Assembly: GCF_031326345.1 (NCBI RefSeq)
Contig: NZ_CP133671.1
Location: 248,001 to 312,000, forward strand
Length of the DNA: 64,000 nt
Direction of reading: 5' to 3'
From: Aureispira sp. CCB-E
GTDB lineage: Bacteria > Bacteroidota > Bacteroidia > Chitinophagales > Saprospiraceae
The position numbers and the translations under genes were made by a program. The notes beneath the pieces were generated by a model. The model saw only the letters and a program-made list of their open reading frames with translations, ran no database searches and was not told where the DNA came from. Shown here piece after piece: positions 1 to 64,000 of this stretch. Position 1 is the stretch's first letter; the number at the start of each line of letters is the position of its first letter.

Positions 1-169
1 CTGGCATTGGCTGTTGAGACTTCGGATGGTTTTTTATCATTTCTTGCAACTGCTCTTCTGTAAATTCAGGGAATCCATCTGCTCCAATTTTAGGCTCGTC
101 CTTATTATTTGAAGTGCAAGCTGTTAAAAATAACATAAGAAGGAGTAGATAGCCGCTTAATCGTAACAT
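1..169 (-). CDS. Lipoprotein, N-terminal part only
   Basis: The window edge cuts this gene; only about 56 N-terminal residues are visible. The reading frame starts at the ATG complementary to 167-169 with MLRLSGYLLLLMLFLTAC, a typical lipoprotein signal peptide whose lipobox LTAC predicts lipidation at Cys18. The mature start is rich in Asn, Lys, Asp and Glu. The visible remainder (ending ..MIKNHPKSQQPMP) is hydrophilic and not recognised. It is divergent from the gene at 432. The membrane anchoring is supported by sequence; the function is unknown. Confidence 0.6.
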   Translation of the reverse strand, partial: MLRLSGYLLLLMLFLTACTSNNKDEPKIGADGFPEFTEEQLQEMIKNHPKSQQPMP

Positions 170-226
170 CTTTTTGTAAATTTTAGTATTTTTGTAAAGG
201 TTGCTTTTAACAATTCGTTCGTTGAA

Positions 227-256
227 GCCATGTAGTAGCAGCGCAGCTAACTACTA
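227..256 (+). repeat. Dispersed palindromic intergenic repeat, copy A
   Basis: Carries the family core GTAGCAGCGCAGCTAAC. The outer hexamers TAGTAG (233-238) and CTACTA (251-256) are complementary, so it can fold into a short hairpin. Close copies lie at 1601, 28733, 41627 and 42469. It sits between two divergent genes and has a higher G+C content than its surroundings. Confidence 0.6.
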
Positions 257-431
257 TTCTAACAGTACTCTATCGAATGGTTACCTTTTGAGGTAAAAAA
301 GCCATTTAAACTTGAGTAACAATTATTCATTGTACAATCTTTATGAATATGGTTAGCAAAAATACTGCTAGAATATTTTTATGACAATATTCCATAACAA
401 AGATAAGTCAAAGTACCAAATTTCTTGGTTT

Positions 432-1541
432 ATGTTCTATAAAAAACAAATCGTCTTCTGTTCTCTATGGACTATTTTGCTCCTTTGTGGTCTTCAACTC
501 AATGCACAAATAACAGATAGCACTGCGACCATTTATCCTGCTATTAACGAAAACTTATTTGTTAATACCAAATGGAAATATACGTATACTACTCATGCAG
601 AAAGCAACACAATCATCCATAAGGCAGATGACACCTACGATTACTTTGTTTTTTTTCGATACGACTACGGCTATCAAACCTACTTAAACGGAACACTTTC
701 AGGGGGGCTTTGGCGTTTGAACAAAGAGCAAAATGAGATTATGTACAATTTCCGAAAGGTAGAATGGTGGCGTATTGCTTCTTTTAACGAAGAAGCTTTA
801 ATCTTAGAGTTTACCATGAATAGAAAGTCTTCTTACCGTTATCATTTTGTACGAGTAACAGATGCTGATGCTCCTTTTGAGCGCTCTCCCAATGATTTGC
901 CTGACATCAATGTTAACTTTGAAGAAGATGCGATTGTGGCAGAAACAGAAAGTTATACCCAGTTTTTGGAAAAAAGAGGCATCAAATACAACCCCAAAGT
1001 CTGGCAACGGCGCAAAGAACGCCGCCAACGTCGAGAGGCAAGACGTATTGCTCGCTTGCAAAAAACGGTCAAAGGTCGTGCAAAATTAGCAAAAGAAGAA
1101 CCTAAGGAAATGATGCAGATTGAATTGGTTGGTGGTGGTTTTTATGGTGGCGTAGATCCTGTTTATCGCAATATGATTTTGATAAAAACCGATGGTCGTG
1201 TGATTAAGGAATACCAAAGTCAATTACAAGGTTTGCAGGTTAGCAAACATAATATTTCCAGAGAAACTTTAGAGGAATTAATTACTTTTATAGAAGAAAA
1301 GCAGTTTTTTGAATTTGACCAAATCTATACTTGTAATACGCCTGCTTGTATCAAAAGATTGGAAAACAAACCTCGTCCTATTGCCCTTCGAATTGCTATT
1401 ACCAAAGGAGTTCGCCGAAAAATTATTACCATTCCGATTTGGGATGGTAGAGGCAAGCATAACTCGTTAATTGATTATCCTAAAGAATTAGATGCGATTG
1501 TTCAAGCTATTGAAAACATTGCTACGCAACAACCTCAGTAA
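432..1541 (+). CDS. Secreted protein of unknown function
   Basis: I chose the ATG at 432 because it begins a good signal peptide (MFYKKQIVFCSLWTILLLCG, ending LNAQ); an upstream in-frame ATG at 381 would add 17 polar residues ahead of it. The N-terminal half of the mature protein is beta-rich with many aromatic residues, somewhat like a lipocalin or heat-resistant-protein fold. A very basic Arg/Lys/Glu linker follows (around nucleotides 1000-1090). The C-terminal part, from about 1110, resembles small Bacteroidota domains of the DUF6438 kind (strands, then a helical RETLEELITFIEE segment, then a CNTPAC pair of cysteines). No catalytic motif is visible. It is probably periplasmic or surface exposed. 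Confidence 0.65.
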   Translation: MFYKKQIVFCSLWTILLLCGLQLNAQITDSTATIYPAINENLFVNTKWKYTYTTHAESNTIIHKADDTYDYFVFFRYDYGYQTYLNGTLSGGLWRLNKEQNEIMYNFRKVEWWRIASFNEEALILEFTMNRKSSYRYHFVRVTDADAPFERSPNDLPDINVNFEEDAIVAETESYTQFLEKRGIKYNPKVWQRRKERRQRREARRIARLQKTVKGRAKLAKEEPKEMMQIELVGGGFYGGVDPVYRNMILIKTDGRVIKEYQSQLQGLQVSKHNISRETLEELITFIEEKQFFEFDQIYTCNTPACIKRLENKPRPIALRIAITKGVRRKIITIPIWDGRGKHNSLIDYPKELDAIVQAIENIATQQPQ

Positions 1542-1600
1542 CCTTTGTATTCTGTATTGCTCCAATTCATATTTTTAATTTTAACTTATTTTTCTAGCAA

Positions 1601-1621
1601 TAGCTAGCTGCGCTGCTACTA
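1601..1621 (-). repeat. Dispersed palindromic intergenic repeat, copy B
   Basis: TAGCTGCGCTGCTACTA at 1605-1621 is the reverse complement of the core seen at 233-249. It lies downstream of the gene ending at 1541 and upstream of the methyltransferase. Confidence 0.55.
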
Positions 1622-1702
1622 TTTCTAGACGTTGCACCTCCAATTGAACAACAATCATTCTCCCTCTTCATTATAACCGCAGCATTTTTCAATAATATCT
1701 AC

Positions 1703-1710
1703 TATATTTG
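1703..1710 (+). promoter_or_regulatory. Candidate Bacteroidota -7 box (TATATTTG)
   Basis: TATATTTG matches the TAnnTTTG consensus of the Bacteroidota housekeeping sigma factor and lies 26 bases before the methyltransferase ATG. No convincing -33 TTTG is visible at the expected distance. Confidence 0.35.
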
Positions 1711-1736
1711 CAACTTACTTATTAAACTATATTTCA

Positions 1737-2672
1737 ATGATACGTAAGTGGCATTTAAAAGCTATTATCCAAAAAACCATTTCTTTTATGCCCAATGGGC
1801 ATAAAATTAACCATTGGTTTCAAAAAAATATTACCAAAGGTGTTTATTTGGGCGATGAATATTTTTATGACCGTCTAGAACATGTAAAACATCATCTTAG
1901 TGCCTTTAATAAGCATTGTGGTACGATTGAAGATAAAAGAACATTGGAATTGGGCACGGGCTGGTATCCTGTTATTCCCTTTAGTTTTTTTCTGTCGGGA
2001 GCAGCCGAAATTAACACGGTTGATATTTCTAATTTGACCAATAAGGAAAAACTAAAAGATACAATTGGCAGATTTATTGAGTTGATAGAAAACGATACCT
2101 TAAAGCAATATATTGATGCCAAACCAGAACGAATTACCGTTCTTCAAGATATTGCCAAAAACTTTGAAACGCTTAGTTTTGAGGATATTTTAGCTAAAAT
2201 GCACATTAAATATCTCCTTATGGATGCTCGTAATTTAAAGCATTTGGCGGATAATTCTATTGATTTGGTGCATTCTAATAATACGTTTGAACATGTTTAT
2301 CCAAGTATTTTGAAAGATATTTTGAAAGAATTCAAGCGCATTGTAAAAAAAGAAGGGCTACAGTCTCATTTCATAGATATGTCGGATCACTTTGCTCATT
2401 TTGATAAATCCATTAATATCTACAACTTTTTGCAATACAGCAATAAGGCTTGGGACAATGTTATTGACAATAGCATTCAGCCACAAAATAGATGGCGTTT
2501 TCCCCAATTTGTTGCTTTATATAACAGTTTGAACATCCCTTTAACAGATCAAGAAATTAGACCTGGAGACATCGAGGCGGTTAAATCCTTGAAAATTCAT
2601 CCAGATTTTAGTAAATTTAGTACCGAAGAGTTAGCGATTAGTCATTGCTACTTGTATTCAAAAGGGAAATAA
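1737..2672 (+). CDS. Class I SAM-dependent methyltransferase
   Basis: This 311-residue protein has a Rossmann-type methyltransferase core. SAM-binding motif I is LELGTGWYPVIPF near residues 75-87, followed by an acidic residue at the end of strand 2 (NTVDISNL). A later DARNL segment (near 160) and SNNTFEHVYPSILKDIL match the Methyltransf_11 pattern. The N-terminal 65 residues are helical and basic. The substrate is not evident. Two secreted or unknown genes follow it, and no partner enzyme is adjacent. The family is confident; the role (small molecule, lipid or glycan) is open. Confidence 0.8.
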   Translation: MIRKWHLKAIIQKTISFMPNGHKINHWFQKNITKGVYLGDEYFYDRLEHVKHHLSAFNKHCGTIEDKRTLELGTGWYPVIPFSFFLSGAAEINTVDISNLTNKEKLKDTIGRFIELIENDTLKQYIDAKPERITVLQDIAKNFETLSFEDILAKMHIKYLLMDARNLKHLADNSIDLVHSNNTFEHVYPSILKDILKEFKRIVKKEGLQSHFIDMSDHFAHFDKSINIYNFLQYSNKAWDNVIDNSIQPQNRWRFPQFVALYNSLNIPLTDQEIRPGDIEAVKSLKIHPDFSKFSTEELAISHCYLYSKGK

Positions 2673-2723
2673 TCTCCAAAAGTATTTTCTTGCTATCAAC
2701 GAATTATTAATATTGTCTATATT

Positions 2724-3209
2724 ATGAATAAAAAGATCGTTATTATCCTGTGTGGGTTCTTGCTCTCTGCAAGTATGGTATTTGCTCAACGAGACAGAGC
2801 TTCTGCTGAAGCTTTTGGAATGAGTGTTGTTCAAAGCTTTTTTGATCAAAACTGTGACTTTATGTTTGATAATTTGGATCAGCAAATTACCAGTTTTGAA
2901 GGAGGTCAAGTGATTCAAATCACTCCTGAACTGCGTCGTTTGTTTTGTTCTGAAAGTCCACTTCGTCCTGATATGGCAGTAACGTTTCAAATGTATCAAG
3001 AAAATTACAAACCTGTTGTTTATGACAGAAATGAATTGAGCCAAAAATTTCCTGAATGGGCAAATCATTTGAATTTGCAAGCAGGCGATTTTTTCTTTGA
3101 TGGAGCCAACCCTATTGCAGCTGGCTATACTCGTGTTTTTAGAGCAGGTGATATGGCACGTTTTGTTATTCGAAAAATTAATGGTGATTGGAAAATTATT
3201 GCTCTTTAG
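2724..3209 (+). CDS. Small secreted protein, possible NTF2-like fold
   Basis: A 161-residue protein with a clear signal peptide (MNKKIVIILCGFLLSASMVFAQ). The mature part runs from a helical segment (SAEAFGMSVVQSFFDQ) to beta strands ending FVIRKINGDWKIIAL. Such an end, with a Gly-Asp-Trp-Lys-Ile motif, is common in NTF2/SnoaL-like and DUF4783-like Bacteroidota proteins, so that fold is a tentative suggestion. It lies 51 bases after the methyltransferase and may be cotranscribed. An overlapping antisense frame is longer but lacks any protein-like features. Confidence 0.65.
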   Translation: MNKKIVIILCGFLLSASMVFAQRDRASAEAFGMSVVQSFFDQNCDFMFDNLDQQITSFEGGQVIQITPELRRLFCSESPLRPDMAVTFQMYQENYKPVVYDRNELSQKFPEWANHLNLQAGDFFFDGANPIAAGYTRVFRAGDMARFVIRKINGDWKIIAL

Positions 3210-3519
3210 GTCGACTACTTCAAACTTATACAACGAACTTTTGTACTTTATAATCCAAAACAATAGAGGGCTGTTCATTTCTTTCACCAAATAGTTATAT
3301 TGTGTGTTATGTTCTGATACAAGCATCAAGCCTTCTCTTTTCCAACTTTCTACCTTAATAGACACCGTTTACCCCTCGTCTATTCAACCTTCGTTTGTTT
3401 TTATTTTGCTAAAAAGTAAAAAAATGAACAAACTATTCAAAAACTCTTTACTTTTGTGAAAAACACCTCTAGGAATACAAATAAAATAAAAAAAGAGGTG
3501 CAAAAACTAGTTTTAAATT
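3210..3519 (+). promoter_or_regulatory. Gene-free stretch with candidate -7 box and inverted repeat
   Basis: In this 310-base gap I see TACTTTTG (3449-3456), a match to the TAnnTTTG -7 consensus, 64 bases before the DUF4340 gene. In the inferred leader, CACCTCT (near 3464) and AGAGGTG (near 3495) can pair across an A-rich loop. Nothing else is recognisable. Confidence 0.35.
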
Positions 3520-4671
3520 ATGGGTAGAATCATTGCATTATTAGTCCTTTTCTTGGGCTTAGGAGCTTTTACATTTTGGAAAATCAATAATCCTGGTACT
3601 GTAAAAGACACTTATTCAGAAAATCTACATACTATGTTTGCTCTAAAAAACACGGATCAAATACAACGTGTTTTTTTAGTAGATCGCTTTGGCAACGAAG
3701 CGTTAGTAGAACGAGTAGAAGAATTAAATTGGACATACACCAATAAAACAACAGGGAAAAAATATAGAGCCAACCCTAGTGCTGTCTATATGCTTCTAGA
3801 AACGATCCGAAAGGTTCGTACTAGAGAACCTATCAACAAAGCTGCAATGGATAATGCTGTCAAGTCCTTGGCTGCCAAAGCAACAAAAGTTGAAATTTAT
3901 GATAAAGATAAAAATAAGCTTCGTGTTTTCTATGTAGGTCCAATGACCAGTGGAGGAACGGGTAATTTGATTATCATGGAAGGCTCTGATCAACCTTATG
4001 TCGGGTATATTCCAAATTTCCAAGGAACGATTGACACTCGATTTATTACAACAGAAAAAGACTGGAGGGATAAGGCTATTTTTAGAAATGATGTCGATAA
4101 ATTAGAATTTGTGCAAGTCGAATATCAAGCTCCCAGTCAAAAGACGCAATCTTTCAAAGTTTCAAAAATTGGATCTGACCAATATACCGTAGATCCTGTT
4201 GATCCTTCTTCTCCTGTTTATGATCAAAGTTTGGTCAACCAAGACAATGCGGCTACTTACTTTGAAGATTTTGACGTTATTAGTGCTGAGAAAATTTTTG
4301 GTAAAGATTATAAGGAGACTAGAGACTCTATTATTACCACTACACCTTTTGCTGTTGTTACCTACAAAGCAACATATCACAATGAACCTCAAGTATTCAG
4401 ATTATACTCCTTATACAACCCTAATGCAGATCGTGGTGATGGTGAAGTTGGGCATCGTCAAAAAATACAGCGTTATTTTATAGATATTGACGAAGATAAC
4501 TTCTTCTTAGGGCAACACTTGGTCTTACGTTCTATGCTTTGGGGATACGATTTCTTCTTCCAAAAACAAGCTGTTATCTTAGATGAAGACGAAGCTCAAA
4601 CAACCCAATCTTTCCCTGAAAACAAAGAGGAAATTCGAGCTGCTCGTGAAAAAAATAAGGAAGCTCAATAA
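3520..4671 (+). CDS. DUF4340-family membrane-anchored protein
   Basis: A 383-residue protein with one N-terminal membrane helix (IIALLVLFLGLGAFTFWKI) and a large, mostly beta, presumably periplasmic region. Its layout is that of DUF4340 proteins: an early IQRVFLVDRFGNEALVER strand pair, a helical segment VYMLLETIRKVRTREPI, then VEIYDKDKNKLRVFYVG, a Gly-rich loop and FQGTIDTRFITTEKDWRDKAIF. In many bacteria such proteins sit beside gliding or ABC-type auxiliary (GldG-like) genes; no such neighbour is present here. The C-terminal tail is charged and disordered. No enzymatic residues are evident. Confidence 0.75.
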   Translation: MGRIIALLVLFLGLGAFTFWKINNPGTVKDTYSENLHTMFALKNTDQIQRVFLVDRFGNEALVERVEELNWTYTNKTTGKKYRANPSAVYMLLETIRKVRTREPINKAAMDNAVKSLAAKATKVEIYDKDKNKLRVFYVGPMTSGGTGNLIIMEGSDQPYVGYIPNFQGTIDTRFITTEKDWRDKAIFRNDVDKLEFVQVEYQAPSQKTQSFKVSKIGSDQYTVDPVDPSSPVYDQSLVNQDNAATYFEDFDVISAEKIFGKDYKETRDSIITTTPFAVVTYKATYHNEPQVFRLYSLYNPNADRGDGEVGHRQKIQRYFIDIDEDNFFLGQHLVLRSMLWGYDFFFQKQAVILDEDEAQTTQSFPENKEEIRAAREKNKEAQ

Positions 4672-4706
4672 TTTTCCTTGCTGTGCTATTGAGCACCATT
4701 TAGTCG

Positions 4707-4755
4707 TTTTGAGCTACTAAAACAATCTTACTCTATCCGTTTTGGTAGCTCAAAA
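4707..4755 (+). terminator. Long inverted repeat after the DUF4340 gene
   Basis: 4707-4723 and 4739-4755 are complementary at 16 of 17 positions (core GAGCTAC/GTAGCTC), giving a strong hairpin 36 bases after the stop codon. The T-tract is on the inner/upstream side only, so it may be a mixed terminator or an RNA-stability hairpin. Confidence 0.45.
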
Positions 4756-4859
4756 CTCCTATGATCTCCTCTATGCCCTCCTATTGTATCAATGGATTTT
4801 CACTTCCCCTATTCGACATTTGATCAATATGAGCACTTAAGTTATCCTAAATTTATATC

Positions 4860-6314
4860 ATGAATAGAGAATTTCTTCTAAATTTAGTTTTCCTTATTTC
4901 AATCAATTTAATCATAAAGCCTTTTTATGTTTTTGGAATTGACTTGAAGGTACAAAATGTAGTAGAAAATTATAGTCTCTACTTTGCCTTATTGAATTTC
5001 TCTTATATTTTTCAAATATTTAGTGATTTAGGTATTCAACAATACAACAATCGCAACATCGCTCAACACGATTATTTGTTTGACAAATATTTTCCCCATA
5101 TTTTAGGGTTAAAAGGTGGTTTATCACTTGTCTTTTTATTCTTGTCTCTCAGTACCGCATTAATACTAGGCTATGGTTGGAAAGAACTTTATCTATTGTT
5201 GTTTTTATTACTCAATCAGATTTTCATCACATTTACCTTCTTTTTTCGCTCCAATATTTCAGGATTACAGTATTATCGCCTAGATAGCATTTTATCCATC
5301 TTAGATAAATTGTTAATGATGCTCATTTGTATCCCTTTGTTGTGGGGACCTTGGGTAGCATTTTTTCAAATTGAATGGTTTATTTATGCCCAAACAGCAG
5401 CATTTGGTTTAACGACATTCATTTCGTTTGCCCTTACTCGAAGGTATTTAAAAGGTAAACTGGTCTTGTATTGGAATAAACCGCTACTTAGAGCTATTTT
5501 AAAACAGAGCATTCCTTTTTCTTTGGTCGTGTTATTAATGAATATTTATACTAGAATTGATGCGGTCATGATAGAACGGTTGCTTTATGATCCTGTTACC
5601 AATAAAGGTATTCAAGAGGGCAATATCTATGCTGCGGCCTATCGCTTATTAGATGCTATTAATATGATTTGTTTTTTGTTTGCGGGTTTATTACTACCAA
5701 TGTTTGCTCGAATGCTAAAAAACAAAGAAGATGTTCAACCTCTTTTGAAACTAAGTAGCAGTATCATGCTAGTTATTACAGTTAGTTTTAGTATTGCTGT
5801 TTGTTTTTATGCACAGGAAATCATGCCCTTGTTGTATGTCAATTATAGCCCCTCTATGTCCGAGGTATTGATCTTACTCATGATTGGTTTCAATTCTATA
5901 GGTATGATTCATATTGTAGGAACTTTATTAACGGCTAATGGCAACCTTATGTCTATGAACATCGTCTTTGTCGTAGGAATTGTCATTAATATGTGTTCTA
6001 ATTATTTTTTGATTTTAGAATATGGCGCTTGGGGAGCCGCTATTAGTACCATTATTACACAATCTTTTGTGGCTTTGGCAGAACTAGAACTTGCACGAAG
6101 GACCTTCAATTTGTCTACTAACATTCTGTTTTTAGGTCAAATTTTACTATTTGTTATAGGCGTTGGATTAATTAATTGGGGATTGCAAAGGATGGTTATT
6201 CCTTGGTTTTGTGGCTTTGTATTGGCAGGGATATGCTCTGTTGGTTGGGCCTTAATAACCAAAATTATAGATGTACGTGGCATTTTAAGAGTTATTAAAA
6301 CAAAAGCCGCATAA
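4860..6314 (+). CDS. Polysaccharide flippase (Wzx-like, MOP superfamily)
   Basis: A 484-residue, highly hydrophobic protein with about 12-14 predicted membrane helices spread along its whole length. It starts with MNREFLLNLVFLISINLIIKP and has the FSDLGIQQYNNRNIAQ motif that is typical after helix 2 of O-antigen/teichoic-acid flippases. A second repeat starts near residue 213 (ILKQSIPFSLVVLLMNIYTRID), matching the polysaccharide biosynthesis C-terminal half. It likely moves lipid-linked oligosaccharide across the inner membrane. The next two genes encode a chain-length regulator and a polymerase/ligase, so the three probably form a surface-glycan export set, though a repeat-rich gap separates it from them. 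No glycosyltransferases are present in this window's cluster. Confidence 0.85.
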   Translation: MNREFLLNLVFLISINLIIKPFYVFGIDLKVQNVVENYSLYFALLNFSYIFQIFSDLGIQQYNNRNIAQHDYLFDKYFPHILGLKGGLSLVFLFLSLSTALILGYGWKELYLLLFLLLNQIFITFTFFFRSNISGLQYYRLDSILSILDKLLMMLICIPLLWGPWVAFFQIEWFIYAQTAAFGLTTFISFALTRRYLKGKLVLYWNKPLLRAILKQSIPFSLVVLLMNIYTRIDAVMIERLLYDPVTNKGIQEGNIYAAAYRLLDAINMICFLFAGLLLPMFARMLKNKEDVQPLLKLSSSIMLVITVSFSIAVCFYAQEIMPLLYVNYSPSMSEVLILLMIGFNSIGMIHIVGTLLTANGNLMSMNIVFVVGIVINMCSNYFLILEYGAWGAAISTIITQSFVALAELELARRTFNLSTNILFLGQILLFVIGVGLINWGLQRMVIPWFCGFVLAGICSVGWALITKIIDVRGILRVIKTKAA

Positions 6315-6324
6315 TTTTTCTACT

Positions 6325-6520
6325 TTTGCAAATATAGTAGTTCGTTGATTAGTTCGCTACGCTCATGAGGGCGCAAGCTTAGTTTTTTACTTTTTTACCA
6401 AAAAGACAAAAAAGCACATTTATATTAGTTTGATAATCAGAATTTTAACACAAAACACAACAAAGACACAACTTGCTAATTATCAAACTAATAAAGTTTC
6501 TCAACGAACTATTGCAAATA
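6325..6520. repeat. MITE-like palindromic intergenic element (copy C)
   Basis: The gap before the Wzz-like gene is a nested palindrome. The ends share AGTTCGTTGA in inverted orientation (left 6339-6348, right 6501-6510), with TTTGCA/TGCAAA further out. Inside is a perfect 15-bp inverted repeat, TATTAGTTTGATAAT at 6423-6437 and its complement at 6479-6493. The part TTCGCTACGCTCATGAG.. (6353-6377) recurs with 23 of 25 bases matching on the opposite strand at 56700-56724. TAGTAGTTCGTTGATT (6335-6350) recurs exactly at 61118-61133. No reading frame is evident, so a non-autonomous element or large regulatory hairpin fits best. TACTTTTG at 6321-6328 resembles a -7 box. Confidence 0.5.
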
Positions 6521-6582
6521 TTTATCAAAGAGATTTGAACAATGTTCAAAATAGGTTATTCAAATAAAATACAAATACTACA

Positions 6583-7728
6583 ATGAGTAAAGAAAAAAAT
6601 AGCTATTCTTTATTAGACATTATTGGTATTCTTTACCGATGGAAAAAGCCCTTGCTTATTTTAATTGCTAGCACTACAATTGGGGCTATTGTTGTTACGT
6701 TGCTATTAGATGATTATTACACCGCTTATGCTACTTTTGTTCCAACTAATGAGGAACAAAAACTGTTTGACTCTGCGGGTAACTTAACCTTGTATGGTGG
6801 CGATGATGCTGTTAGCCGTGTGTTAATTTTTGCCGAATCATCTCCCTTTGTTGATCACATGATTAAAAAATTCAATTTATCAGAGCACTATGGTATTGAT
6901 GATAGTACTCCCAAAGGGCGCAATAAAATTGAGAAGCACTTTAGAAAACTATATGATATCAAACGAAACAAACATAGTGGTTTAGAGATTTCTATACAAG
7001 ATAAAGATGCTGAAACAGCTTTTAACATGGTTTTAGCGGCTTTGGATAAAATTGAAGACTTGTATCGTGCTGCTACTTCTGGAAACAAAGGGTTGATTAA
7101 AGAAACCTACGAAAAAGCAATCGCTGAAAAAGAAGCAGAATTAATTACGGTAGCAGATACTTTGACAACCTTGCGTAAAAAATTCAATATTTTTGATGTA
7201 AACCAACAAAGTAAAACGCTTTCTGGTATGTTGACCGCTTTAGAAGGGCAATTGGCTTATGACCAAGCAAAACTAATTAGTTTTCAAGAAATGAAAGCGC
7301 CACGAGATTCTATTATCAACGTAAAAGCTCGTATTGCAGGTGCGTTGCAACAACGTCAATTGATGCGAGGAGGTTCTATTCGAAACCCCGACGTAGAGAC
7401 TTCTTCTGATATTTATGCCTTTAATGAAGGAAGAGACCCTGTTATTTATTGGGAAACTAAAATTGCTAATTTGAACGAAGAGCTCTCTTTGATTATCACA
7501 CAATTTGCAAAATTTAAAACCCATGCCTATTCTAATATTGCGGGTATTATTGTCTTGGAGCCCGTGCAAGTTCCGAATCTAAAATCGTATCCAGTCCGTT
7601 CTTTTATGGTAGTTGGAGCCATCTTAGTTTCGGTTATTTTAGGAGTCATAGGTGTATTAATATTAGATGCCTACAAACGCATCGATTGGAAAGAAGTCTT
7701 ATATGAGAAGCCAGTTAGCCATACGTAA
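6583..7728 (+). CDS. Wzz/chain-length-determinant-like membrane protein
   Basis: This 381-residue protein has the polysaccharide co-polymerase layout: a short cytoplasmic start (SLLDIIGILYRWKKP), an N-terminal membrane helix (residues about 20-40), a long periplasmic helical region with a heptad-like stretch (KAIAEKEAELITVADTLTTLRKKF, about 170-195), and a C-terminal membrane helix preceded by VPNLKSYPVRSF, the Pro-containing motif expected of Wzz proteins. There is no C-terminal tyrosine-kinase domain. It should set polymer length for surface polysaccharide together with the overlapping polymerase gene downstream. Translational coupling with that gene is likely because they overlap. Confidence 0.8.
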   Translation: MSKEKNSYSLLDIIGILYRWKKPLLILIASTTIGAIVVTLLLDDYYTAYATFVPTNEEQKLFDSAGNLTLYGGDDAVSRVLIFAESSPFVDHMIKKFNLSEHYGIDDSTPKGRNKIEKHFRKLYDIKRNKHSGLEISIQDKDAETAFNMVLAALDKIEDLYRAATSGNKGLIKETYEKAIAEKEAELITVADTLTTLRKKFNIFDVNQQSKTLSGMLTALEGQLAYDQAKLISFQEMKAPRDSIINVKARIAGALQQRQLMRGGSIRNPDVETSSDIYAFNEGRDPVIYWETKIANLNEELSLIITQFAKFKTHAYSNIAGIIVLEPVQVPNLKSYPVRSFMVVGAILVSVILGVIGVLILDAYKRIDWKEVLYEKPVSHT

Positions 7729-9175
7729 ATACTCGCACAACTTATTTGTTGGCTATGCTTTTTGTATTGTTGCCTCGATAATGGGGGCGATCTTTTTTGA
7801 GACGCCCACTCCATTATTGTTCCCTCTTGCATTAGCATTTGTCTTTCAGGTATTAGTAGATTACGAAAAAATTTATTTTCTATTGTTTCTGTCGATTCCA
7901 ATATCTACAGAAGTATTTTTGACCGACCATTTAGCAACGGATTTACCAACAGAACCCCTTATTGTGGGGCTTATGTTAATTTATTTCTTAGTTGTCTTAA
8001 CCAATCCGTTGAGCATAGATCGAAAATACATAAAACATCCTTTATCGATACTAATCTTGGTGCATGTTGCTTGGGTCGCCATTACCACGTTTACATCATC
8101 TGCCATTGGTTTTTCGTTTAAATTTTTATTAGCAAAGCTGTGGTACGTCGTAACCTTCTTTTATTTTACAGGTTATTTGGTAAAGGATCAGAAGAAAGTT
8201 AATCTCCTACTTTGGTTAATTGCAATTCCGTTGGCTCTTGCAACTACAAAAGTTATTATACACCATGCAACTCTAGAGTTTGGTTTTAAAAAAATCAATG
8301 AAGCCTGCCCTCCTTTTTTTAGAAACCATGTTAACTACGCCGCAATTCTTTCGGTATTCATTCCTTTTATGTGTTACCTTTGGAAATGGAGTGTGGGGTT
8401 AAAAAAACGCATCTTGGAAATCACATTAGGAGTGCTTGTTTTTGGTGTTCTCACAGCCTATACGAGAGCAGCATATGTAGCCTTAGCAATCATTCCTGTC
8501 GCTTATTGGATCATCCGTTTGCGTTTTGTCAAGCTAGCTGCAATTATTGCATCTATTGGTGCTCTTGGTATCTTATCGTTTCTAATTACAGAAAATAAGT
8601 TTATGGAACTTGTTCCGACAGATCAAACAATTGCACACACAGAATTGTCAGATATTGTCTCATCTACCTCTGAGCTAAAAGATGTTTCTACCATGGAACG
8701 CTATTATCGGTGGATTGCAGGTGCACAAATGATTGCCGAAAAGCCTATCTTGGGTTTTGGTCCTGGCAATTTTTATCATTTTTATAAACATTACACGTTA
8801 AATCGCTTTTCGACTTATGTGAGTGATAATCCTGAGAAATCTGGAATTCATAATTATTACTTGATGACAACTTTAGAACAGGGCATCATTGGTCTAATTA
8901 TCTTCTTGCTCCTTATCTATACAACTATTATTTATGGTGAGCAAGTATACCACCAATCTCCAACAAGAGAGCGTAGGGATCTTGTAATGGCGACTATTTT
9001 ATCTACCATTGTTATTGATGCCTTCTTGTTGATGAACGATATGATTGAAACGGACAAAATTGGCTCATTCTTCTTTTTTAATATTGCTATTATTGTCATT
9101 ATTGACTTAATCAACCAAAAGGAGATAGAACGCTCTGGAATTCATTCCAACGATAAAAAAGATAGAACGTCATAA
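7703..9175 (+). CDS. O-antigen ligase/polymerase family membrane protein
   Basis: About 490 residues with 10-12 membrane helices and a large periplasmic loop holding the Wzy_C signature: a YYRWIAGAQMIAEKPILGFGPGNFYHFY segment (near residues 330-358), then SGIHNYYLMTTLEQGIIGLI. These are typical of O-antigen ligases (WaaL) and Wzy polymerases, which sequence alone cannot separate. I prefer the ATG at 7703, which gives a 26-base overlap with the Wzz-like gene; an alternative in-frame ATG at 7667 would add 12 residues and a longer overlap. The neighbours support a role in surface polysaccharide assembly. Confidence 0.82.
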   Translation: MRSQLAIRKYSHNLFVGYAFCIVASIMGAIFFETPTPLLFPLALAFVFQVLVDYEKIYFLLFLSIPISTEVFLTDHLATDLPTEPLIVGLMLIYFLVVLTNPLSIDRKYIKHPLSILILVHVAWVAITTFTSSAIGFSFKFLLAKLWYVVTFFYFTGYLVKDQKKVNLLLWLIAIPLALATTKVIIHHATLEFGFKKINEACPPFFRNHVNYAAILSVFIPFMCYLWKWSVGLKKRILEITLGVLVFGVLTAYTRAAYVALAIIPVAYWIIRLRFVKLAAIIASIGALGILSFLITENKFMELVPTDQTIAHTELSDIVSSTSELKDVSTMERYYRWIAGAQMIAEKPILGFGPGNFYHFYKHYTLNRFSTYVSDNPEKSGIHNYYLMTTLEQGIIGLIIFLLLIYTTIIYGEQVYHQSPTRERRDLVMATILSTIVIDAFLLMNDMIETDKIGSFFFFNIAIIVIIDLINQKEIERSGIHSNDKKDRTS

Positions 9176-9200
9176 TTATTATCTAACACATAAAATACAA

Positions 9201-9243
9201 GAGGCTGTCAGAAAATTATCTTTCCTGACAGCCTCCTTTTTTT
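9201..9243 (+). terminator. Intrinsic terminator after the polysaccharide genes
   Basis: GAGGCTGTCAG (9201-9211) pairs perfectly with CTGACAGCCTC (9225-9235), followed by C and seven T's. It lies 26 bases after the O-antigen ligase stop, between convergent genes. Confidence 0.85.
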
Positions 9244-9274
9244 AGGACGAGACTATAACACATCTTTAGAGTCG

Positions 9275-11380
9275 TTAGTAGCTTCCAAAATACCTTCTTA
9301 AGAACCACTCCAAAGTCAGCAAACCTAATAGTAAAAAGAAAATCCATTTAAGATGAATCAACGATCGAGTTTTGACAGTATCGTACAAAACTGGTTTTGC
9401 AAACCCTTTTGCGGTTATTAATTCTGGCAGCTTCAAGAGTTCGTTAGGCCCTACAACAGCACCACCATTTTTAGTACTAATCAAATTTAGGAGTTGATGA
9501 TTGGCTGTTGTTTCGAATACCTCTAACTGTATAGATTGTACACTAAAAGCACCTCCTGATTTTAATTCTTCTCCATTAAATACCGTAGAAGCTTCAAACT
9601 CGTAACTACCTTCTGGCAATCGTCCTGCATTCAGCGCATAACTAGACTCTGTTTTATTAAATGTAAATGGGAATTTTTCTCCTTTGTCATTTGTAATTAC
9701 CACCCGTGCTTCGGGGGTATTGATACGTTCGTAATTGCTATTATACAATTCAGCATCAATCGAAATTACTTCATTCTCATTATACAACGTATTGCTAACA
9801 AAAGCTCTAAACCTCCGTTTGTCCTCTTTAGTGCTTAAATATTGAATTACCTTGCCCAACAATTCGTCAAATAAATCATGTGACTGATTTTGTACATAAT
9901 CAAATATACGCCACTTCCAAATTCCTTCACCTGCCAAAACACCTTTTTTAGCACCTTGTTCTTCTCCCAAGACCAACAATGGATATTCTGTATTAATAGA
10001 ACCAATTCTTTGACTCAGCATAATGGTTGCATCTGCCTTAGGTTTAAAATCGGCAAAAGGAGTTGTTACAGGTGGAAATTGAGCTATCAAATCCTTGATT
10101 CGCTCATCTAATGTAAAAGTATTAAAAGAAGGTTCCAGTACACCTTCTGTATCATTGGTTTGATTACCTCTCCCATTAATCTGAATTAAATCTTGGCTTT
10201 GGTTCAAATTAGGCAGATTGGTCAAGGTTCCAACAACAAATAAATGTGGAATTTTCTTTGTTCGAATCGTTGTCAGTACATCTGTAATACTATTTCTAGC
10301 ACTTGGCAACTGATGCAAGATCACAAAGTCATAACCTGAAACCGACTCCGAAAAATCATCGGCGTATTTTATTTCTACTTCATAATTTTTATTGTTCTTA
10401 ATCGTCCTCTTAAAAGCAGCCATATCTGGATGGGGTGATTCTGCTAGTAACAAGATTTTTTGACGAGCATCCAAAACATCTATATAAAAGTTTTTAGAAT
10501 TGTTCGCTTTGGTTGCCTCCCCACCTATTGGACTCAACGAAACGGTGTATTTTTGAACACCACTTCTAGTTGCTTCTAACGTAATCTCTTCTGTTATAAA
10601 AAAGTCATTGTTATCAATTGAAATCAATTTTTCTTGTAACTTTTTTCCTCCTTTGGATACCGTTAACTTAGTAGCTCCTGCGCTACAATTAATAGCAGCA
10701 ACATCTACTTGCACCGTAAACCGATCGCCTAAATAAGTAATTTGATTGTTATATACCTTCTTAAGTACCAAGTCTTTTTTAGGAATAGTATCTCCCAATG
10801 CGACACTAAAAACAGGTGTATTTAATTTATTTCCCAAGTAAACAGGATCACTTCCTTGATTATAAATTCCGTCCGAAGCCCAAATAATTGTTCCTATATT
10901 TTGGTTGCTATACAAATCATACATTTCTTGCATGAACCCAGCTATATTGGTTGCTTTATCATCAAACGAATAATCAATTCCTTCTCGCACTTCTGCCCCA
11001 AAAGAATAGGTTTTTAAGTCATAATCTGCACTTAGTTTTTCTTTAAGTGCTTCCATATCCTTTTGGTATTGCACTTGAGCTTCTTCTGACATGCTTCGCC
11101 CTACTGACTCCGAGTTGTCCTGTGCCAAAACGACAATAGGTTGTTGTGTCTGCGTGATCGTTCGTTTAATCACAGGAGCCAACAACAGCAAGCAAATGAT
11201 TGTTACAGTAACGAAACGCAAGGTTCCAAGTCCTGTATTCAGTTTTTTGGATTGTTCTCCAAAACTTCGGTCTCTATAATACAATGCTAGAGCATACAAA
11301 GCTCCCATCAAAACACACAAAAAGATAAACCATGTAGGGTATTGAAATATAATGTTGGATTGCAAGAATAAGTTATTCAC
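9275..11380 (-). CDS. vWA-like membrane protein (BatA/aerotolerance-type architecture)
   Basis: A 701-residue protein with two N-terminal membrane helices (about 14-36 and 48-68), an extracytoplasmic region and one C-terminal helix (about 677-695, HLKWIFFLLLGLLTLEWFLRRY). Just after the second helix IVVLAQDNSESVG provides a DxSxS-type metal-ion-dependent adhesion motif of a von Willebrand A-like domain. The middle part has glutaminase-amidotransferase-like strands (ILLLAESPHPDMAAFKRTI). This two-helix, vWA, one-helix plan is common in Bacteroidota, often near BatA/MoxR genes; no MoxR ATPase is adjacent here. The precise role is unknown. Confidence 0.75.
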   Translation of the reverse strand: MNNLFLQSNIIFQYPTWFIFLCVLMGALYALALYYRDRSFGEQSKKLNTGLGTLRFVTVTIICLLLLAPVIKRTITQTQQPIVVLAQDNSESVGRSMSEEAQVQYQKDMEALKEKLSADYDLKTYSFGAEVREGIDYSFDDKATNIAGFMQEMYDLYSNQNIGTIIWASDGIYNQGSDPVYLGNKLNTPVFSVALGDTIPKKDLVLKKVYNNQITYLGDRFTVQVDVAAINCSAGATKLTVSKGGKKLQEKLISIDNNDFFITEEITLEATRSGVQKYTVSLSPIGGEATKANNSKNFYIDVLDARQKILLLAESPHPDMAAFKRTIKNNKNYEVEIKYADDFSESVSGYDFVILHQLPSARNSITDVLTTIRTKKIPHLFVVGTLTNLPNLNQSQDLIQINGRGNQTNDTEGVLEPSFNTFTLDERIKDLIAQFPPVTTPFADFKPKADATIMLSQRIGSINTEYPLLVLGEEQGAKKGVLAGEGIWKWRIFDYVQNQSHDLFDELLGKVIQYLSTKEDKRRFRAFVSNTLYNENEVISIDAELYNSNYERINTPEARVVITNDKGEKFPFTFNKTESSYALNAGRLPEGSYEFEASTVFNGEELKSGGAFSVQSIQLEVFETTANHQLLNLISTKNGGAVVGPNELLKLPELITAKGFAKPVLYDTVKTRSLIHLKWIFFLLLGLLTLEWFLRRYFGSY

Positions 11381-11582
11381 TATCTATGGATATATTTACG
11401 ATCTGTCAAATTAGTTGTCAAATATAGGTTACACCAGACTATTGGGTTCGAAACCAAAAGGAAAAATAAGCATTATATTAGAATAATAGTTCTGATATAC
11501 ACATGCTAAGATACATTTAACACATCAATTTGTTCAAAAAACAACTAAGATTCTCTACTAGGTACTACTTCAAACAAAAAAT

Positions 11583-11629
11583 AACCTTGAAAAGAAGTAC
11601 GTTTTACGTGAAAGCTCCTTTTCAAGGTT
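11583..11629 (-). terminator. Intrinsic terminator for the CpeT-like gene
   Basis: AACCTTGAAAAG (11583-11594) pairs perfectly with CTTTTCAAGGTT (11618-11629), with an inner ACGT/ACGT pair. Read on the minus strand the stem is followed by a T-rich run. It lies 33 bases past the stop at 11662. Confidence 0.75.
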
Positions 11630-11661
11630 GTTCAATATAACAATAGGACGGCTCAATCTAC

Positions 11662-12393
11662 TTAATTAGCAAGCGCAAAATTTTCATATTTCTTTTCCAA
11701 CTCACTTTTATTAAACCTAAAAAAGGTATTGTCTTTATAATGTACCAAAACATTAAGTTGCTCATCTAAAAACTTAGTATTAAATACAATACTTGTTTTC
11801 TTTAATTTAGCATCTATCTTGTAATATTTCAGTTCCGCAGAGATAGGGCTATAACAAGGGTTCTTAGCAATTGCGCGATAACTACCATCTTTTTCCCGAA
11901 CCAAATAACTACCACATCCCTCCCCGCAATTTTCTAAATCTGATGGTTTTAGATTATCAAATGGTTCATCTTTTTGCCACTCATAAGCATCTACCTCAAC
12001 CCTATCTTTTATGCGATAAAACGCAATGAAGGCTGTATCTGGTGAAACCTTGGTAATTTGAGCTATACTGCTAGACAATGCTGACTCGTAGGCTCCTGCC
12101 TGAAACCATCCTGAATAAATCCAGTACTCTCCAAAACGGTTCTTTTTCCAAATTCGCCTGCCTATAATTTCTTGTTCTACATTTGTATCGGCATACCCTT
12201 TTTCTATAGACATTTTATTAGAAAAATGCCCTACCCATAAATTGGTAATGTGCTCTAGCCTATTATTGGTGTTTTTGTTAGGGTTTTGAGTTAACTCATC
12301 TATATAAATAGATGAATTGGTAGTCGAACAGCTTGCAAAGAAAGAGATAATCGCTATAAATACTAAGCTGGGGATAGATAAAAGCTTTGACAT
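11662..12393 (-). CDS. CpeT/CpcT-family lipoprotein
   Basis: I chose the ATG complementary to 12391-12393, which begins MSKLLSIPSLVFIAIISFFASC, a lipoprotein signal with lipobox FASC; an upstream ATG would add eight residues. The mature part follows the CpeT/CpcT (DUF1001) pattern: an early LWVGHFSNKMSIEKG, EQEIIGRRIWKK, IYSGWFQAGAYESALSSS with aromatic residues, FYRIKDRVEVDAYEW, then CGEGCGSYLVREKDGSYRAI and a later Cys. In cyanobacteria and cryptophytes these are phycobilin chromophore lyases, but non-photosynthetic bacteria carry relatives of unknown function. Here it is predicted to be membrane anchored, so a small-molecule binding role is only a guess. Confidence 0.7.
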   Translation of the reverse strand: MSKLLSIPSLVFIAIISFFASCSTTNSSIYIDELTQNPNKNTNNRLEHITNLWVGHFSNKMSIEKGYADTNVEQEIIGRRIWKKNRFGEYWIYSGWFQAGAYESALSSSIAQITKVSPDTAFIAFYRIKDRVEVDAYEWQKDEPFDNLKPSDLENCGEGCGSYLVREKDGSYRAIAKNPCYSPISAELKYYKIDAKLKKTSIVFNTKFLDEQLNVLVHYKDNTFFRFNKSELEKKYENFALAN

Positions 12394-12606
12394 AATGGAT
12401 GGTTTTAATTGGAACAATGAGGGGTTTTACCAGTAAGTATAAAATAGATACCGTTTAAGTAAACTTAACTTTTTGTTGATATCTATTTCATACTCACTCT
12501 ATACGGATAACAACCACAAACAAAATTTGTTCTGCTTTTACTTCCATATTTTGCCTTATATAAGACAATTGCATATCTGCAATCATTGTCATCAAATCTC
12601 TATAAT

Positions 12607-13959
12607 TTATGACATCGTTTTTCCTTCTTTTCTCAACTCTCGTTTAATCCCCTCTCGGATGTCCTCCATTGCAACGGCATCGCTGCCTCTTCTCAACGCA
12701 CTTAAAGAACAATACCGCAAGACATTAATAATACTACCTCCTGTTATTTTATGTTCATTCGCAATAATAGAAAAATCTACATCAGACTCTTTTTTTACAG
12801 TTTTAAAACTGTTTTCCCACAACTGCTGACGCTGCTCTACATTGGGGGCTGGGAAGTAAATAATCGATTGAAAACGACGTGTAAATGCAATATCCATATT
12901 TGCTTTAAGATTCGTCGCCAAGATAACCACTCCTGAAAAATCCTCTACTCGTTGTAGCAAGTAAGCCACCTCTTGATTGGCATGGCGGTCTTTGGAGTCA
13001 GAAGTAGCCGTCCGTTTTCCAAACAAGGCATCCGCTTCATCAAAAAACAAAATCCAATTTTTGTTTTCAGCTTGATCAAAAATATTCGACATATTTTTCT
13101 CTGTTTCTCCAATATACTTAGAAACGACCTGCGACAAATCTACTCGATAAACATCTAGCCCCATTTGCTTTCCAATCAAACAAGCCGTTAGCGTCTTTCC
13201 TGTTCCTGGAGGTCCATAAAACAGAGCTCGGTAACCTCTCTTTAATTGCTTGCTTAACCCCCAATCATTCATAATAGTATTTTGGTGCTCTAACCAAGCG
13301 GATATTTCTGAGATTTCCCCCAACACATACGGGTCCAAAACTAAATCTGACCAATCTAATTTTGTAGACAAATGCTTGGCAGGGAAATTAGTACTAAAGT
13401 CTGGTTTATATGGATTTCCAGAAGTAAAAAAGCTCAAATACTCCTCACTCAACTCTAAACCACTACTAAATAGTGGTTCACTTCCTTGATTCAAATCAAG
13501 CTTTAATATATTATTTTTGTAAAAATAATGTTGAGGCTTGAATAAATCAATAATTCTAATTCGCTCTTCAATATCTCGTCCTGCAATCAAAAAAGCTGCC
13601 GTTTCACCAGTCGGCAAAAAACCACTGTGGTAACGTCCTTTTAAGCCTCCAAATTCCGTATAAACACGATCATATATCTTATTTTTCAGAAAAAAGCGAT
13701 CCAACAATTGTGGGCGGACATGAGGTGCTATACTCAGTGCCAAAATAACTCTTTCTTTAAAACCGAAATTGCAAAACTTAATAATCTTTGCATAAAACGA
13801 TTCATCATTTTCCACAGAAGGCATTGGAACCTCATAGACACTCGTATATTCACTTTCTTGCCCAAATCGTAGGTCCATACGGGTCATAATTACTTTATTT
13901 AGCCAAGAAAGTTCGGCTTCTAGAGTTTTAGCATTTAATTCTAATGGTGATAATTTCAT
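12607..13959 (-). CDS. Contractile injection system AAA+ ATPase (Afp15-like)
   Basis: A 450-residue protein whose C-terminal half is a AAA+ module: Walker A GPPGTGKT (249-256), Walker B ILFFDEADALFG (303-314), sensor ILATN (346-350) and arginine fingers RR (361-362). The N-terminal 200 residues have the segments seen in ATPases of Bacteroidota extracellular contractile injection systems: ERVILALSIAPHVRPQLLDR, YTEFGGLKGRYHSGFLPTGE and FPAKHLSTKLDWSDLVLDP. Such ATPases are thought to help assemble or disassemble the sheath or baseplate. A tape-measure gene of the same system lies 4.2 kb away on the other strand, but no sheath, tube or baseplate gene is visible in this window. Confidence 0.85.
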   Translation of the reverse strand: MKLSPLELNAKTLEAELSWLNKVIMTRMDLRFGQESEYTSVYEVPMPSVENDESFYAKIIKFCNFGFKERVILALSIAPHVRPQLLDRFFLKNKIYDRVYTEFGGLKGRYHSGFLPTGETAAFLIAGRDIEERIRIIDLFKPQHYFYKNNILKLDLNQGSEPLFSSGLELSEEYLSFFTSGNPYKPDFSTNFPAKHLSTKLDWSDLVLDPYVLGEISEISAWLEHQNTIMNDWGLSKQLKRGYRALFYGPPGTGKTLTACLIGKQMGLDVYRVDLSQVVSKYIGETEKNMSNIFDQAENKNWILFFDEADALFGKRTATSDSKDRHANQEVAYLLQRVEDFSGVVILATNLKANMDIAFTRRFQSIIYFPAPNVEQRQQLWENSFKTVKKESDVDFSIIANEHKITGGSIINVLRYCSLSALRRGSDAVAMEDIREGIKRELRKEGKTMS

Positions 13960-14585
13960 AGTATTTTTTGGATGTGCATATGTTGTGTATAAGCCACGGG
14001 AAATAAATTAGGTCTATTTTTAGAATAAAAATAGAAAGTATCCCTAAAACAGACAAAACTATAGATAACTTTGTTGCACCAAACACCTATCGGTGTAGCC
14101 AACAGGAAAGTTGCGAAAAAGACCACCATATGCTTTTTAAAACGAAAAAAGTATAAGAAACGAAAGATTCAAAATCAAGGAGTCAAATCTCCAGTGTAAA
14201 AGTGAGCATTCTAGGCTTATTCAAAGAATTAAAACGGTTGAAAAATCGCACAACAATAGGGAATCTGCCAATAGTGAGTATTGTAAGTTGCACAAGATTC
14301 GTATCTAAACTTTCTATTTTTATGAGCTAAATCCTCGGGATATGCAATTTGATCAAGTACTTGATTTTCTAGTAGATTTTTAGGAAGTTTTTCATTCTAT
14401 TTTGGGCGTAGGGATTTTATGTAGGATAATCTCTATGGTTTCTTCATCTTTACCTTTAGATATAATACAATTATTTTAACTTAGATTGTATATCTGAAAG
14501 GATAAGAGTTTCAACTTCTTTCTTTACGTCTTCCCAAGAAGATCGTGAATCTTTAAATCTGGAAGTGTACGAATATTTCAGAGAG
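13960..14585. other. Gene-poor stretch with possible decayed coding remnants
   Basis: This 626-base gap holds the ATPase promoter (see 14054-14083), a 40-codon continuation of the toxin frame (14471-14593, +1 frame) and, on the minus strand, a roughly 54-codon open frame without a start (14229 to about 14391). The latter contains LLENQVLDQIAYPEDLAHKN and ends in CCAIFQPF. A further short frame, KDEETIEIILHKIPTPKI, joins it by a single +1 shift near 14395. These look more protein-like than chance frames, suggesting an eroded gene, but I do not recognise the family. Confidence 0.3.
14054..14083 (-). promoter_or_regulatory. Candidate promoter of the CIS ATPase gene
   Basis: Read on the minus strand there is TTTG (complement of 14080-14083), 18 bases, then TAGTTTTG (complement of 14054-14061). 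This matches the Bacteroidota -33/-7 layout (TTTG, TAnnTTTG). It lies about 95 bases upstream of the ATPase ATG, so the gene is likely transcribed independently of the toxin-antitoxin pair. Confidence 0.55.
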
Positions 14586-15443
14586 TTATTTTTTTAAGCC
14601 ATCTTCAATACCTCTTTTTAGGATAGTAAGAACATCTGTTTTTGTTTCAATAGTTTCATTTTCGGTATCTTGTATCATTTGTTGAGCTAATTCAGAATCC
14701 AAATTTATAGCTTTGTCTAGTATATGCAATATTCTCGTCGTCAAATCACTATTGCCATGGATAATTTTACTTATTTCGTAACCTAATACTGCGACTCCAA
14801 TTTTTTCAGAAGGAATAGCATTGTCTTCAGCTTCATTTTCATACAGAAAAGCATATTCTTCTGTCCATATAGCCTCAAATTCAATATCAGGATAATGGCT
14901 CATTATCGAATCAATGTCAATAGGGTCGTTAGGTCTATTTTCTGGTCGGTCATCATAAGCAATTAGTTTTAACAAGACAACAGAAGGAATTGTACATACC
15001 TTTATTTTTTCATCTTCAATTTCTTTGATAACTAATCCCTTCATATAAGTGTCTGAAAAGCCAGCCAAACTTATTGAAACAAGCCCTTCCCCATCAATTT
15101 CTACTGTATGATCAATTTCAGCTTCACCAAAAGGTAATAAATCTAATGGAATACCATATGGAGAATTTAAACAAAACGAGTTATTGGGTACATCTGCATA
15201 GTCGTAATCCTTGATAAGTTTATCTTTTAGTTGATTATAAATTGTAGAGTTGGGTACATAAACAGCAAAGTCAATATCTTTCGTACCTCTTGGAACTTCG
15301 TCATTTGAGGCGTACCAAACATTACGAGCAAGTGCTCCAACACCAAAAAAATCAAAGTCTAATTCTTTAGCAGCTTTTTGTAAATCAATTATTATATCCT
15401 TAAGATTAGTAGTGCCTAAGGAGTCATAAAAAAGTTTTGACAT
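14586..15443 (-). CDS. AbiEii-like nucleotidyltransferase toxin
   Basis: About 285 residues from the ATG complementary to 15441-15443 (an ATG three codons upstream is the alternative). It has a nucleotidyltransferase-fold start: FDFFGVGALARNVW, then GTKDIDFAVYV, where Asp-Ile-Asp is the expected metal-binding DxD. This is the pattern of AbiEii/MNT-type toxins of type IV toxin-antitoxin systems. Some toxins of this class transfer nucleotides to tRNA; that activity is not demonstrable here. Its start overlaps the 3' end of the antitoxin gene, which implies coupled translation. Its stop follows a run of seven A's (coding strand), and a 40-codon open stretch continues in the +1 frame to 14471, so the C-terminus may be truncated by an indel. 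Confidence 0.75.
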   Translation of the reverse strand: MSKLFYDSLGTTNLKDIIIDLQKAAKELDFDFFGVGALARNVWYASNDEVPRGTKDIDFAVYVPNSTIYNQLKDKLIKDYDYADVPNNSFCLNSPYGIPLDLLPFGEAEIDHTVEIDGEGLVSISLAGFSDTYMKGLVIKEIEDEKIKVCTIPSVVLLKLIAYDDRPENRPNDPIDIDSIMSHYPDIEFEAIWTEEYAFLYENEAEDNAIPSEKIGVAVLGYEISKIIHGNSDLTTRILHILDKAINLDSELAQQMIQDTENETIETKTDVLTILKRGIEDGLKK

Positions 15444-16428
15444 ATTTATCATAAATTATTTTGGCAGTGTCTAAGTTTCTAGGAGTAGGGGAGTTTATTA
15501 GATCAGCATATACTAACATAGCATGGACTGTTTTTTTATTACTTAGAATGGGACCTGCCCAAAATTGCTCAATAAAAGTAATAGCCCCATTCGTGCTTGG
15601 GCGTAATCCTAGTTTTCTTGAAAGATCCATGAAAGATTTATCCGTATAAATAATTGCTTTTTCTGCAATAAGATGGTTTGATAGCATTTCTCCTGCAAGT
15701 TCTCCCCCAATCGATGATGGATTACTTTCATCTATAATAAATCGAATATTTGAAAAATTTTTTGGGGCAAAACTTTTTTGTTTTAATTTAGGTCTAAGTA
15801 CCCGATTAAACAAGATTACCCACTCTTGAAATAGTCTTTCTTTGTTCTGTAGCTTAGATTTTGTCTTATTTATTTTTACTATAAACTTATCTCTTTGAAG
15901 CTCTTTTAATACTCTTCTGACTGTATCTATAGAAACTTTAGCCACCTCGCCAATCTGTCTGTATGAGGTATCTAGTGTTTTATCATTTATTAATAATTGA
16001 TAAACGACCTTTAACCCTGATTTAGAAAAGGCTCTATTAGGATTTGGAGGAGTTAAAGGAGCATTCTTATTTGTTTCTATGTATATATAAAGTTCTTCGT
16101 TGTCGGTGATAAATGCATTTCCTGCTGTATCTAAATATGAAATATTTTTTCCTTTTAGAAATTCTTTTACAGTTTTGGGGATATAATCTGAAACTAAAAT
16201 AATATTTGTTAGGAGATTTATGTGATTGAAAATTTTAGGAAGTTTTGAAAGTGTTAGTCTTTTTTTTTTTTCAAAGACAAAATCAATTTTTTTTCGATTA
16301 GTTGAAAGTGACAGCACTCCATCATAACCGTTATCTTGTTTTTTGGGAAATAAATCCTTGACTACTATATTCAAATTTGAGTTAGCAGAAAAATTTTCAA
16401 TTGCAATATGTATAATATCCTCTTCCAT
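15424..16428 (-). CDS. AbiEi-family antitoxin/transcriptional regulator
   Basis: About 334 residues from the ATG complementary to 16426-16428 (MEEDIIHIAIENF); an upstream in-frame ATG at 16464 lies within the operator-like repeats and is less likely. The protein has an N-terminal endonuclease-like region, a winged-helix segment (YRQIGEVAKVSIDTVRRVLKELQRDKFI) and a C-terminal domain with SSIGGELAGEMLSNHLIAEKAIIY, which is the AbiEi_2 (PF09952-like) signature. These proteins neutralise the AbiEii toxin without binding it directly and repress their own operon. It is the first gene of the two-gene operon; repeats upstream fit autoregulation. Confidence 0.78.
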   Translation of the reverse strand: MEEDIIHIAIENFSANSNLNIVVKDLFPKKQDNGYDGVLSLSTNRKKIDFVFEKKKRLTLSKLPKIFNHINLLTNIILVSDYIPKTVKEFLKGKNISYLDTAGNAFITDNEELYIYIETNKNAPLTPPNPNRAFSKSGLKVVYQLLINDKTLDTSYRQIGEVAKVSIDTVRRVLKELQRDKFIVKINKTKSKLQNKERLFQEWVILFNRVLRPKLKQKSFAPKNFSNIRFIIDESNPSSIGGELAGEMLSNHLIAEKAIIYTDKSFMDLSRKLGLRPSTNGAITFIEQFWAGPILSNKKTVHAMLVYADLINSPTPRNLDTAKIIYDKYVKTFL

Positions 16429-16596
16429 GTATGCAATTATACATTTTTTTTCAAAAACATACAATCTTAATAATCATACAATACGTTTTTTTATATAAAA
16501 AATGGCACTTCTATGAAAAAACTTCTAGCTTATAAGTTTTTTTGTATGACAAAATAGAATAAAAACTAAAAACATACAAGCTGTAAAATCGTACAA
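16427..16596 (-). promoter_or_regulatory. Candidate operator region of the AbiE operon
   Basis: A perfect palindrome ATGTAT-GCAATT-ATACAT spans 16427-16444 and includes the antitoxin start codon. Upstream, CATACAA recurs at 16458, 16475 and 16573, with the variant CGTACAA at 16590 and an inverted copy TTGTATG at 16542. The two direct pairs are each spaced exactly 17 bases (16458/16475 and 16573/16590). AbiEi antitoxins are known to bind repeats in their own promoters. The rest of the gap (16597-16832) shows nothing recognisable. Confidence 0.55.
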
Positions 16597-16832
16597 GTTG
16601 ATAAATAATTAAGATCTGCATATGGTGTGTTACCATCTCGAAGGATGACTATTCACTACAATGTTCTATTTATCGGTTTGTTGTTGTCTAATAAGATATT
16701 TATTCCCATCATTTGGTAAAACCTTGATAAAGGAGGCAATTCAGATAAATACTTTTATTCTAGTAGCATTTTTTAAAAATGGCCTAAATCAATGCGTATA
16801 TAAAGAAATTTTCAAAACTAAGACCTAATAGA

Positions 16833-17357
16833 TTACTGCCAAGTTGTTGGTAAGATGTATCGAAGTGTCAAGGCGCCTCTTGCCAAACTAAATCGAGGAA
16901 AACCAAAAATAGGTTTCCAATCAATACTTAGACTAACAGGAGCATGTGAAAAAGTATATTCGACTCCCACTACAGTTGTAAAACCACCACCAAAGAAAGG
17001 AGTCCGTCCTGTTTCAGTATAAGCCCCTAAATAACCTCCAGCACCTGCAAAGCCTGAAAAGTTAGTATCAAACCCCAAATCTAAATGAAAGACCCATAGT
17101 GCTTCAAAGACATACCCGTTATTTTGAGGCGCATCGTATAATATTCCTGGAAAATAAATCCCTTCATCTATCTGAAAACCTGCCAGACCTTCTATCGCTT
17201 GTTGAATATTAGGCGTATAAAAAATAAAACGCTTGTAGCTTAGCTCTAGAGATGTGCCTGCTCTAAAACCAAGTGTTTGGTCATAATACTGCCCTTTGAC
17301 CTCGGTTTGCCCTACAATAAGTAACCCTATGATTAAACAAAAAAAGTACCTCATCAT
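16833..17357 (-). CDS. Small outer-membrane beta-barrel-like protein
   Basis: About 174 residues from the ATG at 17357, whose ATGA overlaps the stop of the preceding gene and so indicates translational coupling; a longer frame exists upstream but lies inside that gene. It has a signal peptide (MRYFFCLIIGLLIVGQTEVKG), then alternating Gly/aromatic strands (FAGAGGYLGAYTETGRTPFFGGGFTTVVGVEY) and a terminal strand ALTLRYILPTTW. This fits a small 8-stranded outer-membrane barrel. The function is unknown. Its neighbour is an unrecognised soluble protein in the same operon. Confidence 0.65.
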   Translation of the reverse strand: MMRYFFCLIIGLLIVGQTEVKGQYYDQTLGFRAGTSLELSYKRFIFYTPNIQQAIEGLAGFQIDEGIYFPGILYDAPQNNGYVFEALWVFHLDLGFDTNFSGFAGAGGYLGAYTETGRTPFFGGGFTTVVGVEYTFSHAPVSLSIDWKPIFGFPRFSLARGALTLRYILPTTWQ

Positions 17358-18094
17358 TTTGAATATTTTTTGATGTAATGCCCAAATAGTTGGCAATTTT
17401 TTGCCACTGATTTTGGCTTTTTAACAAGGAGATCCAAAGCCATGTTTTGTCCTTCTTGAAAATAGTTCAAATAATTTGCTTTTGTGCGCTCACTCAAGCC
17501 CAAGGTATTCTTTTCCTCATCTTCATTAAAATGCAATTGCAAGAAAATAAGTTCTCGACATCTTTGGGTTTGAATTGGAGTAGTGATATAACGCCAAGGC
17601 TTACAAATATATTCTAAATCTTCTATATTCCGTAAGTTCAAGCCGACTCGTGGCGTTTTTTTAAATGCTCTGTTTTTTTTGTACGGTAATTTACACAAAT
17701 AAAAGCCACTTTGTGTTTCTACAATGCCTTTTTGCTGAATCAGCCGCTCTATAGTGTTCCAAGGACCATCAATGTATCCCTCATTGACAGGGATATAGTC
17801 TTGATTCAATAACTGAATTCCACGTATCAATATTCCTCCGTAATGTGTTTCATTTTTCAATACAATATCCACTCCTGCCCCATGCAATCGCCAAGTACCA
17901 TTTTTATATTCCTTTTTTCGATGGTCATGCGCAAAATTATCCATTGTTTGTGATGTATTGTTATAATAAAATTCCAATTCTGTTGCCTGATAAAAGGACG
18001 AACCAGTGCTGATTGCATATTCATTAAATAACTGTATGGCAATTTGGTCAAAAAAATGTTCTATATTGTCTGAATCTATTCTTAAATTGAGCAT
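17354..18094 (-). CDS. Unrecognised protein, weak resemblance to methylpurine-DNA glycosylase fold
   Basis: About 246 residues from the ATG complementary to 18092-18094 (MLNLRIDSDNIEHFFDQIA); an ATG 13 codons earlier is possible. The segments WRLHGAGVDIVLKN, YGGILIRGIQLL and YIDGPWNTIERLI recall the order of conserved strands in AAG/MPG-type 3-methyladenine glycosylases (a LIRA-like motif and a GPG-like motif), but the canonical catalytic residues cannot be identified. The C-terminal part is basic and helical. It is divergent from the CIS tape-measure gene and coupled to a small barrel-like protein. Treat the glycosylase suggestion as a hypothesis only. Confidence 0.5.
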   Translation of the reverse strand: MLNLRIDSDNIEHFFDQIAIQLFNEYAISTGSSFYQATELEFYYNNTSQTMDNFAHDHRKKEYKNGTWRLHGAGVDIVLKNETHYGGILIRGIQLLNQDYIPVNEGYIDGPWNTIERLIQQKGIVETQSGFYLCKLPYKKNRAFKKTPRVGLNLRNIEDLEYICKPWRYITTPIQTQRCRELIFLQLHFNEDEEKNTLGLSERTKANYLNYFQEGQNMALDLLVKKPKSVAKNCQLFGHYIKKYSK

Positions 18095-18194
18095 ATTTAT
18101 ATTTTGTACTGTATAAAAACTATAAGTATACAATAAAGTAATTGTTCCGTAAAGTTATACAAATAATAGTCACCTCAAATCATACTATAAAACC

Positions 18195-21100
18195 TTGGCA
18201 AAGAAGGAAAATAAACATATCATTGAAACTCAAATCATCAACCTCGAAGTTTTTGGGATGGATGATGAGAAAGAAATTAATCAATTGCAACAAAATTTTC
18301 TATACTTCTTCAAAGAACGTATAGGAAAAGCACTAAATGACATTTTTGATAAACTGGCTCCTCCTGGTGTTCACATTCAAATCGATGAACTTGAGTTGGA
18401 CTTGGGCTCTATCAACTATAAAGAACCTGCTGATTTGGAACGGGCTATTGCCACCAAAATAAACAGCATCATCGAAAAAGCTCTTAAGGAAAAAATGCAC
18501 CAAATGCGGGCGCAAAGTAGTACGGTTAGTGGTGGTCGCAAACAAAAGTTTTCTAAAGAAAACTTATTGGAGTTCTTTTTGCAAAAGGGCTATTATCCTT
18601 CTTGGGCAAGCCCTGAAAACGGTACTATTAGCGATATTTTCGATGACTTAACTAGCCGCAATGCAAGAACTTTTGTACAGCGAATTTTTCAGTTGCGCAA
18701 AGATAAAAAAGTCCGAGAAAGGTTGTACCAACAATTTTCTGTCAAACAATTGCAATTGCTTTTTGATTTAATTTATAAAAACAATACCGCTCTTGCCAAA
18801 AAACAGATAGAAACCTTAAAAAAACGCTTGGGGAATGCATCTGAAAAAGCCATTATTAGTGCTGCTATTAACTATGCCTTGGATCGCAGCACATCAACGG
18901 GAACGGTTCAATACAATGAACGATCATTTACTCAGCAGGTAATTGAGGAAGTACAAAACCGAAAACTACCTAGCAAACAAAAAACAAGGGTTCGAGCTGG
19001 ATTTGAAACACAACATCAAGACATTCAAATCCTTGAATATTTTCTAGAATTTGGCGCCATTCCAGATTGGGCAGATGTTGATTCTCAAAAATCACTTCAA
19101 GAACTTTTTGAGACACTCCTAGAGCATCAATTGGTTCCAATACAGCGAATGATTGAGCGCCTCATTGAGCAGCCCAATTCGATGCGCCGATTGATTTTTC
19201 AGTTTCCTTCTGATCAAATATTAGAACTGCTCACCCCAACTCCTAAAGAGAACATACAGTTTATTGCAAATACCATCAATGACTTTAAATTTCTAACTTC
19301 TTCTCGCCAAAATGTCAAAAAAACCATTACTAATTCAAAGGTAAAAGAAGTCGTTCTAACAGAAGTTTTAGAGTATTTTTTTCTACAAAAGAAGCATAAG
19401 TTTGTCAAAAAAACATTTATAAAATCCGTTTTAGAAACATTCTCTACGGTTACTCAAACAGACTATACAACTCTAGTCAAAGAAAGCTATAAAAATGTTC
19501 GTAGAAAGAAGAAAGCAACAGCCATTCGTTCTACGTTAGAAGAGTTAGACAAAAATGTGCAAACCAAATTAGATAAAGAACGTAAGGAACTACGCTTAGC
19601 CAAAAAAGAATATCAACAGTTAGAACGGACGTTAAGAAAACTTATTGACAAACAAACGAAAGGTACCCTGTCGGATAATGAGGCAAAAGAGCTCAAAACA
19701 CTAACAAAAAGCATTCAACAGCTCGAGAAAAACATGGAAGAGCTAAGAGATATAGATATGCCTTTGGAAATTGAGGTCTTACTAAAACAACGTTTGTCTC
19801 TAAAAAATCAACTAAACATTGCCAAAGACCACGAAAAAGCCAAACTCGAAAAGCGTCTGAACAATACAGAAAAAGAATTTGCCAAACTACAGGATGTCTT
19901 AAAAAAAGAGGTTGCGGCGTTGTTGGCTGATCAACAAAAATTGCACACAGAAGTGCATGGCGTTGCCAAATACAGAATAAAACAAACCAACAACCGAATG
20001 AGAAGGCACCATCGTGCCATCAATAATGTATTGCAACAACTCAATTTAGATAAAAAAGATATCGAACTCTTTTTGGCGGATATTAACCGTGCCTTGCGTA
20101 GCCCTATTACCTCCGAAGAAAAGCAGCAATTGCGCTTACAAAGAGCTGCCTTACAAAAAGAGTATGTTCAACTAGAAGCTTATATTAAAGATTTAGAGGA
20201 ACAAGCCAAAGCGCTCGATACGGCTCTAAAAGATACATTGGATGTACTAGAAGGCAATACAGTAGAACCCGACAAAATAGAACCGACAGGAACTTCAAAA
20301 TTAGATGCCTTGGTTTTTATGCTCAAATATGGCTCTACACCTTGGTGGGCAGAGGATTTACCTAGGCAATCTATCGAAGAATTATTTTTAGAATTTGCCA
20401 AACAAGATCCTATAAAATTGCAACGTACTCTTCAAAATATTGGTAAATACCCTGTTGTTTGGGAACGTATTATCAATCAGCTTTCTACTGCTGCTATTCG
20501 ATCTGTTATCGAAATGCTATATCCAACTGCAAAAAAAACGATCTTTGACCAAGCTAGTTTATTATTTACGTTACATTACTCGCAAGGTTTTGAAAAATTA
20601 AAAAATACGGATAGCAAAAAATTTCAGTGGGGTATTATTTTAGAATATTTGCTCAGCAACAAGCAACCGTTTAGCGCTCAAGATTTTAATAAGGAAATTT
20701 TTTTACAGACTGCTCGTTTTTATAACCTATCTCCCACTAAACTAATTGAATATAGTAGCAATATTATTCAAAATAATGGAAATCAAGATAGCGATTGGTT
20801 TGAATGGAATCAGGCCTTGGTTGAGGATAAAAAAGTGATCGCTTTAGAGCGGGAACAAATCCTACAGGAACAAGAACAACAACTAAAAGAAGAGGGAATT
20901 TATCTCAACGATACGCAAAAGTTAGAGCTATTGGTAGAGTTTCTCTCGACGGGCAGGATCACCAAAAGAGCCAAAGAGTACAAATATGATTTGCCTGAAA
21001 AGTTTGAAATGTTGCTTTTGGAACAAATTCAAAATAATAGACAAGATACAGGCTATGTCATTTTTAACCTCTTGCGCCTGTCTAATGCTCGGCATTTTAT

Positions 21101-23267
21101 TATTAATGAAATGCCAGAAGCCATCTTTTGGGAAATTATTCACCTTATTCGTCCCAAAGCGTTGTTGCCTGTACAACGGCACTTCAAAGATTTTGAACGG
21201 GTGTTTGGCGACTCTAAATTAGGGCTAGAAAAAGATGTCCTATTCAACCATTTGTTGGCACAGCAACAGGCTAATTTTGATACCATAGATTATGTAAAAG
21301 CCATCTTGCTAGCCAAGCATCAGGCTTCGGGTAGATCCCCCCTTGCTATTTTGTCTGAATGGAAACGAAAGGTTAAAAAGTTAAGTAACCCTAGTAGTTC
21401 TTGGCTTGTCTCTATTCTAATGTTAGAAGTTGACAGTTTAAAAATGGAACAAAAACAGGCAACGGATATGGAGGTTTTAGTCAATTTAAATGAGCAAATT
21501 AATTTTGTTTCTAAAGAATATACCGAGACCTCTGCTCAGTTAATTGATGTATTATCTGAAGAAATGGCAGAAGCACAGGGCATTCCAGAAAAGAAATATA
21601 CCTTACCAGAATTAAATCAACTGATTGAAAAACATCGTCAAGATTTAAAAGAATTAGAGGAGAGTCGTCAAGATGAAGATGCATTCAAAGCATTGGAGAA
21701 AAAGCGAAAAATTGCCCAACATATCGCTCAACTCAAGTTACTAGCCCAGCTTCGTCCTCCATTATTAAGAAAAGTAGAGCGTCAAATTGCAGTGTTGAAA
21801 ACTGAATTGGCAGCAACTGAAAAATTGGTTAAAGAAAAAGCTGCGAAAAGCAAGTTAGAAGCAAAATTGCCCGCTCCTCCCGTTTTTAAAGCCTCTTTGA
21901 TTGAACGTCAAATTGAGCTCTTGGAACTGTTGCAAAAAGAAGCTCCAGATGCTTTAAGTTTACTTCCTGATTTATTGGATGATTTAGGAGATAGTTTGCC
22001 AGATCATTTGTCCTTTTTCCAAGATTTAGAACGTATTGCTCAAAGTATAAGTGCTACGCTCTACCGATCAACGCTAATTCAGCTTTTGGAACAGGCAAAA
22101 CCTCAAGTCATTTCTTTGGAAAAACTGAAACAGTCAGTTGATTTGGACCAACAACAAAAAGCTTTGTTGGATGATATTGACCAAACAGCTCCTATCGAAC
22201 TTTGGCGGAGATGGGATGCCTTGGAAACTCATTATAAGAAAAACCCAACTCTACTTACCCCTGCTAGAAAAGCATTACAGCAACAGATCAAAAGTACCAT
22301 TCAACGAAAAGATCAACAAAACTTGCGTTCGTATGCTACCTTGCTCAAAACTGCGCAAGATCGCCTAAAAAGACGCCTGCAGAAGGCTGCCAAATTAGAA
22401 GAATTAAAAGAAATAGCAGAGGAAATAGAAGTCCTATGGGAACAGCAAAAGTTTCAAGTCGATGAGATGTACGAGGTGGCAAGAGATGAAAAAACACGCC
22501 AAGATTTTAAACAATTAAGAACTAATATTGATGCCATCTTTACAGAATTACAAAATGATCGCATTCTGCGTTCGAACAATCTAATAGATGAAGATTTTCA
22601 ACTGCTCAAAGCTCAAGAAGCAGAACAGACAGCACAACTAAAAGAACTAGAGCAAGAAAAAGAGTTTATCATTGAGGACGTTATCAGAAAAGAAACTCCT
22701 ATTGAGAAAAAGGAAAAAAAGAAACGAGTTCCAACACCTCCTGCTCCTGCGCCAATTAAAGAAGCCTTGCAAGTCTATAACGCAGGGATGGTATTGCTCT
22801 GGCCTTTTGTTGCCCGATTGTTTGATATGCTGGGTTATGTCAAAGACAAAAAATTTGTAGATGAAGAAGCGCAATATAAAGCCATTCACATTTTGCAATA
22901 TTTAGTAACTGGCAAAACAGAAGCTCCTGAAAATGAACTTGTCTTAAATAAAATATTCTGTAATTTCCCTATAAGCGATCCGGTTCCATTTAGGGTTGAA
23001 TTTGATCCCAAAGAACTACAAGCAGCAGAAAGTTTATTGGGTGGTGTTATCAAAAATTGGGCTAAAATGAAAAACATGACTCCCAACTCTTTGAGAGGCT
23101 CCTTTTTGATTCGTCAAGGCTCTATTCGAGAAGAAGAAGATAAATGGTTGTTAGAGGTTGAAAAACAAACCTTTGATATCTTGTTAAAAAGTCTTCCTTG
23201 GAGCTTTTCCTTTATTCGTTTCTCTTGGTTAGAAAAATCATTGAGTGTAGAGTGGAAATTGATGTAA
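18195..23267 (+). CDS. Contractile injection system tape-measure protein
   Basis: A 1690-residue protein that sets tube length in extracellular contractile injection systems. The N-terminus has KHIIETQIINLEV and VHIQIDELELDLGSI, the conserved start of this family. A motif of the form LxxFLxxGxxPxWA occurs three times (about residues 123, 279 and 703). Residues about 470-700, 1090-1210 and 1390-1510 are long Lys/Glu/Gln-rich coiled coils. The C-terminus (about 1520-1690) begins NAGMVLLWPFVARLFDMLGY and contains ILQYLVTGK and LNKIFCNFPI, a strong family hallmark. No in-frame ATG precedes the conserved start, so a TTG at 18195 is used; the first ATG (18258) would cut into the domain. It is separated from its ATPase by a toxin-antitoxin pair. 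Confidence 0.88.
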   Translation: MAKKENKHIIETQIINLEVFGMDDEKEINQLQQNFLYFFKERIGKALNDIFDKLAPPGVHIQIDELELDLGSINYKEPADLERAIATKINSIIEKALKEKMHQMRAQSSTVSGGRKQKFSKENLLEFFLQKGYYPSWASPENGTISDIFDDLTSRNARTFVQRIFQLRKDKKVRERLYQQFSVKQLQLLFDLIYKNNTALAKKQIETLKKRLGNASEKAIISAAINYALDRSTSTGTVQYNERSFTQQVIEEVQNRKLPSKQKTRVRAGFETQHQDIQILEYFLEFGAIPDWADVDSQKSLQELFETLLEHQLVPIQRMIERLIEQPNSMRRLIFQFPSDQILELLTPTPKENIQFIANTINDFKFLTSSRQNVKKTITNSKVKEVVLTEVLEYFFLQKKHKFVKKTFIKSVLETFSTVTQTDYTTLVKESYKNVRRKKKATAIRSTLEELDKNVQTKLDKERKELRLAKKEYQQLERTLRKLIDKQTKGTLSDNEAKELKTLTKSIQQLEKNMEELRDIDMPLEIEVLLKQRLSLKNQLNIAKDHEKAKLEKRLNNTEKEFAKLQDVLKKEVAALLADQQKLHTEVHGVAKYRIKQTNNRMRRHHRAINNVLQQLNLDKKDIELFLADINRALRSPITSEEKQQLRLQRAALQKEYVQLEAYIKDLEEQAKALDTALKDTLDVLEGNTVEPDKIEPTGTSKLDALVFMLKYGSTPWWAEDLPRQSIEELFLEFAKQDPIKLQRTLQNIGKYPVVWERIINQLSTAAIRSVIEMLYPTAKKTIFDQASLLFTLHYSQGFEKLKNTDSKKFQWGIILEYLLSNKQPFSAQDFNKEIFLQTARFYNLSPTKLIEYSSNIIQNNGNQDSDWFEWNQALVEDKKVIALEREQILQEQEQQLKEEGIYLNDTQKLELLVEFLSTGRITKRAKEYKYDLPEKFEMLLLEQIQNNRQDTGYVIFNLLRLSNARHFIINEMPEAIFWEIIHLIRPKALLPVQRHFKDFERVFGDSKLGLEKDVLFNHLLAQQQANFDTIDYVKAILLAKHQASGRSPLAILSEWKRKVKKLSNPSSSWLVSILMLEVDSLKMEQKQATDMEVLVNLNEQINFVSKEYTETSAQLIDVLSEEMAEAQGIPEKKYTLPELNQLIEKHRQDLKELEESRQDEDAFKALEKKRKIAQHIAQLKLLAQLRPPLLRKVERQIAVLKTELAATEKLVKEKAAKSKLEAKLPAPPVFKASLIERQIELLELLQKEAPDALSLLPDLLDDLGDSLPDHLSFFQDLERIAQSISATLYRSTLIQLLEQAKPQVISLEKLKQSVDLDQQQKALLDDIDQTAPIELWRRWDALETHYKKNPTLLTPARKALQQQIKSTIQRKDQQNLRSYATLLKTAQDRLKRRLQKAAKLEELKEIAEEIEVLWEQQKFQVDEMYEVARDEKTRQDFKQLRTNIDAIFTELQNDRILRSNNLIDEDFQLLKAQEAEQTAQLKELEQEKEFIIEDVIRKETPIEKKEKKKRVPTPPAPAPIKEALQVYNAGMVLLWPFVARLFDMLGYVKDKKFVDEEAQYKAIHILQYLVTGKTEAPENELVLNKIFCNFPISDPVPFRVEFDPKELQAAESLLGGVIKNWAKMKNMTPNSLRGSFLIRQGSIREEEDKWLLEVEKQTFDILLKSLPWSFSFIRFSWLEKSLSVEWKLM

Positions 23268-23305
23268 TCAAATAGACATAAGAACAGACAATACCTAAGC
23301 AATGA

Positions 23306-23337
23306 AGCACTGTGGACCTACCACAGTGCTTTTTTTA
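23306..23337 (+). terminator. Intrinsic terminator after the tape-measure gene
   Basis: AGCACTGTGG (23306-23315) pairs perfectly with CCACAGTGCT (23321-23330), followed by a T-run. The stop codon of the convergent minus-strand lipoprotein lies in the loop, so the hairpin is shared with the end of that gene. Confidence 0.8.
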
Positions 23338-23707
23338 TTTCTACAACGTTAATCTTTTTTTGCTCACGCATGTAACGAACAGCTAAGTGCATTTCTGGAG
23401 TCATCAAATCGGCAACGGCTTGTTCTACTTCAAACTCTAAAATAACTTCCATCTCATTCTCTATCTGAACAATCGCTGGGCTATCACTAGAAGGAGCATC
23501 TATATTGACAACTCGACCATGAAATACTTGCAGTTCTTTGTCTATAATTGTTTCAAGAGGGGCTTGATACAAAATTAACTCCTGCATAGCTCTAGTTTGA
23601 TTTATAAGACTTTGAGCATCTAAATCATAAAATACTTCAGGGACTTGTTGCTGTTGGCATCCTGTGATTATAAATAGTAATAATAACAAGCCGTAGATTT
23701 GTTTCAT
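23318..23707 (-). CDS. Small lipoprotein of unknown function
   Basis: About 129 residues from the ATG complementary to 23705-23707: MKQIYGLLLLLFIITGC gives a clear lipoprotein signal with Cys17 lipidated; an upstream ATG would add eight residues. The mature protein starts QQQQVPEVFYDLDAQSLINQ and contains alternating acidic and hydrophobic stretches (IVQIENEMEVILEFEVEQAVADLM) ending VVEIKKALW. It is convergent with the tape-measure gene and shares its terminator hairpin. No family was recognised. Confidence 0.6.
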   Translation of the reverse strand: MKQIYGLLLLLFIITGCQQQQVPEVFYDLDAQSLINQTRAMQELILYQAPLETIIDKELQVFHGRVVNIDAPSSDSPAIVQIENEMEVILEFEVEQAVADLMTPEMHLAVRYMREQKKINVVEIKKALW

Positions 23708-24065
23708 AAGCGAATCGAACTTTTCTGACAATTAAAAATGGGTATAATATTGTTGTTAATGGGTGCTACTCAATTTTTTTAGACAATTTTTAGACAAACT
23801 ATTATAACGTATTTTAAGTACATTTGCTAAGGGAATTTATCCTGTCAACAATAGAAATTCTCTTATTTCCAAGATTTTTCACACAACACAATAAATTAAT
23901 AATAATATTACATTTAACAAATAAATAACATTTTCCGTGATTGTAGAACTCTAATTTATCTAAAAAAAAGGAACTATTCCTTCTTTTTTGCTGTTTCACG
24001 CACTTTAACACCTCTCCCTATAGCTATTTACCAAAATTTAGAGATCATTTTAATACAAATTTATC
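23708..24065. other. A+T-rich gap before the ABC exporter genes
   Basis: This 358-base stretch holds a small perfect hairpin, AAGGAA-cta-TTCCTT near 23968-23982, flanked by an A-run and a T-run. That could act as a terminator in either direction. I see no credible gene; an open minus-strand frame here has no protein-like features. Confidence 0.35.
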
Positions 24066-25961
24066 ATGCAAAAATTTTACCAACTTTGGGCAGTCTTAGA
24101 CAAATGGAAGACCGGGTACTTGATTGCAGGATTGCTTTTAACCTTCTCTTCATTGGTAAGAATGTTAGAACCTAAGGTTATACAAATAGCCGTAGATGGC
24201 GTCATAAAATTTTTCGATCCATCTACCACAAACAATGAACCAGACTGGTTGGTTGGTCTTTTTTATAAGGTATTACCAACAATACAATCTGATAATTTGA
24301 CTTGGGTTTTATTCTGTATTGGTATTTTATTGGTTGGTATTGTCAGTATTAAAGCGATTACTTGGTTTATTGCCAACATATTAGTTGCTAGCAGTACAGA
24401 AAAGGCCATTAAAAATTTTAGAGATAAGTTGTTTGCACACATACAAACGTTATCACTCTCCCAAATGAGTAAAATACCTACAGGAGAATTGATTCAACGC
24501 TGTACGGGTGATGTTGGAACCATACAAAAATTCATTGGAACTCAAATATCTGAATTAATTCGGTTGTTGGCTATTGCCATTGGTGCCTTTGTGATGATGT
24601 GGTTGGTTCATCCAACTTATGCACTTATTTCTGTCGTTTTATTTATCCCTATCATCCTCACTTCTTACTTTTTCTTCAAGAAGGAACAATCGGTTTGGGA
24701 AGAACACGAAAATGAACAAGACAAACTAACGGCTATCATCCAGGAGAATTTATCTGGCATTCGAGTAGTCAAAGCATTTGCAGAGGAAACCAATGAAACG
24801 ATTCGCTTTGCAGCACAAAACAAAGCTAAACGAAGTATTGGTGTTCGACATATCGATTTGCACATGGTCTTTTGGCCTCTATCAGATTGGTTGGTTAACA
24901 TTCAAATCGCTTTGTCTCTTTTTGCAGGAGGGTATTATTCCTTATTAGGTGAGATTACAATTGGTGAGTACGCCAGCTTTTTCACCTATGCTATTATGGT
25001 AACTTGGCCCATGCGAAACCTTGGAAGAATTGTTTCTCAATTGGGTATGGCTGGGGTAGCTATGGAGAGAATTACTCAGATATTACATGCAGATGTTGAA
25101 GAGTATCATGCTTCTCCAACATCAACTCCTGTAGAATCTTTAGGAAAAATAGAATTTAAAAATGTTTGGTTTGCCTATCCTCAAAGTAGTCCTGCGTCAG
25201 AAAAAGAATTGACTAATGCTGCTTCTAGGCAATGGGCTTTAAAGGATGTTAGTTTTGAAATTAATCATGGAGAGACCTTAGCTATAATGGGACCAACTGG
25301 AGCTGGAAAATCTACCTTGATTGCACTATTACTACGATTTTACGAACCAAACAAAGGAAGTATTTGGCTCAACGACAAACCTTTAGAGAGCTATGACAAG
25401 CTATTTTTGAGACAACAATTGGGTGTTGTTTTACAAAAACCATTTTTATTTTCTACTAGTATTTATGCCAATATTGCTTATGCTCGAAATGATTTGCATG
25501 GAGATTTGAAACTATTATCCCAAGATGCTGTATCTGATAACATAATTGAACAAGTGGCTACCGATGCTTGTGTGACTGATTTTATTGATAAAATGAGTGC
25601 AGGATACGATACGTTGGTTGGAGAGAAGGGAGTTACGTTATCTGGTGGTCAAAAACAGCGGGTTGCTCTAGCTAGAACACTACTGAGTAATCCTCAAATT
25701 TTAATTTTAGATGATGCTACTTCTGCCGTTGATACAGAAACAGAATTTAAAATACAAGAAGCTTTAAATAAGAGGATGAAAGATAAAACAACGCTCATCA
25801 TTTCGCATCGATTAACGTCTGTACAACATGCTGATAAAATTCTAATCTTAAAAGAAGGACAAGTTTTAGAATTTGGCAATCATCAAACCCTATTACAAAA
25901 CAATCTTTTTTACAAAGAGGTATTCGATATTCAATCTAGTATCGAAGCGTCTATTGAGTAA
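24066..25961 (+). CDS. ABC exporter half-transporter, degenerate-site subunit
   Basis: A 631-residue type I exporter half: about six membrane helices (residues 15-330) followed by a nucleotide-binding domain with Walker A GPTGAGKST (about 409), signature LSGGQ (about 525), Walker B ILILDDATSAVD (about 545-556) and H-loop ISHRLTS. The residue after the Walker B Asp is Asp rather than the catalytic Glu, so its own ATP site is probably weak or inactive. The partner downstream has the Glu but a non-canonical signature (LSMGE), which faces this site in the dimer. The two therefore fit a heterodimeric exporter with one degenerate and one active site. Substrates of such pumps include lipids, drugs and peptides; none can be assigned. 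Confidence 0.85.
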   Translation: MQKFYQLWAVLDKWKTGYLIAGLLLTFSSLVRMLEPKVIQIAVDGVIKFFDPSTTNNEPDWLVGLFYKVLPTIQSDNLTWVLFCIGILLVGIVSIKAITWFIANILVASSTEKAIKNFRDKLFAHIQTLSLSQMSKIPTGELIQRCTGDVGTIQKFIGTQISELIRLLAIAIGAFVMMWLVHPTYALISVVLFIPIILTSYFFFKKEQSVWEEHENEQDKLTAIIQENLSGIRVVKAFAEETNETIRFAAQNKAKRSIGVRHIDLHMVFWPLSDWLVNIQIALSLFAGGYYSLLGEITIGEYASFFTYAIMVTWPMRNLGRIVSQLGMAGVAMERITQILHADVEEYHASPTSTPVESLGKIEFKNVWFAYPQSSPASEKELTNAASRQWALKDVSFEINHGETLAIMGPTGAGKSTLIALLLRFYEPNKGSIWLNDKPLESYDKLFLRQQLGVVLQKPFLFSTSIYANIAYARNDLHGDLKLLSQDAVSDNIIEQVATDACVTDFIDKMSAGYDTLVGEKGVTLSGGQKQRVALARTLLSNPQILILDDATSAVDTETEFKIQEALNKRMKDKTTLIISHRLTSVQHADKILILKEGQVLEFGNHQTLLQNNLFYKEVFDIQSSIEASIE

Positions 25962-25983
25962 TTTTTCTAAGGTCAATATTATC

Positions 25984-27813
25984 ATGAAAACGACAAAATT
26001 AGTTGATCAAAAATTTGACAACAAGAGAGCCCTACTCCCCTTCTTGAAAAGGATTGGTCGATATGCGTGGAAATACCCACGTTGGGTATTGGGCTTACTT
26101 TTTTGGGTAATGGTTGTCGCTGTTGCCGATGCCTTATTTCCATTATTACTAAAAGTAACTATTGACGATGCCATTACACCTCAATTAGAAGCCATAAAAC
26201 TAGCACAAGACCAAGGCTTAACCTATGATTTAGATTTTTATTTAATTTATTATTACACAGGGCTATTTTTATTGGTTGGCATCGTACAGGCTATAGGAGT
26301 TTATTTGTTTATTCGGTATGCTGGGCGTATTCAAGAATACGTTATGCACGACCTGCGTAAAGATATGTTTGATCGTCTACAAAAATTATCTTTCTCTTTT
26401 TATGATCGTTCGGCTTCTGGTTGGTTGCTGACACGTTTAACGTCAGATACAGATCGGGTTGCGGAAGTTATTTCTTGGGGGTTGCTAGAAGCCTTTTGGG
26501 GAGTCTCAATGATTTCTTTCTGTTTAGTGGTGCTATTTTTTTACAGTTGGAAATTAGGGTTAATCGTAGCCCTTTCCATTCCTTTTATGTTACTTATTTC
26601 TGTAAAAATAAGAATGCTTGTTTTGGAATATTCTAGAGCTTCTAGAAAAATAAACAGTGAATTAACGGCTACCTTTTCGGAGCATATTAATGGGATTGTT
26701 GTTAACAAAAGCACGGCACAAGAAAAACGAGTTAGTCGAGAATTTCAAGTCCTTAGTGGTAGAATGCAACGAGCCTCCTACCGAGCATCATACTATACTG
26801 CCATGTATATTCCATTGGTTATTTTAACGGGTTCGTTTGCTGCCGCATTTGTTGTTTACTTTGGTGGAAAAATGGTACTTGCTGTCCCCGCAATTATTAC
26901 TGTTGGAACTTTGGTTGCTGCCTTGGATTATGCCACTAAAATTTTTATTCCAATTGTAGATATTTCCATGTTTTACGCACGGGCACAAAGTTCCTTGTCA
27001 GCAGGAGAGCGTATTTTTTCACTTATTGATGAACCTTTAGACATCAAAGACAGCCCTACTGCTACAGACTTTGAGGCTATTCAAGGTAGTATACAGTTTG
27101 ATCAAGTAGACTTTTATTACAATCCAGAACAAGCTATTTTAAGTAATTTTAACCTAAATATCAAAGCTGGCGAATCTATTGCATTGGTGGGTGCGACAGG
27201 AGAAGGAAAATCGACTATTGCTAATTTAGTCGCTCGATTTTATGAACCCAAAGCAGGAAAACTCAAAATTGATGGCATCGACTATACCACAAAAACATTA
27301 AAAAGCTTAAGAAAACAGTTGGGGATGGTTTTGCAAACGCCTCATTTGTTTATTGGAACAATTCGAGACAATATTCGCTATGCTAAAAAGGAGGCAACCG
27401 ATGCCGAAATTATTCAAACGTTGGATTTGATTGGAGCAACTTATTTTATGGATCGATTGGATGAAGAAGTAGGGGAAGAAGGCGAAAACTTGTCCATGGG
27501 CGAAAAACAATTGATTTCTTTTGCTAGAGCAATTTTGCCCAACCCAAAGATTTTGATCATGGATGAAGCTACTTCATCTATTGATACGATTACAGAAGCA
27601 AAAATTCAACAGAGTATTCAACAGATGTTGGAGAATAGAACAGCGATTATTATAGCACATCGCCTATCTACCATAAAAAACTGTGATCGCATTCTTGTTA
27701 TCCAAAAAGGAACGATCCTTGAAGACGGCAATCATCAAACTCTAATGTCAAAAAAGGGCAAATACTATGATCTGTATACCAAACAATTGCGTTCAGAACA
27801 AATTCTTTCTTAG
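25984..27813 (+). CDS. ABC exporter half-transporter, catalytic subunit
   Basis: 609 residues from the ATG at 25984, 22 bases after the upstream half; the frame is open further upstream but that part lies inside the first gene in another frame. It has six membrane helices (about 35-320), Walker A GATGEGKST (about 403), signature LSMGE (about 503), Walker B ILIMDEATSSID with the catalytic Glu, and H-loop IAHRLST. Its Walker motifs pair with the canonical LSGGQ of the upstream protein to make the functional ATP site. Tandem arrangement and complementary defects support an obligate heterodimer at the inner membrane. Confidence 0.85.
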   Translation: MKTTKLVDQKFDNKRALLPFLKRIGRYAWKYPRWVLGLLFWVMVVAVADALFPLLLKVTIDDAITPQLEAIKLAQDQGLTYDLDFYLIYYYTGLFLLVGIVQAIGVYLFIRYAGRIQEYVMHDLRKDMFDRLQKLSFSFYDRSASGWLLTRLTSDTDRVAEVISWGLLEAFWGVSMISFCLVVLFFYSWKLGLIVALSIPFMLLISVKIRMLVLEYSRASRKINSELTATFSEHINGIVVNKSTAQEKRVSREFQVLSGRMQRASYRASYYTAMYIPLVILTGSFAAAFVVYFGGKMVLAVPAIITVGTLVAALDYATKIFIPIVDISMFYARAQSSLSAGERIFSLIDEPLDIKDSPTATDFEAIQGSIQFDQVDFYYNPEQAILSNFNLNIKAGESIALVGATGEGKSTIANLVARFYEPKAGKLKIDGIDYTTKTLKSLRKQLGMVLQTPHLFIGTIRDNIRYAKKEATDAEIIQTLDLIGATYFMDRLDEEVGEEGENLSMGEKQLISFARAILPNPKILIMDEATSSIDTITEAKIQQSIQQMLENRTAIIIAHRLSTIKNCDRILVIQKGTILEDGNHQTLMSKKGKYYDLYTKQLRSEQILS

Positions 27814-27832
27814 TTGATAGTTGTTTGGTATA

Positions 27833-28324
27833 CTACCGATTCCTAAACGCTTTTTGAAGATCTTCAATTTCTAATTGATAGTCATATTGAAGATCTTCAT
27901 GAAGTTTGGTGACAATTTTTTCAACCATCTTAACTTGCTGAAAATAAATATTTTTGAGAATACTACTGCGTTTTAGAGAAGGGGTCATTCGAACCAATTC
28001 ATGACAAAAAAATAAACGAATGTCCGCTTCGGTTGTCTTTTTTTTAGAATAACGAATATACTTGATGCACATCCGTAGTATTTTTCGAACACTTTTTTTG
28101 ATATAATAAAAGCTCTTTCTATCGATGTTGCCAAATGCTTCTACAACCTCTTTTTTTACTTTCTCTATATAAGCATCTTCATTATCCGCTTCAAATAACA
28201 GATACGTGAGCAACTCTTTGTTCTCTTTTTTGAACTTTGCCAAATGCAAACATAGTTGGAGTAACTCTTGAGGTTTTCTTTCACTTAATTCTGCCCTAAG
28301 TTCTTTAACTGTAGCTGTTTTCAT
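27833..28324 (-). CDS. Conserved-looking helical protein of unknown function
   Basis: A 163-residue, highly basic and helical protein: MKTATVKELRAELSERKPQELLQLC, a KFKKENKELLTYLLFEADNED segment, and later IKKSVRKILRMCIKYIRYSKKKTTE. No membrane segment or signal is seen, so it should be cytoplasmic. It resembles short Bacteroidota proteins that I cannot name; the ELRAELSER-KP motif at the start may be diagnostic. It is convergent with the ABC exporter genes (19-base gap) and sits downstream of another small gene on the same strand. Confidence 0.6.
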   Translation of the reverse strand: MKTATVKELRAELSERKPQELLQLCLHLAKFKKENKELLTYLLFEADNEDAYIEKVKKEVVEAFGNIDRKSFYYIKKSVRKILRMCIKYIRYSKKKTTEADIRLFFCHELVRMTPSLKRSSILKNIYFQQVKMVEKIVTKLHEDLQYDYQLEIEDLQKAFRNR

Positions 28325-28381
28325 AGAAAAATGGTAATATGTATGGACATCTATATGCTTTCCTATCTAATCTATACTTCC

Positions 28382-28708
28382 TTAAGCTTTTTCCCCATAA
28401 GGATAGAAACTCCCCCATGCAAATAAGGCTCCTGTTGCCAATCGTTTAAATAGAGCTATTTTTTCTGCGGCGACAGGATCACTTTCGTCCTTAGGTACAT
28501 CGTACTCAATTTCAACATTATCAAGACTCAACACTTGGAAATTGTTTTGGCGAAAAATAGCAATTACTTTTGCTTCAAATTCTTCTGCGTCATTTGCCCT
28601 AATCGCAATGTACGTTTGTGCACCATCTCCATTCCCAACACTTCTGCTAACCCCCATGTTTTTTACATGTGCTAGCCCTATCCATATATCTTGATCTTTT
28701 TTTGCCAT
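28382..28708 (-). CDS. Small cytoplasmic protein of unknown function
   Basis: A 108-residue soluble protein with no signal peptide. It reads MAKKDQDIWIGLAHVKNM, then strands with AYIAIRAND-like character (TYIAIRANDAEEFEAKVIAIF), VLSLDNVEIEYDV and a C-terminal helix ending FAWGSFYPYGEKA. The alternating strand/helix pattern fits a small ferredoxin-like alpha/beta fold, of the sort seen in some immunity or adaptor proteins, but I do not recognise it. It lies 57 bases upstream of the helical gene at 27833 on the same strand. Confidence 0.6.
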   Translation of the reverse strand: MAKKDQDIWIGLAHVKNMGVSRSVGNGDGAQTYIAIRANDAEEFEAKVIAIFRQNNFQVLSLDNVEIEYDVPKDESDPVAAEKIALFKRLATGALFAWGSFYPYGEKA

Positions 28709-28732
28709 ATCATTTTATCTTTTTTAGATTAA

Positions 28733-28765
28733 TACTTAGCTCTGCTGCTACTCCGTGGTTATGGA
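28733..28765 (-). repeat. Dispersed palindromic intergenic repeat, copy D
   Basis: The minus strand reads ACCACGGAGTAGCAGCAGAG followed by CTAAG, close to the family core plus its ACCACG flank. A run of eight C's (28783-28790) lies 18 bases beyond it. Confidence 0.5.
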
Positions 28766-28842
28766 TTTTTATTTATCAACCTCCCCCCCCGAAGTTCGTG
28801 CAAATGAAGTTACAAAATATCCTATAGAAGATGCTGTATTTA

Positions 28843-28889
28843 GAAAAAAAATCCCACACCAGTAACCAATTAATGGTTACCAATGTGGG
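28843..28889 (-). terminator. Intrinsic terminator after the T9SS gene at 29003
   Basis: Nested arms CCCACA/TGTGGG (853-858/884-889 of 28 kb) and GTAACC/GGTTAC surround AATTAAT. On the minus strand the stem is followed by a run of T's. It lies about 115 bases beyond the stop at 29003. Confidence 0.7.
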
Positions 28890-29002
28890 CATACACCTCT
28901 TGTACTGTACTTAATCAAATGATCATCCGCTAAAACCAAACTATGGCAGCAAAATCAAATTAATTCTAAGGTAATGAACAAACTACTGTACACAATCAAA
29001 AT

Positions 29003-31930
29003 TTATTGTGCTACAATTTTTCCAGAACTAATAGCTTCACCATTTCCTAATAATTTAAACACATAAACACCCTTTTCTAAATTATTTCGAGGCAATTCTA
29101 TCTGATTCGTGGCATCTTTTGACAACGTTGCTACTTGTCGTCCCATAACATCGTAAACAACTAAAGTCAAATTATCATACTCAGCTCCTTCCACTTCAAT
29201 AGTTGTTCCGTAAGTAAATGGATTAGGATAAGCATTGACCGTTACTTGTGGTGCATCTTCTAAGGGCACAACCGTTAAGATGTAAAAATTCACTCCAATT
29301 TCATGGTAAGTAGTATTCGTACGCACTGGAGCATTCAAATCAAAGTAGATATCGGCAAAATTATTGATAATTGTTCCTGATGGATTATTGGCGTTCTGCT
29401 GGATTCGGAATTTCACAAAACCATGAGATGCTGGTTCGTTGACATTACTATCTGGCAGCATGATATAATCAAATTTTACTTCTAGTATTCCATTTCCTTT
29501 CAAGCTCCAAGTATAAGGATGACTAGCACTAGTTACCTGAATACTTGATGGGTCCAAATATGGCGATAAAGTATCGATCAAGGTAACAAAGAAAGCAGTA
29601 TCTGTTCCTGTATTTTGAAAATTAATCTGATAATCTATGTACTGATTAGGGGCAATATAATGCGATGAATTGTACCCTGCTGGTTGTGCTTCTTTGTTGT
29701 TCGGATCGTAAGAACCGTTGTTTTGTCGACAGCTAATAGCTCTAAAAGTAGGTGAGTGACCATTTGGAAATTGAGTAGGATAACCAACATTAAACAAACC
29801 ACTTCCGTCTGGCACACAGCCCTCTACAAAAGCACTGACAATCGGATCTGAAACAGTCCAAGGAATACCAGACTCTTGTTCTACTTCAATTCTATAAAAC
29901 TTTCTTGGTAATGCGGGCACAGAAACAACAGCTGTACCTCCATTTGGAACGTTTACCGTACCTGTTCTCATAATAATATTATCTTCAAACACCCAATACG
30001 TTCTAGGGGTAAGCGTGCTAGCTGAACTCATATTTTCGATTACAAAAAAGACACTATCATTCTGACACTTTCCTTCCACATCTAGCAGCATACCTGTCCA
30101 ATTGTTGGGCAGACACAAAGAATCAGGTGTAATCGAAACTTCAATACAATGCGTTTGTCCTAAGATAGCTGAAGTATCTACTTGAACAGTAATATTAATG
30201 GTACCACATTCGCCAACCTCTACTGTTCCTACATTAAAGACGTACGTATCTCCTACTTGACTAACTGGCGCTTGAGAAAACCCTAGTATATTTAGAAACG
30301 AATCTAACTCAACAGTTACTTCTACGTTTTGAGCACTATCCGTTCCTGTATTACAATACTCTACGGTGTAAACACTTGGCATAATTGCTCTTAAAGCAGG
30401 TACAGAAGCATCGACCTCCATAACAGGACAAGAAATAGTTGCTTCTAGAGCAAAATCTATCGTATCATAAGATTGAGCGATAATTGTTCCTGAATTTTGA
30501 GGGCAATTCAAATCATAATACGGATGCAAGTTTGGAATTGTCACTGTGTATGCTCCTGGCTGACATGGAATAACATAGTGTCCAGCAGTATCTGTAGTAG
30601 CATAATAATTAAAATTTGTTGCCCCATTTAAAGAGGCTTGTACAACAATACCCGCCAAGTTAATATCTCCTATTGTTTGCGTACAACTCACATCAGCATC
30701 TTGATAAACGGTTCCTTCGATGTGTCCACCTAAATAATTTCCAAGACTATCGGTTAAGATAACATACATCTCATCTCCCCCCATGCCATAAGCATCGGTT
30801 TGCCCTACTACAATGATTTGACCATTCGCTGTCTCTTGAAGATCGTATCCATAATCTCCATTGAATGTTCTAGTCCAAACCAAATCTCCCACAGCGTCTC
30901 TTTTTTCTAAAATAAAGTGATAATCAAATCCTACAAATCCTTGTCCAGTATTAAAAATAGCTTCTTGTTCTGTTCCTGTCACGATATAGCCACTATCTGC
31001 CGTAGGATAAACAGCATAAAAGGACTTGTTAGGCATTCCTATCCCCAAAGAATTAGCCATCCATATAGCAGAACCTGTTGCACTTAATTTTAACATCAAA
31101 CCATTATAAGGAGCATTAGGAGCGTGTTGGCTTAGGGTCTGACCTACTACGATATAGTTGCCATCTAGTGTTTCTTGTATATCATGGATATTGGTATGAT
31201 AACCTATTGCTGCACGATATGTCCAAAGTGTATCTCCATTCATATCTGTTTTTACAATCCCACAAATATTTACGCCCGACTGCTCATAAATTCCTCCTAA
31301 AATATAGCCTCCATCTATTGTTTGACGTACCACTTTTGCTTCTCCTCCTCCATCTCCATATGTTTTTGTCCATGAGGCATTTCCATTGGCATCCGTTTTT
31401 ATTAGATATGTATTTACAGATGGGTAGTTTCCTCTTCCTCCTATTATGTAACCGCCATCGGTTGTTTGTTGTACCGAGTATGCATTATCATAAGCACCAA
31501 AACTATTATAACTTTTTGTCCAAAGCGTATCTCCGTTTGCATCTGTTTTTACTAGAAAAATATTTTCTGAAGATACTCCAGATGGCATTCTTCTTTGTCC
31601 AGCTAAGATGTATCCACCATCTGATGTTTGTTGAAGGGCATTAATTTCTTCTTCCCAAACACTTTGCCCATACGTTCTTGTCCACAAGGTATCTCCCAAA
31701 GCATCTAGTTTCACCAAATACATATCAGCATCACTCCCACCAAAACTATTGGTATATCCTCCTACAATATATCCTCCATTGGTTGTTTGTTGTACTGATT
31801 TTGCAGATTCGTTGCCTGCTCCTCCATAAACTCGTTCCCATGTCTGTTGACCAAAGCTAGCTGTGTGACTAAGACAGCTGCATAAAATTAGCAAACAGAT
31901 CGATTTCCATTTTTGATTAATTAATCTCAT
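29003..31930 (-). CDS. T9SS-secreted beta-propeller protein with DUF7619-like and sorting domains
   Basis: A 975-residue secreted protein. After a signal peptide (MRLINQKWKSICLLILCS.., ending ASFGQQ) come about seven repeats of the form TTDGGYIxGGxT..DxxLxKTDANGDTLWTKTYG, making a beta-propeller (residues about 30-395). A carboxypeptidase-regulatory/SdrD-like beta domain follows (IEGTVYQDADVSCTQTIGD..., about 405-500), then CARDB-like and DUF7619-like parts (QYIDYQINFQNTGTDTAFF, about 765-890). It ends with a type IX secretion sorting domain (VNAYPNPF..., YDVMGRQVATL, GVYVFKL, GKIVAQ). The C-terminal 570 residues are paralogous to the protein at 35850. It is divergent from a helical protein that is also duplicated. 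Confidence 0.85.
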   Translation of the reverse strand: MRLINQKWKSICLLILCSCLSHTASFGQQTWERVYGGAGNESAKSVQQTTNGGYIVGGYTNSFGGSDADMYLVKLDALGDTLWTRTYGQSVWEEEINALQQTSDGGYILAGQRRMPSGVSSENIFLVKTDANGDTLWTKSYNSFGAYDNAYSVQQTTDGGYIIGGRGNYPSVNTYLIKTDANGNASWTKTYGDGGGEAKVVRQTIDGGYILGGIYEQSGVNICGIVKTDMNGDTLWTYRAAIGYHTNIHDIQETLDGNYIVVGQTLSQHAPNAPYNGLMLKLSATGSAIWMANSLGIGMPNKSFYAVYPTADSGYIVTGTEQEAIFNTGQGFVGFDYHFILEKRDAVGDLVWTRTFNGDYGYDLQETANGQIIVVGQTDAYGMGGDEMYVILTDSLGNYLGGHIEGTVYQDADVSCTQTIGDINLAGIVVQASLNGATNFNYYATTDTAGHYVIPCQPGAYTVTIPNLHPYYDLNCPQNSGTIIAQSYDTIDFALEATISCPVMEVDASVPALRAIMPSVYTVEYCNTGTDSAQNVEVTVELDSFLNILGFSQAPVSQVGDTYVFNVGTVEVGECGTINITVQVDTSAILGQTHCIEVSITPDSLCLPNNWTGMLLDVEGKCQNDSVFFVIENMSSASTLTPRTYWVFEDNIIMRTGTVNVPNGGTAVVSVPALPRKFYRIEVEQESGIPWTVSDPIVSAFVEGCVPDGSGLFNVGYPTQFPNGHSPTFRAISCRQNNGSYDPNNKEAQPAGYNSSHYIAPNQYIDYQINFQNTGTDTAFFVTLIDTLSPYLDPSSIQVTSASHPYTWSLKGNGILEVKFDYIMLPDSNVNEPASHGFVKFRIQQNANNPSGTIINNFADIYFDLNAPVRTNTTYHEIGVNFYILTVVPLEDAPQVTVNAYPNPFTYGTTIEVEGAEYDNLTLVVYDVMGRQVATLSKDATNQIELPRNNLEKGVYVFKLLGNGEAISSGKIVAQ

Positions 31931-32036
31931 ATTGTAACTTAATTTTTAGTTTTTTAATCATTGACTATTGATTGATAATTACTAGTATCGAGTACTCTTC
32001 AACTGTTTAATCCAAAGATAAAGTTATAATCAAACG

Positions 32037-32090
32037 AATAAAAAAACATTATTACCTATTTATCAGAAATCAAATGTATTTTTTACCTTT
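32037..32090 (+). promoter_or_regulatory. Conserved promoter block of the first duplicated module
   Basis: AATAAAAAAACATTATT (32037-32053), TATTTATCA (32057-32065) and a -7-like TACCTTT (32084-32090) recur upstream of the paralogous gene at 37906 with exactly the same distances to the ATG (59, 39 and 12 bases). The -7-like box 12 bases before ATG implies a very short leader or leaderless mRNA. Confidence 0.55.
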
Positions 32091-32095
32091 ACAAA

Positions 32096-33496
32096 ATGTA
32101 TAAAAGTAAAGTCATAGAAATATTCCAAAGCTTCAACAAAGCAGAAAAATCTGGTTTGAGACGGTGGGTCTATTCCCCCATTCACAATGAGCATAAAGAT
32201 GTGACTAAGTTGGTTGTTTATTTGTTATCTAAACGTAAAATAACGCCAACTTCCGTTAAAAGAGAACGCGTTTTTCAACACCTATATCCCGATACGCCAT
32301 ACAATTTATACCGTTTAAATCATGTCTTATCTTTCACGGTAGAAGTAATGGAAGAATATATCAGCTATCTAATGTCTAAAAACACTCGTTTTTTAGATTT
32401 TTTTTCTGTTGCCAATTACTACAAAAGCAAATCCTTGCCTCATTTGGCGCAGAAAGCTTTAAAAAAAGCCCAGTTGAGCCTAGAAAACAGTCTTTATCAA
32501 AATGATAATTATTATCATTCCAGTTTTTTGCTAGAACAAGCAATTTTTGGCTTAAAAGGCACTGAGTTGCGACAACAACAAACCAATTTGCAGGCTATCT
32601 TTAGTGATTTGACTACGTTTACTATTGTAGCGACACTTAAAAATGCTTGTACAGCTATTTCTCATCGAAGCCTCTACCAAACAGAATATCAAGTGCCTCT
32701 TTTAGATGCCATTCTTCAAGAAGCGCAATCGGTCACCTATCAAAACAATTTTGTCGTTCAAAGTTACTACCACAGTTACATGGCTTTGGCAGAACCTGAA
32801 AATGAAATCCATTTTAAGGCCTTAAAAAAATTATTGCTCTCTCAACACATACCACTTCCTATTGAAGAGCTAAAATACCATTGTTTGTTAATGATTAATT
32901 ATTGTATCAAGCGGTTGAATATGGGGGCAGAAGCATACGTACAAGAAGTATTTGATATTTACCGTTATGGATTGGAACATAACATATGGATTGAACAGGG
33001 ACATTTGAGTCACAGTACATTTAAAAATATCGTCACAGCTGCTCTGCGCTTGAAGGCTTATCCTTGGACACAGAAATTTATCGAAACCTATGGTTCCAAG
33101 TTGAGAAATAGCCACCAAAAGGATTATACGAATTACGCAAAAGCTAAGTTATTTTTTGAACAAGGTCTATACACCGAAGCTCAGGAGGTCTTAGTCGAAA
33201 CAGATTTAATTGACTTATTTATTAGTCTAGATATCAAGCTTTTATTACTAAAGATTTATTGGAAACTCAATGAATTTGATTTATTAGAAGCGCACTTAGA
33301 TAGTTTTGCTGTTTATTTAAATCGAAAAAAGGTACTTGCCTATCATCGTCAGATTTATGGGAATACCATCTCTTTGGCTCGAAAAATGATGGCTACCAAC
33401 CTAAGTATAACAACAGAAAGAGAAAAATTGCGTCAACTGATTCTTAAAACGACTCCACTAACAGATCGACCTTGGCTGTTAGAACAATTGACATAA
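32096..33496 (+). CDS. Helical-repeat protein, paralogue of the gene at 37906
   Basis: A 466-residue, almost entirely alpha-helical protein without signal peptide or membrane helix, probably cytoplasmic. It begins MYKSKVIEIFQSFNKAEKSG and has long amphipathic helices of TPR-like character. The segment TELRQQQTNLQAIFSDLTTF, the following IVATLKNACTAIS, and the C-terminal KLLLLKIYWKLNEFDLLEAH and NRKKVLAYHRQIYGN are nearly identical in the paralogue at 37906. I do not recognise a named family. Each copy is divergent from a T9SS-secreted protein, so a regulatory or adaptor role for that protein is a possible inference. Confidence 0.7.
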   Translation: MYKSKVIEIFQSFNKAEKSGLRRWVYSPIHNEHKDVTKLVVYLLSKRKITPTSVKRERVFQHLYPDTPYNLYRLNHVLSFTVEVMEEYISYLMSKNTRFLDFFSVANYYKSKSLPHLAQKALKKAQLSLENSLYQNDNYYHSSFLLEQAIFGLKGTELRQQQTNLQAIFSDLTTFTIVATLKNACTAISHRSLYQTEYQVPLLDAILQEAQSVTYQNNFVVQSYYHSYMALAEPENEIHFKALKKLLLSQHIPLPIEELKYHCLLMINYCIKRLNMGAEAYVQEVFDIYRYGLEHNIWIEQGHLSHSTFKNIVTAALRLKAYPWTQKFIETYGSKLRNSHQKDYTNYAKAKLFFEQGLYTEAQEVLVETDLIDLFISLDIKLLLLKIYWKLNEFDLLEAHLDSFAVYLNRKKVLAYHRQIYGNTISLARKMMATNLSITTEREKLRQLILKTTPLTDRPWLLEQLT

Positions 33497-33514
33497 CTTT
33501 CTCAAAAATAGTGA

Positions 33515-33542
33515 GAGGTACCACTTTTTACAGCAGTACCTC
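33515..33542. terminator. Hairpin between convergent genes
   Basis: GAGGTAC (33515-33521) pairs with GTACCTC (33536-33542) around a T-rich loop, between the helical gene and the convergent T9SS gene. No strong T-tract follows, so termination is uncertain. Confidence 0.35.
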
Positions 33543-33571
33543 CTATCCCTAATTTTACCCATTCAGTTCCC

Positions 33572-35722
33572 CTACTGATGAATAATACGTTTGGTTGATA
33601 CCCCTCTGGCTGTTTGGGCTGTAACTACATAAACACCTGTTGGCAAGGCACTAATATCAATCGTATGATGTTCTTCTAAAACACTCATACTTTGGTGATG
33701 ATAAACTACACGACCAGAAATATCTGTTATTATATATTGAATGGCTGCCGATTCCTCTAATTCTACATCTATAGTTAGATAGTTGGTGACTGGGTTGGGA
33801 TAAACCTCTAGCTTTATACTAGATACAGGTACAGGGGGCAATGGAGTAGGTTGCTTAGAAGCACTCAAATGTATACCTATAGCTGGAACGGTATTACTTT
33901 CTCTTATACTGTCATAAAAATCTACATTTCCTGTTGCACTCACCGTTTTCGATGTCGTTGCACTAATCGGACTTGCACTAGACGATCCATGTCTGTTCAT
34001 GGCATAATTCAATCTCGTTTCAGCTAAAAAGGGAGACGTGCTTCTGTTAAAAGTTGCTGCTCCACCTGTTTGGGATGGATTTATTTCTAGCGCTATATAA
34101 TAAAAAGCATTGTCTTTTAATTGAATTGCATTTCCTGAACCCGTTGGGTCTATAAAATTGTTTGCTGTCGCACGATTATAACTAGGTGTAGAAATTGTCG
34201 TACCTAATCCTGTTAGTTCAACAGGAGTGAAAGCAATTTTTGTCAACTCTACGGCTTCTATGCTACCGTCCGCAGCACCTCCGTTAGCCCCGTCTACAAA
34301 CTCATAGATATTCATAAAAACAGTCTGTGTTGCAGGACCTGAAAAAGAGCTGTGCAAGTGATAAACAAAATCTATCGAGTCTATTTTGACAGAATCTCTT
34401 GCTCCATTTGGAAAACTAAAAATAGAACCGTACTCAAAAGCAGCAAGATTAGCTGGTGTAAATCTATCTTCGCCATATACTCTATTGTCAATTGGAGAGA
34501 CTTTTGATTTTGTTAAGTAATACGAACCTGTGCCATTTTGGTCATCTGTAATCACAAAAGAATGCTTGACAGTATCATTAGCAGCGCTTCCGTCCGCATG
34601 ATTATGCTCCACCCAATAGGTCACCTCATACGTTCCTGCCTTGTGGGTCATAATAAAATCTAAATCACGCACTTGAGTCACCATTGTAACACCTACAAAG
34701 TCATTAGTAGGAATAGAATCCGCTCCACCTCCAACTAAGGTATCCGAATACACTCCATACGTTGTGTTTCCCATTGCATCTGTATAATCTATAGAGCATC
34801 GTATTCTTGGATTATCTGCTGCTTGAATGGTTTTTGTACCATAGTTAACAACTTTAGCCCCCCATATCCAGTCTCCTAAGTTATTTGGATTAACATTAAC
34901 CAATGGTCGATGCGTGTTGTTGCTAAAGCGAACAATATCCCCTATTTCTCCATAAGTAGCACTGCCAGATACTTCTTTTGCGAATCCAATAGCAATATCA
35001 TAATCTGGAGCAATTTCTACCGAAACATCGTCTATTATTGTAAAATAATACCTCCCATTAAATGTAAATTTCAAACGACATTGTGACAAATTTGCAACGC
35101 CTGCTGTAACATTAGGAAATAAAATGCGCAGTGTTCCATCTACGGGATTGTTTCGAACAGAAAACTGTAGCGACTTAATATCAAAAGAAGTACTCCAAGT
35201 GGCGCCATCATCGACAGAAATGGCAACTGAGTATTCTGTTACATCAAAATGACGATAATAAGAATAAAACTCGACCACAAGTGCCGAATCGGTTGCCCCT
35301 GTTAAGTCCATTCTTGGAGAAATTAAAGCTCCATGTTGATGATTAGGAGAAGTTCCCGTTCCACCTGGTCCGCCTGTATGTAAAAAATCCGAATCAAAGA
35401 TAGCAACACCATTAGCTACAGAATTGGAGCTTGCAGATTGGGCAATAGCATATGTTCCCTGTGATACTCCTGTGGTATTTCTAGTCCAATACGCTGCTCC
35501 AGGTACATTAACACCACTTGCGTCGCTAATCGACAATGCTGTCCAAGCCGTAGGTGAATAATTGGAAGCTGTTGTTGATTGTATAAAATTGTTTTGGAAT
35601 TCAGCTTCTGCTTGACCGCTAGTAGCACCGACTCCCCAAAGCTTGGTCTGACCATAACAAGACGCTACTCCTCCCAAAGTAATAAGTAGCAAAATGCTTT
35701 TAAGAAAACTTAAATTATTCAT
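33572..35722 (-). CDS. T9SS-secreted surface protein
   Basis: About 716 residues from the ATG complementary to 35720-35722, which starts a signal peptide (MNNLSFLKSILLLITLGGVASC, then YGQ); an upstream ATG adds 12 residues. Residues about 25-240 have the look of a MAM/jelly-roll adhesion module (TDSALVVEFYSYYRHFDVTEY, FTFNGRYYFTIIDDVSVEIA). Further Ig-like regions follow, and the C-terminus is a T9SS sorting domain (LEVYPNPVTNYLTIDV, ITDISGRVVYHH, LPTGVYVV, KRIIHQ). It should be exported across the outer membrane by the Por machinery and anchored or released. It lies between two divergent modules, so all three T9SS proteins here are on the same strand. Confidence 0.82.
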   Translation of the reverse strand: MNNLSFLKSILLLITLGGVASCYGQTKLWGVGATSGQAEAEFQNNFIQSTTASNYSPTAWTALSISDASGVNVPGAAYWTRNTTGVSQGTYAIAQSASSNSVANGVAIFDSDFLHTGGPGGTGTSPNHQHGALISPRMDLTGATDSALVVEFYSYYRHFDVTEYSVAISVDDGATWSTSFDIKSLQFSVRNNPVDGTLRILFPNVTAGVANLSQCRLKFTFNGRYYFTIIDDVSVEIAPDYDIAIGFAKEVSGSATYGEIGDIVRFSNNTHRPLVNVNPNNLGDWIWGAKVVNYGTKTIQAADNPRIRCSIDYTDAMGNTTYGVYSDTLVGGGADSIPTNDFVGVTMVTQVRDLDFIMTHKAGTYEVTYWVEHNHADGSAANDTVKHSFVITDDQNGTGSYYLTKSKVSPIDNRVYGEDRFTPANLAAFEYGSIFSFPNGARDSVKIDSIDFVYHLHSSFSGPATQTVFMNIYEFVDGANGGAADGSIEAVELTKIAFTPVELTGLGTTISTPSYNRATANNFIDPTGSGNAIQLKDNAFYYIALEINPSQTGGAATFNRSTSPFLAETRLNYAMNRHGSSSASPISATTSKTVSATGNVDFYDSIRESNTVPAIGIHLSASKQPTPLPPVPVSSIKLEVYPNPVTNYLTIDVELEESAAIQYIITDISGRVVYHHQSMSVLEEHHTIDISALPTGVYVVTAQTARGVSTKRIIHQ

Positions 35723-35849
35723 TGTTATTTTTATTTGTTGAAGTTTTAATTGTTTCATTTATGGCATGGGTTTGCCATTCTTGCACAAAGGTATTTTTTG
35801 TACAACACGCTCTAAATATTTAATTTATCGAAGGGTAGATACTGAAATT

Positions 35850-37616
35850 CTATTGGGCTATAATTCTTCCTTTTCCTATAACTTTACCTTCTGCAAATAG
35901 GTTAAATACGTAAACACCAGATTTTAAATTATTAGGGGTCCAAACCATTCGTGTTGTGTTGCTTTCTTGGATACGAACCATTTCTCGACCAATAATATCG
36001 TACACAACTAAAGTCACTTCTTGCGGTTCTCCCCCCATTTCTATTGTTACCCTATCCTTAAAAGGGTTAGGATAAACCTTCATTTGAGGAACTACTTCTG
36101 GGCAGATAGTAATTATAGGAGTAATAAAAAAGTCAGAGGCAGTTTCGTGAATAGTAAGGTTCGTTTGAATGGGTGGCTGTTGATCCATATAAACATCTGC
36201 CAAGTTCTCAATAACATTTCCTATTGGACTAGGAAAGTTTTGTTCTATTCTAAATTTTACAAAACCATAAGATTGAGATATATCAACAGAACTGCTAGGT
36301 AAATTGACACTATCCAATTGAATTTCTAGTATGTTCTGATCTTTTATACTCCAAGTATATGGATGACTAGCACTTGTTAGTTGAACACTAGATGGGTTTA
36401 AATAATTAGATAGGGTATCTATTATAGTTATTTTATGAACAGTGCTTGCTCCTGTATTTTGAAAATTAATTTGATAATCAATAAATTGCCCTACATTAAT
36501 ATAATGCCCTGCTCTATATCCTTGAGGTTGTGCCATTTTGCGATTTGCTAGAGTAACAGCTGTATTTTGTTGACAATCTACAGCATCCCAAGATACTCTA
36601 TTGGCATTATTATATTGAGTAGGAAAACCTGTATTAAATTCGCCATTATTATCAGGAACACAACCTTCTACAAAAGCACTAAAGATAGAATCTGGAGCAT
36701 TGCTAATATCTCCCACCTCTATACGGTAAAATTTTCTAGGCAATGCCGATAGACCTATAATTGTATCTATTCCATTCACCACATTAACATTTCCTGTACG
36801 CATAATAATATCATCCTCAAAAACCCAATAAGGCTTGCTAATTGCTGGTAGTGCGGATTGATTTCTAATGGTAAATAAAACACTATCGTTCCGACAAGTT
36901 CCCTCTATGTCTAGCCACCAGTCCATCGCACTACCTGAATAACAACTAGAATCAGGAGTAATATATGCTCTTACACAATGTGTTTGCTCATCAATAGCAG
37001 TAGGTTTTACCTGCACCTCCATATCAATAGTTCCACTTTGTGCAACTCCAACCGTTCCTATATTAAATAGGTATACATTGCCCAACTGGCTCGCAGGAGG
37101 AATTGAAAAACTTTGTACATTCAAAAAAGAATCAACTTCTAATTCTATTTGTACTTGGTTAGCTGTAGCCGTTCCTCTATTACTATATTCTATCGCATAA
37201 GTACTCGAAAAAGCTTTGGTCAAGATGGGAGCAGAAACATCTACGTTCATCGCAGGACAAGAAATATATACTTCCAAAGGAAAATCAATTGTATCCGATG
37301 CTTGTGTTGTCACTACTCCTGAAAAAGGCGTGCAATTGGGCTGTGTATAGGGTGTTCTTACAGGATAAACGGTGTAGGTTCCTGAAGGGCAGGATATAGA
37401 GTAATGCCCATCAGCATCCGTCGTCCCATAATAAAAAATATTATTGCTACCATTAAGCAACGCTTTTACCGTAATTCCAGATAAATTAATATCTCCGTTG
37501 GTAAATGTGCAATTTGCATCTAAATCTTGATAAACGCTCCCTTCTATATTTTGTTGACCAACAATAACAGTACAACATAAGTTGAGCCACAAGAGAATAA
37601 AAAATATGTCCTTCAT
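35850..37616 (-). CDS. T9SS-secreted protein, paralogue of the 29003 protein lacking the propeller
   Basis: 588 residues: signal peptide (MKDIFFILLWLNLCCTVIVG), then directly IEGSVYQDLDANCTFTNGD, the SdrD/carboxypeptidase-regulatory-like domain that begins near residue 405 of the protein at 29003-31930. The remaining layout matches it part by part: CARDB-like segment (SCPAMNVDVSAPIL), FWVFEDDIIMRTGNVNV-like strands, a DUF7619-like region with QFIDYQINFQNTGASTVHKI, and a sorting domain (MKVYPNPFKDRVTIEM, YDIIGREMV, GVYVFNLF, GRIIAQ). It is therefore a duplicate that has lost, or never had, the N-terminal propeller. It is divergent from the second helical-repeat paralogue. Confidence 0.83.
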   Translation of the reverse strand: MKDIFFILLWLNLCCTVIVGQQNIEGSVYQDLDANCTFTNGDINLSGITVKALLNGSNNIFYYGTTDADGHYSISCPSGTYTVYPVRTPYTQPNCTPFSGVVTTQASDTIDFPLEVYISCPAMNVDVSAPILTKAFSSTYAIEYSNRGTATANQVQIELEVDSFLNVQSFSIPPASQLGNVYLFNIGTVGVAQSGTIDMEVQVKPTAIDEQTHCVRAYITPDSSCYSGSAMDWWLDIEGTCRNDSVLFTIRNQSALPAISKPYWVFEDDIIMRTGNVNVVNGIDTIIGLSALPRKFYRIEVGDISNAPDSIFSAFVEGCVPDNNGEFNTGFPTQYNNANRVSWDAVDCQQNTAVTLANRKMAQPQGYRAGHYINVGQFIDYQINFQNTGASTVHKITIIDTLSNYLNPSSVQLTSASHPYTWSIKDQNILEIQLDSVNLPSSSVDISQSYGFVKFRIEQNFPSPIGNVIENLADVYMDQQPPIQTNLTIHETASDFFITPIITICPEVVPQMKVYPNPFKDRVTIEMGGEPQEVTLVVYDIIGREMVRIQESNTTRMVWTPNNLKSGVYVFNLFAEGKVIGKGRIIAQ

Positions 37617-37640
37617 TTCTTTAACTTATTAAAATTTAAT

Positions 37641-37672
37641 ACTGCACTGCTACCTACGGCATGGTCGTGGCT
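37641..37672 (-). repeat. Diverged dispersed repeat, copy E
   Basis: On the minus strand this contains CCACGACCATGCCGTAGGTA followed by GCAGTGCAGT, a diverged version of the ACCACG flank plus core. It is in the divergent gap between 37616 and 37906. Confidence 0.35.
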
Positions 37673-37846
37673 TTTTATCAAATAAAAAACAAGAAAAGTC
37701 ATTCCCTCTTACCAACTTAATTATCAATGCTTTAAAACTCTATATAGCAATTCAGTTTTTTTACTTAAAACGATTATATTTTAGATACATTTTTACGCTA
37801 ACGAATTATGTCTAACACACAACAAAGGTAAATTCAATATCAAGTA

Positions 37847-37900
37847 AATAAAAAAACATTATTCTATATTTATCATATCTTAGTTGTAATTCTTATCTTC
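37847..37900 (+). promoter_or_regulatory. Conserved promoter block of the second duplicated module
   Basis: AATAAAAAAACATTATT (37847-37863), TATTTATCA (37867-37875) and TATCTTC (37894-37900) sit at 59, 39 and 12 bases before the ATG, exactly as at 32037-32090, although the bases between are mostly different. This argues for a shared promoter and binding site under selection. Confidence 0.55.
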
Positions 37901-37905
37901 AAGAT

Positions 37906-39315
37906 ATGTATAAGAGTAAATTAATAGAAATATTTAAAAGCTTCAATAGAAAAGAGAAATTAGGGTTTCGTCGATGGGTAAATTCACCTATCCATAATCA
38001 GCATAAAGATGTCATTAAGCTCACTAATTTTTTGTTTTCTAGAAGAAAGTTAACCCCTATTTCAATTCAGAGAGAACGTGTTTACAAGCACCTCTACCCT
38101 AATTCCAAGTATAATCTACATCGACTCAATCATGTTCTTTCTTTTACGCTTGAAGTAATGGAAGCCTATATTCAGTTTATAACCCTTCAGGATAAACCCA
38201 TTGAAGAACTTTTTTTTCTATCAGAATTTTACCAAAAAAAATCCCTACCACATTTAGCACAAAAAAATTTAGAAAAAGCTCAAGATGCTCTCAACGATAG
38301 TCCCTATCACAATGATTTTTATTACCATCATTCTTTTTTGCTAGAACAATCATTATTCGAACTAAAGGGCACAGAATTGCGGCAACATCAGACCAATTTA
38401 CAGGCTATTTTTAGTGACTTAACAACGTTTACGATTGTGGCTACCTTAAAAAATGCTTGCACAGCGATATCTCATGGAAGCTTATATAAGAATGATTATC
38501 AGATTCCATTATTAGATGCTATACTAGAGGAAGCTCAAACAGATACTTATAAAAACAATACTGTTGTTAAAAGTTATTATCACTGTTATAGAGCTTTGAC
38601 ACAACCTAATGAGGAAATTCATTTTAAAATTGTAAAAAAGCTGCTTTTAGAAGGGCAGATTCCATTGCCGATTAGTGAGTTAAAATATATATACTTGTTA
38701 GTCACTAATTATTGCATCAAACGGCTCAATACCGATGCAGAAATGTATGTTAAAGAAGTTTTTGAAATTTATTCCTTAGGCTTGGAACAAAACATATGGT
38801 TGGAAGGAGGTTATATAAGCCATAGTACATTTAAAAATATTGCAACAGCAGCACTGCGACTCAAGGCTTACCAATGGGTCGATAATTTTGTTCAGAAATA
38901 TAGTCCTCAAATTAAGCCTTACTACCGAAAAGCTTATACTAATTATATTAGAGCTAAAATTTTATTTGAACAGGACCAAATCTTAGCCGCACAACAAATT
39001 TTAATAGATACAGATGCCATAGATTTATTTATAAGTCTAGCTATCAAACTTTTATCATTAAAAATATATTGGCAGCTCAATGAATTTGACCTATTAGAAG
39101 CGCATCTAGATAGTTTTTCTGTTTTTTTGAATCGAAAAAAAGTGCTCGCTTACCATCGTCAAATTTATGGGAATATCATTTCCATTACTAGAAAGATGAT
39201 CTACGCCAAAATGGAGCTACCTGCTGAACGAGAAAAGTTGCGCCAACTTATTTTTAAAACTTCTCCTTTGACAGAACGTCCTTGGTTGTTAGAGCAACTC
39301 CATTCTAACACTTAG
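37906..39315 (+). CDS. Helical-repeat protein, paralogue of the gene at 32096
   Basis: A 469-residue, helical, apparently cytoplasmic protein that begins MYKSKLIEIFKSFNRKEKLG and matches the protein at 32096 along its whole length. The best preserved parts are the TELRQHQTNLQAIFSDLTTF segment with IVATLKNACTAIS after it, the central SELKYIYLLVTNYCIKRLNT, and the C-terminal NEFDLLEAHLDSFSVFLNRK region and PLTERPWLLEQL. No named family is recognised. The pair, each beside a T9SS gene, arose by duplication of a two-gene divergent module. Confidence 0.7.
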   Translation: MYKSKLIEIFKSFNRKEKLGFRRWVNSPIHNQHKDVIKLTNFLFSRRKLTPISIQRERVYKHLYPNSKYNLHRLNHVLSFTLEVMEAYIQFITLQDKPIEELFFLSEFYQKKSLPHLAQKNLEKAQDALNDSPYHNDFYYHHSFLLEQSLFELKGTELRQHQTNLQAIFSDLTTFTIVATLKNACTAISHGSLYKNDYQIPLLDAILEEAQTDTYKNNTVVKSYYHCYRALTQPNEEIHFKIVKKLLLEGQIPLPISELKYIYLLVTNYCIKRLNTDAEMYVKEVFEIYSLGLEQNIWLEGGYISHSTFKNIATAALRLKAYQWVDNFVQKYSPQIKPYYRKAYTNYIRAKILFEQDQILAAQQILIDTDAIDLFISLAIKLLSLKIYWQLNEFDLLEAHLDSFSVFLNRKKVLAYHRQIYGNIISITRKMIYAKMELPAEREKLRQLIFKTSPLTERPWLLEQLHSNT

Positions 39316-39356
39316 AGCTTTAAACCAAACTTCTCAAAAAGGGGCATTTGGGGGAT

Positions 39357-40595
39357 TTACTCATAATCCCCTAAGCCTAAAGTTTGAAAATCATCCCAAA
39401 ACTTAGGATACGACTTGCAAACTACTTTTTTATCTTCCATGCTTACTTTATCCAAAATTAAAGCAAGCGGCGCAAAAGCCATTGCCATTCGATGATCATC
39501 GTACGTATTTACTTTTATAGACTGTTGCTGATTGGTAATTCCTTTTCTTATACTAAGTGAATTTTCCGTTGCATCGACCAAACAACCTAACTTTTCAAGC
39601 TCTACTTTTACCGCATTAATTCGATCGGTCTCTTTAATGGTTAGGGTTTCTAGCCCTGTTAACTCCGCATCTACTTTTAATGCAGCACAAACCACGGCTA
39701 GGGTCTGTGCCAAATCAGGGCAATCAGAACAGTCGTATTTAAATTCTGTTATTCTACAAGGGATTTTTTCTAACAAAATACCTCGTTCGTTAAATGTTGT
39801 TTTGACTCCAAACGACTCCATAATATCAACCAGCACAGCATCGCCTTGAACAGAATTTTGTTGTAAGCCATTTAGTTGAATCGTAGCTTCATCGGCAATA
39901 GCCACCAAACTATAATAATACGATGCTGCCGACCAATCTGCTTCTACCACAAAAGGCTTGGGAACATATTCTTGATTTGGCACTTTAATCATATCGTTGT
40001 GCCACAAAGCCAATATTCCAAACTCTTCCATCAAATTCAAGGTCATTTGGATGTATGGTCTAGAAATAATTTTTCCTTCCAAGATCAGTTCCATCCCATT
40101 TGGCAAGACTGGTGCAATTAACAATAAAGCAGAAATAAATTGACTACTAACATGGGCACCTATGGTAATACGTTGTCCCCATTCATCAATTTTATGCTCT
40201 TTCATATGCAAAGGCGGATAGCCTTGCTTGCCTACATAACAAATTTTTGCCCCTAATTCATTCAGGGCATCAGCCAAGACGCCAATAGGGCGTTCGCACA
40301 TCCGTTTGGTTCCCATCAAAACTTGGTTGTTTCCCTTCCAAGCTAAATAAGCCGTCATAAAACGATACGCAGTACCCGCTTCTCCAGCATCTAATATGGG
40401 CTCATTTAATTTTTCCAAAAGACTCTTCAATGTTGTCGTATCCTTGGCATTGGATAAGCCACTAATAGAAAACTCTTCTCCTGAAATGGCTTGAATCATC
40501 AAAATTCTATTGCTAATACTTTTAGAACCATTCAGTGTAATTTCTCCTTTAATATTTGTTTTTTTAGAGACCATTGGCTTTTGATTATAAATCAT
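39357..40595 (-). CDS. aroA: 3-phosphoshikimate 1-carboxyvinyltransferase (EPSP synthase)
   Basis: A 412-residue enzyme of the shikimate pathway that condenses shikimate-3-phosphate and PEP. It has the N-terminal LNGSKSISNRILMIQAI motif (Lys25 and Ser24 bind substrate), AGEAGTAYRFMTAYLAW for the second signature (the usual GNAGTAxR), and a C-terminal TYDDHRMAMAFAPLAL with the expected Asp-His-Arg. Its ATG overlaps the stop of the DAHP-synthase gene by four bases (ATGA), so they are translationally coupled. It is the last gene of the long trp-aro operon and converges with the helical-repeat gene. Confidence 0.93.
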   Translation of the reverse strand: MIYNQKPMVSKKTNIKGEITLNGSKSISNRILMIQAISGEEFSISGLSNAKDTTTLKSLLEKLNEPILDAGEAGTAYRFMTAYLAWKGNNQVLMGTKRMCERPIGVLADALNELGAKICYVGKQGYPPLHMKEHKIDEWGQRITIGAHVSSQFISALLLIAPVLPNGMELILEGKIISRPYIQMTLNLMEEFGILALWHNDMIKVPNQEYVPKPFVVEADWSAASYYYSLVAIADEATIQLNGLQQNSVQGDAVLVDIMESFGVKTTFNERGILLEKIPCRITEFKYDCSDCPDLAQTLAVVCAALKVDAELTGLETLTIKETDRINAVKVELEKLGCLVDATENSLSIRKGITNQQQSIKVNTYDDHRMAMAFAPLALILDKVSMEDKKVVCKSYPKFWDDFQTLGLGDYE

Positions 40596-41605
40596 GAAAA
40601 AGAATCTCTCAAACGTACTGTCTGTTCGATTTTTTGATACAACACTTCTGCTTCAGCAAAAGAGAGGGTTTGTTGTCCATCCGAAAATGCTTTTTCGGGT
40701 TGACGATGGACTTCTACTATTAGCCCATCTGCACCAGCCATAACACCTGCCAAAGACATTTGTTCAACATATTTGCGCACACCTATACCATGAGAAGGAT
40801 CAACAATAACAGGTAGGTGCGATTTGTCCTTTAATATAGGAACTGCATTCAAGTCCAAAGTATTTCTATAACTTGTTTCAAACGAACGGATGCCTCGTTC
40901 ACACAACATGATTTTTTCATTCCCATTTGAAAAAACATACTCTGCGGCTTGCAGTAACTCGTCAATTGTTCCAGAAATACCTCTTTTTAGCAAAACAGGT
41001 TTATCTACTTTTCCTAAAGCATCCAAAAGGTTAAAATTTTGTGCATTCCTAGCCCCCACTTGCAGAATATCTACGTAATCTAGCATCGCCTCTATTTGTG
41101 AAACTTGCATGACTTCTGTGATAATTTTAATTCCTTCTGCTTGACAGGCCTTATAAAATAACTTTAAACCATCTAAACCCATTCCTCTAAATGAATACGG
41201 AGAACTTCTTGGTTTATACACACCACCTCTCATTACCCGAACATTATTTTTTACTAAATGTTTAACTGTTTCTTCTATCTGTTCCTCTCCTTCGATAGAA
41301 CAAGGACCAGCCATAACCGTAAAATGACCTCCACCAATCTTTACTCCATCTCCCAAATCAATCATAGTATCTTGTACTTTCCACTTACTAGAGACAAGTT
41401 TATAGTTATCACTTACACGATGCAAATCCTGTACACCTGGCATTACACCAATACTTCTAATATCAAATTCTTGTTGCCCTATGGCCACTAAATATTCCTG
41501 AAACTGTGTTTTAACATTGGTATATTTATAGTTAATCGCATCCAATTTTTGAGTTAATTTTTGATACTGATCAGCTGCTATATTTTTTTCTAATTGAATA
41601 ATCAT
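40592..41605 (-). CDS. aroF: 3-deoxy-7-phosphoheptulonate synthase (DAHP synthase, type I beta)
   Basis: A 337-residue enzyme for the first shikimate-pathway step (PEP plus erythrose-4-phosphate). An N-terminal 75-residue ferredoxin/ACT-like domain (MIIQLEKNIAADQYQKLTQK) precedes the TIM-barrel, which has AGPCSIEGEEQ, MRGGVYKPRSSPYSFRGMG, VGARNAQNF, LLKRG and VDPSHGIG, all of the metal/substrate-binding signature of the KDO8P-synthase-like type I beta group. The extra domain in this group commonly mediates feedback inhibition by an aromatic amino acid. It sits inside the trp operon and is coupled to aroA. The gene symbol among aroF, aroG and aroH is a convention only. Confidence 0.9.
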   Translation of the reverse strand: MIIQLEKNIAADQYQKLTQKLDAINYKYTNVKTQFQEYLVAIGQQEFDIRSIGVMPGVQDLHRVSDNYKLVSSKWKVQDTMIDLGDGVKIGGGHFTVMAGPCSIEGEEQIEETVKHLVKNNVRVMRGGVYKPRSSPYSFRGMGLDGLKLFYKACQAEGIKIITEVMQVSQIEAMLDYVDILQVGARNAQNFNLLDALGKVDKPVLLKRGISGTIDELLQAAEYVFSNGNEKIMLCERGIRSFETSYRNTLDLNAVPILKDKSHLPVIVDPSHGIGVRKYVEQMSLAGVMAGADGLIVEVHRQPEKAFSDGQQTLSFAEAEVLYQKIEQTVRLRDSFS

Positions 41606-41626
41606 AATGACTTGTTTCTTTTTACA

Positions 41627-41651
41627 ATAGTTAGCTGCGCTGCTACTATTT
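41627..41651 (-). repeat. Dispersed palindromic repeat, copy F
   Basis: The minus strand reads AGTAGCAGCGCAGCTAACTA, identical to the core of copy A. It lies inside the trp-aro operon between trpA and aroF. Confidence 0.6.
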
Positions 41652-41666
41652 TTATAAATAATAAAC

Positions 41667-42455
41667 TTATTTAGCGACAGTAGAAACGTTAAGACCTTCT
41701 ACAAACGCTACAACATCTCGCTCTATATGCTCGCTCTTTTCCAACATTCTAATAAAAGCACTTCCTATAATTGCTCCATTCGCATATTGGCAAACGGTCT
41801 GATACGTTGCTTGATTAGAAATCCCAAAACCAATCAAAATAGGGTTCTTTAAATTCATTGCTTGAATTCTTTTGAAATAAGCTATATTTTTTGCCTCAAA
41901 ACCAGCTTGTTTTCCTGTTGTTGCTGCCGAAGAAACGACATAAATAAAAGCATTGCTTAATGCATCAATTTTTCGAATGCGTTTGGTCGATGTTTGTGGC
42001 GTAATTAAAAAAATGAGCCGAATGTTATACTTCTTAAACAAACCTTGATAATGCGTTTCGTATTCATACAAAGGTAAATCTGGTAGGATCAAACCATCTA
42101 CGCCCACTTCTTGACAGCTTTTTAGAAATGCTTCAAAGCCATATTGCAAGACAGGATTAAGATAGCCCATTAGAATAATTGGTAACGTTGTTTGATCTCG
42201 AACTGTCTTAATTTGTTCTAAAACTTTTCGAATCGTCATCCCATTCTGCAAAGCAATAGTACTGCTCTTTTGGATGGTTGGTCCATCTGCCAAGGGGTCA
42301 GAATAAGGCATTCCAATTTCGACCAAATCTACACCTGCTTTATCCAAAGATAAAATGATCTCTCCAGTTGATTCTAACTGAGGATAACCAGCTGTACTGT
42401 ATATATTGAGTAGATTTTCTTGCTTTCGCTCAAATAATTGATTGATTCTATTCAT
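41667..42455 (-). CDS. trpA: Tryptophan synthase alpha subunit
   Basis: 262 residues with the TIM-barrel signature of TrpA: LVEIGMPYSDPLADGPTIQ containing catalytic Glu47 and Asp57, then ILMGYLNPVLQYG and a phosphate-binding ISNQATY region with GAIIGSAFIRML at the end. It cleaves indole-3-glycerol phosphate to indole and passes it to TrpB. Its ATG follows trpB by 116 bases, a gap that holds an imperfect hairpin repeat (42469-42535). Confidence 0.93.
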   Translation of the reverse strand: MNRINQLFERKQENLLNIYSTAGYPQLESTGEIILSLDKAGVDLVEIGMPYSDPLADGPTIQKSSTIALQNGMTIRKVLEQIKTVRDQTTLPIILMGYLNPVLQYGFEAFLKSCQEVGVDGLILPDLPLYEYETHYQGLFKKYNIRLIFLITPQTSTKRIRKIDALSNAFIYVVSSAATTGKQAGFEAKNIAYFKRIQAMNLKNPILIGFGISNQATYQTVCQYANGAIIGSAFIRMLEKSEHIERDVVAFVEGLNVSTVAK

Positions 42456-42468
42456 TGTTTTTATTTTT

Positions 42469-42535
42469 ATAGTAGTTAGCGATGCTGCGACTTCGTGTTT
42501 TCAATGACCACGTAGTAGCACCGCAGCTAACTATT
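42469..42535. repeat. Two-armed hairpin of the dispersed repeat family, copy G
   Basis: Two inverted copies of the family core face each other: AGTTAGC... at 42473 and GCTAACT at 42526, with about 18 of 24 arm positions matching across a short loop. It is the largest hairpin in the trp operon, between trpB and trpA. Confidence 0.6.
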
Positions 42536-42571
42536 GTTTTTAAGTAGGCTATTAAAATTTTTTTTAACAGC

Positions 42572-43750
42572 TTAGAGGAACTTCATATAGGTTTCTAAGT
42601 CCTTATCTCCTCGTCCCGATAAGTTCAAAACCGTTACCTCATTGGGTTTAAAATTAACTTGCTCCAAAGCAGCAATCGCATGTGCACTTTCTAATGCGGG
42701 AATAATTCCTTCCAATTTAGTTAGCCTATAAGCAGCCGTTAACGCTTCTTGATCGGTCACTGCTATTGCTTGGGCTCTCTTACTAACAATCAAATGCGCA
42801 TGCAAAGGACCGATTCCTGGGTAATCTAAGCCCGCAGAAATTGAATGAGGCTCTACAATTTGACCGTCTTTTGTTTGCATCAACAGAGTTTTGCTAGCAT
42901 GGATAATTCCTTCTGTTCCCAAAATGCTTGTTGCAGCCGACTTGCCAGAATGAATCCCTTCTCCTGCCGCTTCTACTGCAATCAGTTCTACGTCTAAGTC
43001 ATTCAAATAATGAAAATAAGCCCCTGCAGCATTGCTTCCCCCTCCAACGCAAGCAATAATTCGAGTCGGATTCTCATTTCCAGTTTGTGCTTTTAATTGT
43101 TCTTTTATTTCTTGACTAATCACAGATTGAAATCGTGCCACCATATCAGGATAAGGATGAGGACCTACAACAGAACCAATGATATAATGTGTATTTTCAG
43201 GATGATTAATCCAATCCCTAATGGCCTCATTGGTAGCATCTTTTAGTGTTTTACTACCACTATAAACAGGAATAACCGTAGCCCCTAACATTTTCATTCT
43301 AGCGACATTGGGTGCTTGTCGCTCTACATCTAGAGCCCCCATATACACCACACACTCTAGTCCCATCAATGCGCAAACTGTTGCTGTTGCAACGCCATGC
43401 TGTCCGGCTCCTGTTTCAGCAATTATCCTTGTTTTATTTAGTGCTTTGGCTAATAAGATTTGCCCTATGGTATTATTAATTTTATGTGCACCTGTATGGC
43501 ATAAATCTTCTCGTTTTAGATAAATTTTTGTCTGATATTGCGCACTCAATCGCTGTGCAAAATACAAGGGGGTTGGGCGCCCAACATAATCTTTTAATAG
43601 AGCTTGATACTCCTTTTGAAAAGTTGCCGTTTCCGTTATTTGTACGTATTGTTTTTTTAATGTTTCTATATTAGGATAGAGCATTTCAGGGATAAAAGCA
43701 CCTCCAAAAGAGCCATAGTACCCTTGTTCTGTTACTTGATATGTTGTCAT
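42572..43750 (-). CDS. trpB: Tryptophan synthase beta subunit
   Basis: 392 residues, PLP-dependent, making tryptophan from indole and serine. KREDLCHTGAHKINNTIGQ places the PLP lysine at Lys90. AETGAGQHGVATATVCALMG and CVGGGSNAAG (cofactor phosphate loop) are present, as is the C-terminal LSGRGDKDL. Its N-terminus (YYGSFGGAFIPEML) is the ordinary TrpB1 type, not the TrpB2 paralogue. It lies three bases downstream of trpF. Confidence 0.95.
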   Translation of the reverse strand: MTTYQVTEQGYYGSFGGAFIPEMLYPNIETLKKQYVQITETATFQKEYQALLKDYVGRPTPLYFAQRLSAQYQTKIYLKREDLCHTGAHKINNTIGQILLAKALNKTRIIAETGAGQHGVATATVCALMGLECVVYMGALDVERQAPNVARMKMLGATVIPVYSGSKTLKDATNEAIRDWINHPENTHYIIGSVVGPHPYPDMVARFQSVISQEIKEQLKAQTGNENPTRIIACVGGGSNAAGAYFHYLNDLDVELIAVEAAGEGIHSGKSAATSILGTEGIIHASKTLLMQTKDGQIVEPHSISAGLDYPGIGPLHAHLIVSKRAQAIAVTDQEALTAAYRLTKLEGIIPALESAHAIAALEQVNFKPNEVTVLNLSGRGDKDLETYMKFL

Positions 43751-43753
43751 TAT

Positions 43754-44365
43754 TTATTCCTTTATTTGTTGTACTAATTCTTTGATTTGAGCCAAATCTT
43801 TTAGGGCGGGTGCTATTTCAAACCTACTGTTTACATCAATTCCATATAATTGAGGATGTGCTAATCTTAAAACTTGAGGAATATCCGTTAGCCCAATTCC
43901 TCCGCTCAAAAAAAAGGGTTTTGAGCTAGTATACTGTTCCAAAATTTGCCAATCAAATTGAACACCATTCCCTCCATAAGACTTTCCTTTGGCATCCAAT
44001 AAGAAATAATCACAGTAAGCTTCATACGCCTTTAAGGTATCAAAATCGAATTGCTCGTCTACAGCAAAAGCTTTGAGCACAACGATTCTCTTTTGTTGCA
44101 ATTGCTTGCAAAAATCAGGTGATTCATTTCCATGCAGTTGGATACAATCCAATGCAAATGCCTCTATACGTTGCTCTATCTCAGCTATCGTAGCATTGAC
44201 AAAAACGCCCACTCGTTTAATCCTTGGCGAAATATCTATTGTTGGTAGTTGCTGCACATATCTAGGTGATTGGGAATAGAAAATAAATCCTACAAAATCA
44301 ATATTCAGTGCTGTCAAAGCCTCAATATTAGCAACTTCTCTCATTCCACAGACCTTAATTTTCAT
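43754..44365 (-). CDS. trpF: Phosphoribosylanthranilate isomerase
   Basis: 203 residues. It begins MKIKVCGMRE, whose Cys7 is the usual catalytic base, then LDFVGFIF-like and RVGVFVNA strands, CIQLHGNE, LLDAKGKSYGGNGVQFDW with the Asp/Gly loop, and FLSGGIG followed by GIDVNSRFE. This matches TrpF along its length. Its start overlaps the end of trpC by 11 bases, consistent with coupled translation. Confidence 0.93.
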   Translation of the reverse strand: MKIKVCGMREVANIEALTALNIDFVGFIFYSQSPRYVQQLPTIDISPRIKRVGVFVNATIAEIEQRIEAFALDCIQLHGNESPDFCKQLQQKRIVVLKAFAVDEQFDFDTLKAYEAYCDYFLLDAKGKSYGGNGVQFDWQILEQYTSSKPFFLSGGIGLTDIPQVLRLAHPQLYGIDVNSRFEIAPALKDLAQIKELVQQIKE

Positions 44366-45173
44366 AGGAGAACTTTTTAGTGCTTTTTAAGCTTACCTGT
44401 TGAATAAATCTCGCACAAGCATCTTGAGGTCTAGCGTGTTGCATAAAATATTCTCCAATTAAAAAACCTTCAAATCCATGTTCTTGGAGCAAGACTACTG
44501 TATCGGGGGCATTGATGCCACTTTCTGCAACTTTGACCACGTTATTGGGTAATAAGGAAGCAATCCGCAAAGAGTTTTCAATATCTACTTCAAAAGTTTT
44601 TAAATTTCGATTGTTAACACCAACTAAATCTACCTCTGGACACAACTTATTCAATTGATCTTCGGTGTGCACTTCCATCAATACTTCCATTCCCAAACTT
44701 TTAGCAAATTGTGCCAAACGTCTTAACTCTTTAGCATCCAAACATTCTGCAATCAACAAAATCACATCTGCTCCTATTGATTTTGCTTCTATAATTTGAT
44801 ACGCATCAATCACAAAGTTTTTATTTAATATAGGGGCATAATTAAACCGTCTGGCTTCTGTTAGATCACTAGACGAACCTCCAAAAAAATGCGTATCGGT
44901 TAATACCGATAAAGCCGAAGCACCTGCTTGCATATAACCAATAGAAACTTCTTCGACTTTTGCATATGCATTGATGTTTCCCTTGGAAGGAGATTGACGC
45001 TTAAACTCTGCAATAATACCTTGCATGGTTGGTCGTTTCAAAAATTCTACTAATGATACGATAGGTGTATCAAAGTAGATGCTTTGTTCTAGTAGTTGAG
45101 CGGGATATAAGGTTTTGCGCTGTTCTACCTCTTTTCTTTTGTAAGCGGTTATTTGGTCTAATATCGTTTCCAT
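44355..45173 (-). CDS. trpC: Indole-3-glycerol-phosphate synthase
   Basis: 272 residues of the TrpC TIM barrel: GIIAEFKRQSPSKGNI (catalytic Lys region), ALSVLTDTHFFGGSSSDL, LNKNFVIDAYQIIEA, VDLVGVNNRNLKTFEVD and VAESGINAPD. It closes the indole ring from CdRP. It is free-standing here and not fused to TrpF, as in most Bacteroidota. It lies three bases downstream of trpD. Confidence 0.94.
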   Translation of the reverse strand: METILDQITAYKRKEVEQRKTLYPAQLLEQSIYFDTPIVSLVEFLKRPTMQGIIAEFKRQSPSKGNINAYAKVEEVSIGYMQAGASALSVLTDTHFFGGSSSDLTEARRFNYAPILNKNFVIDAYQIIEAKSIGADVILLIAECLDAKELRRLAQFAKSLGMEVLMEVHTEDQLNKLCPEVDLVGVNNRNLKTFEVDIENSLRIASLLPNNVVKVAESGINAPDTVVLLQEHGFEGFLIGEYFMQHARPQDACARFIQQVSLKSTKKFSYEN

Positions 45174-45175
45174 TT

Positions 45176-46165
45176 TTATTGATTGATTAGCTGTTTAAAA
45201 TTTTGATATGCTCGTTTGCTGAATAAAGCCTCCTCTGCTTCCTTGATGCAGTCTTCTAGTGCTTTTTGAGGATTAAAGCGTTGAATGGCAATCCCTGCAT
45301 TGGTACAAACGACTTGATTTTGGGCAGTACTTCCTCTCCCTTCTAATATGGTTGAAAATATTTGAGCAGCCGCAGCAATGGTGCTTCCTCCTTCTAAATC
45401 TTTAGCATACTGCTGTTTTTGTCCAATTCCATGAGGCGTTAATAATGCTTCCGTTGTAGGTGTTATCACTTTGAACGCTCCTGTTAAAGAAACTTCGTCA
45501 TAACCGTCCAAGGCATGAACGATAGCAAATTCTTTATCTGTTTGTTGCAATACATATTGATACAGCCGAACAATCTCCAAATTAGAAACTCCAACCATCT
45601 GTTGTTTGGGTTGCACTGGATTGACTAAAGGACCTAGTAGATTAAAAAAAGTACGCAGCCCTAAATCTTTGCGAATAGTTCCTACTGCTTTCATGGCAGG
45701 ATGAAATAACGGAGCATGCAAAAAACAAAGTTGATGTTTCTCCAATTGATTTTTTAACACAGCTTCCTTATTCGTAAATTTATACCCTAATTTTTCAAGT
45801 ACATTAGAAGAACCACAAACAGAAGACACTCCATAATTACCATGCTTAGTAACCATATATCCAGCTCCTGCTACGACAACAGCTGCCAAAGTAGAAATAT
45901 TAAAGGTATCTTTTCCGTCCCCTCCCGTTCCACACAAATCCACACTATTATAATCTGACAAATCAATTTTTAAGCACAATTCTAATAAGGCTTCGCGAAA
46001 GCCTTGCAGTTCCTCTGTAGAAATCGGTCGCATTTGAAATACCGTCAAAAAAGCAACGATATGAGATGGATTAAATTTTTCTTGGGCAATGTCAATTAAG
46101 ATTCTTTTGGCTTCTGCCCGAGTCAAGTATTCTTGTTGAAACAAGCTTTGCAATATTTTTTTCAT
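45176..46165 (-). CDS. trpD: Anthranilate phosphoribosyltransferase
   Basis: 329 residues. An N-terminal helical domain (LTRAEAKRILIDI) is followed by VDLCGTGGDGKDTFNIST, the PRPP-binding Gly-rich loop, and TKHGNYGVSSVCGSSNVLEKLG. FLHAPLFHPAMKAVGTIRKDLGLRTFFNLLGPLVNP is the family's anthranilate-binding region. It is a separate TrpD rather than a TrpG-TrpD fusion. It is 15 bases downstream of trpG. Confidence 0.94.
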   Translation of the reverse strand: MKKILQSLFQQEYLTRAEAKRILIDIAQEKFNPSHIVAFLTVFQMRPISTEELQGFREALLELCLKIDLSDYNSVDLCGTGGDGKDTFNISTLAAVVVAGAGYMVTKHGNYGVSSVCGSSNVLEKLGYKFTNKEAVLKNQLEKHQLCFLHAPLFHPAMKAVGTIRKDLGLRTFFNLLGPLVNPVQPKQQMVGVSNLEIVRLYQYVLQQTDKEFAIVHALDGYDEVSLTGAFKVITPTTEALLTPHGIGQKQQYAKDLEGGSTIAAAAQIFSTILEGRGSTAQNQVVCTNAGIAIQRFNPQKALEDCIKEAEEALFSKRAYQNFKQLINQ

Positions 46166-46179
46166 TGGTTGTGTTTTAT

Positions 46180-46782
46180 TTATTGTTTTACCAATTTTTT
46201 TCTTAGAAAAGCCTGAGCCTCTTTGACAAAGTTCTGAAGCAGTGCTTTGCCTTGAGGCGTTAGTACAGATTCTGGATGAAACTGCATGCCCATTACAGGT
46301 GCCCTTTGATGTTTTATAGCCATAATTTGCCCTGTTTCATCCTGAGCCAAGATTTTCAAGCAATCTGGAAGTTTTTTGGTATCTATAATCCAAGAATGAT
46401 AGCGTCCGACCACCAGTCTATCGGGTTGCCCCTCAAATAGACCAGTCCGATCTAAAATTTGAATAGGTGTAGCAATTCCATGATAGACTTTTTTGATATT
46501 TTTGAGCGTTGCCCCAAATGCTTGACCAATAGCTTGATGCCCTAAGCATATTCCCAATATTGGCTTTTTGGTGTGATACGTCTTAATGATATCTAATATA
46601 ATCCCTGCGTCTTTGGGCAGACCTGGACCTGGGGAAAGAACAATAGCGTCGTAATTAGCAACTTCTGCTAAAGAAATTTGGTCATTTCTATAAACTTCAA
46701 CGCCCCCGTGCAGGATTTCTCGAAGATATTGCACCAAATTGTAGGTAAAGGAATCGTAATTATCTATAATTAGTAGTTTCAT
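46180..46782 (-). CDS. trpG: Anthranilate synthase glutamine amidotransferase subunit
   Basis: 200 residues of a class I glutamine amidotransferase: LIIDNYDSFTYNLVQYL, LSPGPGLPKDAG, the nucleophile Cys79 in GICLGHQAIGQAFGA, and the His-Glu pair in GMQFHPESVLTPQGK. It supplies ammonia to TrpE. The same subunit could also serve para-aminobenzoate synthase (pabA), but its place after trpE supports TrpG. Confidence 0.92.
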   Translation of the reverse strand: MKLLIIDNYDSFTYNLVQYLREILHGGVEVYRNDQISLAEVANYDAIVLSPGPGLPKDAGIILDIIKTYHTKKPILGICLGHQAIGQAFGATLKNIKKVYHGIATPIQILDRTGLFEGQPDRLVVGRYHSWIIDTKKLPDCLKILAQDETGQIMAIKHQRAPVMGMQFHPESVLTPQGKALLQNFVKEAQAFLRKKLVKQ

Positions 46783-46849
46783 CTTATTTCTATTATGGTT
46801 ATGAATACTTGGTAGATTGTGAGCGAACCATCTACAGCACCTGATTTAG

Positions 46850-48253
46850 TTATACTTCAATAGCCTGATTTAGCGCCTTTTGGAGAGCAGCTAGTTTATT
46901 ATTGACTTCTTGCAATTCTTTTTCTTCTTCTGAATCTATCACAATACCAGCCCCTGCTTGATAATACAGACAGTTGTCTTTGCTCATAAAGGATCGAATC
47001 ATTATCGCCTGATTTAGCTGACCTTTGGGATTAAAAAAGCCAATAGCACCTCCATAAAAGCCCCTGCTTTGGTTTTCGTATTCATTAATCAACTCTAGTG
47101 CTTTATATTTAGGTGCTCCTGATAAGGTTCCTGCTGGAAAAGTATCGCCAAAGACCTGAAAAATATTTGCGTCAGTGGGTAAATCTCCTTTCACTTTAGA
47201 GATAAGATGAATAACATGACTGTAATACTGAATTTCTTTATACTCTTCTACCACTACATTTTGTGTGTGTCGATTCAAATCATTACGAGCTAAGTCTACC
47301 AACATCACATGCTCTGCATTCTCTTTTGGGTCAGCAAGTAAAGCAGTAGCATTTTCTTGATCTAATTTTGCATTACCTGTTCGTTTATAGGTGCCTGCAA
47401 TGGGCGTTAGCGTTACTTTGCGGTCTCGAATAACTAGTTGAGCTTCTGGGGAAGATCCAAATATTTTGTAAGCTCCATAATCAAAATAAAATAGGTATGG
47501 GGAAGGATTAATAGAACGCAACGCTCGGTAAACATTAAAATCATCTCCTTTGAAATGTTGCTGAAATTGGCGAGCAAAAACAATCTGAAAAACATCTCCA
47601 AGGGCACAATGTTCTTTCCCTTTTCTAACCAAATCTTTGAATGCTTCATCACTTAAATTGCTAGTCCTTTTTCCATCTAATTCAAATTGATAAGTGGTCA
47701 ATGCTCCTTTTTTTAAATAACGCTCTACTTTATCCAATTCACTTTCCTGACCTTCTAACAGATTTTCCAGTAAGTACATCTCACTCGTATAATGATTGAT
47801 AACAATGACATAACGATAGACCGCATATCTCAAATCTGGCAAATCATGTTGCCGTTTGGTCGCATCTAATTCCAATGTTTCAAAATACTGAACGGCATCA
47901 AAATTAGTATGACCAAACAATCCATTAAATCGTTGATAAGCAGCTGCTCCTTCAAACTGAAATCGATTGCAAAATTGCTCCAGTAAATTAGAAACATTAT
48001 TCTTGGGCGGTATCTGAAAGTTCTCTACCGTTCCATCTGGAAAATGATATTTCAGCACTCGGTCTTGTATCATCAATTCGGCAATTGGTTCTGCACAAAT
48101 AAAAGAATAGCTATTTTCTTTTGATTGGTAATCAGAGCTTTCTAACAATAAACTGTGCGCCATTTTGTCTCTTAATTGCAGGTAAATGCTGACAGGAGTA
48201 TGCAAATCTGCTAAGCGAGTACGACTAATCGTCCTAAACTTCATTAAATTCAT
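46850..48253 (-). CDS. trpE: Anthranilate synthase component I
   Basis: 467 residues. The tryptophan-binding motif LLLESS is at residues 35-40, implying feedback inhibition. The chorismate-utilising domain includes GDVFQIVFARQFQQ, NPSPYLFYFDY, SSPEAQLVIRDRKVTLTPIAGT, AEHVMLVDLARND and FPAGTLSGAPKYKALE, then FYGGAIGF and QAGAGIVIDSEEEKE. The ATG three codons in (48244) is an alternative start. It is the first structural gene of the operon, directly after the attenuator terminator at 48289-48327. Confidence 0.95.
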   Translation of the reverse strand: MNLMKFRTISRTRLADLHTPVSIYLQLRDKMAHSLLLESSDYQSKENSYSFICAEPIAELMIQDRVLKYHFPDGTVENFQIPPKNNVSNLLEQFCNRFQFEGAAAYQRFNGLFGHTNFDAVQYFETLELDATKRQHDLPDLRYAVYRYVIVINHYTSEMYLLENLLEGQESELDKVERYLKKGALTTYQFELDGKRTSNLSDEAFKDLVRKGKEHCALGDVFQIVFARQFQQHFKGDDFNVYRALRSINPSPYLFYFDYGAYKIFGSSPEAQLVIRDRKVTLTPIAGTYKRTGNAKLDQENATALLADPKENAEHVMLVDLARNDLNRHTQNVVVEEYKEIQYYSHVIHLISKVKGDLPTDANIFQVFGDTFPAGTLSGAPKYKALELINEYENQSRGFYGGAIGFFNPKGQLNQAIMIRSFMSKDNCLYYQAGAGIVIDSEEEKELQEVNNKLAALQKALNQAIEV

Positions 48254-48288
48254 CGGATAAGTGATTTTGTAAAAAGATTGGTATTAGA

Positions 48289-48327
48289 CAAAAAAAAACT
48301 TGCAAATCTACGAGAGATTTGCAAGTT
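48289..48327 (-). terminator. trp attenuator terminator
   Basis: On the minus strand ACTTGCAAATCT is followed by CTCGT and a perfect complementary arm AGATTTGCAAGT, then nine T's. The stem covers 48297-48327, and the T-run is at 48290-48298. It lies 45 bases beyond the leader-peptide stop codon and 36 bases before the trpE start, so it can end transcription before the structural genes. CTCTCG at the 5' arm end and loop is complementary to CGAGAG in the end of the leader-peptide frame (near 48375-48380), a candidate antiterminator. Confidence 0.88.
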
Positions 48328-48371
48328 CTATATATGAGTTGTTATCTGAAAATGGATATATAGGAGGTCTG

Positions 48372-48467
48372 CTACTCTCGCCATCGAAGGGAAGTAGTCC
48401 ACCACCAAGCAACAAGAGCGTTGCTAGATTTTTGTCCAAAATTTGATATGTTTGTTTCTTTTTGCAT
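48372..48467 (-). CDS. trpL: trp operon leader peptide (31 residues)
   Basis: The minus strand from the ATG complementary to 48465-48467 encodes MQKETNISNFGQKSSNALVA followed by three consecutive Trp codons (complement of 48399-48407), then TTSLRWRE and a TAG stop. Trp is four of 31 residues, against its usual rarity. Its position between a promoter and an intrinsic terminator in front of trpE is that of an attenuation leader: ribosomes should stall at the Trp codons when charged tRNA-Trp is scarce. CTACT just after the Trp codons can pair with AGTAG at the stop codon, the alternative hairpin to the antiterminator. Confidence 0.85.
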   Translation of the reverse strand: MQKETNISNFGQKSSNALVAWWWTTSLRWRE

Positions 48468-48472
48468 TGATA

Positions 48473-48503
48473 CAAAGATTAGACGTTTTATTTTAGAATG
48501 CAA
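48473..48503 (-). promoter_or_regulatory. trp operon promoter (Bacteroidota -33/-7 type)
   Basis: Read on the minus strand: TTG (complement of 48501-48503), 20 bases, then AATCTTTG (complement of 48473-48480), seven of eight bases of TAnnTTTG. The predicted transcription start falls at or within a few bases of the leader ATG, so the leader may be translated from a leaderless or nearly leaderless message. Confidence 0.6.
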
Positions 48504-48529
48504 GTTTTTTCAGATTTTTTTTCACTTTC

Positions 48530-49171
48530 TTATTTTTTTGTTAACAAAAAACCATGCTCTTTGACGTAATCTAAGCCCCAGCACCGAATTAATCCATGAT
48601 TAGGAATAAGTGGTGATTTTAAATGCTCTACGTCAAATGAATTCCCATAATAAGCCATTAAATCTTTAGGTGATATACTAAAAGGAGGCTCTTCTTTGAT
48701 GGGGGCATATTCTAATGTGTTGATAAATTGTTGTGCATTCAAGGGCAATATTTGTTGTATCTTTGCTACATACTTCAATCTCATGGAAAGAGGCAATGCG
48801 ACCAAAGCAGCTCTATCATAGACCAAATCAATCTCTCCAACAGCTTCTGTACTGAGCGAAAAAAAATCAGCATTGATAATAGTCAACTGATTGCTTTCAA
48901 AGCGATTTCCTTGTTTTTCAAATGCTAGTCCTTGTTCTTCAAAAAACTGATAAATAGCCTTTTCTGCCAACTCTACCCCAATGACATGTTTGGCATATTG
49001 ACTAAAGTAAACCAAATCAATGCTCTTGCCACAAAGCGGGACTAAAATTCTCTTTCCTTCTATTTTTTCTGGCGTTAGGTACTCCAAAATATAGGGGTGT
49101 ATGTCCTTTCTATGAAAAGAGGTTTTAAATCCTCCTTCATTCCAGGAATCAATCCAAAATTGTTTTTCCAT
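48530..49171 (-). CDS. tpm: Thiopurine S-methyltransferase-like enzyme
   Basis: About 213 residues from the ATG complementary to 49169-49171: MEKQFWIDSWNEGGFKTSFHR, then ILVPLCGKSIDLVYFSQYAKHVIGVELAE (SAM-binding), and DFFSLS, IDLVYDRAALVALPLSMRLKYV, all characteristic of TPMT/bacterial Tpm. A longer frame starts at 49288, but its extra N-terminus is a run of isoleucine codons from A+T-rich intergenic DNA, and cytosolic TPMTs have no membrane anchor. Members S-methylate thiols or detoxify tellurite and selenium compounds. It is immediately upstream of the trp promoter, same strand. Confidence 0.85.
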   Translation of the reverse strand: MEKQFWIDSWNEGGFKTSFHRKDIHPYILEYLTPEKIEGKRILVPLCGKSIDLVYFSQYAKHVIGVELAEKAIYQFFEEQGLAFEKQGNRFESNQLTIINADFFSLSTEAVGEIDLVYDRAALVALPLSMRLKYVAKIQQILPLNAQQFINTLEYAPIKEEPPFSISPKDLMAYYGNSFDVEHLKSPLIPNHGLIRCWGLDYVKEHGFLLTKK

Positions 49172-49510
49172 TTTTTGAATATGTTTTGGGCTGACTATTC
49201 TTACAAGCTCAATATAGTCGGGAATAAGAGCAATAATTATAATAATTATGACAATGATAATCAGCGGGGTTATAATTCTTACTTTCAATATACAATATTG
49301 AAAAAATATATCAAATAGTAATATTTTTCTTGTTAATATTATTATAAAAACAACTTTATTATCCTATCTGTCTATCTATTTCAACGTGTATGCTTGAATA
49401 GAAGTTCTATCACATGAATCAAAAAACAAACATCACCCAGTTGGGAAAGGCTTAAAAATTACGCAAAAACATCTCCTAGTAAACTTGTTGGTTCTTAAGC
49501 AGGTTCACAT

Positions 49511-51088
49511 TTAATGATGAAACACAATTTTAGTATTGGGTAACCATGCTTTTATTTTTGCTTGTTCTTCTTCTGTCAACTTATTGCGTTCCAACTTCAA
49601 TAGTTTCAATTTTTTTAAATTCTGAATAGATGCTGGCAATGTTTTAAGTTGATTGTATCCCAAATCCAAATGTTCTAGGCTTTCTAAGTTGCCAATTGAT
49701 TCGGGAAGTTCTTTCAAGTCATTATAACGCAATTCTAGTCGTTTCAAAGTTTTGAGATGACCAAAGTCTTCTGGTAGACGTGTCAATTTATTATCCCTCA
49801 AATTCCAGTACTCTATAGCAGGAAGTGTTGTTAATATATCAGGCAACGACTTATGCTCATTTTCTATCATTTCTAAGTGTTTTAGACTCGTCAATTGTAC
49901 CAATTCTTTAGCTGCACGAGAAATACTTAGATAGCGGTTAAATGCTATATTCAGATGCGTTAAATTTTTTAATTCGCCAAATCCACTTGGTAGGTTTCTA
50001 ATTCCTGTATTGGCTATATTTAGTTCTTCTAGTTGTGCAAGTTTCCCGATACTCTTTGGCAATGCTGTAATTCTATTAGCATCCAATTTTAGAACCAACA
50101 ATTTCTTAAAATTAGAAAAGATATCGGGTAGTTCTGTAAACTCATTTCGCTCTAAGTTTAAATAAGTTAAGTTACTTAGCTTGCCCAATTCGTTTGGAAG
50201 GGTATCTAAAAGGTTAGAACCAATATCTAATCGCACTAATTGCTTCATTTTATACAACTCATAAGGCAAACGCTTGATTTTATTTAACTGCACACTAAAG
50301 TCTGTCAATTGTTCCAACTCATTAACATCAGAAAACAATTTGCTTAGTCCTAAACCATCTAAATTTAAGCTTTCTAATTGTTTTAAATTTCCCAACCATT
50401 TATAAATATCATTTGCTTTTTTAACGGGATTGTTTCCTAGAGACAATTTTCTAATAGCCGTCAAATGACCTATTTGGCTAGGGATTTTTGTTAATTGATT
50501 GTGGCTAATATCCAAGACCTCCAATGCTGTTAGATCACCAATTGATTCTGGCAATTGTTCCAAACGGATTTTACTAATTTCTAAACGCTGAAGCCGCTTT
50601 CTTGTAAAAATTTCAGAGGGAAGACTTGTTAACTTTTCATTTTGACTCAAAACTAACCACTCTAATTGGTTCAATTGTGCAAAGTTAGTAGGTAAAGAGG
50701 TCAAGTGATTTTTGGAAACATCCAACCGACGCAAGTTTTTCATCTCGCAAAGTGCTTCTGGTAACTTCTTTAATTTATTGCCACGAATTTCTAAAACCTG
50801 TAGCATTTTCATTCCCGTAATAGCATCAGGAATCGTTTCCACTAAGGTATGATTCATATTTAGCCATTGCAGCTTATCCATTCTTGGAACAGCCGTTGGA
50901 AAAGTATATGCCCTGCGCAAAACTTTCAATCGCAATGCTTTATCCGCTTCTCGAACAGCTTGATCAATAGAATAATAAACGGGCTTTTTTTCCAATTCTT
51001 GTAAAGGCAATAATTGGGCAAACGTTTCTAATCCAACTAAGAGTAGTATTCCTAATACACTATATTTCATTGATTCCATATTATTCAT
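49511..51088 (-). CDS. Secreted leucine-rich repeat protein
   Basis: 525 residues with a signal peptide (MKYSVLGILLLVGLETFAQ near the start; the first ATG adds six residues before it). From about residue 70 to 510 there are about 18 repeats of roughly 23 residues with the pattern LxxLxxLxLxxNxLxxLPxxIGxL, the LRR type found in bacterial surface and cell-interaction proteins. The C-terminus (KIKAWLPNTKIVFHH) is a capping end; there is no T9SS sorting domain. It is likely periplasmic or surface exposed and mediates protein binding. The nearest neighbour upstream is a lipoprotein of Ycf48 type. Confidence 0.85.
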   Translation of the reverse strand: MNNMESMKYSVLGILLLVGLETFAQLLPLQELEKKPVYYSIDQAVREADKALRLKVLRRAYTFPTAVPRMDKLQWLNMNHTLVETIPDAITGMKMLQVLEIRGNKLKKLPEALCEMKNLRRLDVSKNHLTSLPTNFAQLNQLEWLVLSQNEKLTSLPSEIFTRKRLQRLEISKIRLEQLPESIGDLTALEVLDISHNQLTKIPSQIGHLTAIRKLSLGNNPVKKANDIYKWLGNLKQLESLNLDGLGLSKLFSDVNELEQLTDFSVQLNKIKRLPYELYKMKQLVRLDIGSNLLDTLPNELGKLSNLTYLNLERNEFTELPDIFSNFKKLLVLKLDANRITALPKSIGKLAQLEELNIANTGIRNLPSGFGELKNLTHLNIAFNRYLSISRAAKELVQLTSLKHLEMIENEHKSLPDILTTLPAIEYWNLRDNKLTRLPEDFGHLKTLKRLELRYNDLKELPESIGNLESLEHLDLGYNQLKTLPASIQNLKKLKLLKLERNKLTEEEQAKIKAWLPNTKIVFHH

Positions 51089-51143
51089 TTCGTAGTCCCC
51101 ATTTTTTACTATGTTTTTTGATCACTTACTTAGGATGAAAAAA

Positions 51144-52121
51144 CTATTCCAAATCGATAATCAGCAAATTTCCTTCGTGTCCAGTAAGGTAAGCATTTCC
51201 ATGTTGAATTCGAATAGCATTAAAATCTGCATACCCATCTAAATTACTAATCCTTTTCCATAGCTTTCCGCCATCTGTTGTACGATAGACTAAATTATTG
51301 GTTCCGACCAAAAAACCTGTCGATTCATTCAAAAAGGCAACATCTCTCAACAATTTACTTTGGTCTGCAAACACAGAATTCCCCCCACGACAAGTCTTCC
51401 AAGAATTGCCGCCATTTGTTGTTTTGTAAACAGTTCCATATTCTCCTACAACATACCCAATGTTATCACCTACAAAATCAACCCCTTTGAAAAAATCACC
51501 TGTAATTGAACTTAGTATCCAAGAATTTCCCTCATCCGTTGATTTTAAGATCAAACCATAACCAACTGCGTGTATCGTGCGATTACCTGTAACAGCAATA
51601 TCTGCTATTTCATGATTAAACGTATCTTTAATTGTTATATTCCCTTGCGTAGGATCATATATATGAATGTATCCACTTCCAAAATTTTCGCCACCAACCA
51701 ATAAGACTCGATTATCCATTAAACGAATGTGCTTTTGCCAATTCCACCATCCCAGATTAGCATTATTAAACGTCCAATTGGAAAAGTCGGGACTACTATA
51801 CATTCGTTGTCCACAAAGACTTGCCGTAAATATTCCATTTTGATACGACAGGCTATTCACTCCTCTTTCATAAGCTACTATGGTATCCCAAGTTATTCCT
51901 CCATTGTATGTTCCCAATACCAACCCTGCTGTAAATAAGTTTCCAGCACTCACATAACCTGTGTCTTGATTTAAGAAATAGACATCTGATAAATCTAAGT
52001 CGGTTGGTAATTGATGCATTTTAGAAGTATAAGTCACGTCTTCAACGTCACAGCCTCCGATACCTAGTATTGTCCCCCACAGCACCAGCCATACCACACC
52101 ATATTTTAATTCTTTTTTCAT
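51144..52121 (-). CDS. Ycf48/BNR-like beta-propeller lipoprotein
   Basis: 325 residues. A lipoprotein signal (VWLVLWGTILGIGGCD, Cys24) is followed by a propeller built of repeats ending in the Ycf48/sialidase-like motifs TTNGGNSWKT, YGTVYKTTNGG and TDEGNSWIL. Ycf48 homologues act in photosystem assembly in phototrophs, but Bacteroidota relatives are mostly secreted proteins of unknown role. Its ATG overlaps the stop of the M28 peptidase gene by one base (TAATG), so translation is likely coupled with it. Confidence 0.75.
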   Translation of the reverse strand: MKKELKYGVVWLVLWGTILGIGGCDVEDVTYTSKMHQLPTDLDLSDVYFLNQDTGYVSAGNLFTAGLVLGTYNGGITWDTIVAYERGVNSLSYQNGIFTASLCGQRMYSSPDFSNWTFNNANLGWWNWQKHIRLMDNRVLLVGGENFGSGYIHIYDPTQGNITIKDTFNHEIADIAVTGNRTIHAVGYGLILKSTDEGNSWILSSITGDFFKGVDFVGDNIGYVVGEYGTVYKTTNGGNSWKTCRGGNSVFADQSKLLRDVAFLNESTGFLVGTNNLVYRTTDGGKLWKRISNLDGYADFNAIRIQHGNAYLTGHEGNLLIIDLE

Positions 52122-53524
52122 TATCGAACTCCGTACTTATCTATTAAATAAACCAAGGCAGCCATAGCACCTCCTCCCAATAGCAACTCTCTTTTGTGCA
52201 CATTTTCAAACACATCGTTTGCCGAATGATGAAAATCAAAATAGCGTTGACTATCTGGGCGGTATCCAAACAATACCGTTCCTTGATCTTTGAGTCTAGA
52301 AATATCAGCTGCTGAACCACCCGCTTGTATATCCCATACTCCTACCGAAGCAAAAATTGTTCGCCATTTTTTCACTTGATCATAACTTGCATTTGCAATG
52401 TCTGAAGCAGCATCCATTCGAAACCCACTTGGAGTATGTCCTCCTGCATCCGATTCTATTGCTGCAATGTGTTTTTCTCCTTTTAATTTAGCTTGTTTGG
52501 CGTATTCTGTTGCGCCAAACAAACCATTTTCTTCATTCGCAAACAACACACAACGAATGGTATGTTTCGGACGAATCCCCATACGTTTGAACACATGCAA
52601 AACTTCCATAGACTGAACACACCCTGCTCCATCATCGTGTGCTCCCTCTCCAATATCCCACGAGTCTAAATGTCCACCAACAAGAATAATTTCATCTGGC
52701 TTTTCTGTTCCCTTAATTTCGCCAATGACAGTATGTGCTATCCGCTTTCCCATATGTCGACAACTCAATTGAATGTTTACTTTTACCTTCGGTTCTTTTT
52801 CTAATAATTCACTCAATAAATCTGCATCTTGCAACCCGATACCCACCGCAGGAATTGGCTCTTGGTTATTAAAAGAAGTAACGCCAGAATGAGGCGTATT
52901 ATCTTGTTTAACTGTCATAGAACGAACAATCGCTCCTACAGCACCCAATTCAGCCGCTTTCCTAGGACCAGCAGTACGTTGATTTACGGCAGCTCCATAA
53001 GCATGAAAAGTATTTAGTTTGGTAATTTCCATTGGTCGGTTAAAAAAGACAATTTTTCCTTTCACATTATCTTTTCCTAATGCTTCCAACTCCTCAAAGT
53101 TTTTCACTTCTACCACTTCCCCTGTAATACCCAAAGCACCTGTACCACCTGAAAAACCTAAAGCAGTAACGGCCAAATCAACCGTTCCAATATATTCAGA
53201 ATTTACAATCTTAGCCTTTTCAACAGCGCCCCTTCTCCAATAAGGTACTTCGACAGGTTGCGTCCATACTTTATCACACCCCAACGTATCCAACATATGA
53301 GAAGTGTAAGAAACGGCTGCTGCATATTCGGGCGAACCTCCTAATCGTCCACCTGCTTGTTTGCACAAATAATGCAACCAATCATGAGCAGGGCTTTCTG
53401 TTAGTATATTACTGTACATTTTTTTTATGTACTTAATTTCGGCATCTTCATCCAAGATTTGAGCAAAAGAGCCAGTTGCCATTAAACATATCAACAACAG
53501 TACACTTATTTTTTTGTAAATCAT
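52121..53524 (-). CDS. M28-family aminopeptidase with PA domain
   Basis: 467 residues, exported (signal MIYKKISVLLLICLMATGSFAQ). The M28 catalytic zinc ligands are visible: His in GGHLDSWD, Asp in GAHDDGAGC, Glu-Glu in FANEENGLFGATEY, Asp in IESDAGGHTP and His in FDFHHSANDVFE. Residues about 120-240 form the inserted protease-associated (PA) domain. Such enzymes are periplasmic or secreted carboxy/aminopeptidases (plasma glutamate carboxypeptidase-like). It is the first gene of a two-gene unit with the Ycf48-like lipoprotein. Confidence 0.85.
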   Translation of the reverse strand: MIYKKISVLLLICLMATGSFAQILDEDAEIKYIKKMYSNILTESPAHDWLHYLCKQAGGRLGGSPEYAAAVSYTSHMLDTLGCDKVWTQPVEVPYWRRGAVEKAKIVNSEYIGTVDLAVTALGFSGGTGALGITGEVVEVKNFEELEALGKDNVKGKIVFFNRPMEITKLNTFHAYGAAVNQRTAGPRKAAELGAVGAIVRSMTVKQDNTPHSGVTSFNNQEPIPAVGIGLQDADLLSELLEKEPKVKVNIQLSCRHMGKRIAHTVIGEIKGTEKPDEIILVGGHLDSWDIGEGAHDDGAGCVQSMEVLHVFKRMGIRPKHTIRCVLFANEENGLFGATEYAKQAKLKGEKHIAAIESDAGGHTPSGFRMDAASDIANASYDQVKKWRTIFASVGVWDIQAGGSAADISRLKDQGTVLFGYRPDSQRYFDFHHSANDVFENVHKRELLLGGGAMAALVYLIDKYGVR

Positions 53525-53554
53525 GTTTATTATTTTTAATTGGAAATCGGATAA

Positions 53555-54265
53555 CTAACGTGCTAGTAGCAAAAAAATCGTTGGTCGTTTATGTAAATTA
53601 GGAATATTGATTTTCTTCCATTTTTGAATAGTCTGCGTACAAATGTATTCTGAGGGAAGTGTAATATCGGTGGCAATGCCAAATAAAGTGTTGTTTTGAA
53701 GTACTGATAAGGCATCCTCTACAAAGCCATCATTTCTATAGGGGGTTTCTATAAAAATTTGTGTTTGATTATTTTTAGCAGAACGGCGCTCCAAATCTTT
53801 TAAAGCTTTCTTTCGATCAGGTGTTTTGATGGGCAAATATCCATGAAAAGCAAACTGTTGTCCATTCATCCCCGAAGCCATCAAAGCTAATAAAATAGAA
53901 GATGGTCCCACCATAGGAACTACTCTGATGCCTTTTTTGTGCGCCAATTGAACCACCTCAGCACCTGGATCAGCCACCCCTGGACAACCAGCTTCGGACA
54001 ATAGACCTATGTTTTTTCCCTCTTTTATAGCAGGCATCAAAAACGAGTGTATATCCTCAGGATCTGTACGTTTATTCAGCTCAAAAAAGGTCATTGATTG
54101 CAAAGGAATAGGTGTCTTGATTGCTTTTAAAAATTGACGTGCTGTTTTCCCTCTTTCTACAATAAAGACATCAATTTCATGAACTTTCTGAATCATATAT
54201 GCAGGAAGTGGCTCAATAACACCATCTCCTAAAGGGGTCGGAATTAAATATAATGCTCCTGCCAT
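53555..54265 (-). CDS. RsmI-like SAM-dependent methyltransferase
   Basis: About 236 residues from the ATG complementary to 54263-54265 (MAGALYLIPTPLGDG); the frame is open further upstream but only through A+T-rich intergenic DNA. It has the tetrapyrrole-methylase-like fold motifs LIPTPLGDGV, LLSEAGCPGVADPGAEVV and VPMVGPSSILLALMASG, as in 16S rRNA 2'-O-methyltransferase RsmI, but is shorter than the usual 270-290 residues and lacks the extra C-terminal region. It could be an RsmI paralogue with another RNA target. Confidence 0.75.
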   Translation of the reverse strand: MAGALYLIPTPLGDGVIEPLPAYMIQKVHEIDVFIVERGKTARQFLKAIKTPIPLQSMTFFELNKRTDPEDIHSFLMPAIKEGKNIGLLSEAGCPGVADPGAEVVQLAHKKGIRVVPMVGPSSILLALMASGMNGQQFAFHGYLPIKTPDRKKALKDLERRSAKNNQTQIFIETPYRNDGFVEDALSVLQNNTLFGIATDITLPSEYICTQTIQKWKKINIPNLHKRPTIFLLLAR

Positions 54266-54710
54266 TCTTTTTTTATTTAAATTTAAGATACTTTTATTTA
54301 TTATTAACTTATATAGAGATATTATACGAATAGCACTATAACATATAATCACTATTCTATAGTACATTTCCTTTATTCATCCTAATCAAATTAGCAACCC
54401 CTATCAACATGAAAACATCCTATCTAATTTCTCAACGAATCGCTCTAGTCTCTATTGACAATAGATCTAGGTGCTTATTAAAGCAACAAAAAAACAAATT
54501 TATATCCAAAGTTAGGTACTAATACCTAAGTCTATTCTAAAAATAGTACAATCTAGTTATCAGGCTTCTAGTTCTTTTATCCTACTTTTGAATATAAATT
54601 TTAGTCCGACTAGCATTTATTCTTCTCGAAACAACAGAATTATAGTTTTTTTTCCGTTTTTTCGTTACCATAGATTATATTACACTAAACTCAATAAACC
54701 AAATCATCTG
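54266..54710. promoter_or_regulatory. Gene-free stretch with small palindrome and -7 box
   Basis: In this 445-base divergent gap I see TTAGGTA-ctaa-TACCTAA (54512-54529, perfect 7-bp inverted repeat) and TACTTTTG (54583-54590), a match to the TAnnTTTG -7 box, 121 bases before the gene at 54711. I see no gene in it; the open frame running upstream of 54711 passes through this promoter. Confidence 0.4.
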
Positions 54711-55196
54711 ATGGCAAGTATTATAAAACCACCTCAAAATTTGGAAACCATACCGAATAAAAGAAGCTTTTTTTTAGCAGGAAGCATAGAAATGGGTATG
54801 GCAACAGATTGGCAAACCTTGGTTGGTAACAAATTTGATAGTTTTGACATAATAATATGGAATCCAAGGAGATTATCTTGGGATAGTTCTTGGGAACAAT
54901 CCATTGACAATCCTATTTTCAAAGAACAAGTAGATTGGGAATTGGACGCACTAAATCGAGCCGAAGCTATTTTTTTTCACTTTGAACCTCAAACTAAGTC
55001 GCCAATTACTTTAATGGAATTAGGATTATTTGCTCAGTCTGGCAAGTGCTTGGTTCATTGTCCTAAGGGTTTTTGGAGAAAAGGTAATGTTGATATTGTT
55101 TGTCATCGTTACAATATTCAACAAGTAAACTCTATTGACCAAGGTGTTGCGCTGTTGCAAAAACAGTTTAGTGACTGTCAAAAAAATATCATCTGA
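54711..55196 (+). CDS. Nucleoside 2-deoxyribosyltransferase-like protein
   Basis: 161 residues from the ATG at 54711 (MASIIKPPQNLETIPNKRS). The order of motifs fits the Nuc_deoxyri_tr2 (PF15891-like) group: SFFLAGSIEMGMATDWQTLV, IIIWNPRRLSWDSSWEQSI, KEQVDWELDALNRAEAIFFHF and LMELGLFAQSGKCLVHC, where the Glu of LMELGLF is the likely nucleophile. The related enzymes exchange bases between deoxynucleosides, or hydrolyse nucleotides. A cytosolic salvage or damage-control enzyme is plausible. Confidence 0.75.
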   Translation: MASIIKPPQNLETIPNKRSFFLAGSIEMGMATDWQTLVGNKFDSFDIIIWNPRRLSWDSSWEQSIDNPIFKEQVDWELDALNRAEAIFFHFEPQTKSPITLMELGLFAQSGKCLVHCPKGFWRKGNVDIVCHRYNIQQVNSIDQGVALLQKQFSDCQKNII

Positions 55197-55236
55197 TCCC
55201 CCATTTTTAACGTTATCATGATTAAATTAACGCACC

Positions 55237-56412
55237 ATGAATACTTTCACCATCGATAATAAACACCTATTAGGATTACTAATCATTGTTTCTCTTGCCT
55301 ACCACAGTTGTACTACTGAAGCAGATTATAACACAACTCGAAGAGCTCCTTCTGCTAGTGACCTCATGATGAAAAGTTCTTCTGCTGCTGTCAAAGAAAC
55401 ATTAGCTGAATTTGATCGACACCTCAAAGAATACCAAGAGGGCTTGTATCTCAAAAACTGGCAGTACGACCCTGTTACCAATAACATTACTTATGGTAAA
55501 AACGAAGAACAAAAAGCTAGAGAAGAAGCCTTGAACCATAAACTGGGCTTAGGTTTTAAAGATTATATTGCCAAGGAAAATAAGAAAACTCTAAAATATC
55601 AAGCCGTCTCCCCTTTTGCCAATATGGAAGATATTGGTCTATATGGTCAACCGCTATTACTTAATGGAAAACCGTTTTCAGGAGTATTGGTTGGTACACA
55701 TATAGAATCGGGTAGTAGAATTCTAGAAGCACGCTTTTATCAAGGCAACCGTCTAGGTACCTTTAATGTTTGGACTAATTTAGGTCGCTTGTATACAAAA
55801 TCATTTAAAGAGAAAAACCAAATTGCTATAGACCCTGAAGCTGTTCGCAAGCCTGTTATTTATTTGTACCCTGAAACAACACAAGACATTAATGTAAAGG
55901 TTCATTTTGCGGGTGTATTAACCCATACCTATCCCAAGTACAATGTGTCAACAGGATGGAATGTATCTGCGACTCCTGATGGAATGCTTACCGAACAGAC
56001 TACTGGTAAAGATTTTAGTTACCTATTTTGGGAAGGACAAAGCCCTTTTCAGTATACACTAGACAAAGGTTTTGTTGTAAAAGGAACCGAAGTAGCCGAC
56101 TTTTTGGATGAAAAACTAGCATTAATGGGCTTGAACAGAAGAGAAGCTACAGACTTTGTATCTTATTGGTTGCCAGAGTTAGAAAAGAATAGATTTAACT
56201 TAATTCATTTTTCAACAGAAGAATACACACAAAATGCAAGGTTAGAAATTACACCAGCTCCCGAATCGTTGATTAGAGTATTTATGGTTTATCAGCCGCT
56301 AGAAGCTCCGATTGATATACCTACGCAAGAACTTCAAAGAACCTCCAGAAAAGGATATACGGTTGTAGAATGGGGTGGCAAAAAAGCTAATTCAGTCAAC
56401 TGGGAATCATAA
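55237..56412 (+). CDS. Exported protein with KPVIYLYPE domain
   Basis: 391 residues with a lipoprotein-like signal (HLLGLLIIVSLAYHSCTTEAD, Cys at about 26). The first 130 residues are helical and charged. From about residue 205 there is KPVIYLYPETTQDINVKVHF, LTHTYPKYNVSTGWNVSATPDGML and DFSYLFWEG, a conserved block that recurs in uncharacterised proteins of bacteria and eukaryotes, followed by a helical region. The name of the domain is not known to me and no catalytic residue can be assigned. It is probably anchored in a membrane facing the periplasm or surface. Confidence 0.65.
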   Translation: MNTFTIDNKHLLGLLIIVSLAYHSCTTEADYNTTRRAPSASDLMMKSSSAAVKETLAEFDRHLKEYQEGLYLKNWQYDPVTNNITYGKNEEQKAREEALNHKLGLGFKDYIAKENKKTLKYQAVSPFANMEDIGLYGQPLLLNGKPFSGVLVGTHIESGSRILEARFYQGNRLGTFNVWTNLGRLYTKSFKEKNQIAIDPEAVRKPVIYLYPETTQDINVKVHFAGVLTHTYPKYNVSTGWNVSATPDGMLTEQTTGKDFSYLFWEGQSPFQYTLDKGFVVKGTEVADFLDEKLALMGLNRREATDFVSYWLPELEKNRFNLIHFSTEEYTQNARLEITPAPESLIRVFMVYQPLEAPIDIPTQELQRTSRKGYTVVEWGGKKANSVNWES

Positions 56413-56503
56413 AAAATATATGTCCCAAAAGGCATTATCTTTGATTTAGAAAGGATTGTTTGGTAATTTAGACTGAGCAATCTTTTTTCATGAAGTTATT
56501 AAT

Positions 56504-56544
56504 GGCAACGCAGCTAACTAAAAGCGCAGCGCTCACGAAGTAAA
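56504..56544. repeat. Dispersed palindromic repeat, copy H
   Basis: ACGCAGCTAACTA followed by AAGCGCAGCGCTCACGAAGT. It matches the family core and its ACGAAGT flank in scrambled order, in the gap 56413-56768. Confidence 0.45.
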
Positions 56545-56621
56545 CTTTATTGCCCTAACAACAATCAACAAGTTGTAATTTTATTGTATTTTGCGTTAAT
56601 TTTTTGATTATCAATTGTGCA

Positions 56622-56730
56622 ACAACGCAACTAATCAACGACCACGAAGTAACAGCGCCCCCAACTTGCTGGCTCATGACATGACCGCAGGGAACTAGCC
56701 TTGCGCTCTCATGAGCATAGCGAATAATAA
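56622..56730. repeat. Dispersed palindromic repeat, copy I (composite)
   Basis: Contains CTAATCAACGACCACGAAGT (near 56631-56650), which is the ACCACG flank of the family next to the complement of CGTTGATTAG, and a 25-base unit at 56700-56724 whose reverse complement matches 6353-6377 at 23 positions, centred on the 8-base palindrome CTCATGAG. The rest of the gap 56413-56768 shows no gene. Confidence 0.55.
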
Positions 56731-56768
56731 CAAAGCTAATTACTATAATGATTATCACCTACCCAATT

Positions 56769-57368
56769 ATGAAATACTTTTTTTCTCTTTTACTAAGCCT
56801 TATTACTTTGATTGCTTTCGGTCAAGAATTACCACGTGCCGTTAAAAAAGTAAATCCCTCTCTGTTTATTAACAATATGCAAAACGAACGTGTTTATCAA
56901 CAAGCAAATATTCGTGAGAATTTAGTCGTTTTTTCTAGGGGATTTGAAAACCGCCCCGTAGAGGAGGTGCAACAGAGCTTTCACTATTCTTTTTTGGATG
57001 AAAAGGACAAATCTTGGTTGCTTGAATTTCAATTTGACCAGCATGATATTAAATTGTACAAAGGGTTAGACATGGAACCTGTTGGTTGTAGTGATTGGGG
57101 ATTCAAAATTTATACAAAAAAAGAAAATAAATGGAGAGATTGTACTTTGGAATGCCTTCCCGATAATTTCTTGATTATGGTCAACAAACACCTTCAGACC
57201 TTACAAAAAGGAGGTATGGGGATGTATTTTTATAATCAAGATCCCGAACAAGCTGTTTCGATGGATTTGGAGAAAAATAAATTAACGTTTAGGCAAAACG
57301 GTAAAGTGGTCTTAGCTCTAATCTGGAAGAAAGAAATGTTTGTTTGGAAACATAAAATGACCAATTAG
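56769..57368 (+). CDS. Secreted protein of unknown function
   Basis: About 199 residues from the ATG at 56769, which starts a signal peptide (MKYFFSLLLSLITLIAFG, then QELPR); the ATG at 56748 would add seven residues. The mature protein has repeated strands (SWLLEFQFDQHDIKLYKGLD, ENKWRDCTLECLPDNFLIMV, NKLTFRQNGKVVLALIWKKE) that suggest a small beta-sandwich. There is no recognised family. It follows a repeat-rich gap and precedes nadA. Confidence 0.55.
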   Translation: MKYFFSLLLSLITLIAFGQELPRAVKKVNPSLFINNMQNERVYQQANIRENLVVFSRGFENRPVEEVQQSFHYSFLDEKDKSWLLEFQFDQHDIKLYKGLDMEPVGCSDWGFKIYTKKENKWRDCTLECLPDNFLIMVNKHLQTLQKGGMGMYFYNQDPEQAVSMDLEKNKLTFRQNGKVVLALIWKKEMFVWKHKMTN

Positions 57369-57471
57369 TTTCGCTGCCCCAATAATGCTACTATTCCTTA
57401 CAGAATACTTATTTTTTGATATCTTGAACAATAAAGTAGTAGACTTTGTTTTATTTTTAAAATAAGGGAAC

Positions 57472-57514
57472 TATTTTTGCTAAATCTAAGTTTTAGTGTT
57501 AAGATTCAACTTAG
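57472..57514 (+). promoter_or_regulatory. nadA promoter with inverted repeat
   Basis: TATTTTTG (57472-57479) fits the -7 consensus. CTAAGTT (57486-57492) and AACTTAG (57508-57514) form a perfect inverted repeat just downstream, a position where a repressor or mRNA structure could act. The gene start is 86 bases further. Confidence 0.45.
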
Positions 57515-57599
57515 TTTAAAAATAAAACAAACTATATATTATATAACTTAAGTAAGCACTTTAAAAATTAAAGGGATTTACTTATAAATCAAAAATGTT

Positions 57600-58604
57600 A
57601 TGCAAGGTTTAACACAAGCAAAAGAAAACCTAGAACAAAAAGGATTTCTTGATGTAGAAGTGGACCCAATGCTTGACTTGGTCGCTGCCATTGAGCAGTT
57701 AAAAAAAGAAAAAAATGCCATCATTTTAGCGCATTATTACCAAGAAAGTGAAATCCAGGACATTGCCGACTATATCGGAGATAGCCTGGGACTGGCTCAG
57801 AAAGCCGCCACAACAGATGCTGATATCATTGTCTTTGCAGGAGTACATTTTATGGCAGAAACAGCTAAAATGCTCAATCCGTCCAAAAAAGTATTGTTAC
57901 CAGATTTGAAAGCAGGTTGTTCTTTGGCAGATTCATGTCCAGCTCCTGTTTTTAAGAAATTCAAGGAAAAATATCCAGATCATGTAGTTGTTAGTTATAT
58001 CAACTGTACAGCAGCATTAAAAACCATGACAGATATTTGTTGTACTTCGACCAACGCTCAGCAAATCATTGACAGTATTCCAGAAGATCAACCCATTATA
58101 TTTGCACCAGACAAAAATCTAGGAGCTTATCTTCAGAAAACAACAGGTCGGGATATGATTCTTTGGAATGGTTCGTGTATGGTACATGAAATCTTTAGCA
58201 AAGAAAAAATTGTAAAGTTGCAAGTTCAACATCCTAAGGCTAAATTGATTGCGCACCCTGAATGTGAGGCTCATTTATTGGAAATTGCGGACCATATTGG
58301 TTCTACTAGTTCTTTGTTAAAGTATACCAAAGAGAGTGCGTTTGATGAGTTTATTGTGGCTACCGAGCCTGGTATTATTCATCAAATGGAAAAAGCGTCT
58401 CCAAACAAGACCTTTTATCCTGCTCCTCCTACCAATACTTGTGCTTGTAACGAATGTCCGCACATGAAATTGAATACAATGGAAAAACTATATCTGTGCA
58501 TGAAACATGAGTTGCCAGAAGTTACTCTAGAGCAAGAAATTATTGATAAAGGTCGTGGTTGTATTGACAAAATGTTAGAGATTTCTGCTAAAGCAGGGTT
58601 ATAA
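57600..58604 (+). CDS. nadA: Quinolinate synthase
   Basis: 334 residues. NadA makes quinolinate from iminoaspartate and DHAP in de novo NAD synthesis. The family motifs are all present: [48 protein letters not shown] (Cys107), WNGSCMVHE (Cys193), [10 protein letters not shown] and the [14 protein letters not shown] cluster (Cys281, 283, 286). Three of these cysteines bind the [4Fe-4S] cluster. No nadB or nadC is nearby, so the pathway genes are dispersed. Confidence 0.95.
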
Positions 58605-58622
58605 ATCTTTTATAAATCAACT

Positions 58623-58665
58623 AAAAAGCGATTATTTTCAATTGATTTGAAAATAATCGCTTTTT
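58623..58665. terminator. Bidirectional terminator between nadA and the esterase gene
   Basis: A 19-base A-rich arm beginning at 58623 (core GCGATTATTTTCAA) pairs perfectly with 58647-58665 around TTGAT; A-runs and T-runs flank it on both sides. It lies between two convergent genes. Confidence 0.85.
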
Positions 58666-58680
58666 TATATTCAAGCTATT

Positions 58681-59814
58681 TTACTTTTCTAATTCTTTTA
58701 ACATCTCCTCTTTTTCTTGGGGCGTATAATAGTTGTACCGATCCAAACAAGCTTTAAAGGATCGAATGGTTGATGTCGTGTCTATCTTCAACTCTTTTTG
58801 AGCTTCAATTATTCCCCAATAAGCATCTGCAAAGTTAGGGTATTCTTGCAACAACAACTCCCATGCTTCAATAGCCTTTTGATATTCTTTTCGCTCTAGT
58901 AGCCCCCAGCCTTTCCCATTCAAAACACCTATTGAAAGGCGCATTTTTGCGCCATAATGCGCTTCTATTTGGGTTTCAATTGTATCCAATTGAGCTGCAT
59001 TAAAATGCGTATTGCTATAATACAAGTTCTGCTGATTCGCCCAAAAGTAAAAGACTTCGTACAAAGCTGGCGCAATCGTTAGCCCTGGAATAACATTATG
59101 ATCAGCCGTTTTAAATTCTATTCCTTTGATATTAATATGATTTCGATTGACTTGATTTTCAAAATGATGATAATCTTGCATATAATCACTTTCTATTCCT
59201 GCTCTGTAATATTTTACAGGTTGATGTCCATTCGGATAATAATGAACCACCGAATCAGCCCAATTGACGCCCTTTTGTTGGTAAAAGGGGCATAGAGCAA
59301 TCACGGCACTCAGATCTTTAATTCTATTAATAAATAAAGAGGTGGTATAATATCCGTATCTTGAATGCCCAATCAACATTCGAAAAGTACTCGCACGAAG
59401 TTCTTTTTCTGCCAAAGGCAATAATTCATCAAAAATAAATTGCTCATTCTCTTTAGCTTTCCCTTTTGAGGTTGTTGGCTGGTGCACGGTTTCGGCATAT
59501 CGCTTTTCAAATGAGCTAGCTACACTAATCACCACACAAGAAGGCATTTGATAATTCGTTGTCATGTAATCAATCGTATTGAGAATATACTGATTACTTC
59601 GTTTGTTTTGTTTATCAAAAATTAAAATAACGGGAAACTTTTTGGCGATGGCAGTATCCCACTCTAAAGGAACGACAATAGAAAGCTCTTTGGCATAGCC
59701 CAAGTGATGGGAATAAAATGTCGTATCCTTTAATTTTTGATAACTTTCATAATGTTGGGCAGTAATATTTTCTATCGTAATTAAGGAAAAAATCACTAGC
59801 AAGAAAATATTCAT
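58681..59814 (-). CDS. Secreted esterase (PF00756-like) with TPR-like tail
   Basis: 377 residues. A signal peptide (MNIFLLVIFSLITIENITAQ) is followed by an alpha/beta-hydrolase of the putative-esterase/enterochelin-esterase kind: ELSIVVPLEWDTA, VILIFDKQN, and the nucleophile elbow GHSRYG at 149-154 (Ser151), with a His in FKTADHNVIPG as a likely triad member. The C-terminus (about 290-377) holds helices with WGLLERKEYQKAIEAWELLLQEYP, a TPR repeat. Substrate not assignable; periplasmic or surface ester hydrolase expected. Confidence 0.75.
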   Translation of the reverse strand: MNIFLLVIFSLITIENITAQHYESYQKLKDTTFYSHHLGYAKELSIVVPLEWDTAIAKKFPVILIFDKQNKRSNQYILNTIDYMTTNYQMPSCVVISVASSFEKRYAETVHQPTTSKGKAKENEQFIFDELLPLAEKELRASTFRMLIGHSRYGYYTTSLFINRIKDLSAVIALCPFYQQKGVNWADSVVHYYPNGHQPVKYYRAGIESDYMQDYHHFENQVNRNHINIKGIEFKTADHNVIPGLTIAPALYEVFYFWANQQNLYYSNTHFNAAQLDTIETQIEAHYGAKMRLSIGVLNGKGWGLLERKEYQKAIEAWELLLQEYPNFADAYWGIIEAQKELKIDTTSTIRSFKACLDRYNYYTPQEKEEMLKELEK

Positions 59815-59821
59815 AACAACT

Positions 59822-61093
59822 CTATTTTTGTATTTGCAAACAAGTAATACTGGCTCGTTTTTGTTCCAATTTCGTTTTATTCTCTACCTTTTTATAATCC
59901 GCCAAGACCTTCCATTCTTGGTAATAATCCTTGTAATGATAAGCATATGTCTGAAAAAAGACCATTACAAAAGGCAAGAGCAAGGCCCACCAACCTACCA
60001 TAAAAGCACCAATTCCTATCGCCAATATTCCCCAAACAATCCATACAAAAAAAGCAGCTGTAAAAGCAAAGCTTGTAGAAAACTCGGCAAAAGGAACAAA
60101 TTTATTGCGTAAATCACGAGCAACTATATGCGGAATACGACCAAATAATGTCCCTAATAACCAAAAAGGGAATCCAATCAATAACCCAAATAAGGAACGT
60201 TTATTTTTTCCTGCAACAGCATAATCCTTGACTCCTTCTTCGTCTAATGCTGCTTGGTAGGCATCGACTTGTTTTTCTAAAGCATTTTTCTCCGCTGTAT
60301 TTAGGGCATTAACATGGTTGGCAATAGCTTGCTCGGCATGACAAACCTCTGGATTGGCAGAATACATTGGAAAAATATTTCTAGTAAAATTATTTCGAAC
60401 CAAAACTAATAACTTTTCTGTCAAGATCTCGTTTCCCTCTTCTATATAAACCATTTGCGCTCGTAGTGCAACTCGCATGTCTTGTGTCAGGGTCGTAATA
60501 GCGGCTTCTTTATCTTCTAAGTATTTTTCTTTATAATCCTGTACAGACAATGGCTTTCCTAACTGTGTATACACTTCGCTTCTAAATTTATCATGATACG
60601 TATAATTCACTCCAGCAGGCAAAATTTTAACGTCTATTCCCCAATTCTTTTCCTCCATCATTTTAAAGGCCAATCGAGCACATCCTTTTTTAAATGGAAG
60701 CAATTTTTTTTGCAGGACGCAGTTTCCCTCTGGCGCAATAAAAGCACTATCCCAACCTGTATAAAGCAGTTCTCTTGTTTTTTTGAAAGTCACCTCATTT
60801 TTGTACATATTCTCTGTGCCTTCCTCTACCCTATAAATAGGCAAACCATGCAACTTATACATCAACCACCCTTTCAAATTATTAGGAAACTCCGTAGCCC
60901 TAGCCCAAAAATAAACAGGACGTCGTTGCATCGCTGCAATTAGTATGGGATCCATAAAACCATTTGAATGATTCGAAATGAAAATTAAAGGCTCGTTGGC
61001 AGGAATATGTTCTGGATTTATATAATAGACTCTCCTAAAGAAACAGATATACATTACCCACAAAAACAATCGAAATAAATTATACAGAATCAT
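59822..61093 (-). CDS. Membrane glycerol acyltransferase (PlsC-like)
   Basis: 423 residues. The acyltransferase motif is SNHSNGFMDP (His42 to Asp48), with five residues between His and Asp; this spacing is seen in the Bacteroidota group with NHPNSFLD. FIAPEGNCVLQKKLLPFKKG is the second conserved block (usual FPEG), and LPAGVNYTYHDKFRSEVY is the third. Two or three membrane helices lie near the C-terminus (about 320-395). It should acylate a lysophospholipid or lysolipid at the inner membrane. It overlaps nothing and is eight bases upstream of the esterase gene, so the two may form an operon. Confidence 0.8.
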   Translation of the reverse strand: MILYNLFRLFLWVMYICFFRRVYYINPEHIPANEPLIFISNHSNGFMDPILIAAMQRRPVYFWARATEFPNNLKGWLMYKLHGLPIYRVEEGTENMYKNEVTFKKTRELLYTGWDSAFIAPEGNCVLQKKLLPFKKGCARLAFKMMEEKNWGIDVKILPAGVNYTYHDKFRSEVYTQLGKPLSVQDYKEKYLEDKEAAITTLTQDMRVALRAQMVYIEEGNEILTEKLLVLVRNNFTRNIFPMYSANPEVCHAEQAIANHVNALNTAEKNALEKQVDAYQAALDEEGVKDYAVAGKNKRSLFGLLIGFPFWLLGTLFGRIPHIVARDLRNKFVPFAEFSTSFAFTAAFFVWIVWGILAIGIGAFMVGWWALLLPFVMVFFQTYAYHYKDYYQEWKVLADYKKVENKTKLEQKRASITCLQIQK

Positions 61094-61117
61094 ATCTTTA
61101 TAGTACGTTATTTTTCT

Positions 61118-61133
61118 TAGTAGTTCGTTGATT
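61118..61133 (+). repeat. Dispersed repeat, copy J (module 2)
   Basis: TAGTAGTTCGTTGATT is identical to 6335-6350 and sits in the divergent gap upstream of the acyltransferase gene. Confidence 0.5.
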
Positions 61134-61292
61134 TTTTATCAATAGAATTTTTATAGTTCAACAACACGACCAAGATAAAAGTCTTTGTTCAAAAAATATC
61201 AATTTAAGTAAAGAAGTCAACTTTTATTAGATTTTGATTATCTTGTTTTTGGTAAAAATGCCCTATTCTTATACAGATTACAATCTATTATC

Positions 61293-62321
61293 ATGCATTT
61301 ATCTAAAAAGAAAACCCAATTAAATCAATTTTTAGCGTTACTCTTTTCCGCCATTATAGGCGCTTGTTATCTGCTTGTCATAAGCAGCTTGGACAATCTA
61401 TCTGATACTATTTACTATATTTTGTTAGCTATAGGAGCATTAGTCTGTTTTAATACGTATAGCATTTTTACAAAAAAATACAGAGAACGAAATGCCTTAG
61501 TCAAAACTCCTTTTCCCGAAAATTGGCGTAAAATACTAGAACAATATGTCGTTTTTTATCAAGCATTAACACCAGAAGAAAAGAAACGTTTTGAAACAGA
61601 AATTCAAATTTTTCTACATGAAACGAGGGTAACAGGAGTTCAGACAGAGGTGGATGATATGACTTTGGTATTGGCAGCAGCTAGCGCCGAAATTCCTGTT
61701 TTTGGCTTTCCTGAATGGGAATATGATAATTTAGGGGAAATTTTAATTTATCCCGGTCCCTTTACCAAAGATTTTAGAACAGATGGTCCAGGGAGAACAG
61801 TGACAGGAATGGTGGGCACAGGGCTTATGCAAGGTATTATGATTCTTTCCAAACCTGCATTAATTGCGGGTTTTACCAATCCTAACGATAAAAAAAATGT
61901 GGGCATCCATGAGTTTGTTCATTTATTAGATGCTTCAGATGGGAAATATGATGGCATTCCAGAACGTTTTATGGAACATCAATATATTGCTCCATGGTTG
62001 GAGATTATTCGCAAAGAAACCGAACGCATACAAGAAGGAAAATCGAGTATGAACCCTTACGGTGCTACCAATCGAGTAGAGTTTTTTGCAGTCGCTTCTG
62101 AATATTTCTTTGAACATCCAAAGGCTTTGCAGAAAAATAAACCTGAGTTGTATGAAATCTTGAGCCATGTATTCCAACAAGACACCAAGAATAGGCTTAA
62201 AACTGCTTTTAAATCCATGCTAAATTATACGGGAAACAAAGTTGGTCGCAACGATCCTTGCCCTTGTGGTAGTGGAAAAAAATATAAACAGTGCTGCTTG
62301 AAGAATGCTCGTATGTATTAG
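61293..62321 (+). CDS. MtfA-like zinc metallopeptidase with SEC-C tail
   Basis: 342 residues. Two N-terminal membrane helices (about 11-30 and 37-55) precede an MtfA/M90-family peptidase: the active-site helix [20 protein letters not shown] holds HEFVH at residues 206-210 with a likely third ligand Glu in [12 protein letters not shown]. The C-terminus [20 protein letters not shown] is a SEC-C zinc-binding motif. In E. coli MtfA binds the Mlc repressor and lacks the membrane helices and SEC-C tail. This domain combination suggests a membrane-tethered peptidase with an extra zinc finger for partner binding. Confidence 0.82.
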
Positions 62322-62345
62322 AACAACTAAGGAACACTCAAAACA

Positions 62346-64000
62346 ATGAACAAACAATCAACCATTGCACGTATCAGTTGGGCAATTTGTCTTTTAATAG
62401 GCATTGTACTTAGTCTCAAAGCCTTGAGAGAACCTGACCTTTGGTGGATGTACCGCACAGGAGAATGGATGTTGGAACATGGGCAAGTCACCAAAACAGA
62501 TCCATTTTCTTATACTTTTGCAGGTACAGAATGGATTAATGTAAAATGGTTGTTTGAAATTCTCATTACAGTTGGTAAAAATTGGTTTGGGGTGGAATTT
62601 ATTTTTGTATTTCAAGCCTTGGTTACTATTTTGATCTTAACCTTTTTCTATAAAACGACCAACATAATCCATCAATACACTTTCAACCAACCAAGCTATC
62701 AAAACAGACCATTTGCTGGGCTTATTTTTACAGCATTATTAATGCTTTTTACAATTGACTATCGTCTGATTGGTCGTCCAGAAATGACGAGTCACGCTAT
62801 GGTTGCCATTTATTTGTGGTTGTTTTGGAAACAACATTACCGCCCTTCTTCGAAATTAATTTTGTTGCTAATTCCCTTACAGGTACTTTGGACCAATATG
62901 CACGAGGCTTTTGGAATAGGAATGGTTTTGATGCTAGCTTATTTGGGGGCTACATGGCTACATTATATCTATGCTCAAAAAAAACAATGGCAGGTAGATA
63001 CTCCCGAACTGTTATCTATAGCCGTTTTAGGGGCATTATTAGCTGTTTCATTCAATCCTAGAGGAATTCAAATGTGGTGGCATCCATTTGAAATTTTTAA
63101 CCAGTTGGGAAAAAACCAATACACCACAGAACTAGCTTCTATTTGGAAATTGAGCTACTGGGAAAAACAAGCTTATCTCAATTTACTTTTCTTAGGTGTT
63201 AGCTTACTATTTATCTTTTTCTATCCCTTTATTCAGAAAAAAAAGCGCTTATCTCAAGAAGTTAAGACAACACCCGTTTCTCAGAAAAAAACAAAAAAAA
63301 CTAAGAAAACCCAAAAAAAATCAACACCACAAAAGCACAACTCAAAGCTTGGTTTAGTCGCTTGGTTTGACAGCAATGTGCAGAAGTTTGGTTTGGGTAA
63401 TGGCTTGCTCTTTTTTATGCTGTTCTATTTAAGTATCACTGCTTATCGGAACATTCCATTTTTCATTTTAGCGGCAGCCCCTCTTTTTGCAATTGGGATG
63501 GAATATTTGTTTAGAAAAATAAATGCAGCCAAATGGATTTATCCTGTATTATTAGTTCTTGGTATATGTTTTTACGGAGCTGTTATAACAGGCAAGTATC
63601 ATGAATGGTCTAACTCTAGAGACACTTATGGTTTGCAGGTCTTGTCCAGCCACAATCCTATTGGTGCTGCGGAATTCATTCAACAACACGAGATCAAGGG
63701 CACTTGTTTTTCAGATTATCTAACATCAGCTTATCTATTGTGGAAATTACAACCTGATTTTAAAACCTATATAGATTTGCGAGATTTGGATATTTTTCCA
63801 ACAGATTTTTTTACCGACTTTGCAAAAGTTACCAATATTCCTTCTGAATTTGAAGCAAAGGATGATTCTTTGAATTTCAACTATGTCGTTTTGTTTAGAC
63901 CTAAATTTCAGTCCTTGCACCAATATCTACTAACTTCCACCAACTATGAATTAGTCTTTGTCGATCCTGTTGCCTCTGTTTATTTGAAAAACACCCCTCA
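62346..64000 (+). CDS. Polytopic membrane protein, GT-C-like, cut by the window end
   Basis: The frame starts 24 bases after the MtfA-like gene and runs open to the edge, 551 codons without a stop. It has about 10 membrane helices. The start SLKALREPDLWWMYRTGEWM, then TKTDPFSYTFAGTEWINVKWLFE, is the first-loop pattern of GT-C membrane glycosyltransferases/mannosyltransferases. A Lys-rich loop (KKTKKTKKTQKK) lies near residue 320. The C-terminal soluble part is GAAEFIQQHEIKGTCFSDYL. Acceptor and sugar are unknown; the gene is incomplete. Confidence 0.7.
   Translation, partial: MNKQSTIARISWAICLLIGIVLSLKALREPDLWWMYRTGEWMLEHGQVTKTDPFSYTFAGTEWINVKWLFEILITVGKNWFGVEFIFVFQALVTILILTFFYKTTNIIHQYTFNQPSYQNRPFAGLIFTALLMLFTIDYRLIGRPEMTSHAMVAIYLWLFWKQHYRPSSKLILLLIPLQVLWTNMHEAFGIGMVLMLAYLGATWLHYIYAQKKQWQVDTPELLSIAVLGALLAVSFNPRGIQMWWHPFEIFNQLGKNQYTTELASIWKLSYWEKQAYLNLLFLGVSLLFIFFYPFIQKKKRLSQEVKTTPVSQKKTKKTKKTQKKSTPQKHNSKLGLVAWFDSNVQKFGLGNGLLFFMLFYLSITAYRNIPFFILAAAPLFAIGMEYLFRKINAAKWIYPVLLVLGICFYGAVITGKYHEWSNSRDTYGLQVLSSHNPIGAAEFIQQHEIKGTCFSDYLTSAYLLWKLQPDFKTYIDLRDLDIFPTDFFTDFAKVTNIPSEFEAKDDSLNFNYVVLFRPKFQSLHQYLLTSTNYELVFVDPVASVYLKNTP

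Follow-up and report, generated by a model that had tools for sequence, protein, structure and literature searches.

A cis-regulatory motif of Bacteroidetes, Bacteroid-trp, was published in 2010 by Weinberg et al. (PMC2864571), and Rfam holds it as RF01692 under the name "Bacteroidete tryptophan peptide leader RNA". The main text of that paper mentions the motif a single time, in Table 1, and contains none of the terms tryptophan, leader peptide or attenuation; the supplement may draw the terminator. In F. psychrophilum, Bacteroid-trp has been named upstream of trp, and attenuation by leader peptides has been inferred for amino-acid operons (PMC6414381, PMC9723704). In Sinorhizobium meliloti, the 5' end of the trpL RNA (rnTrpL) is the ATG of trpL (PMC7298713). 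Here we describe a candidate trp leader in front of trpE in a 64,000-nt stretch of the genome of Aureispira sp. CCB-E (referred to below as the window), together with its counterparts in related genomes.

The trp leader of the window and its relatives

The whole leader lies on the minus strand at 48503-48290, flanked by trpE (46850-48253) and a methyltransferase-like gene (Pfam TPMT, 48530-49288), and every named element is present. Read 5' to 3' on that strand, the order is TTG, 20 nt, AATCTTTG, TATCA, ATG, the frame, its stop, a 42-nt spacer, the hairpin, a T-run and trpE, which starts at 48253, downstream of the T-run ending at 48290. The features are listed here with the segment letters used throughout.

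48473..48503, minus strand: Bacteroidota-type promoter, made up of TTG (48503-48501), a 20-nt spacer and AATCTTTG (48480-48473)
48372..48467, minus strand: leader frame of 31 codons, MQKETNISNFGQKSSNALVAWWWTTSLRWRE, with ATG at 48467 and the stop TAG at 48374-48372
48399..48407, minus strand: triple TGG (TGG TGG TGG, WWW), the candidate sensor, from the sequence
48389..48397, minus strand: B, the post-Trp strand CTACTTCCC, predicted protector partner of the frame end (B:C hairpin, -7.8 kcal/mol by folding)
48381..48383, minus strand: fourth Trp codon, at the margin of the putative antiterminator strand, from sequence and geometry
48372..48382, minus strand: C, frame end and stop; GCGAGAG (48381-48375) is the putative antiterminator strand, and the whole stretch alternatively pairs with B
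48330..48371, minus strand: D, the RNA from stop to terminator, whose family-wide partner is the Trp-codon region (A)
48295..48329, minus strand: intrinsic terminator hairpin, with 5' arm 48329-48315, loop CTCGT 48314-48310 and 3' arm 48309-48295
48310..48316, minus strand: F, CTCTCGT, the loop and top 2 nt of the 5' arm, target of C by duplex prediction
48290..48298, minus strand: U-tract of nine T's, from the sequence
39357..48253, minus strand: presumed regulated operon trpE-trpG-trpD-trpC-trpF-trpB-trpA-DAHP synthase-EPSP synthase, assigned by Pfam

All genes of the presumed operon, from trpE to EPSP synthase, run in the same direction. A first-pass annotation, made from the letters of the window, had described the promoter, the 31-codon frame with three Trp codons and a fourth, the stop and the nine T's before trpE, and we found all of them on the minus strand. 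The promoter agrees with TTG-N-TAnnTTTG at 8 of 9 positions, the single mismatch lying in the TAnnTTTG box. The perfect 12-bp hairpin of that annotation is indeed a terminator, but its length needed correction: our scan gave 15 pairs, with 13 consecutive perfect Watson-Crick pairs and -16.9 kcal/mol. Both complementarities that had been pointed out, CTACT (48397-48393) with AGTAG (48376-48372) and CGAGAG (48380-48375) with CTCTCG, are present and fall into helix classes supported by the tests below, B x C and C x F, respectively.

Some features of the surroundings may be recorded here. The TrpE of the window and its counterpart in Aureispira sp. CCB-QB1 share 99% identity. Next to the methyltransferase gene, on its upstream side, 49511-51088 (minus strand) encodes a 525-residue protein that by eye resembles leucine-rich-repeat proteins. 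The acetolactate synthase large subunit model TIGR00118 found no match in the window's own genome, which is rated 99.93% complete, and a branched-chain amino-acid auxotrophy is possible.

Conservation of Trp codons and terminator upstream of trpE in relatives had been set beforehand as a check. TrpE was searched for in 100 genomes of the family, and the DNA upstream of 78 main trpE loci was taken; one genome in which the match starts at residue 109 (G075) and one with a short fragment (G008) were left out. A Trp-rich frame (at least 2 Trp in 5 codons) with a terminator preceded trpE in 74 of the 78 loci when scored by script, and by eye a 75th (L046) carries both, with WWW in the leader, at a greater distance from trpE. 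For L050 the contig gives just 149 nt upstream of trpE, and in L004 and L042 (2 of the 78) the leader is absent from the upstream stretch read. In L042, trpE stands closely behind another coding frame. At least three Trp within five codons were found in 63 of the 78 real upstream regions versus 0.03% of shuffled ones, while 7% of shuffled upstream regions reach the looser count of two Trp in five. In an alignment judged by eye, the frame and WWW are retained in three further Aureispira-like loci and in L006. Apart from the Trp codons, the peptide is highly variable within the family.

Outside the family we examined 67 trpE loci. Automatic extraction had given no locus in 99 places, 40 of which were fetched, picked to spread over families, and two duplicates of family genomes (L108, L114) were omitted. 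Families of the same order or class (f2, f3, f4, f5, f8, f9) carried a Trp cluster with terminator in 29 of 30 loci, a few of these f2-f9 class leaders having WW or WLW only. In other classes the count was 18 of 37 loci, several of them doubtful by eye (L159, L166). In two loci (L072, L077) a tandem pair of WW-rich leader frames is listed before trpE, as if the attenuator had been duplicated. By eye, terminator stems resembling GGCTTGTC / GACAAGCC are shared between genera, between families and in part between operons (trp leaders of f1 and f5, some his leaders), and the window's genus has a stem different from these.

An Rfam scan of the window gave nothing at gathering score, T-box and other amino-acid leader models included; nine weak matches (E 0.08-9) were taken as chance. 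Likewise, 19 family loci scanned over their full length gave no match to any Rfam family at gathering score. The RF01692 model had no match in the window or its own genome. It matched in 4 of the 100 family genomes (G019, G034, G051, G037; one above the cut-off) and, phylum-wide, in 29 of 296 genomes and 12 of 140 genera, counts from which the filters lose weak matches. All four family matches fall on trpE leaders of the same set as the window's leader. Set against L080-L083, the model stops within the 5' arm of the terminator, leaves this arm unpaired and therefore holds neither the terminator nor the C:F pairing. Judged from sequence, the leader of the window is a diverged member of Bacteroid-trp that the Rfam model misses, as it misses most members in the family; RF01692 could be rebuilt to include the terminator and the new pairing. 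A thinly detected motif thus becomes a leader at nearly all examined trpE loci of the family and in other families of the class. The first-pass annotation had called such a leader striking for the lineage, which is less so than claimed, since a trp leader motif of Bacteroidetes has been in print since 2010 (PMC2864571).

Predicted helices between leader segments and modelled positions of the ribosome

Helices were tested without an alignment. The duplex energy of each leader's own pair of segments was compared with that of partners swapped in from other genera, row and column means were removed, and 2000 permutations were run; these statistics ignore phylogeny. A consisted of the Trp codons and the 24 nt preceding them, B and C of the first and second half of the post-Trp frame with stop and 4 nt, D of the post-stop spacer, E of the terminator 5' arm, and F of the loop and stem top. 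In the 74 family leaders, three helices emerged for which 0 of 2000 permutations were as good: the Trp-codon region with the post-stop RNA (A x D, z -13.3), the post-Trp codons with the frame end (B x C, z -7.6), and the frame end with F, the loop and upper stem of the terminator (C x F, z -10.4). Broken down by partner, C gave z -7.7 with the loop, -9.2 with the top of the 3' arm and -1.3 with the top of the 5' arm. No support was found in the same leaders for an antiterminator of the E. coli type, in which the post-stop RNA pairs with the 5' arm (D x E, z -0.1). C x E (-0.8), D x F (-0.6), B x E (-0.8) and A x C (-1.4) were weak or null, B x F reached -2.3, and C x D had the opposite sign (+4.4).

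All three helices persisted in the near (43) and far (31) subsets of the 74 leaders, and also after F was thinned to less than 70% identity (35 leaders; A x D -8.5, B x C -6.8, C x F -8.4; 0 of 5000 permutations). A control of C with reversed F still gave z -4.3, so part of the C:F signal may be composition or hairpin symmetry. A C:F duplex of -7 kcal/mol or better is found in 62 of the 74 leaders, and with the 12 weaker ones omitted, the helix in C starts 28, 19 and 15 times in the three codon phases and takes in the stop codon in 43 of the 62. As all three phases occur, the constraint seems to be on the RNA, not the peptide. Outside the family, C x F and C x E were about equal in class leaders (n=29; z -3.5 and -3.7), and other-class leaders (n=18) gave -4.8 and -2.7, with A x D at only -1.2 and B x C at -0.7; D x E was null in both sets (-0.6 and -0.4, respectively). 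By eye, the frame end of L140, L145, L170 and others from other classes seems paired with the 5' arm, not the loop, as if the target had shifted in evolution.

Column-pair covariation in a fixed-register subset (n=12) placed the C:F helix as the top stretch, about 3 sd higher than the average over all stretches. The runner-up was nearly equal (0.83 vs 0.88 for C:F), and the permutation tests therefore carry more weight. C and F are unchanged in the four aligned loci of one genus (the window, L182, L183 and L003), so the covariation comes from other genera. In L006, by eye, the stem is mostly rewritten with CTCG and CGAG retained, and CTTACTC:GAGTAAG takes the place of CTACT:AGTAG as B:C. In the window's genus, the predicted A and D partners are not at the position seen in the family.

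C:F in the window is predicted to comprise 7 pairs between GCGAGAG (48381-48375) and CTCTCGT (48316-48310), with -11.1 kcal/mol. It shares only 2 of the 15 terminator pairs (family median overlap 5) and leaves 13 of 15 free, against a family median of 9.5 lower pairs. The pairings had earlier been described as exclusive, a word that so small a contact with the terminator does not bear out.

The RNA was also folded up to the first nucleotides of the 3' arm, with the ribosome fixed at one position per state. With the ribosome on the first, second or last Trp codon, 77, 81 and 85% of the 74 leaders, respectively, had at least 3 expected C:F pairs, as opposed to 0% at the stop and 30% without a ribosome. 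For the window, the expected C:F pairs were 7.4, 7.4 and 7.5 at the three Trp stalls, 0 at the stop and 1.0 without a ribosome, and this ordering was stable for downstream ribosome edges of 9 to 15 nt (5.9-8.0 stalled, 0 at the stop, 0.9-2.1 without). Pairing tests and folding together thus predict an alternative pairing that a stalled ribosome exposes and a ribosome at the stop hides. Once the full 3' arm was present, the terminator won in every state (means 0.89-0.96; window 0.88-0.95). Because the terminator wins at equilibrium, and because C:F in the window overlaps so few of its pairs, antitermination would have to be kinetic. L003, of the same genus, is predicted to form 6.8 C:F pairs even without a ribosome, and hence to leak. 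Since the fourth Trp codon is at the edge of C, a ribosome stalled there would mask C and favour termination; from this geometry, the fourth codon is probably not a productive sensor.

Promoter position and his leaders

The -7 box of F. psychrophilum spans -12 to -5 (PMC9723704). With this spacing, the 8/9 promoter of the window predicts transcription from 48468 (+1) and hence a 1-nt 5'UTR, in line with the earlier suggestion of a leaderless transcript. Of 121 leaders, 38 combine a perfect TTG-N19-22-TAnnTTTG with an ATG no more than 45 nt away (shuffles about 0.04% per class and sequence), and the distance from box to ATG was 4-7 nt in 14 of them, 16-27 in 23, 37 in one and 8-15 in none. On this basis 14 of the 38 perfect-promoter leaders are predicted to be leaderless. 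When one mismatch was allowed, the number that the window's promoter has, 91 leaders were obtained, 44 at 2-8 nt, 10 at 9-16, 34 at 17-28 and 3 at other distances (shuffles about 1% per class), which makes the gap between the distance classes less clean.

The published share of leaderless or very short 5'UTRs is 5.5% in F. psychrophilum (PMC9723704), and 3.7% of 5'UTRs in B. thetaiotaomicron are shorter than 10 nt (PMC7366714). Compared with these figures, leaderless starts, as predicted from the promoters, look enriched on the trp leader. The genome-wide figures replaced an in-window control of promoter-to-ATG distance as the baseline; in that control a perfect promoter preceded only 1 of 50 frames (distance 14), too few for use. 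The bare TGGTGGTGG pattern was uninformative in the genome, with 101 and 108 matches versus 82 and 105 in controls.

A leader of comparable build is found upstream of hisG in the window's own genome (L173, G000:C1:4878911-4879375, minus strand), where a 36-codon His-rich frame is accompanied by a terminator and could pair, through its TCAAGTGA, with the complementary TCACTTG at the loop of that terminator. Of 33 family genomes with hisG, 30 gave a locus that was read. A His-rich leader frame is present in 26 of the 30, and among the remaining four the upstream contig of one is too short for a judgement. Three or more His in 8 codons were present in 26 of 29 loci versus 6% of shuffles, and four or more in 24 of 29 versus 0.8%. 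In the his leaders with a terminator (n=25), the frame paired with F (z -5.8) and less with the 5' arm (-2.3), and the post-stop RNA with the 5' arm gave +0.4. At the level of sequence, the family's his leaders are built like its trp leaders.

Proposed mechanism, rival explanations and known systems

We interpret the leader of the window as a ribosome-mediated trp transcription attenuator, a diverged Bacteroid-trp leader in which a stalled ribosome would free C for the terminator loop F, and we put the probability of this reading at roughly 0.8. It starts from the observed sequence elements, their conservation and the pairing signal across species. That the leader is a ribosome-mediated trp attenuator had been proposed in the first-pass annotation, and the conservation and pairing tests support it. 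The trp genes would very probably be switched on by Trp shortage through this leader. We infer the start site, translation, stalling, order of folding and read-through as follows. The transcript would begin about 1 nt ahead of the leader ATG, and a ribosome would load on this (nearly) leaderless RNA. When Trp is short, the ribosome would stall at TGG TGG TGG, covering B and leaving C free; C would then pair with the emerging loop F before the 3' arm is complete, and the polymerase would read through into trpE. When Trp is plentiful, the ribosome would reach the stop and cover C, and the terminator would form. Without translation, B would pair with C, and the terminator would form as well.

Several other explanations have to be weighed against this attenuator. 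In a strictly classical E. coli-type arrangement, segment 2 (the post-stop RNA) would pair with segment 3 (the 5' arm). A x D is indeed found as in E. coli K-12, for which the same script gives -10.7 kcal/mol between Trp-codon region and post-stop RNA, and the script recovers the K-12 antiterminator as post-stop RNA with 5' arm at -10.9 kcal/mol (frame end with loop only -4.5). However, with D x E null in family, class and other-class leaders alike, we regard the classical arrangement as very unlikely here. C:F might instead be a kissing contact beside a formed terminator, tuning its strength, pausing or RNA stability. The many terminator pairs that C:F leaves free, in the window and in the family, are compatible with such a contact, as is the terminator retained in equilibrium folding; yet C is predicted to be free at a Trp stall, covered at the stop and, in most untranslated leaders, sequestered by B, a pattern that is most sensible if C:F opposes termination. 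A kissing contact is therefore rather unlikely in our view.

The hairpin could also merely terminate the upstream methyltransferase gene, which shares the strand and stops 26 nt short of the promoter element, the Trp frame being coincidental. A promoter-like site intervenes, however, and a Trp-rich frame with a terminator recurs before trpE at 74 of 78 loci, so that coincidence is scarcely credible. Finally, besides attenuation in cis, the terminated leader (about 180 nt) might act in trans as an sRNA or peptide messenger, by analogy with rnTrpL/peTrpL. Such a role has been reported for the leaderless trpL of S. meliloti (PMC7298713), and the predicted leaderless start would give a similar RNA, but apart from its Trp codons the peptide varies widely, which makes a conserved role for it less likely, and we hold this addition to be highly unlikely. 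The ribosome-mediated attenuator with C as the antiterminator strand thus remains our preferred reading.

Beyond this locus, we see about an even chance that Bacteroidota have an attenuator of their own for trp and his, in which the frame end and stop capture the emerging terminator loop and stem top, and about a third of the clear-promoter trp leaders are leaderless. If this is true, it is not the 5' arm that is captured by post-stop RNA but the loop and stem top by the frame end, and in those leaderless cases the start lets a lineage with little Shine-Dalgarno use load the ribosome as transcription begins. The leaders give a concrete reason to ask how ribosomes of this kind are loaded quickly enough for coupling to RNA polymerase; one switch with predicted leaderless and leadered forms allows a direct comparison. 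They also yield a pairing that can be tested and that is unlike the one in the textbook attenuator.

In comparison with known systems, the kind of regulator is itself known, and what the comparison of sequences adds as new is the leader anatomy, that is, three supported helices with the frame end as the predicted antiterminator strand. Among the literature matches listed, the passages covered do not describe the C:F pairing, which may already be in print. The attenuators of F. psychrophilum follow a similar leader-peptide idea, with no antiterminator anatomy given in the passages covered (PMC9723704, PMC6414381). The trp attenuator RNA of S. meliloti starts at the ATG of trpL (PMC7298713), and the start predicted for the window, 1 nt before the leader ATG, would resemble it; S. 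meliloti belongs to another phylum, and the likeness considered here concerns the 5' end. With Bacteroid-trp, a cis-regulatory motif of Bacteroidetes, the leader shares the position before trpE and the anatomy of those family members that the model does match. With E. coli K-12 trpL, it has in common the Trp codons, the stop, the U-tract terminator and the pairing of the Trp-codon region with the post-stop RNA, and it probably differs from it in the leaderless start. The classical E. coli layout that the first-pass annotation had seen does not, however, extend to the antiterminator, which in E. coli is formed by post-stop RNA and the 5' arm and here, as predicted, by the frame end and the terminator loop, so that the antiterminator strand differs in both place and target.
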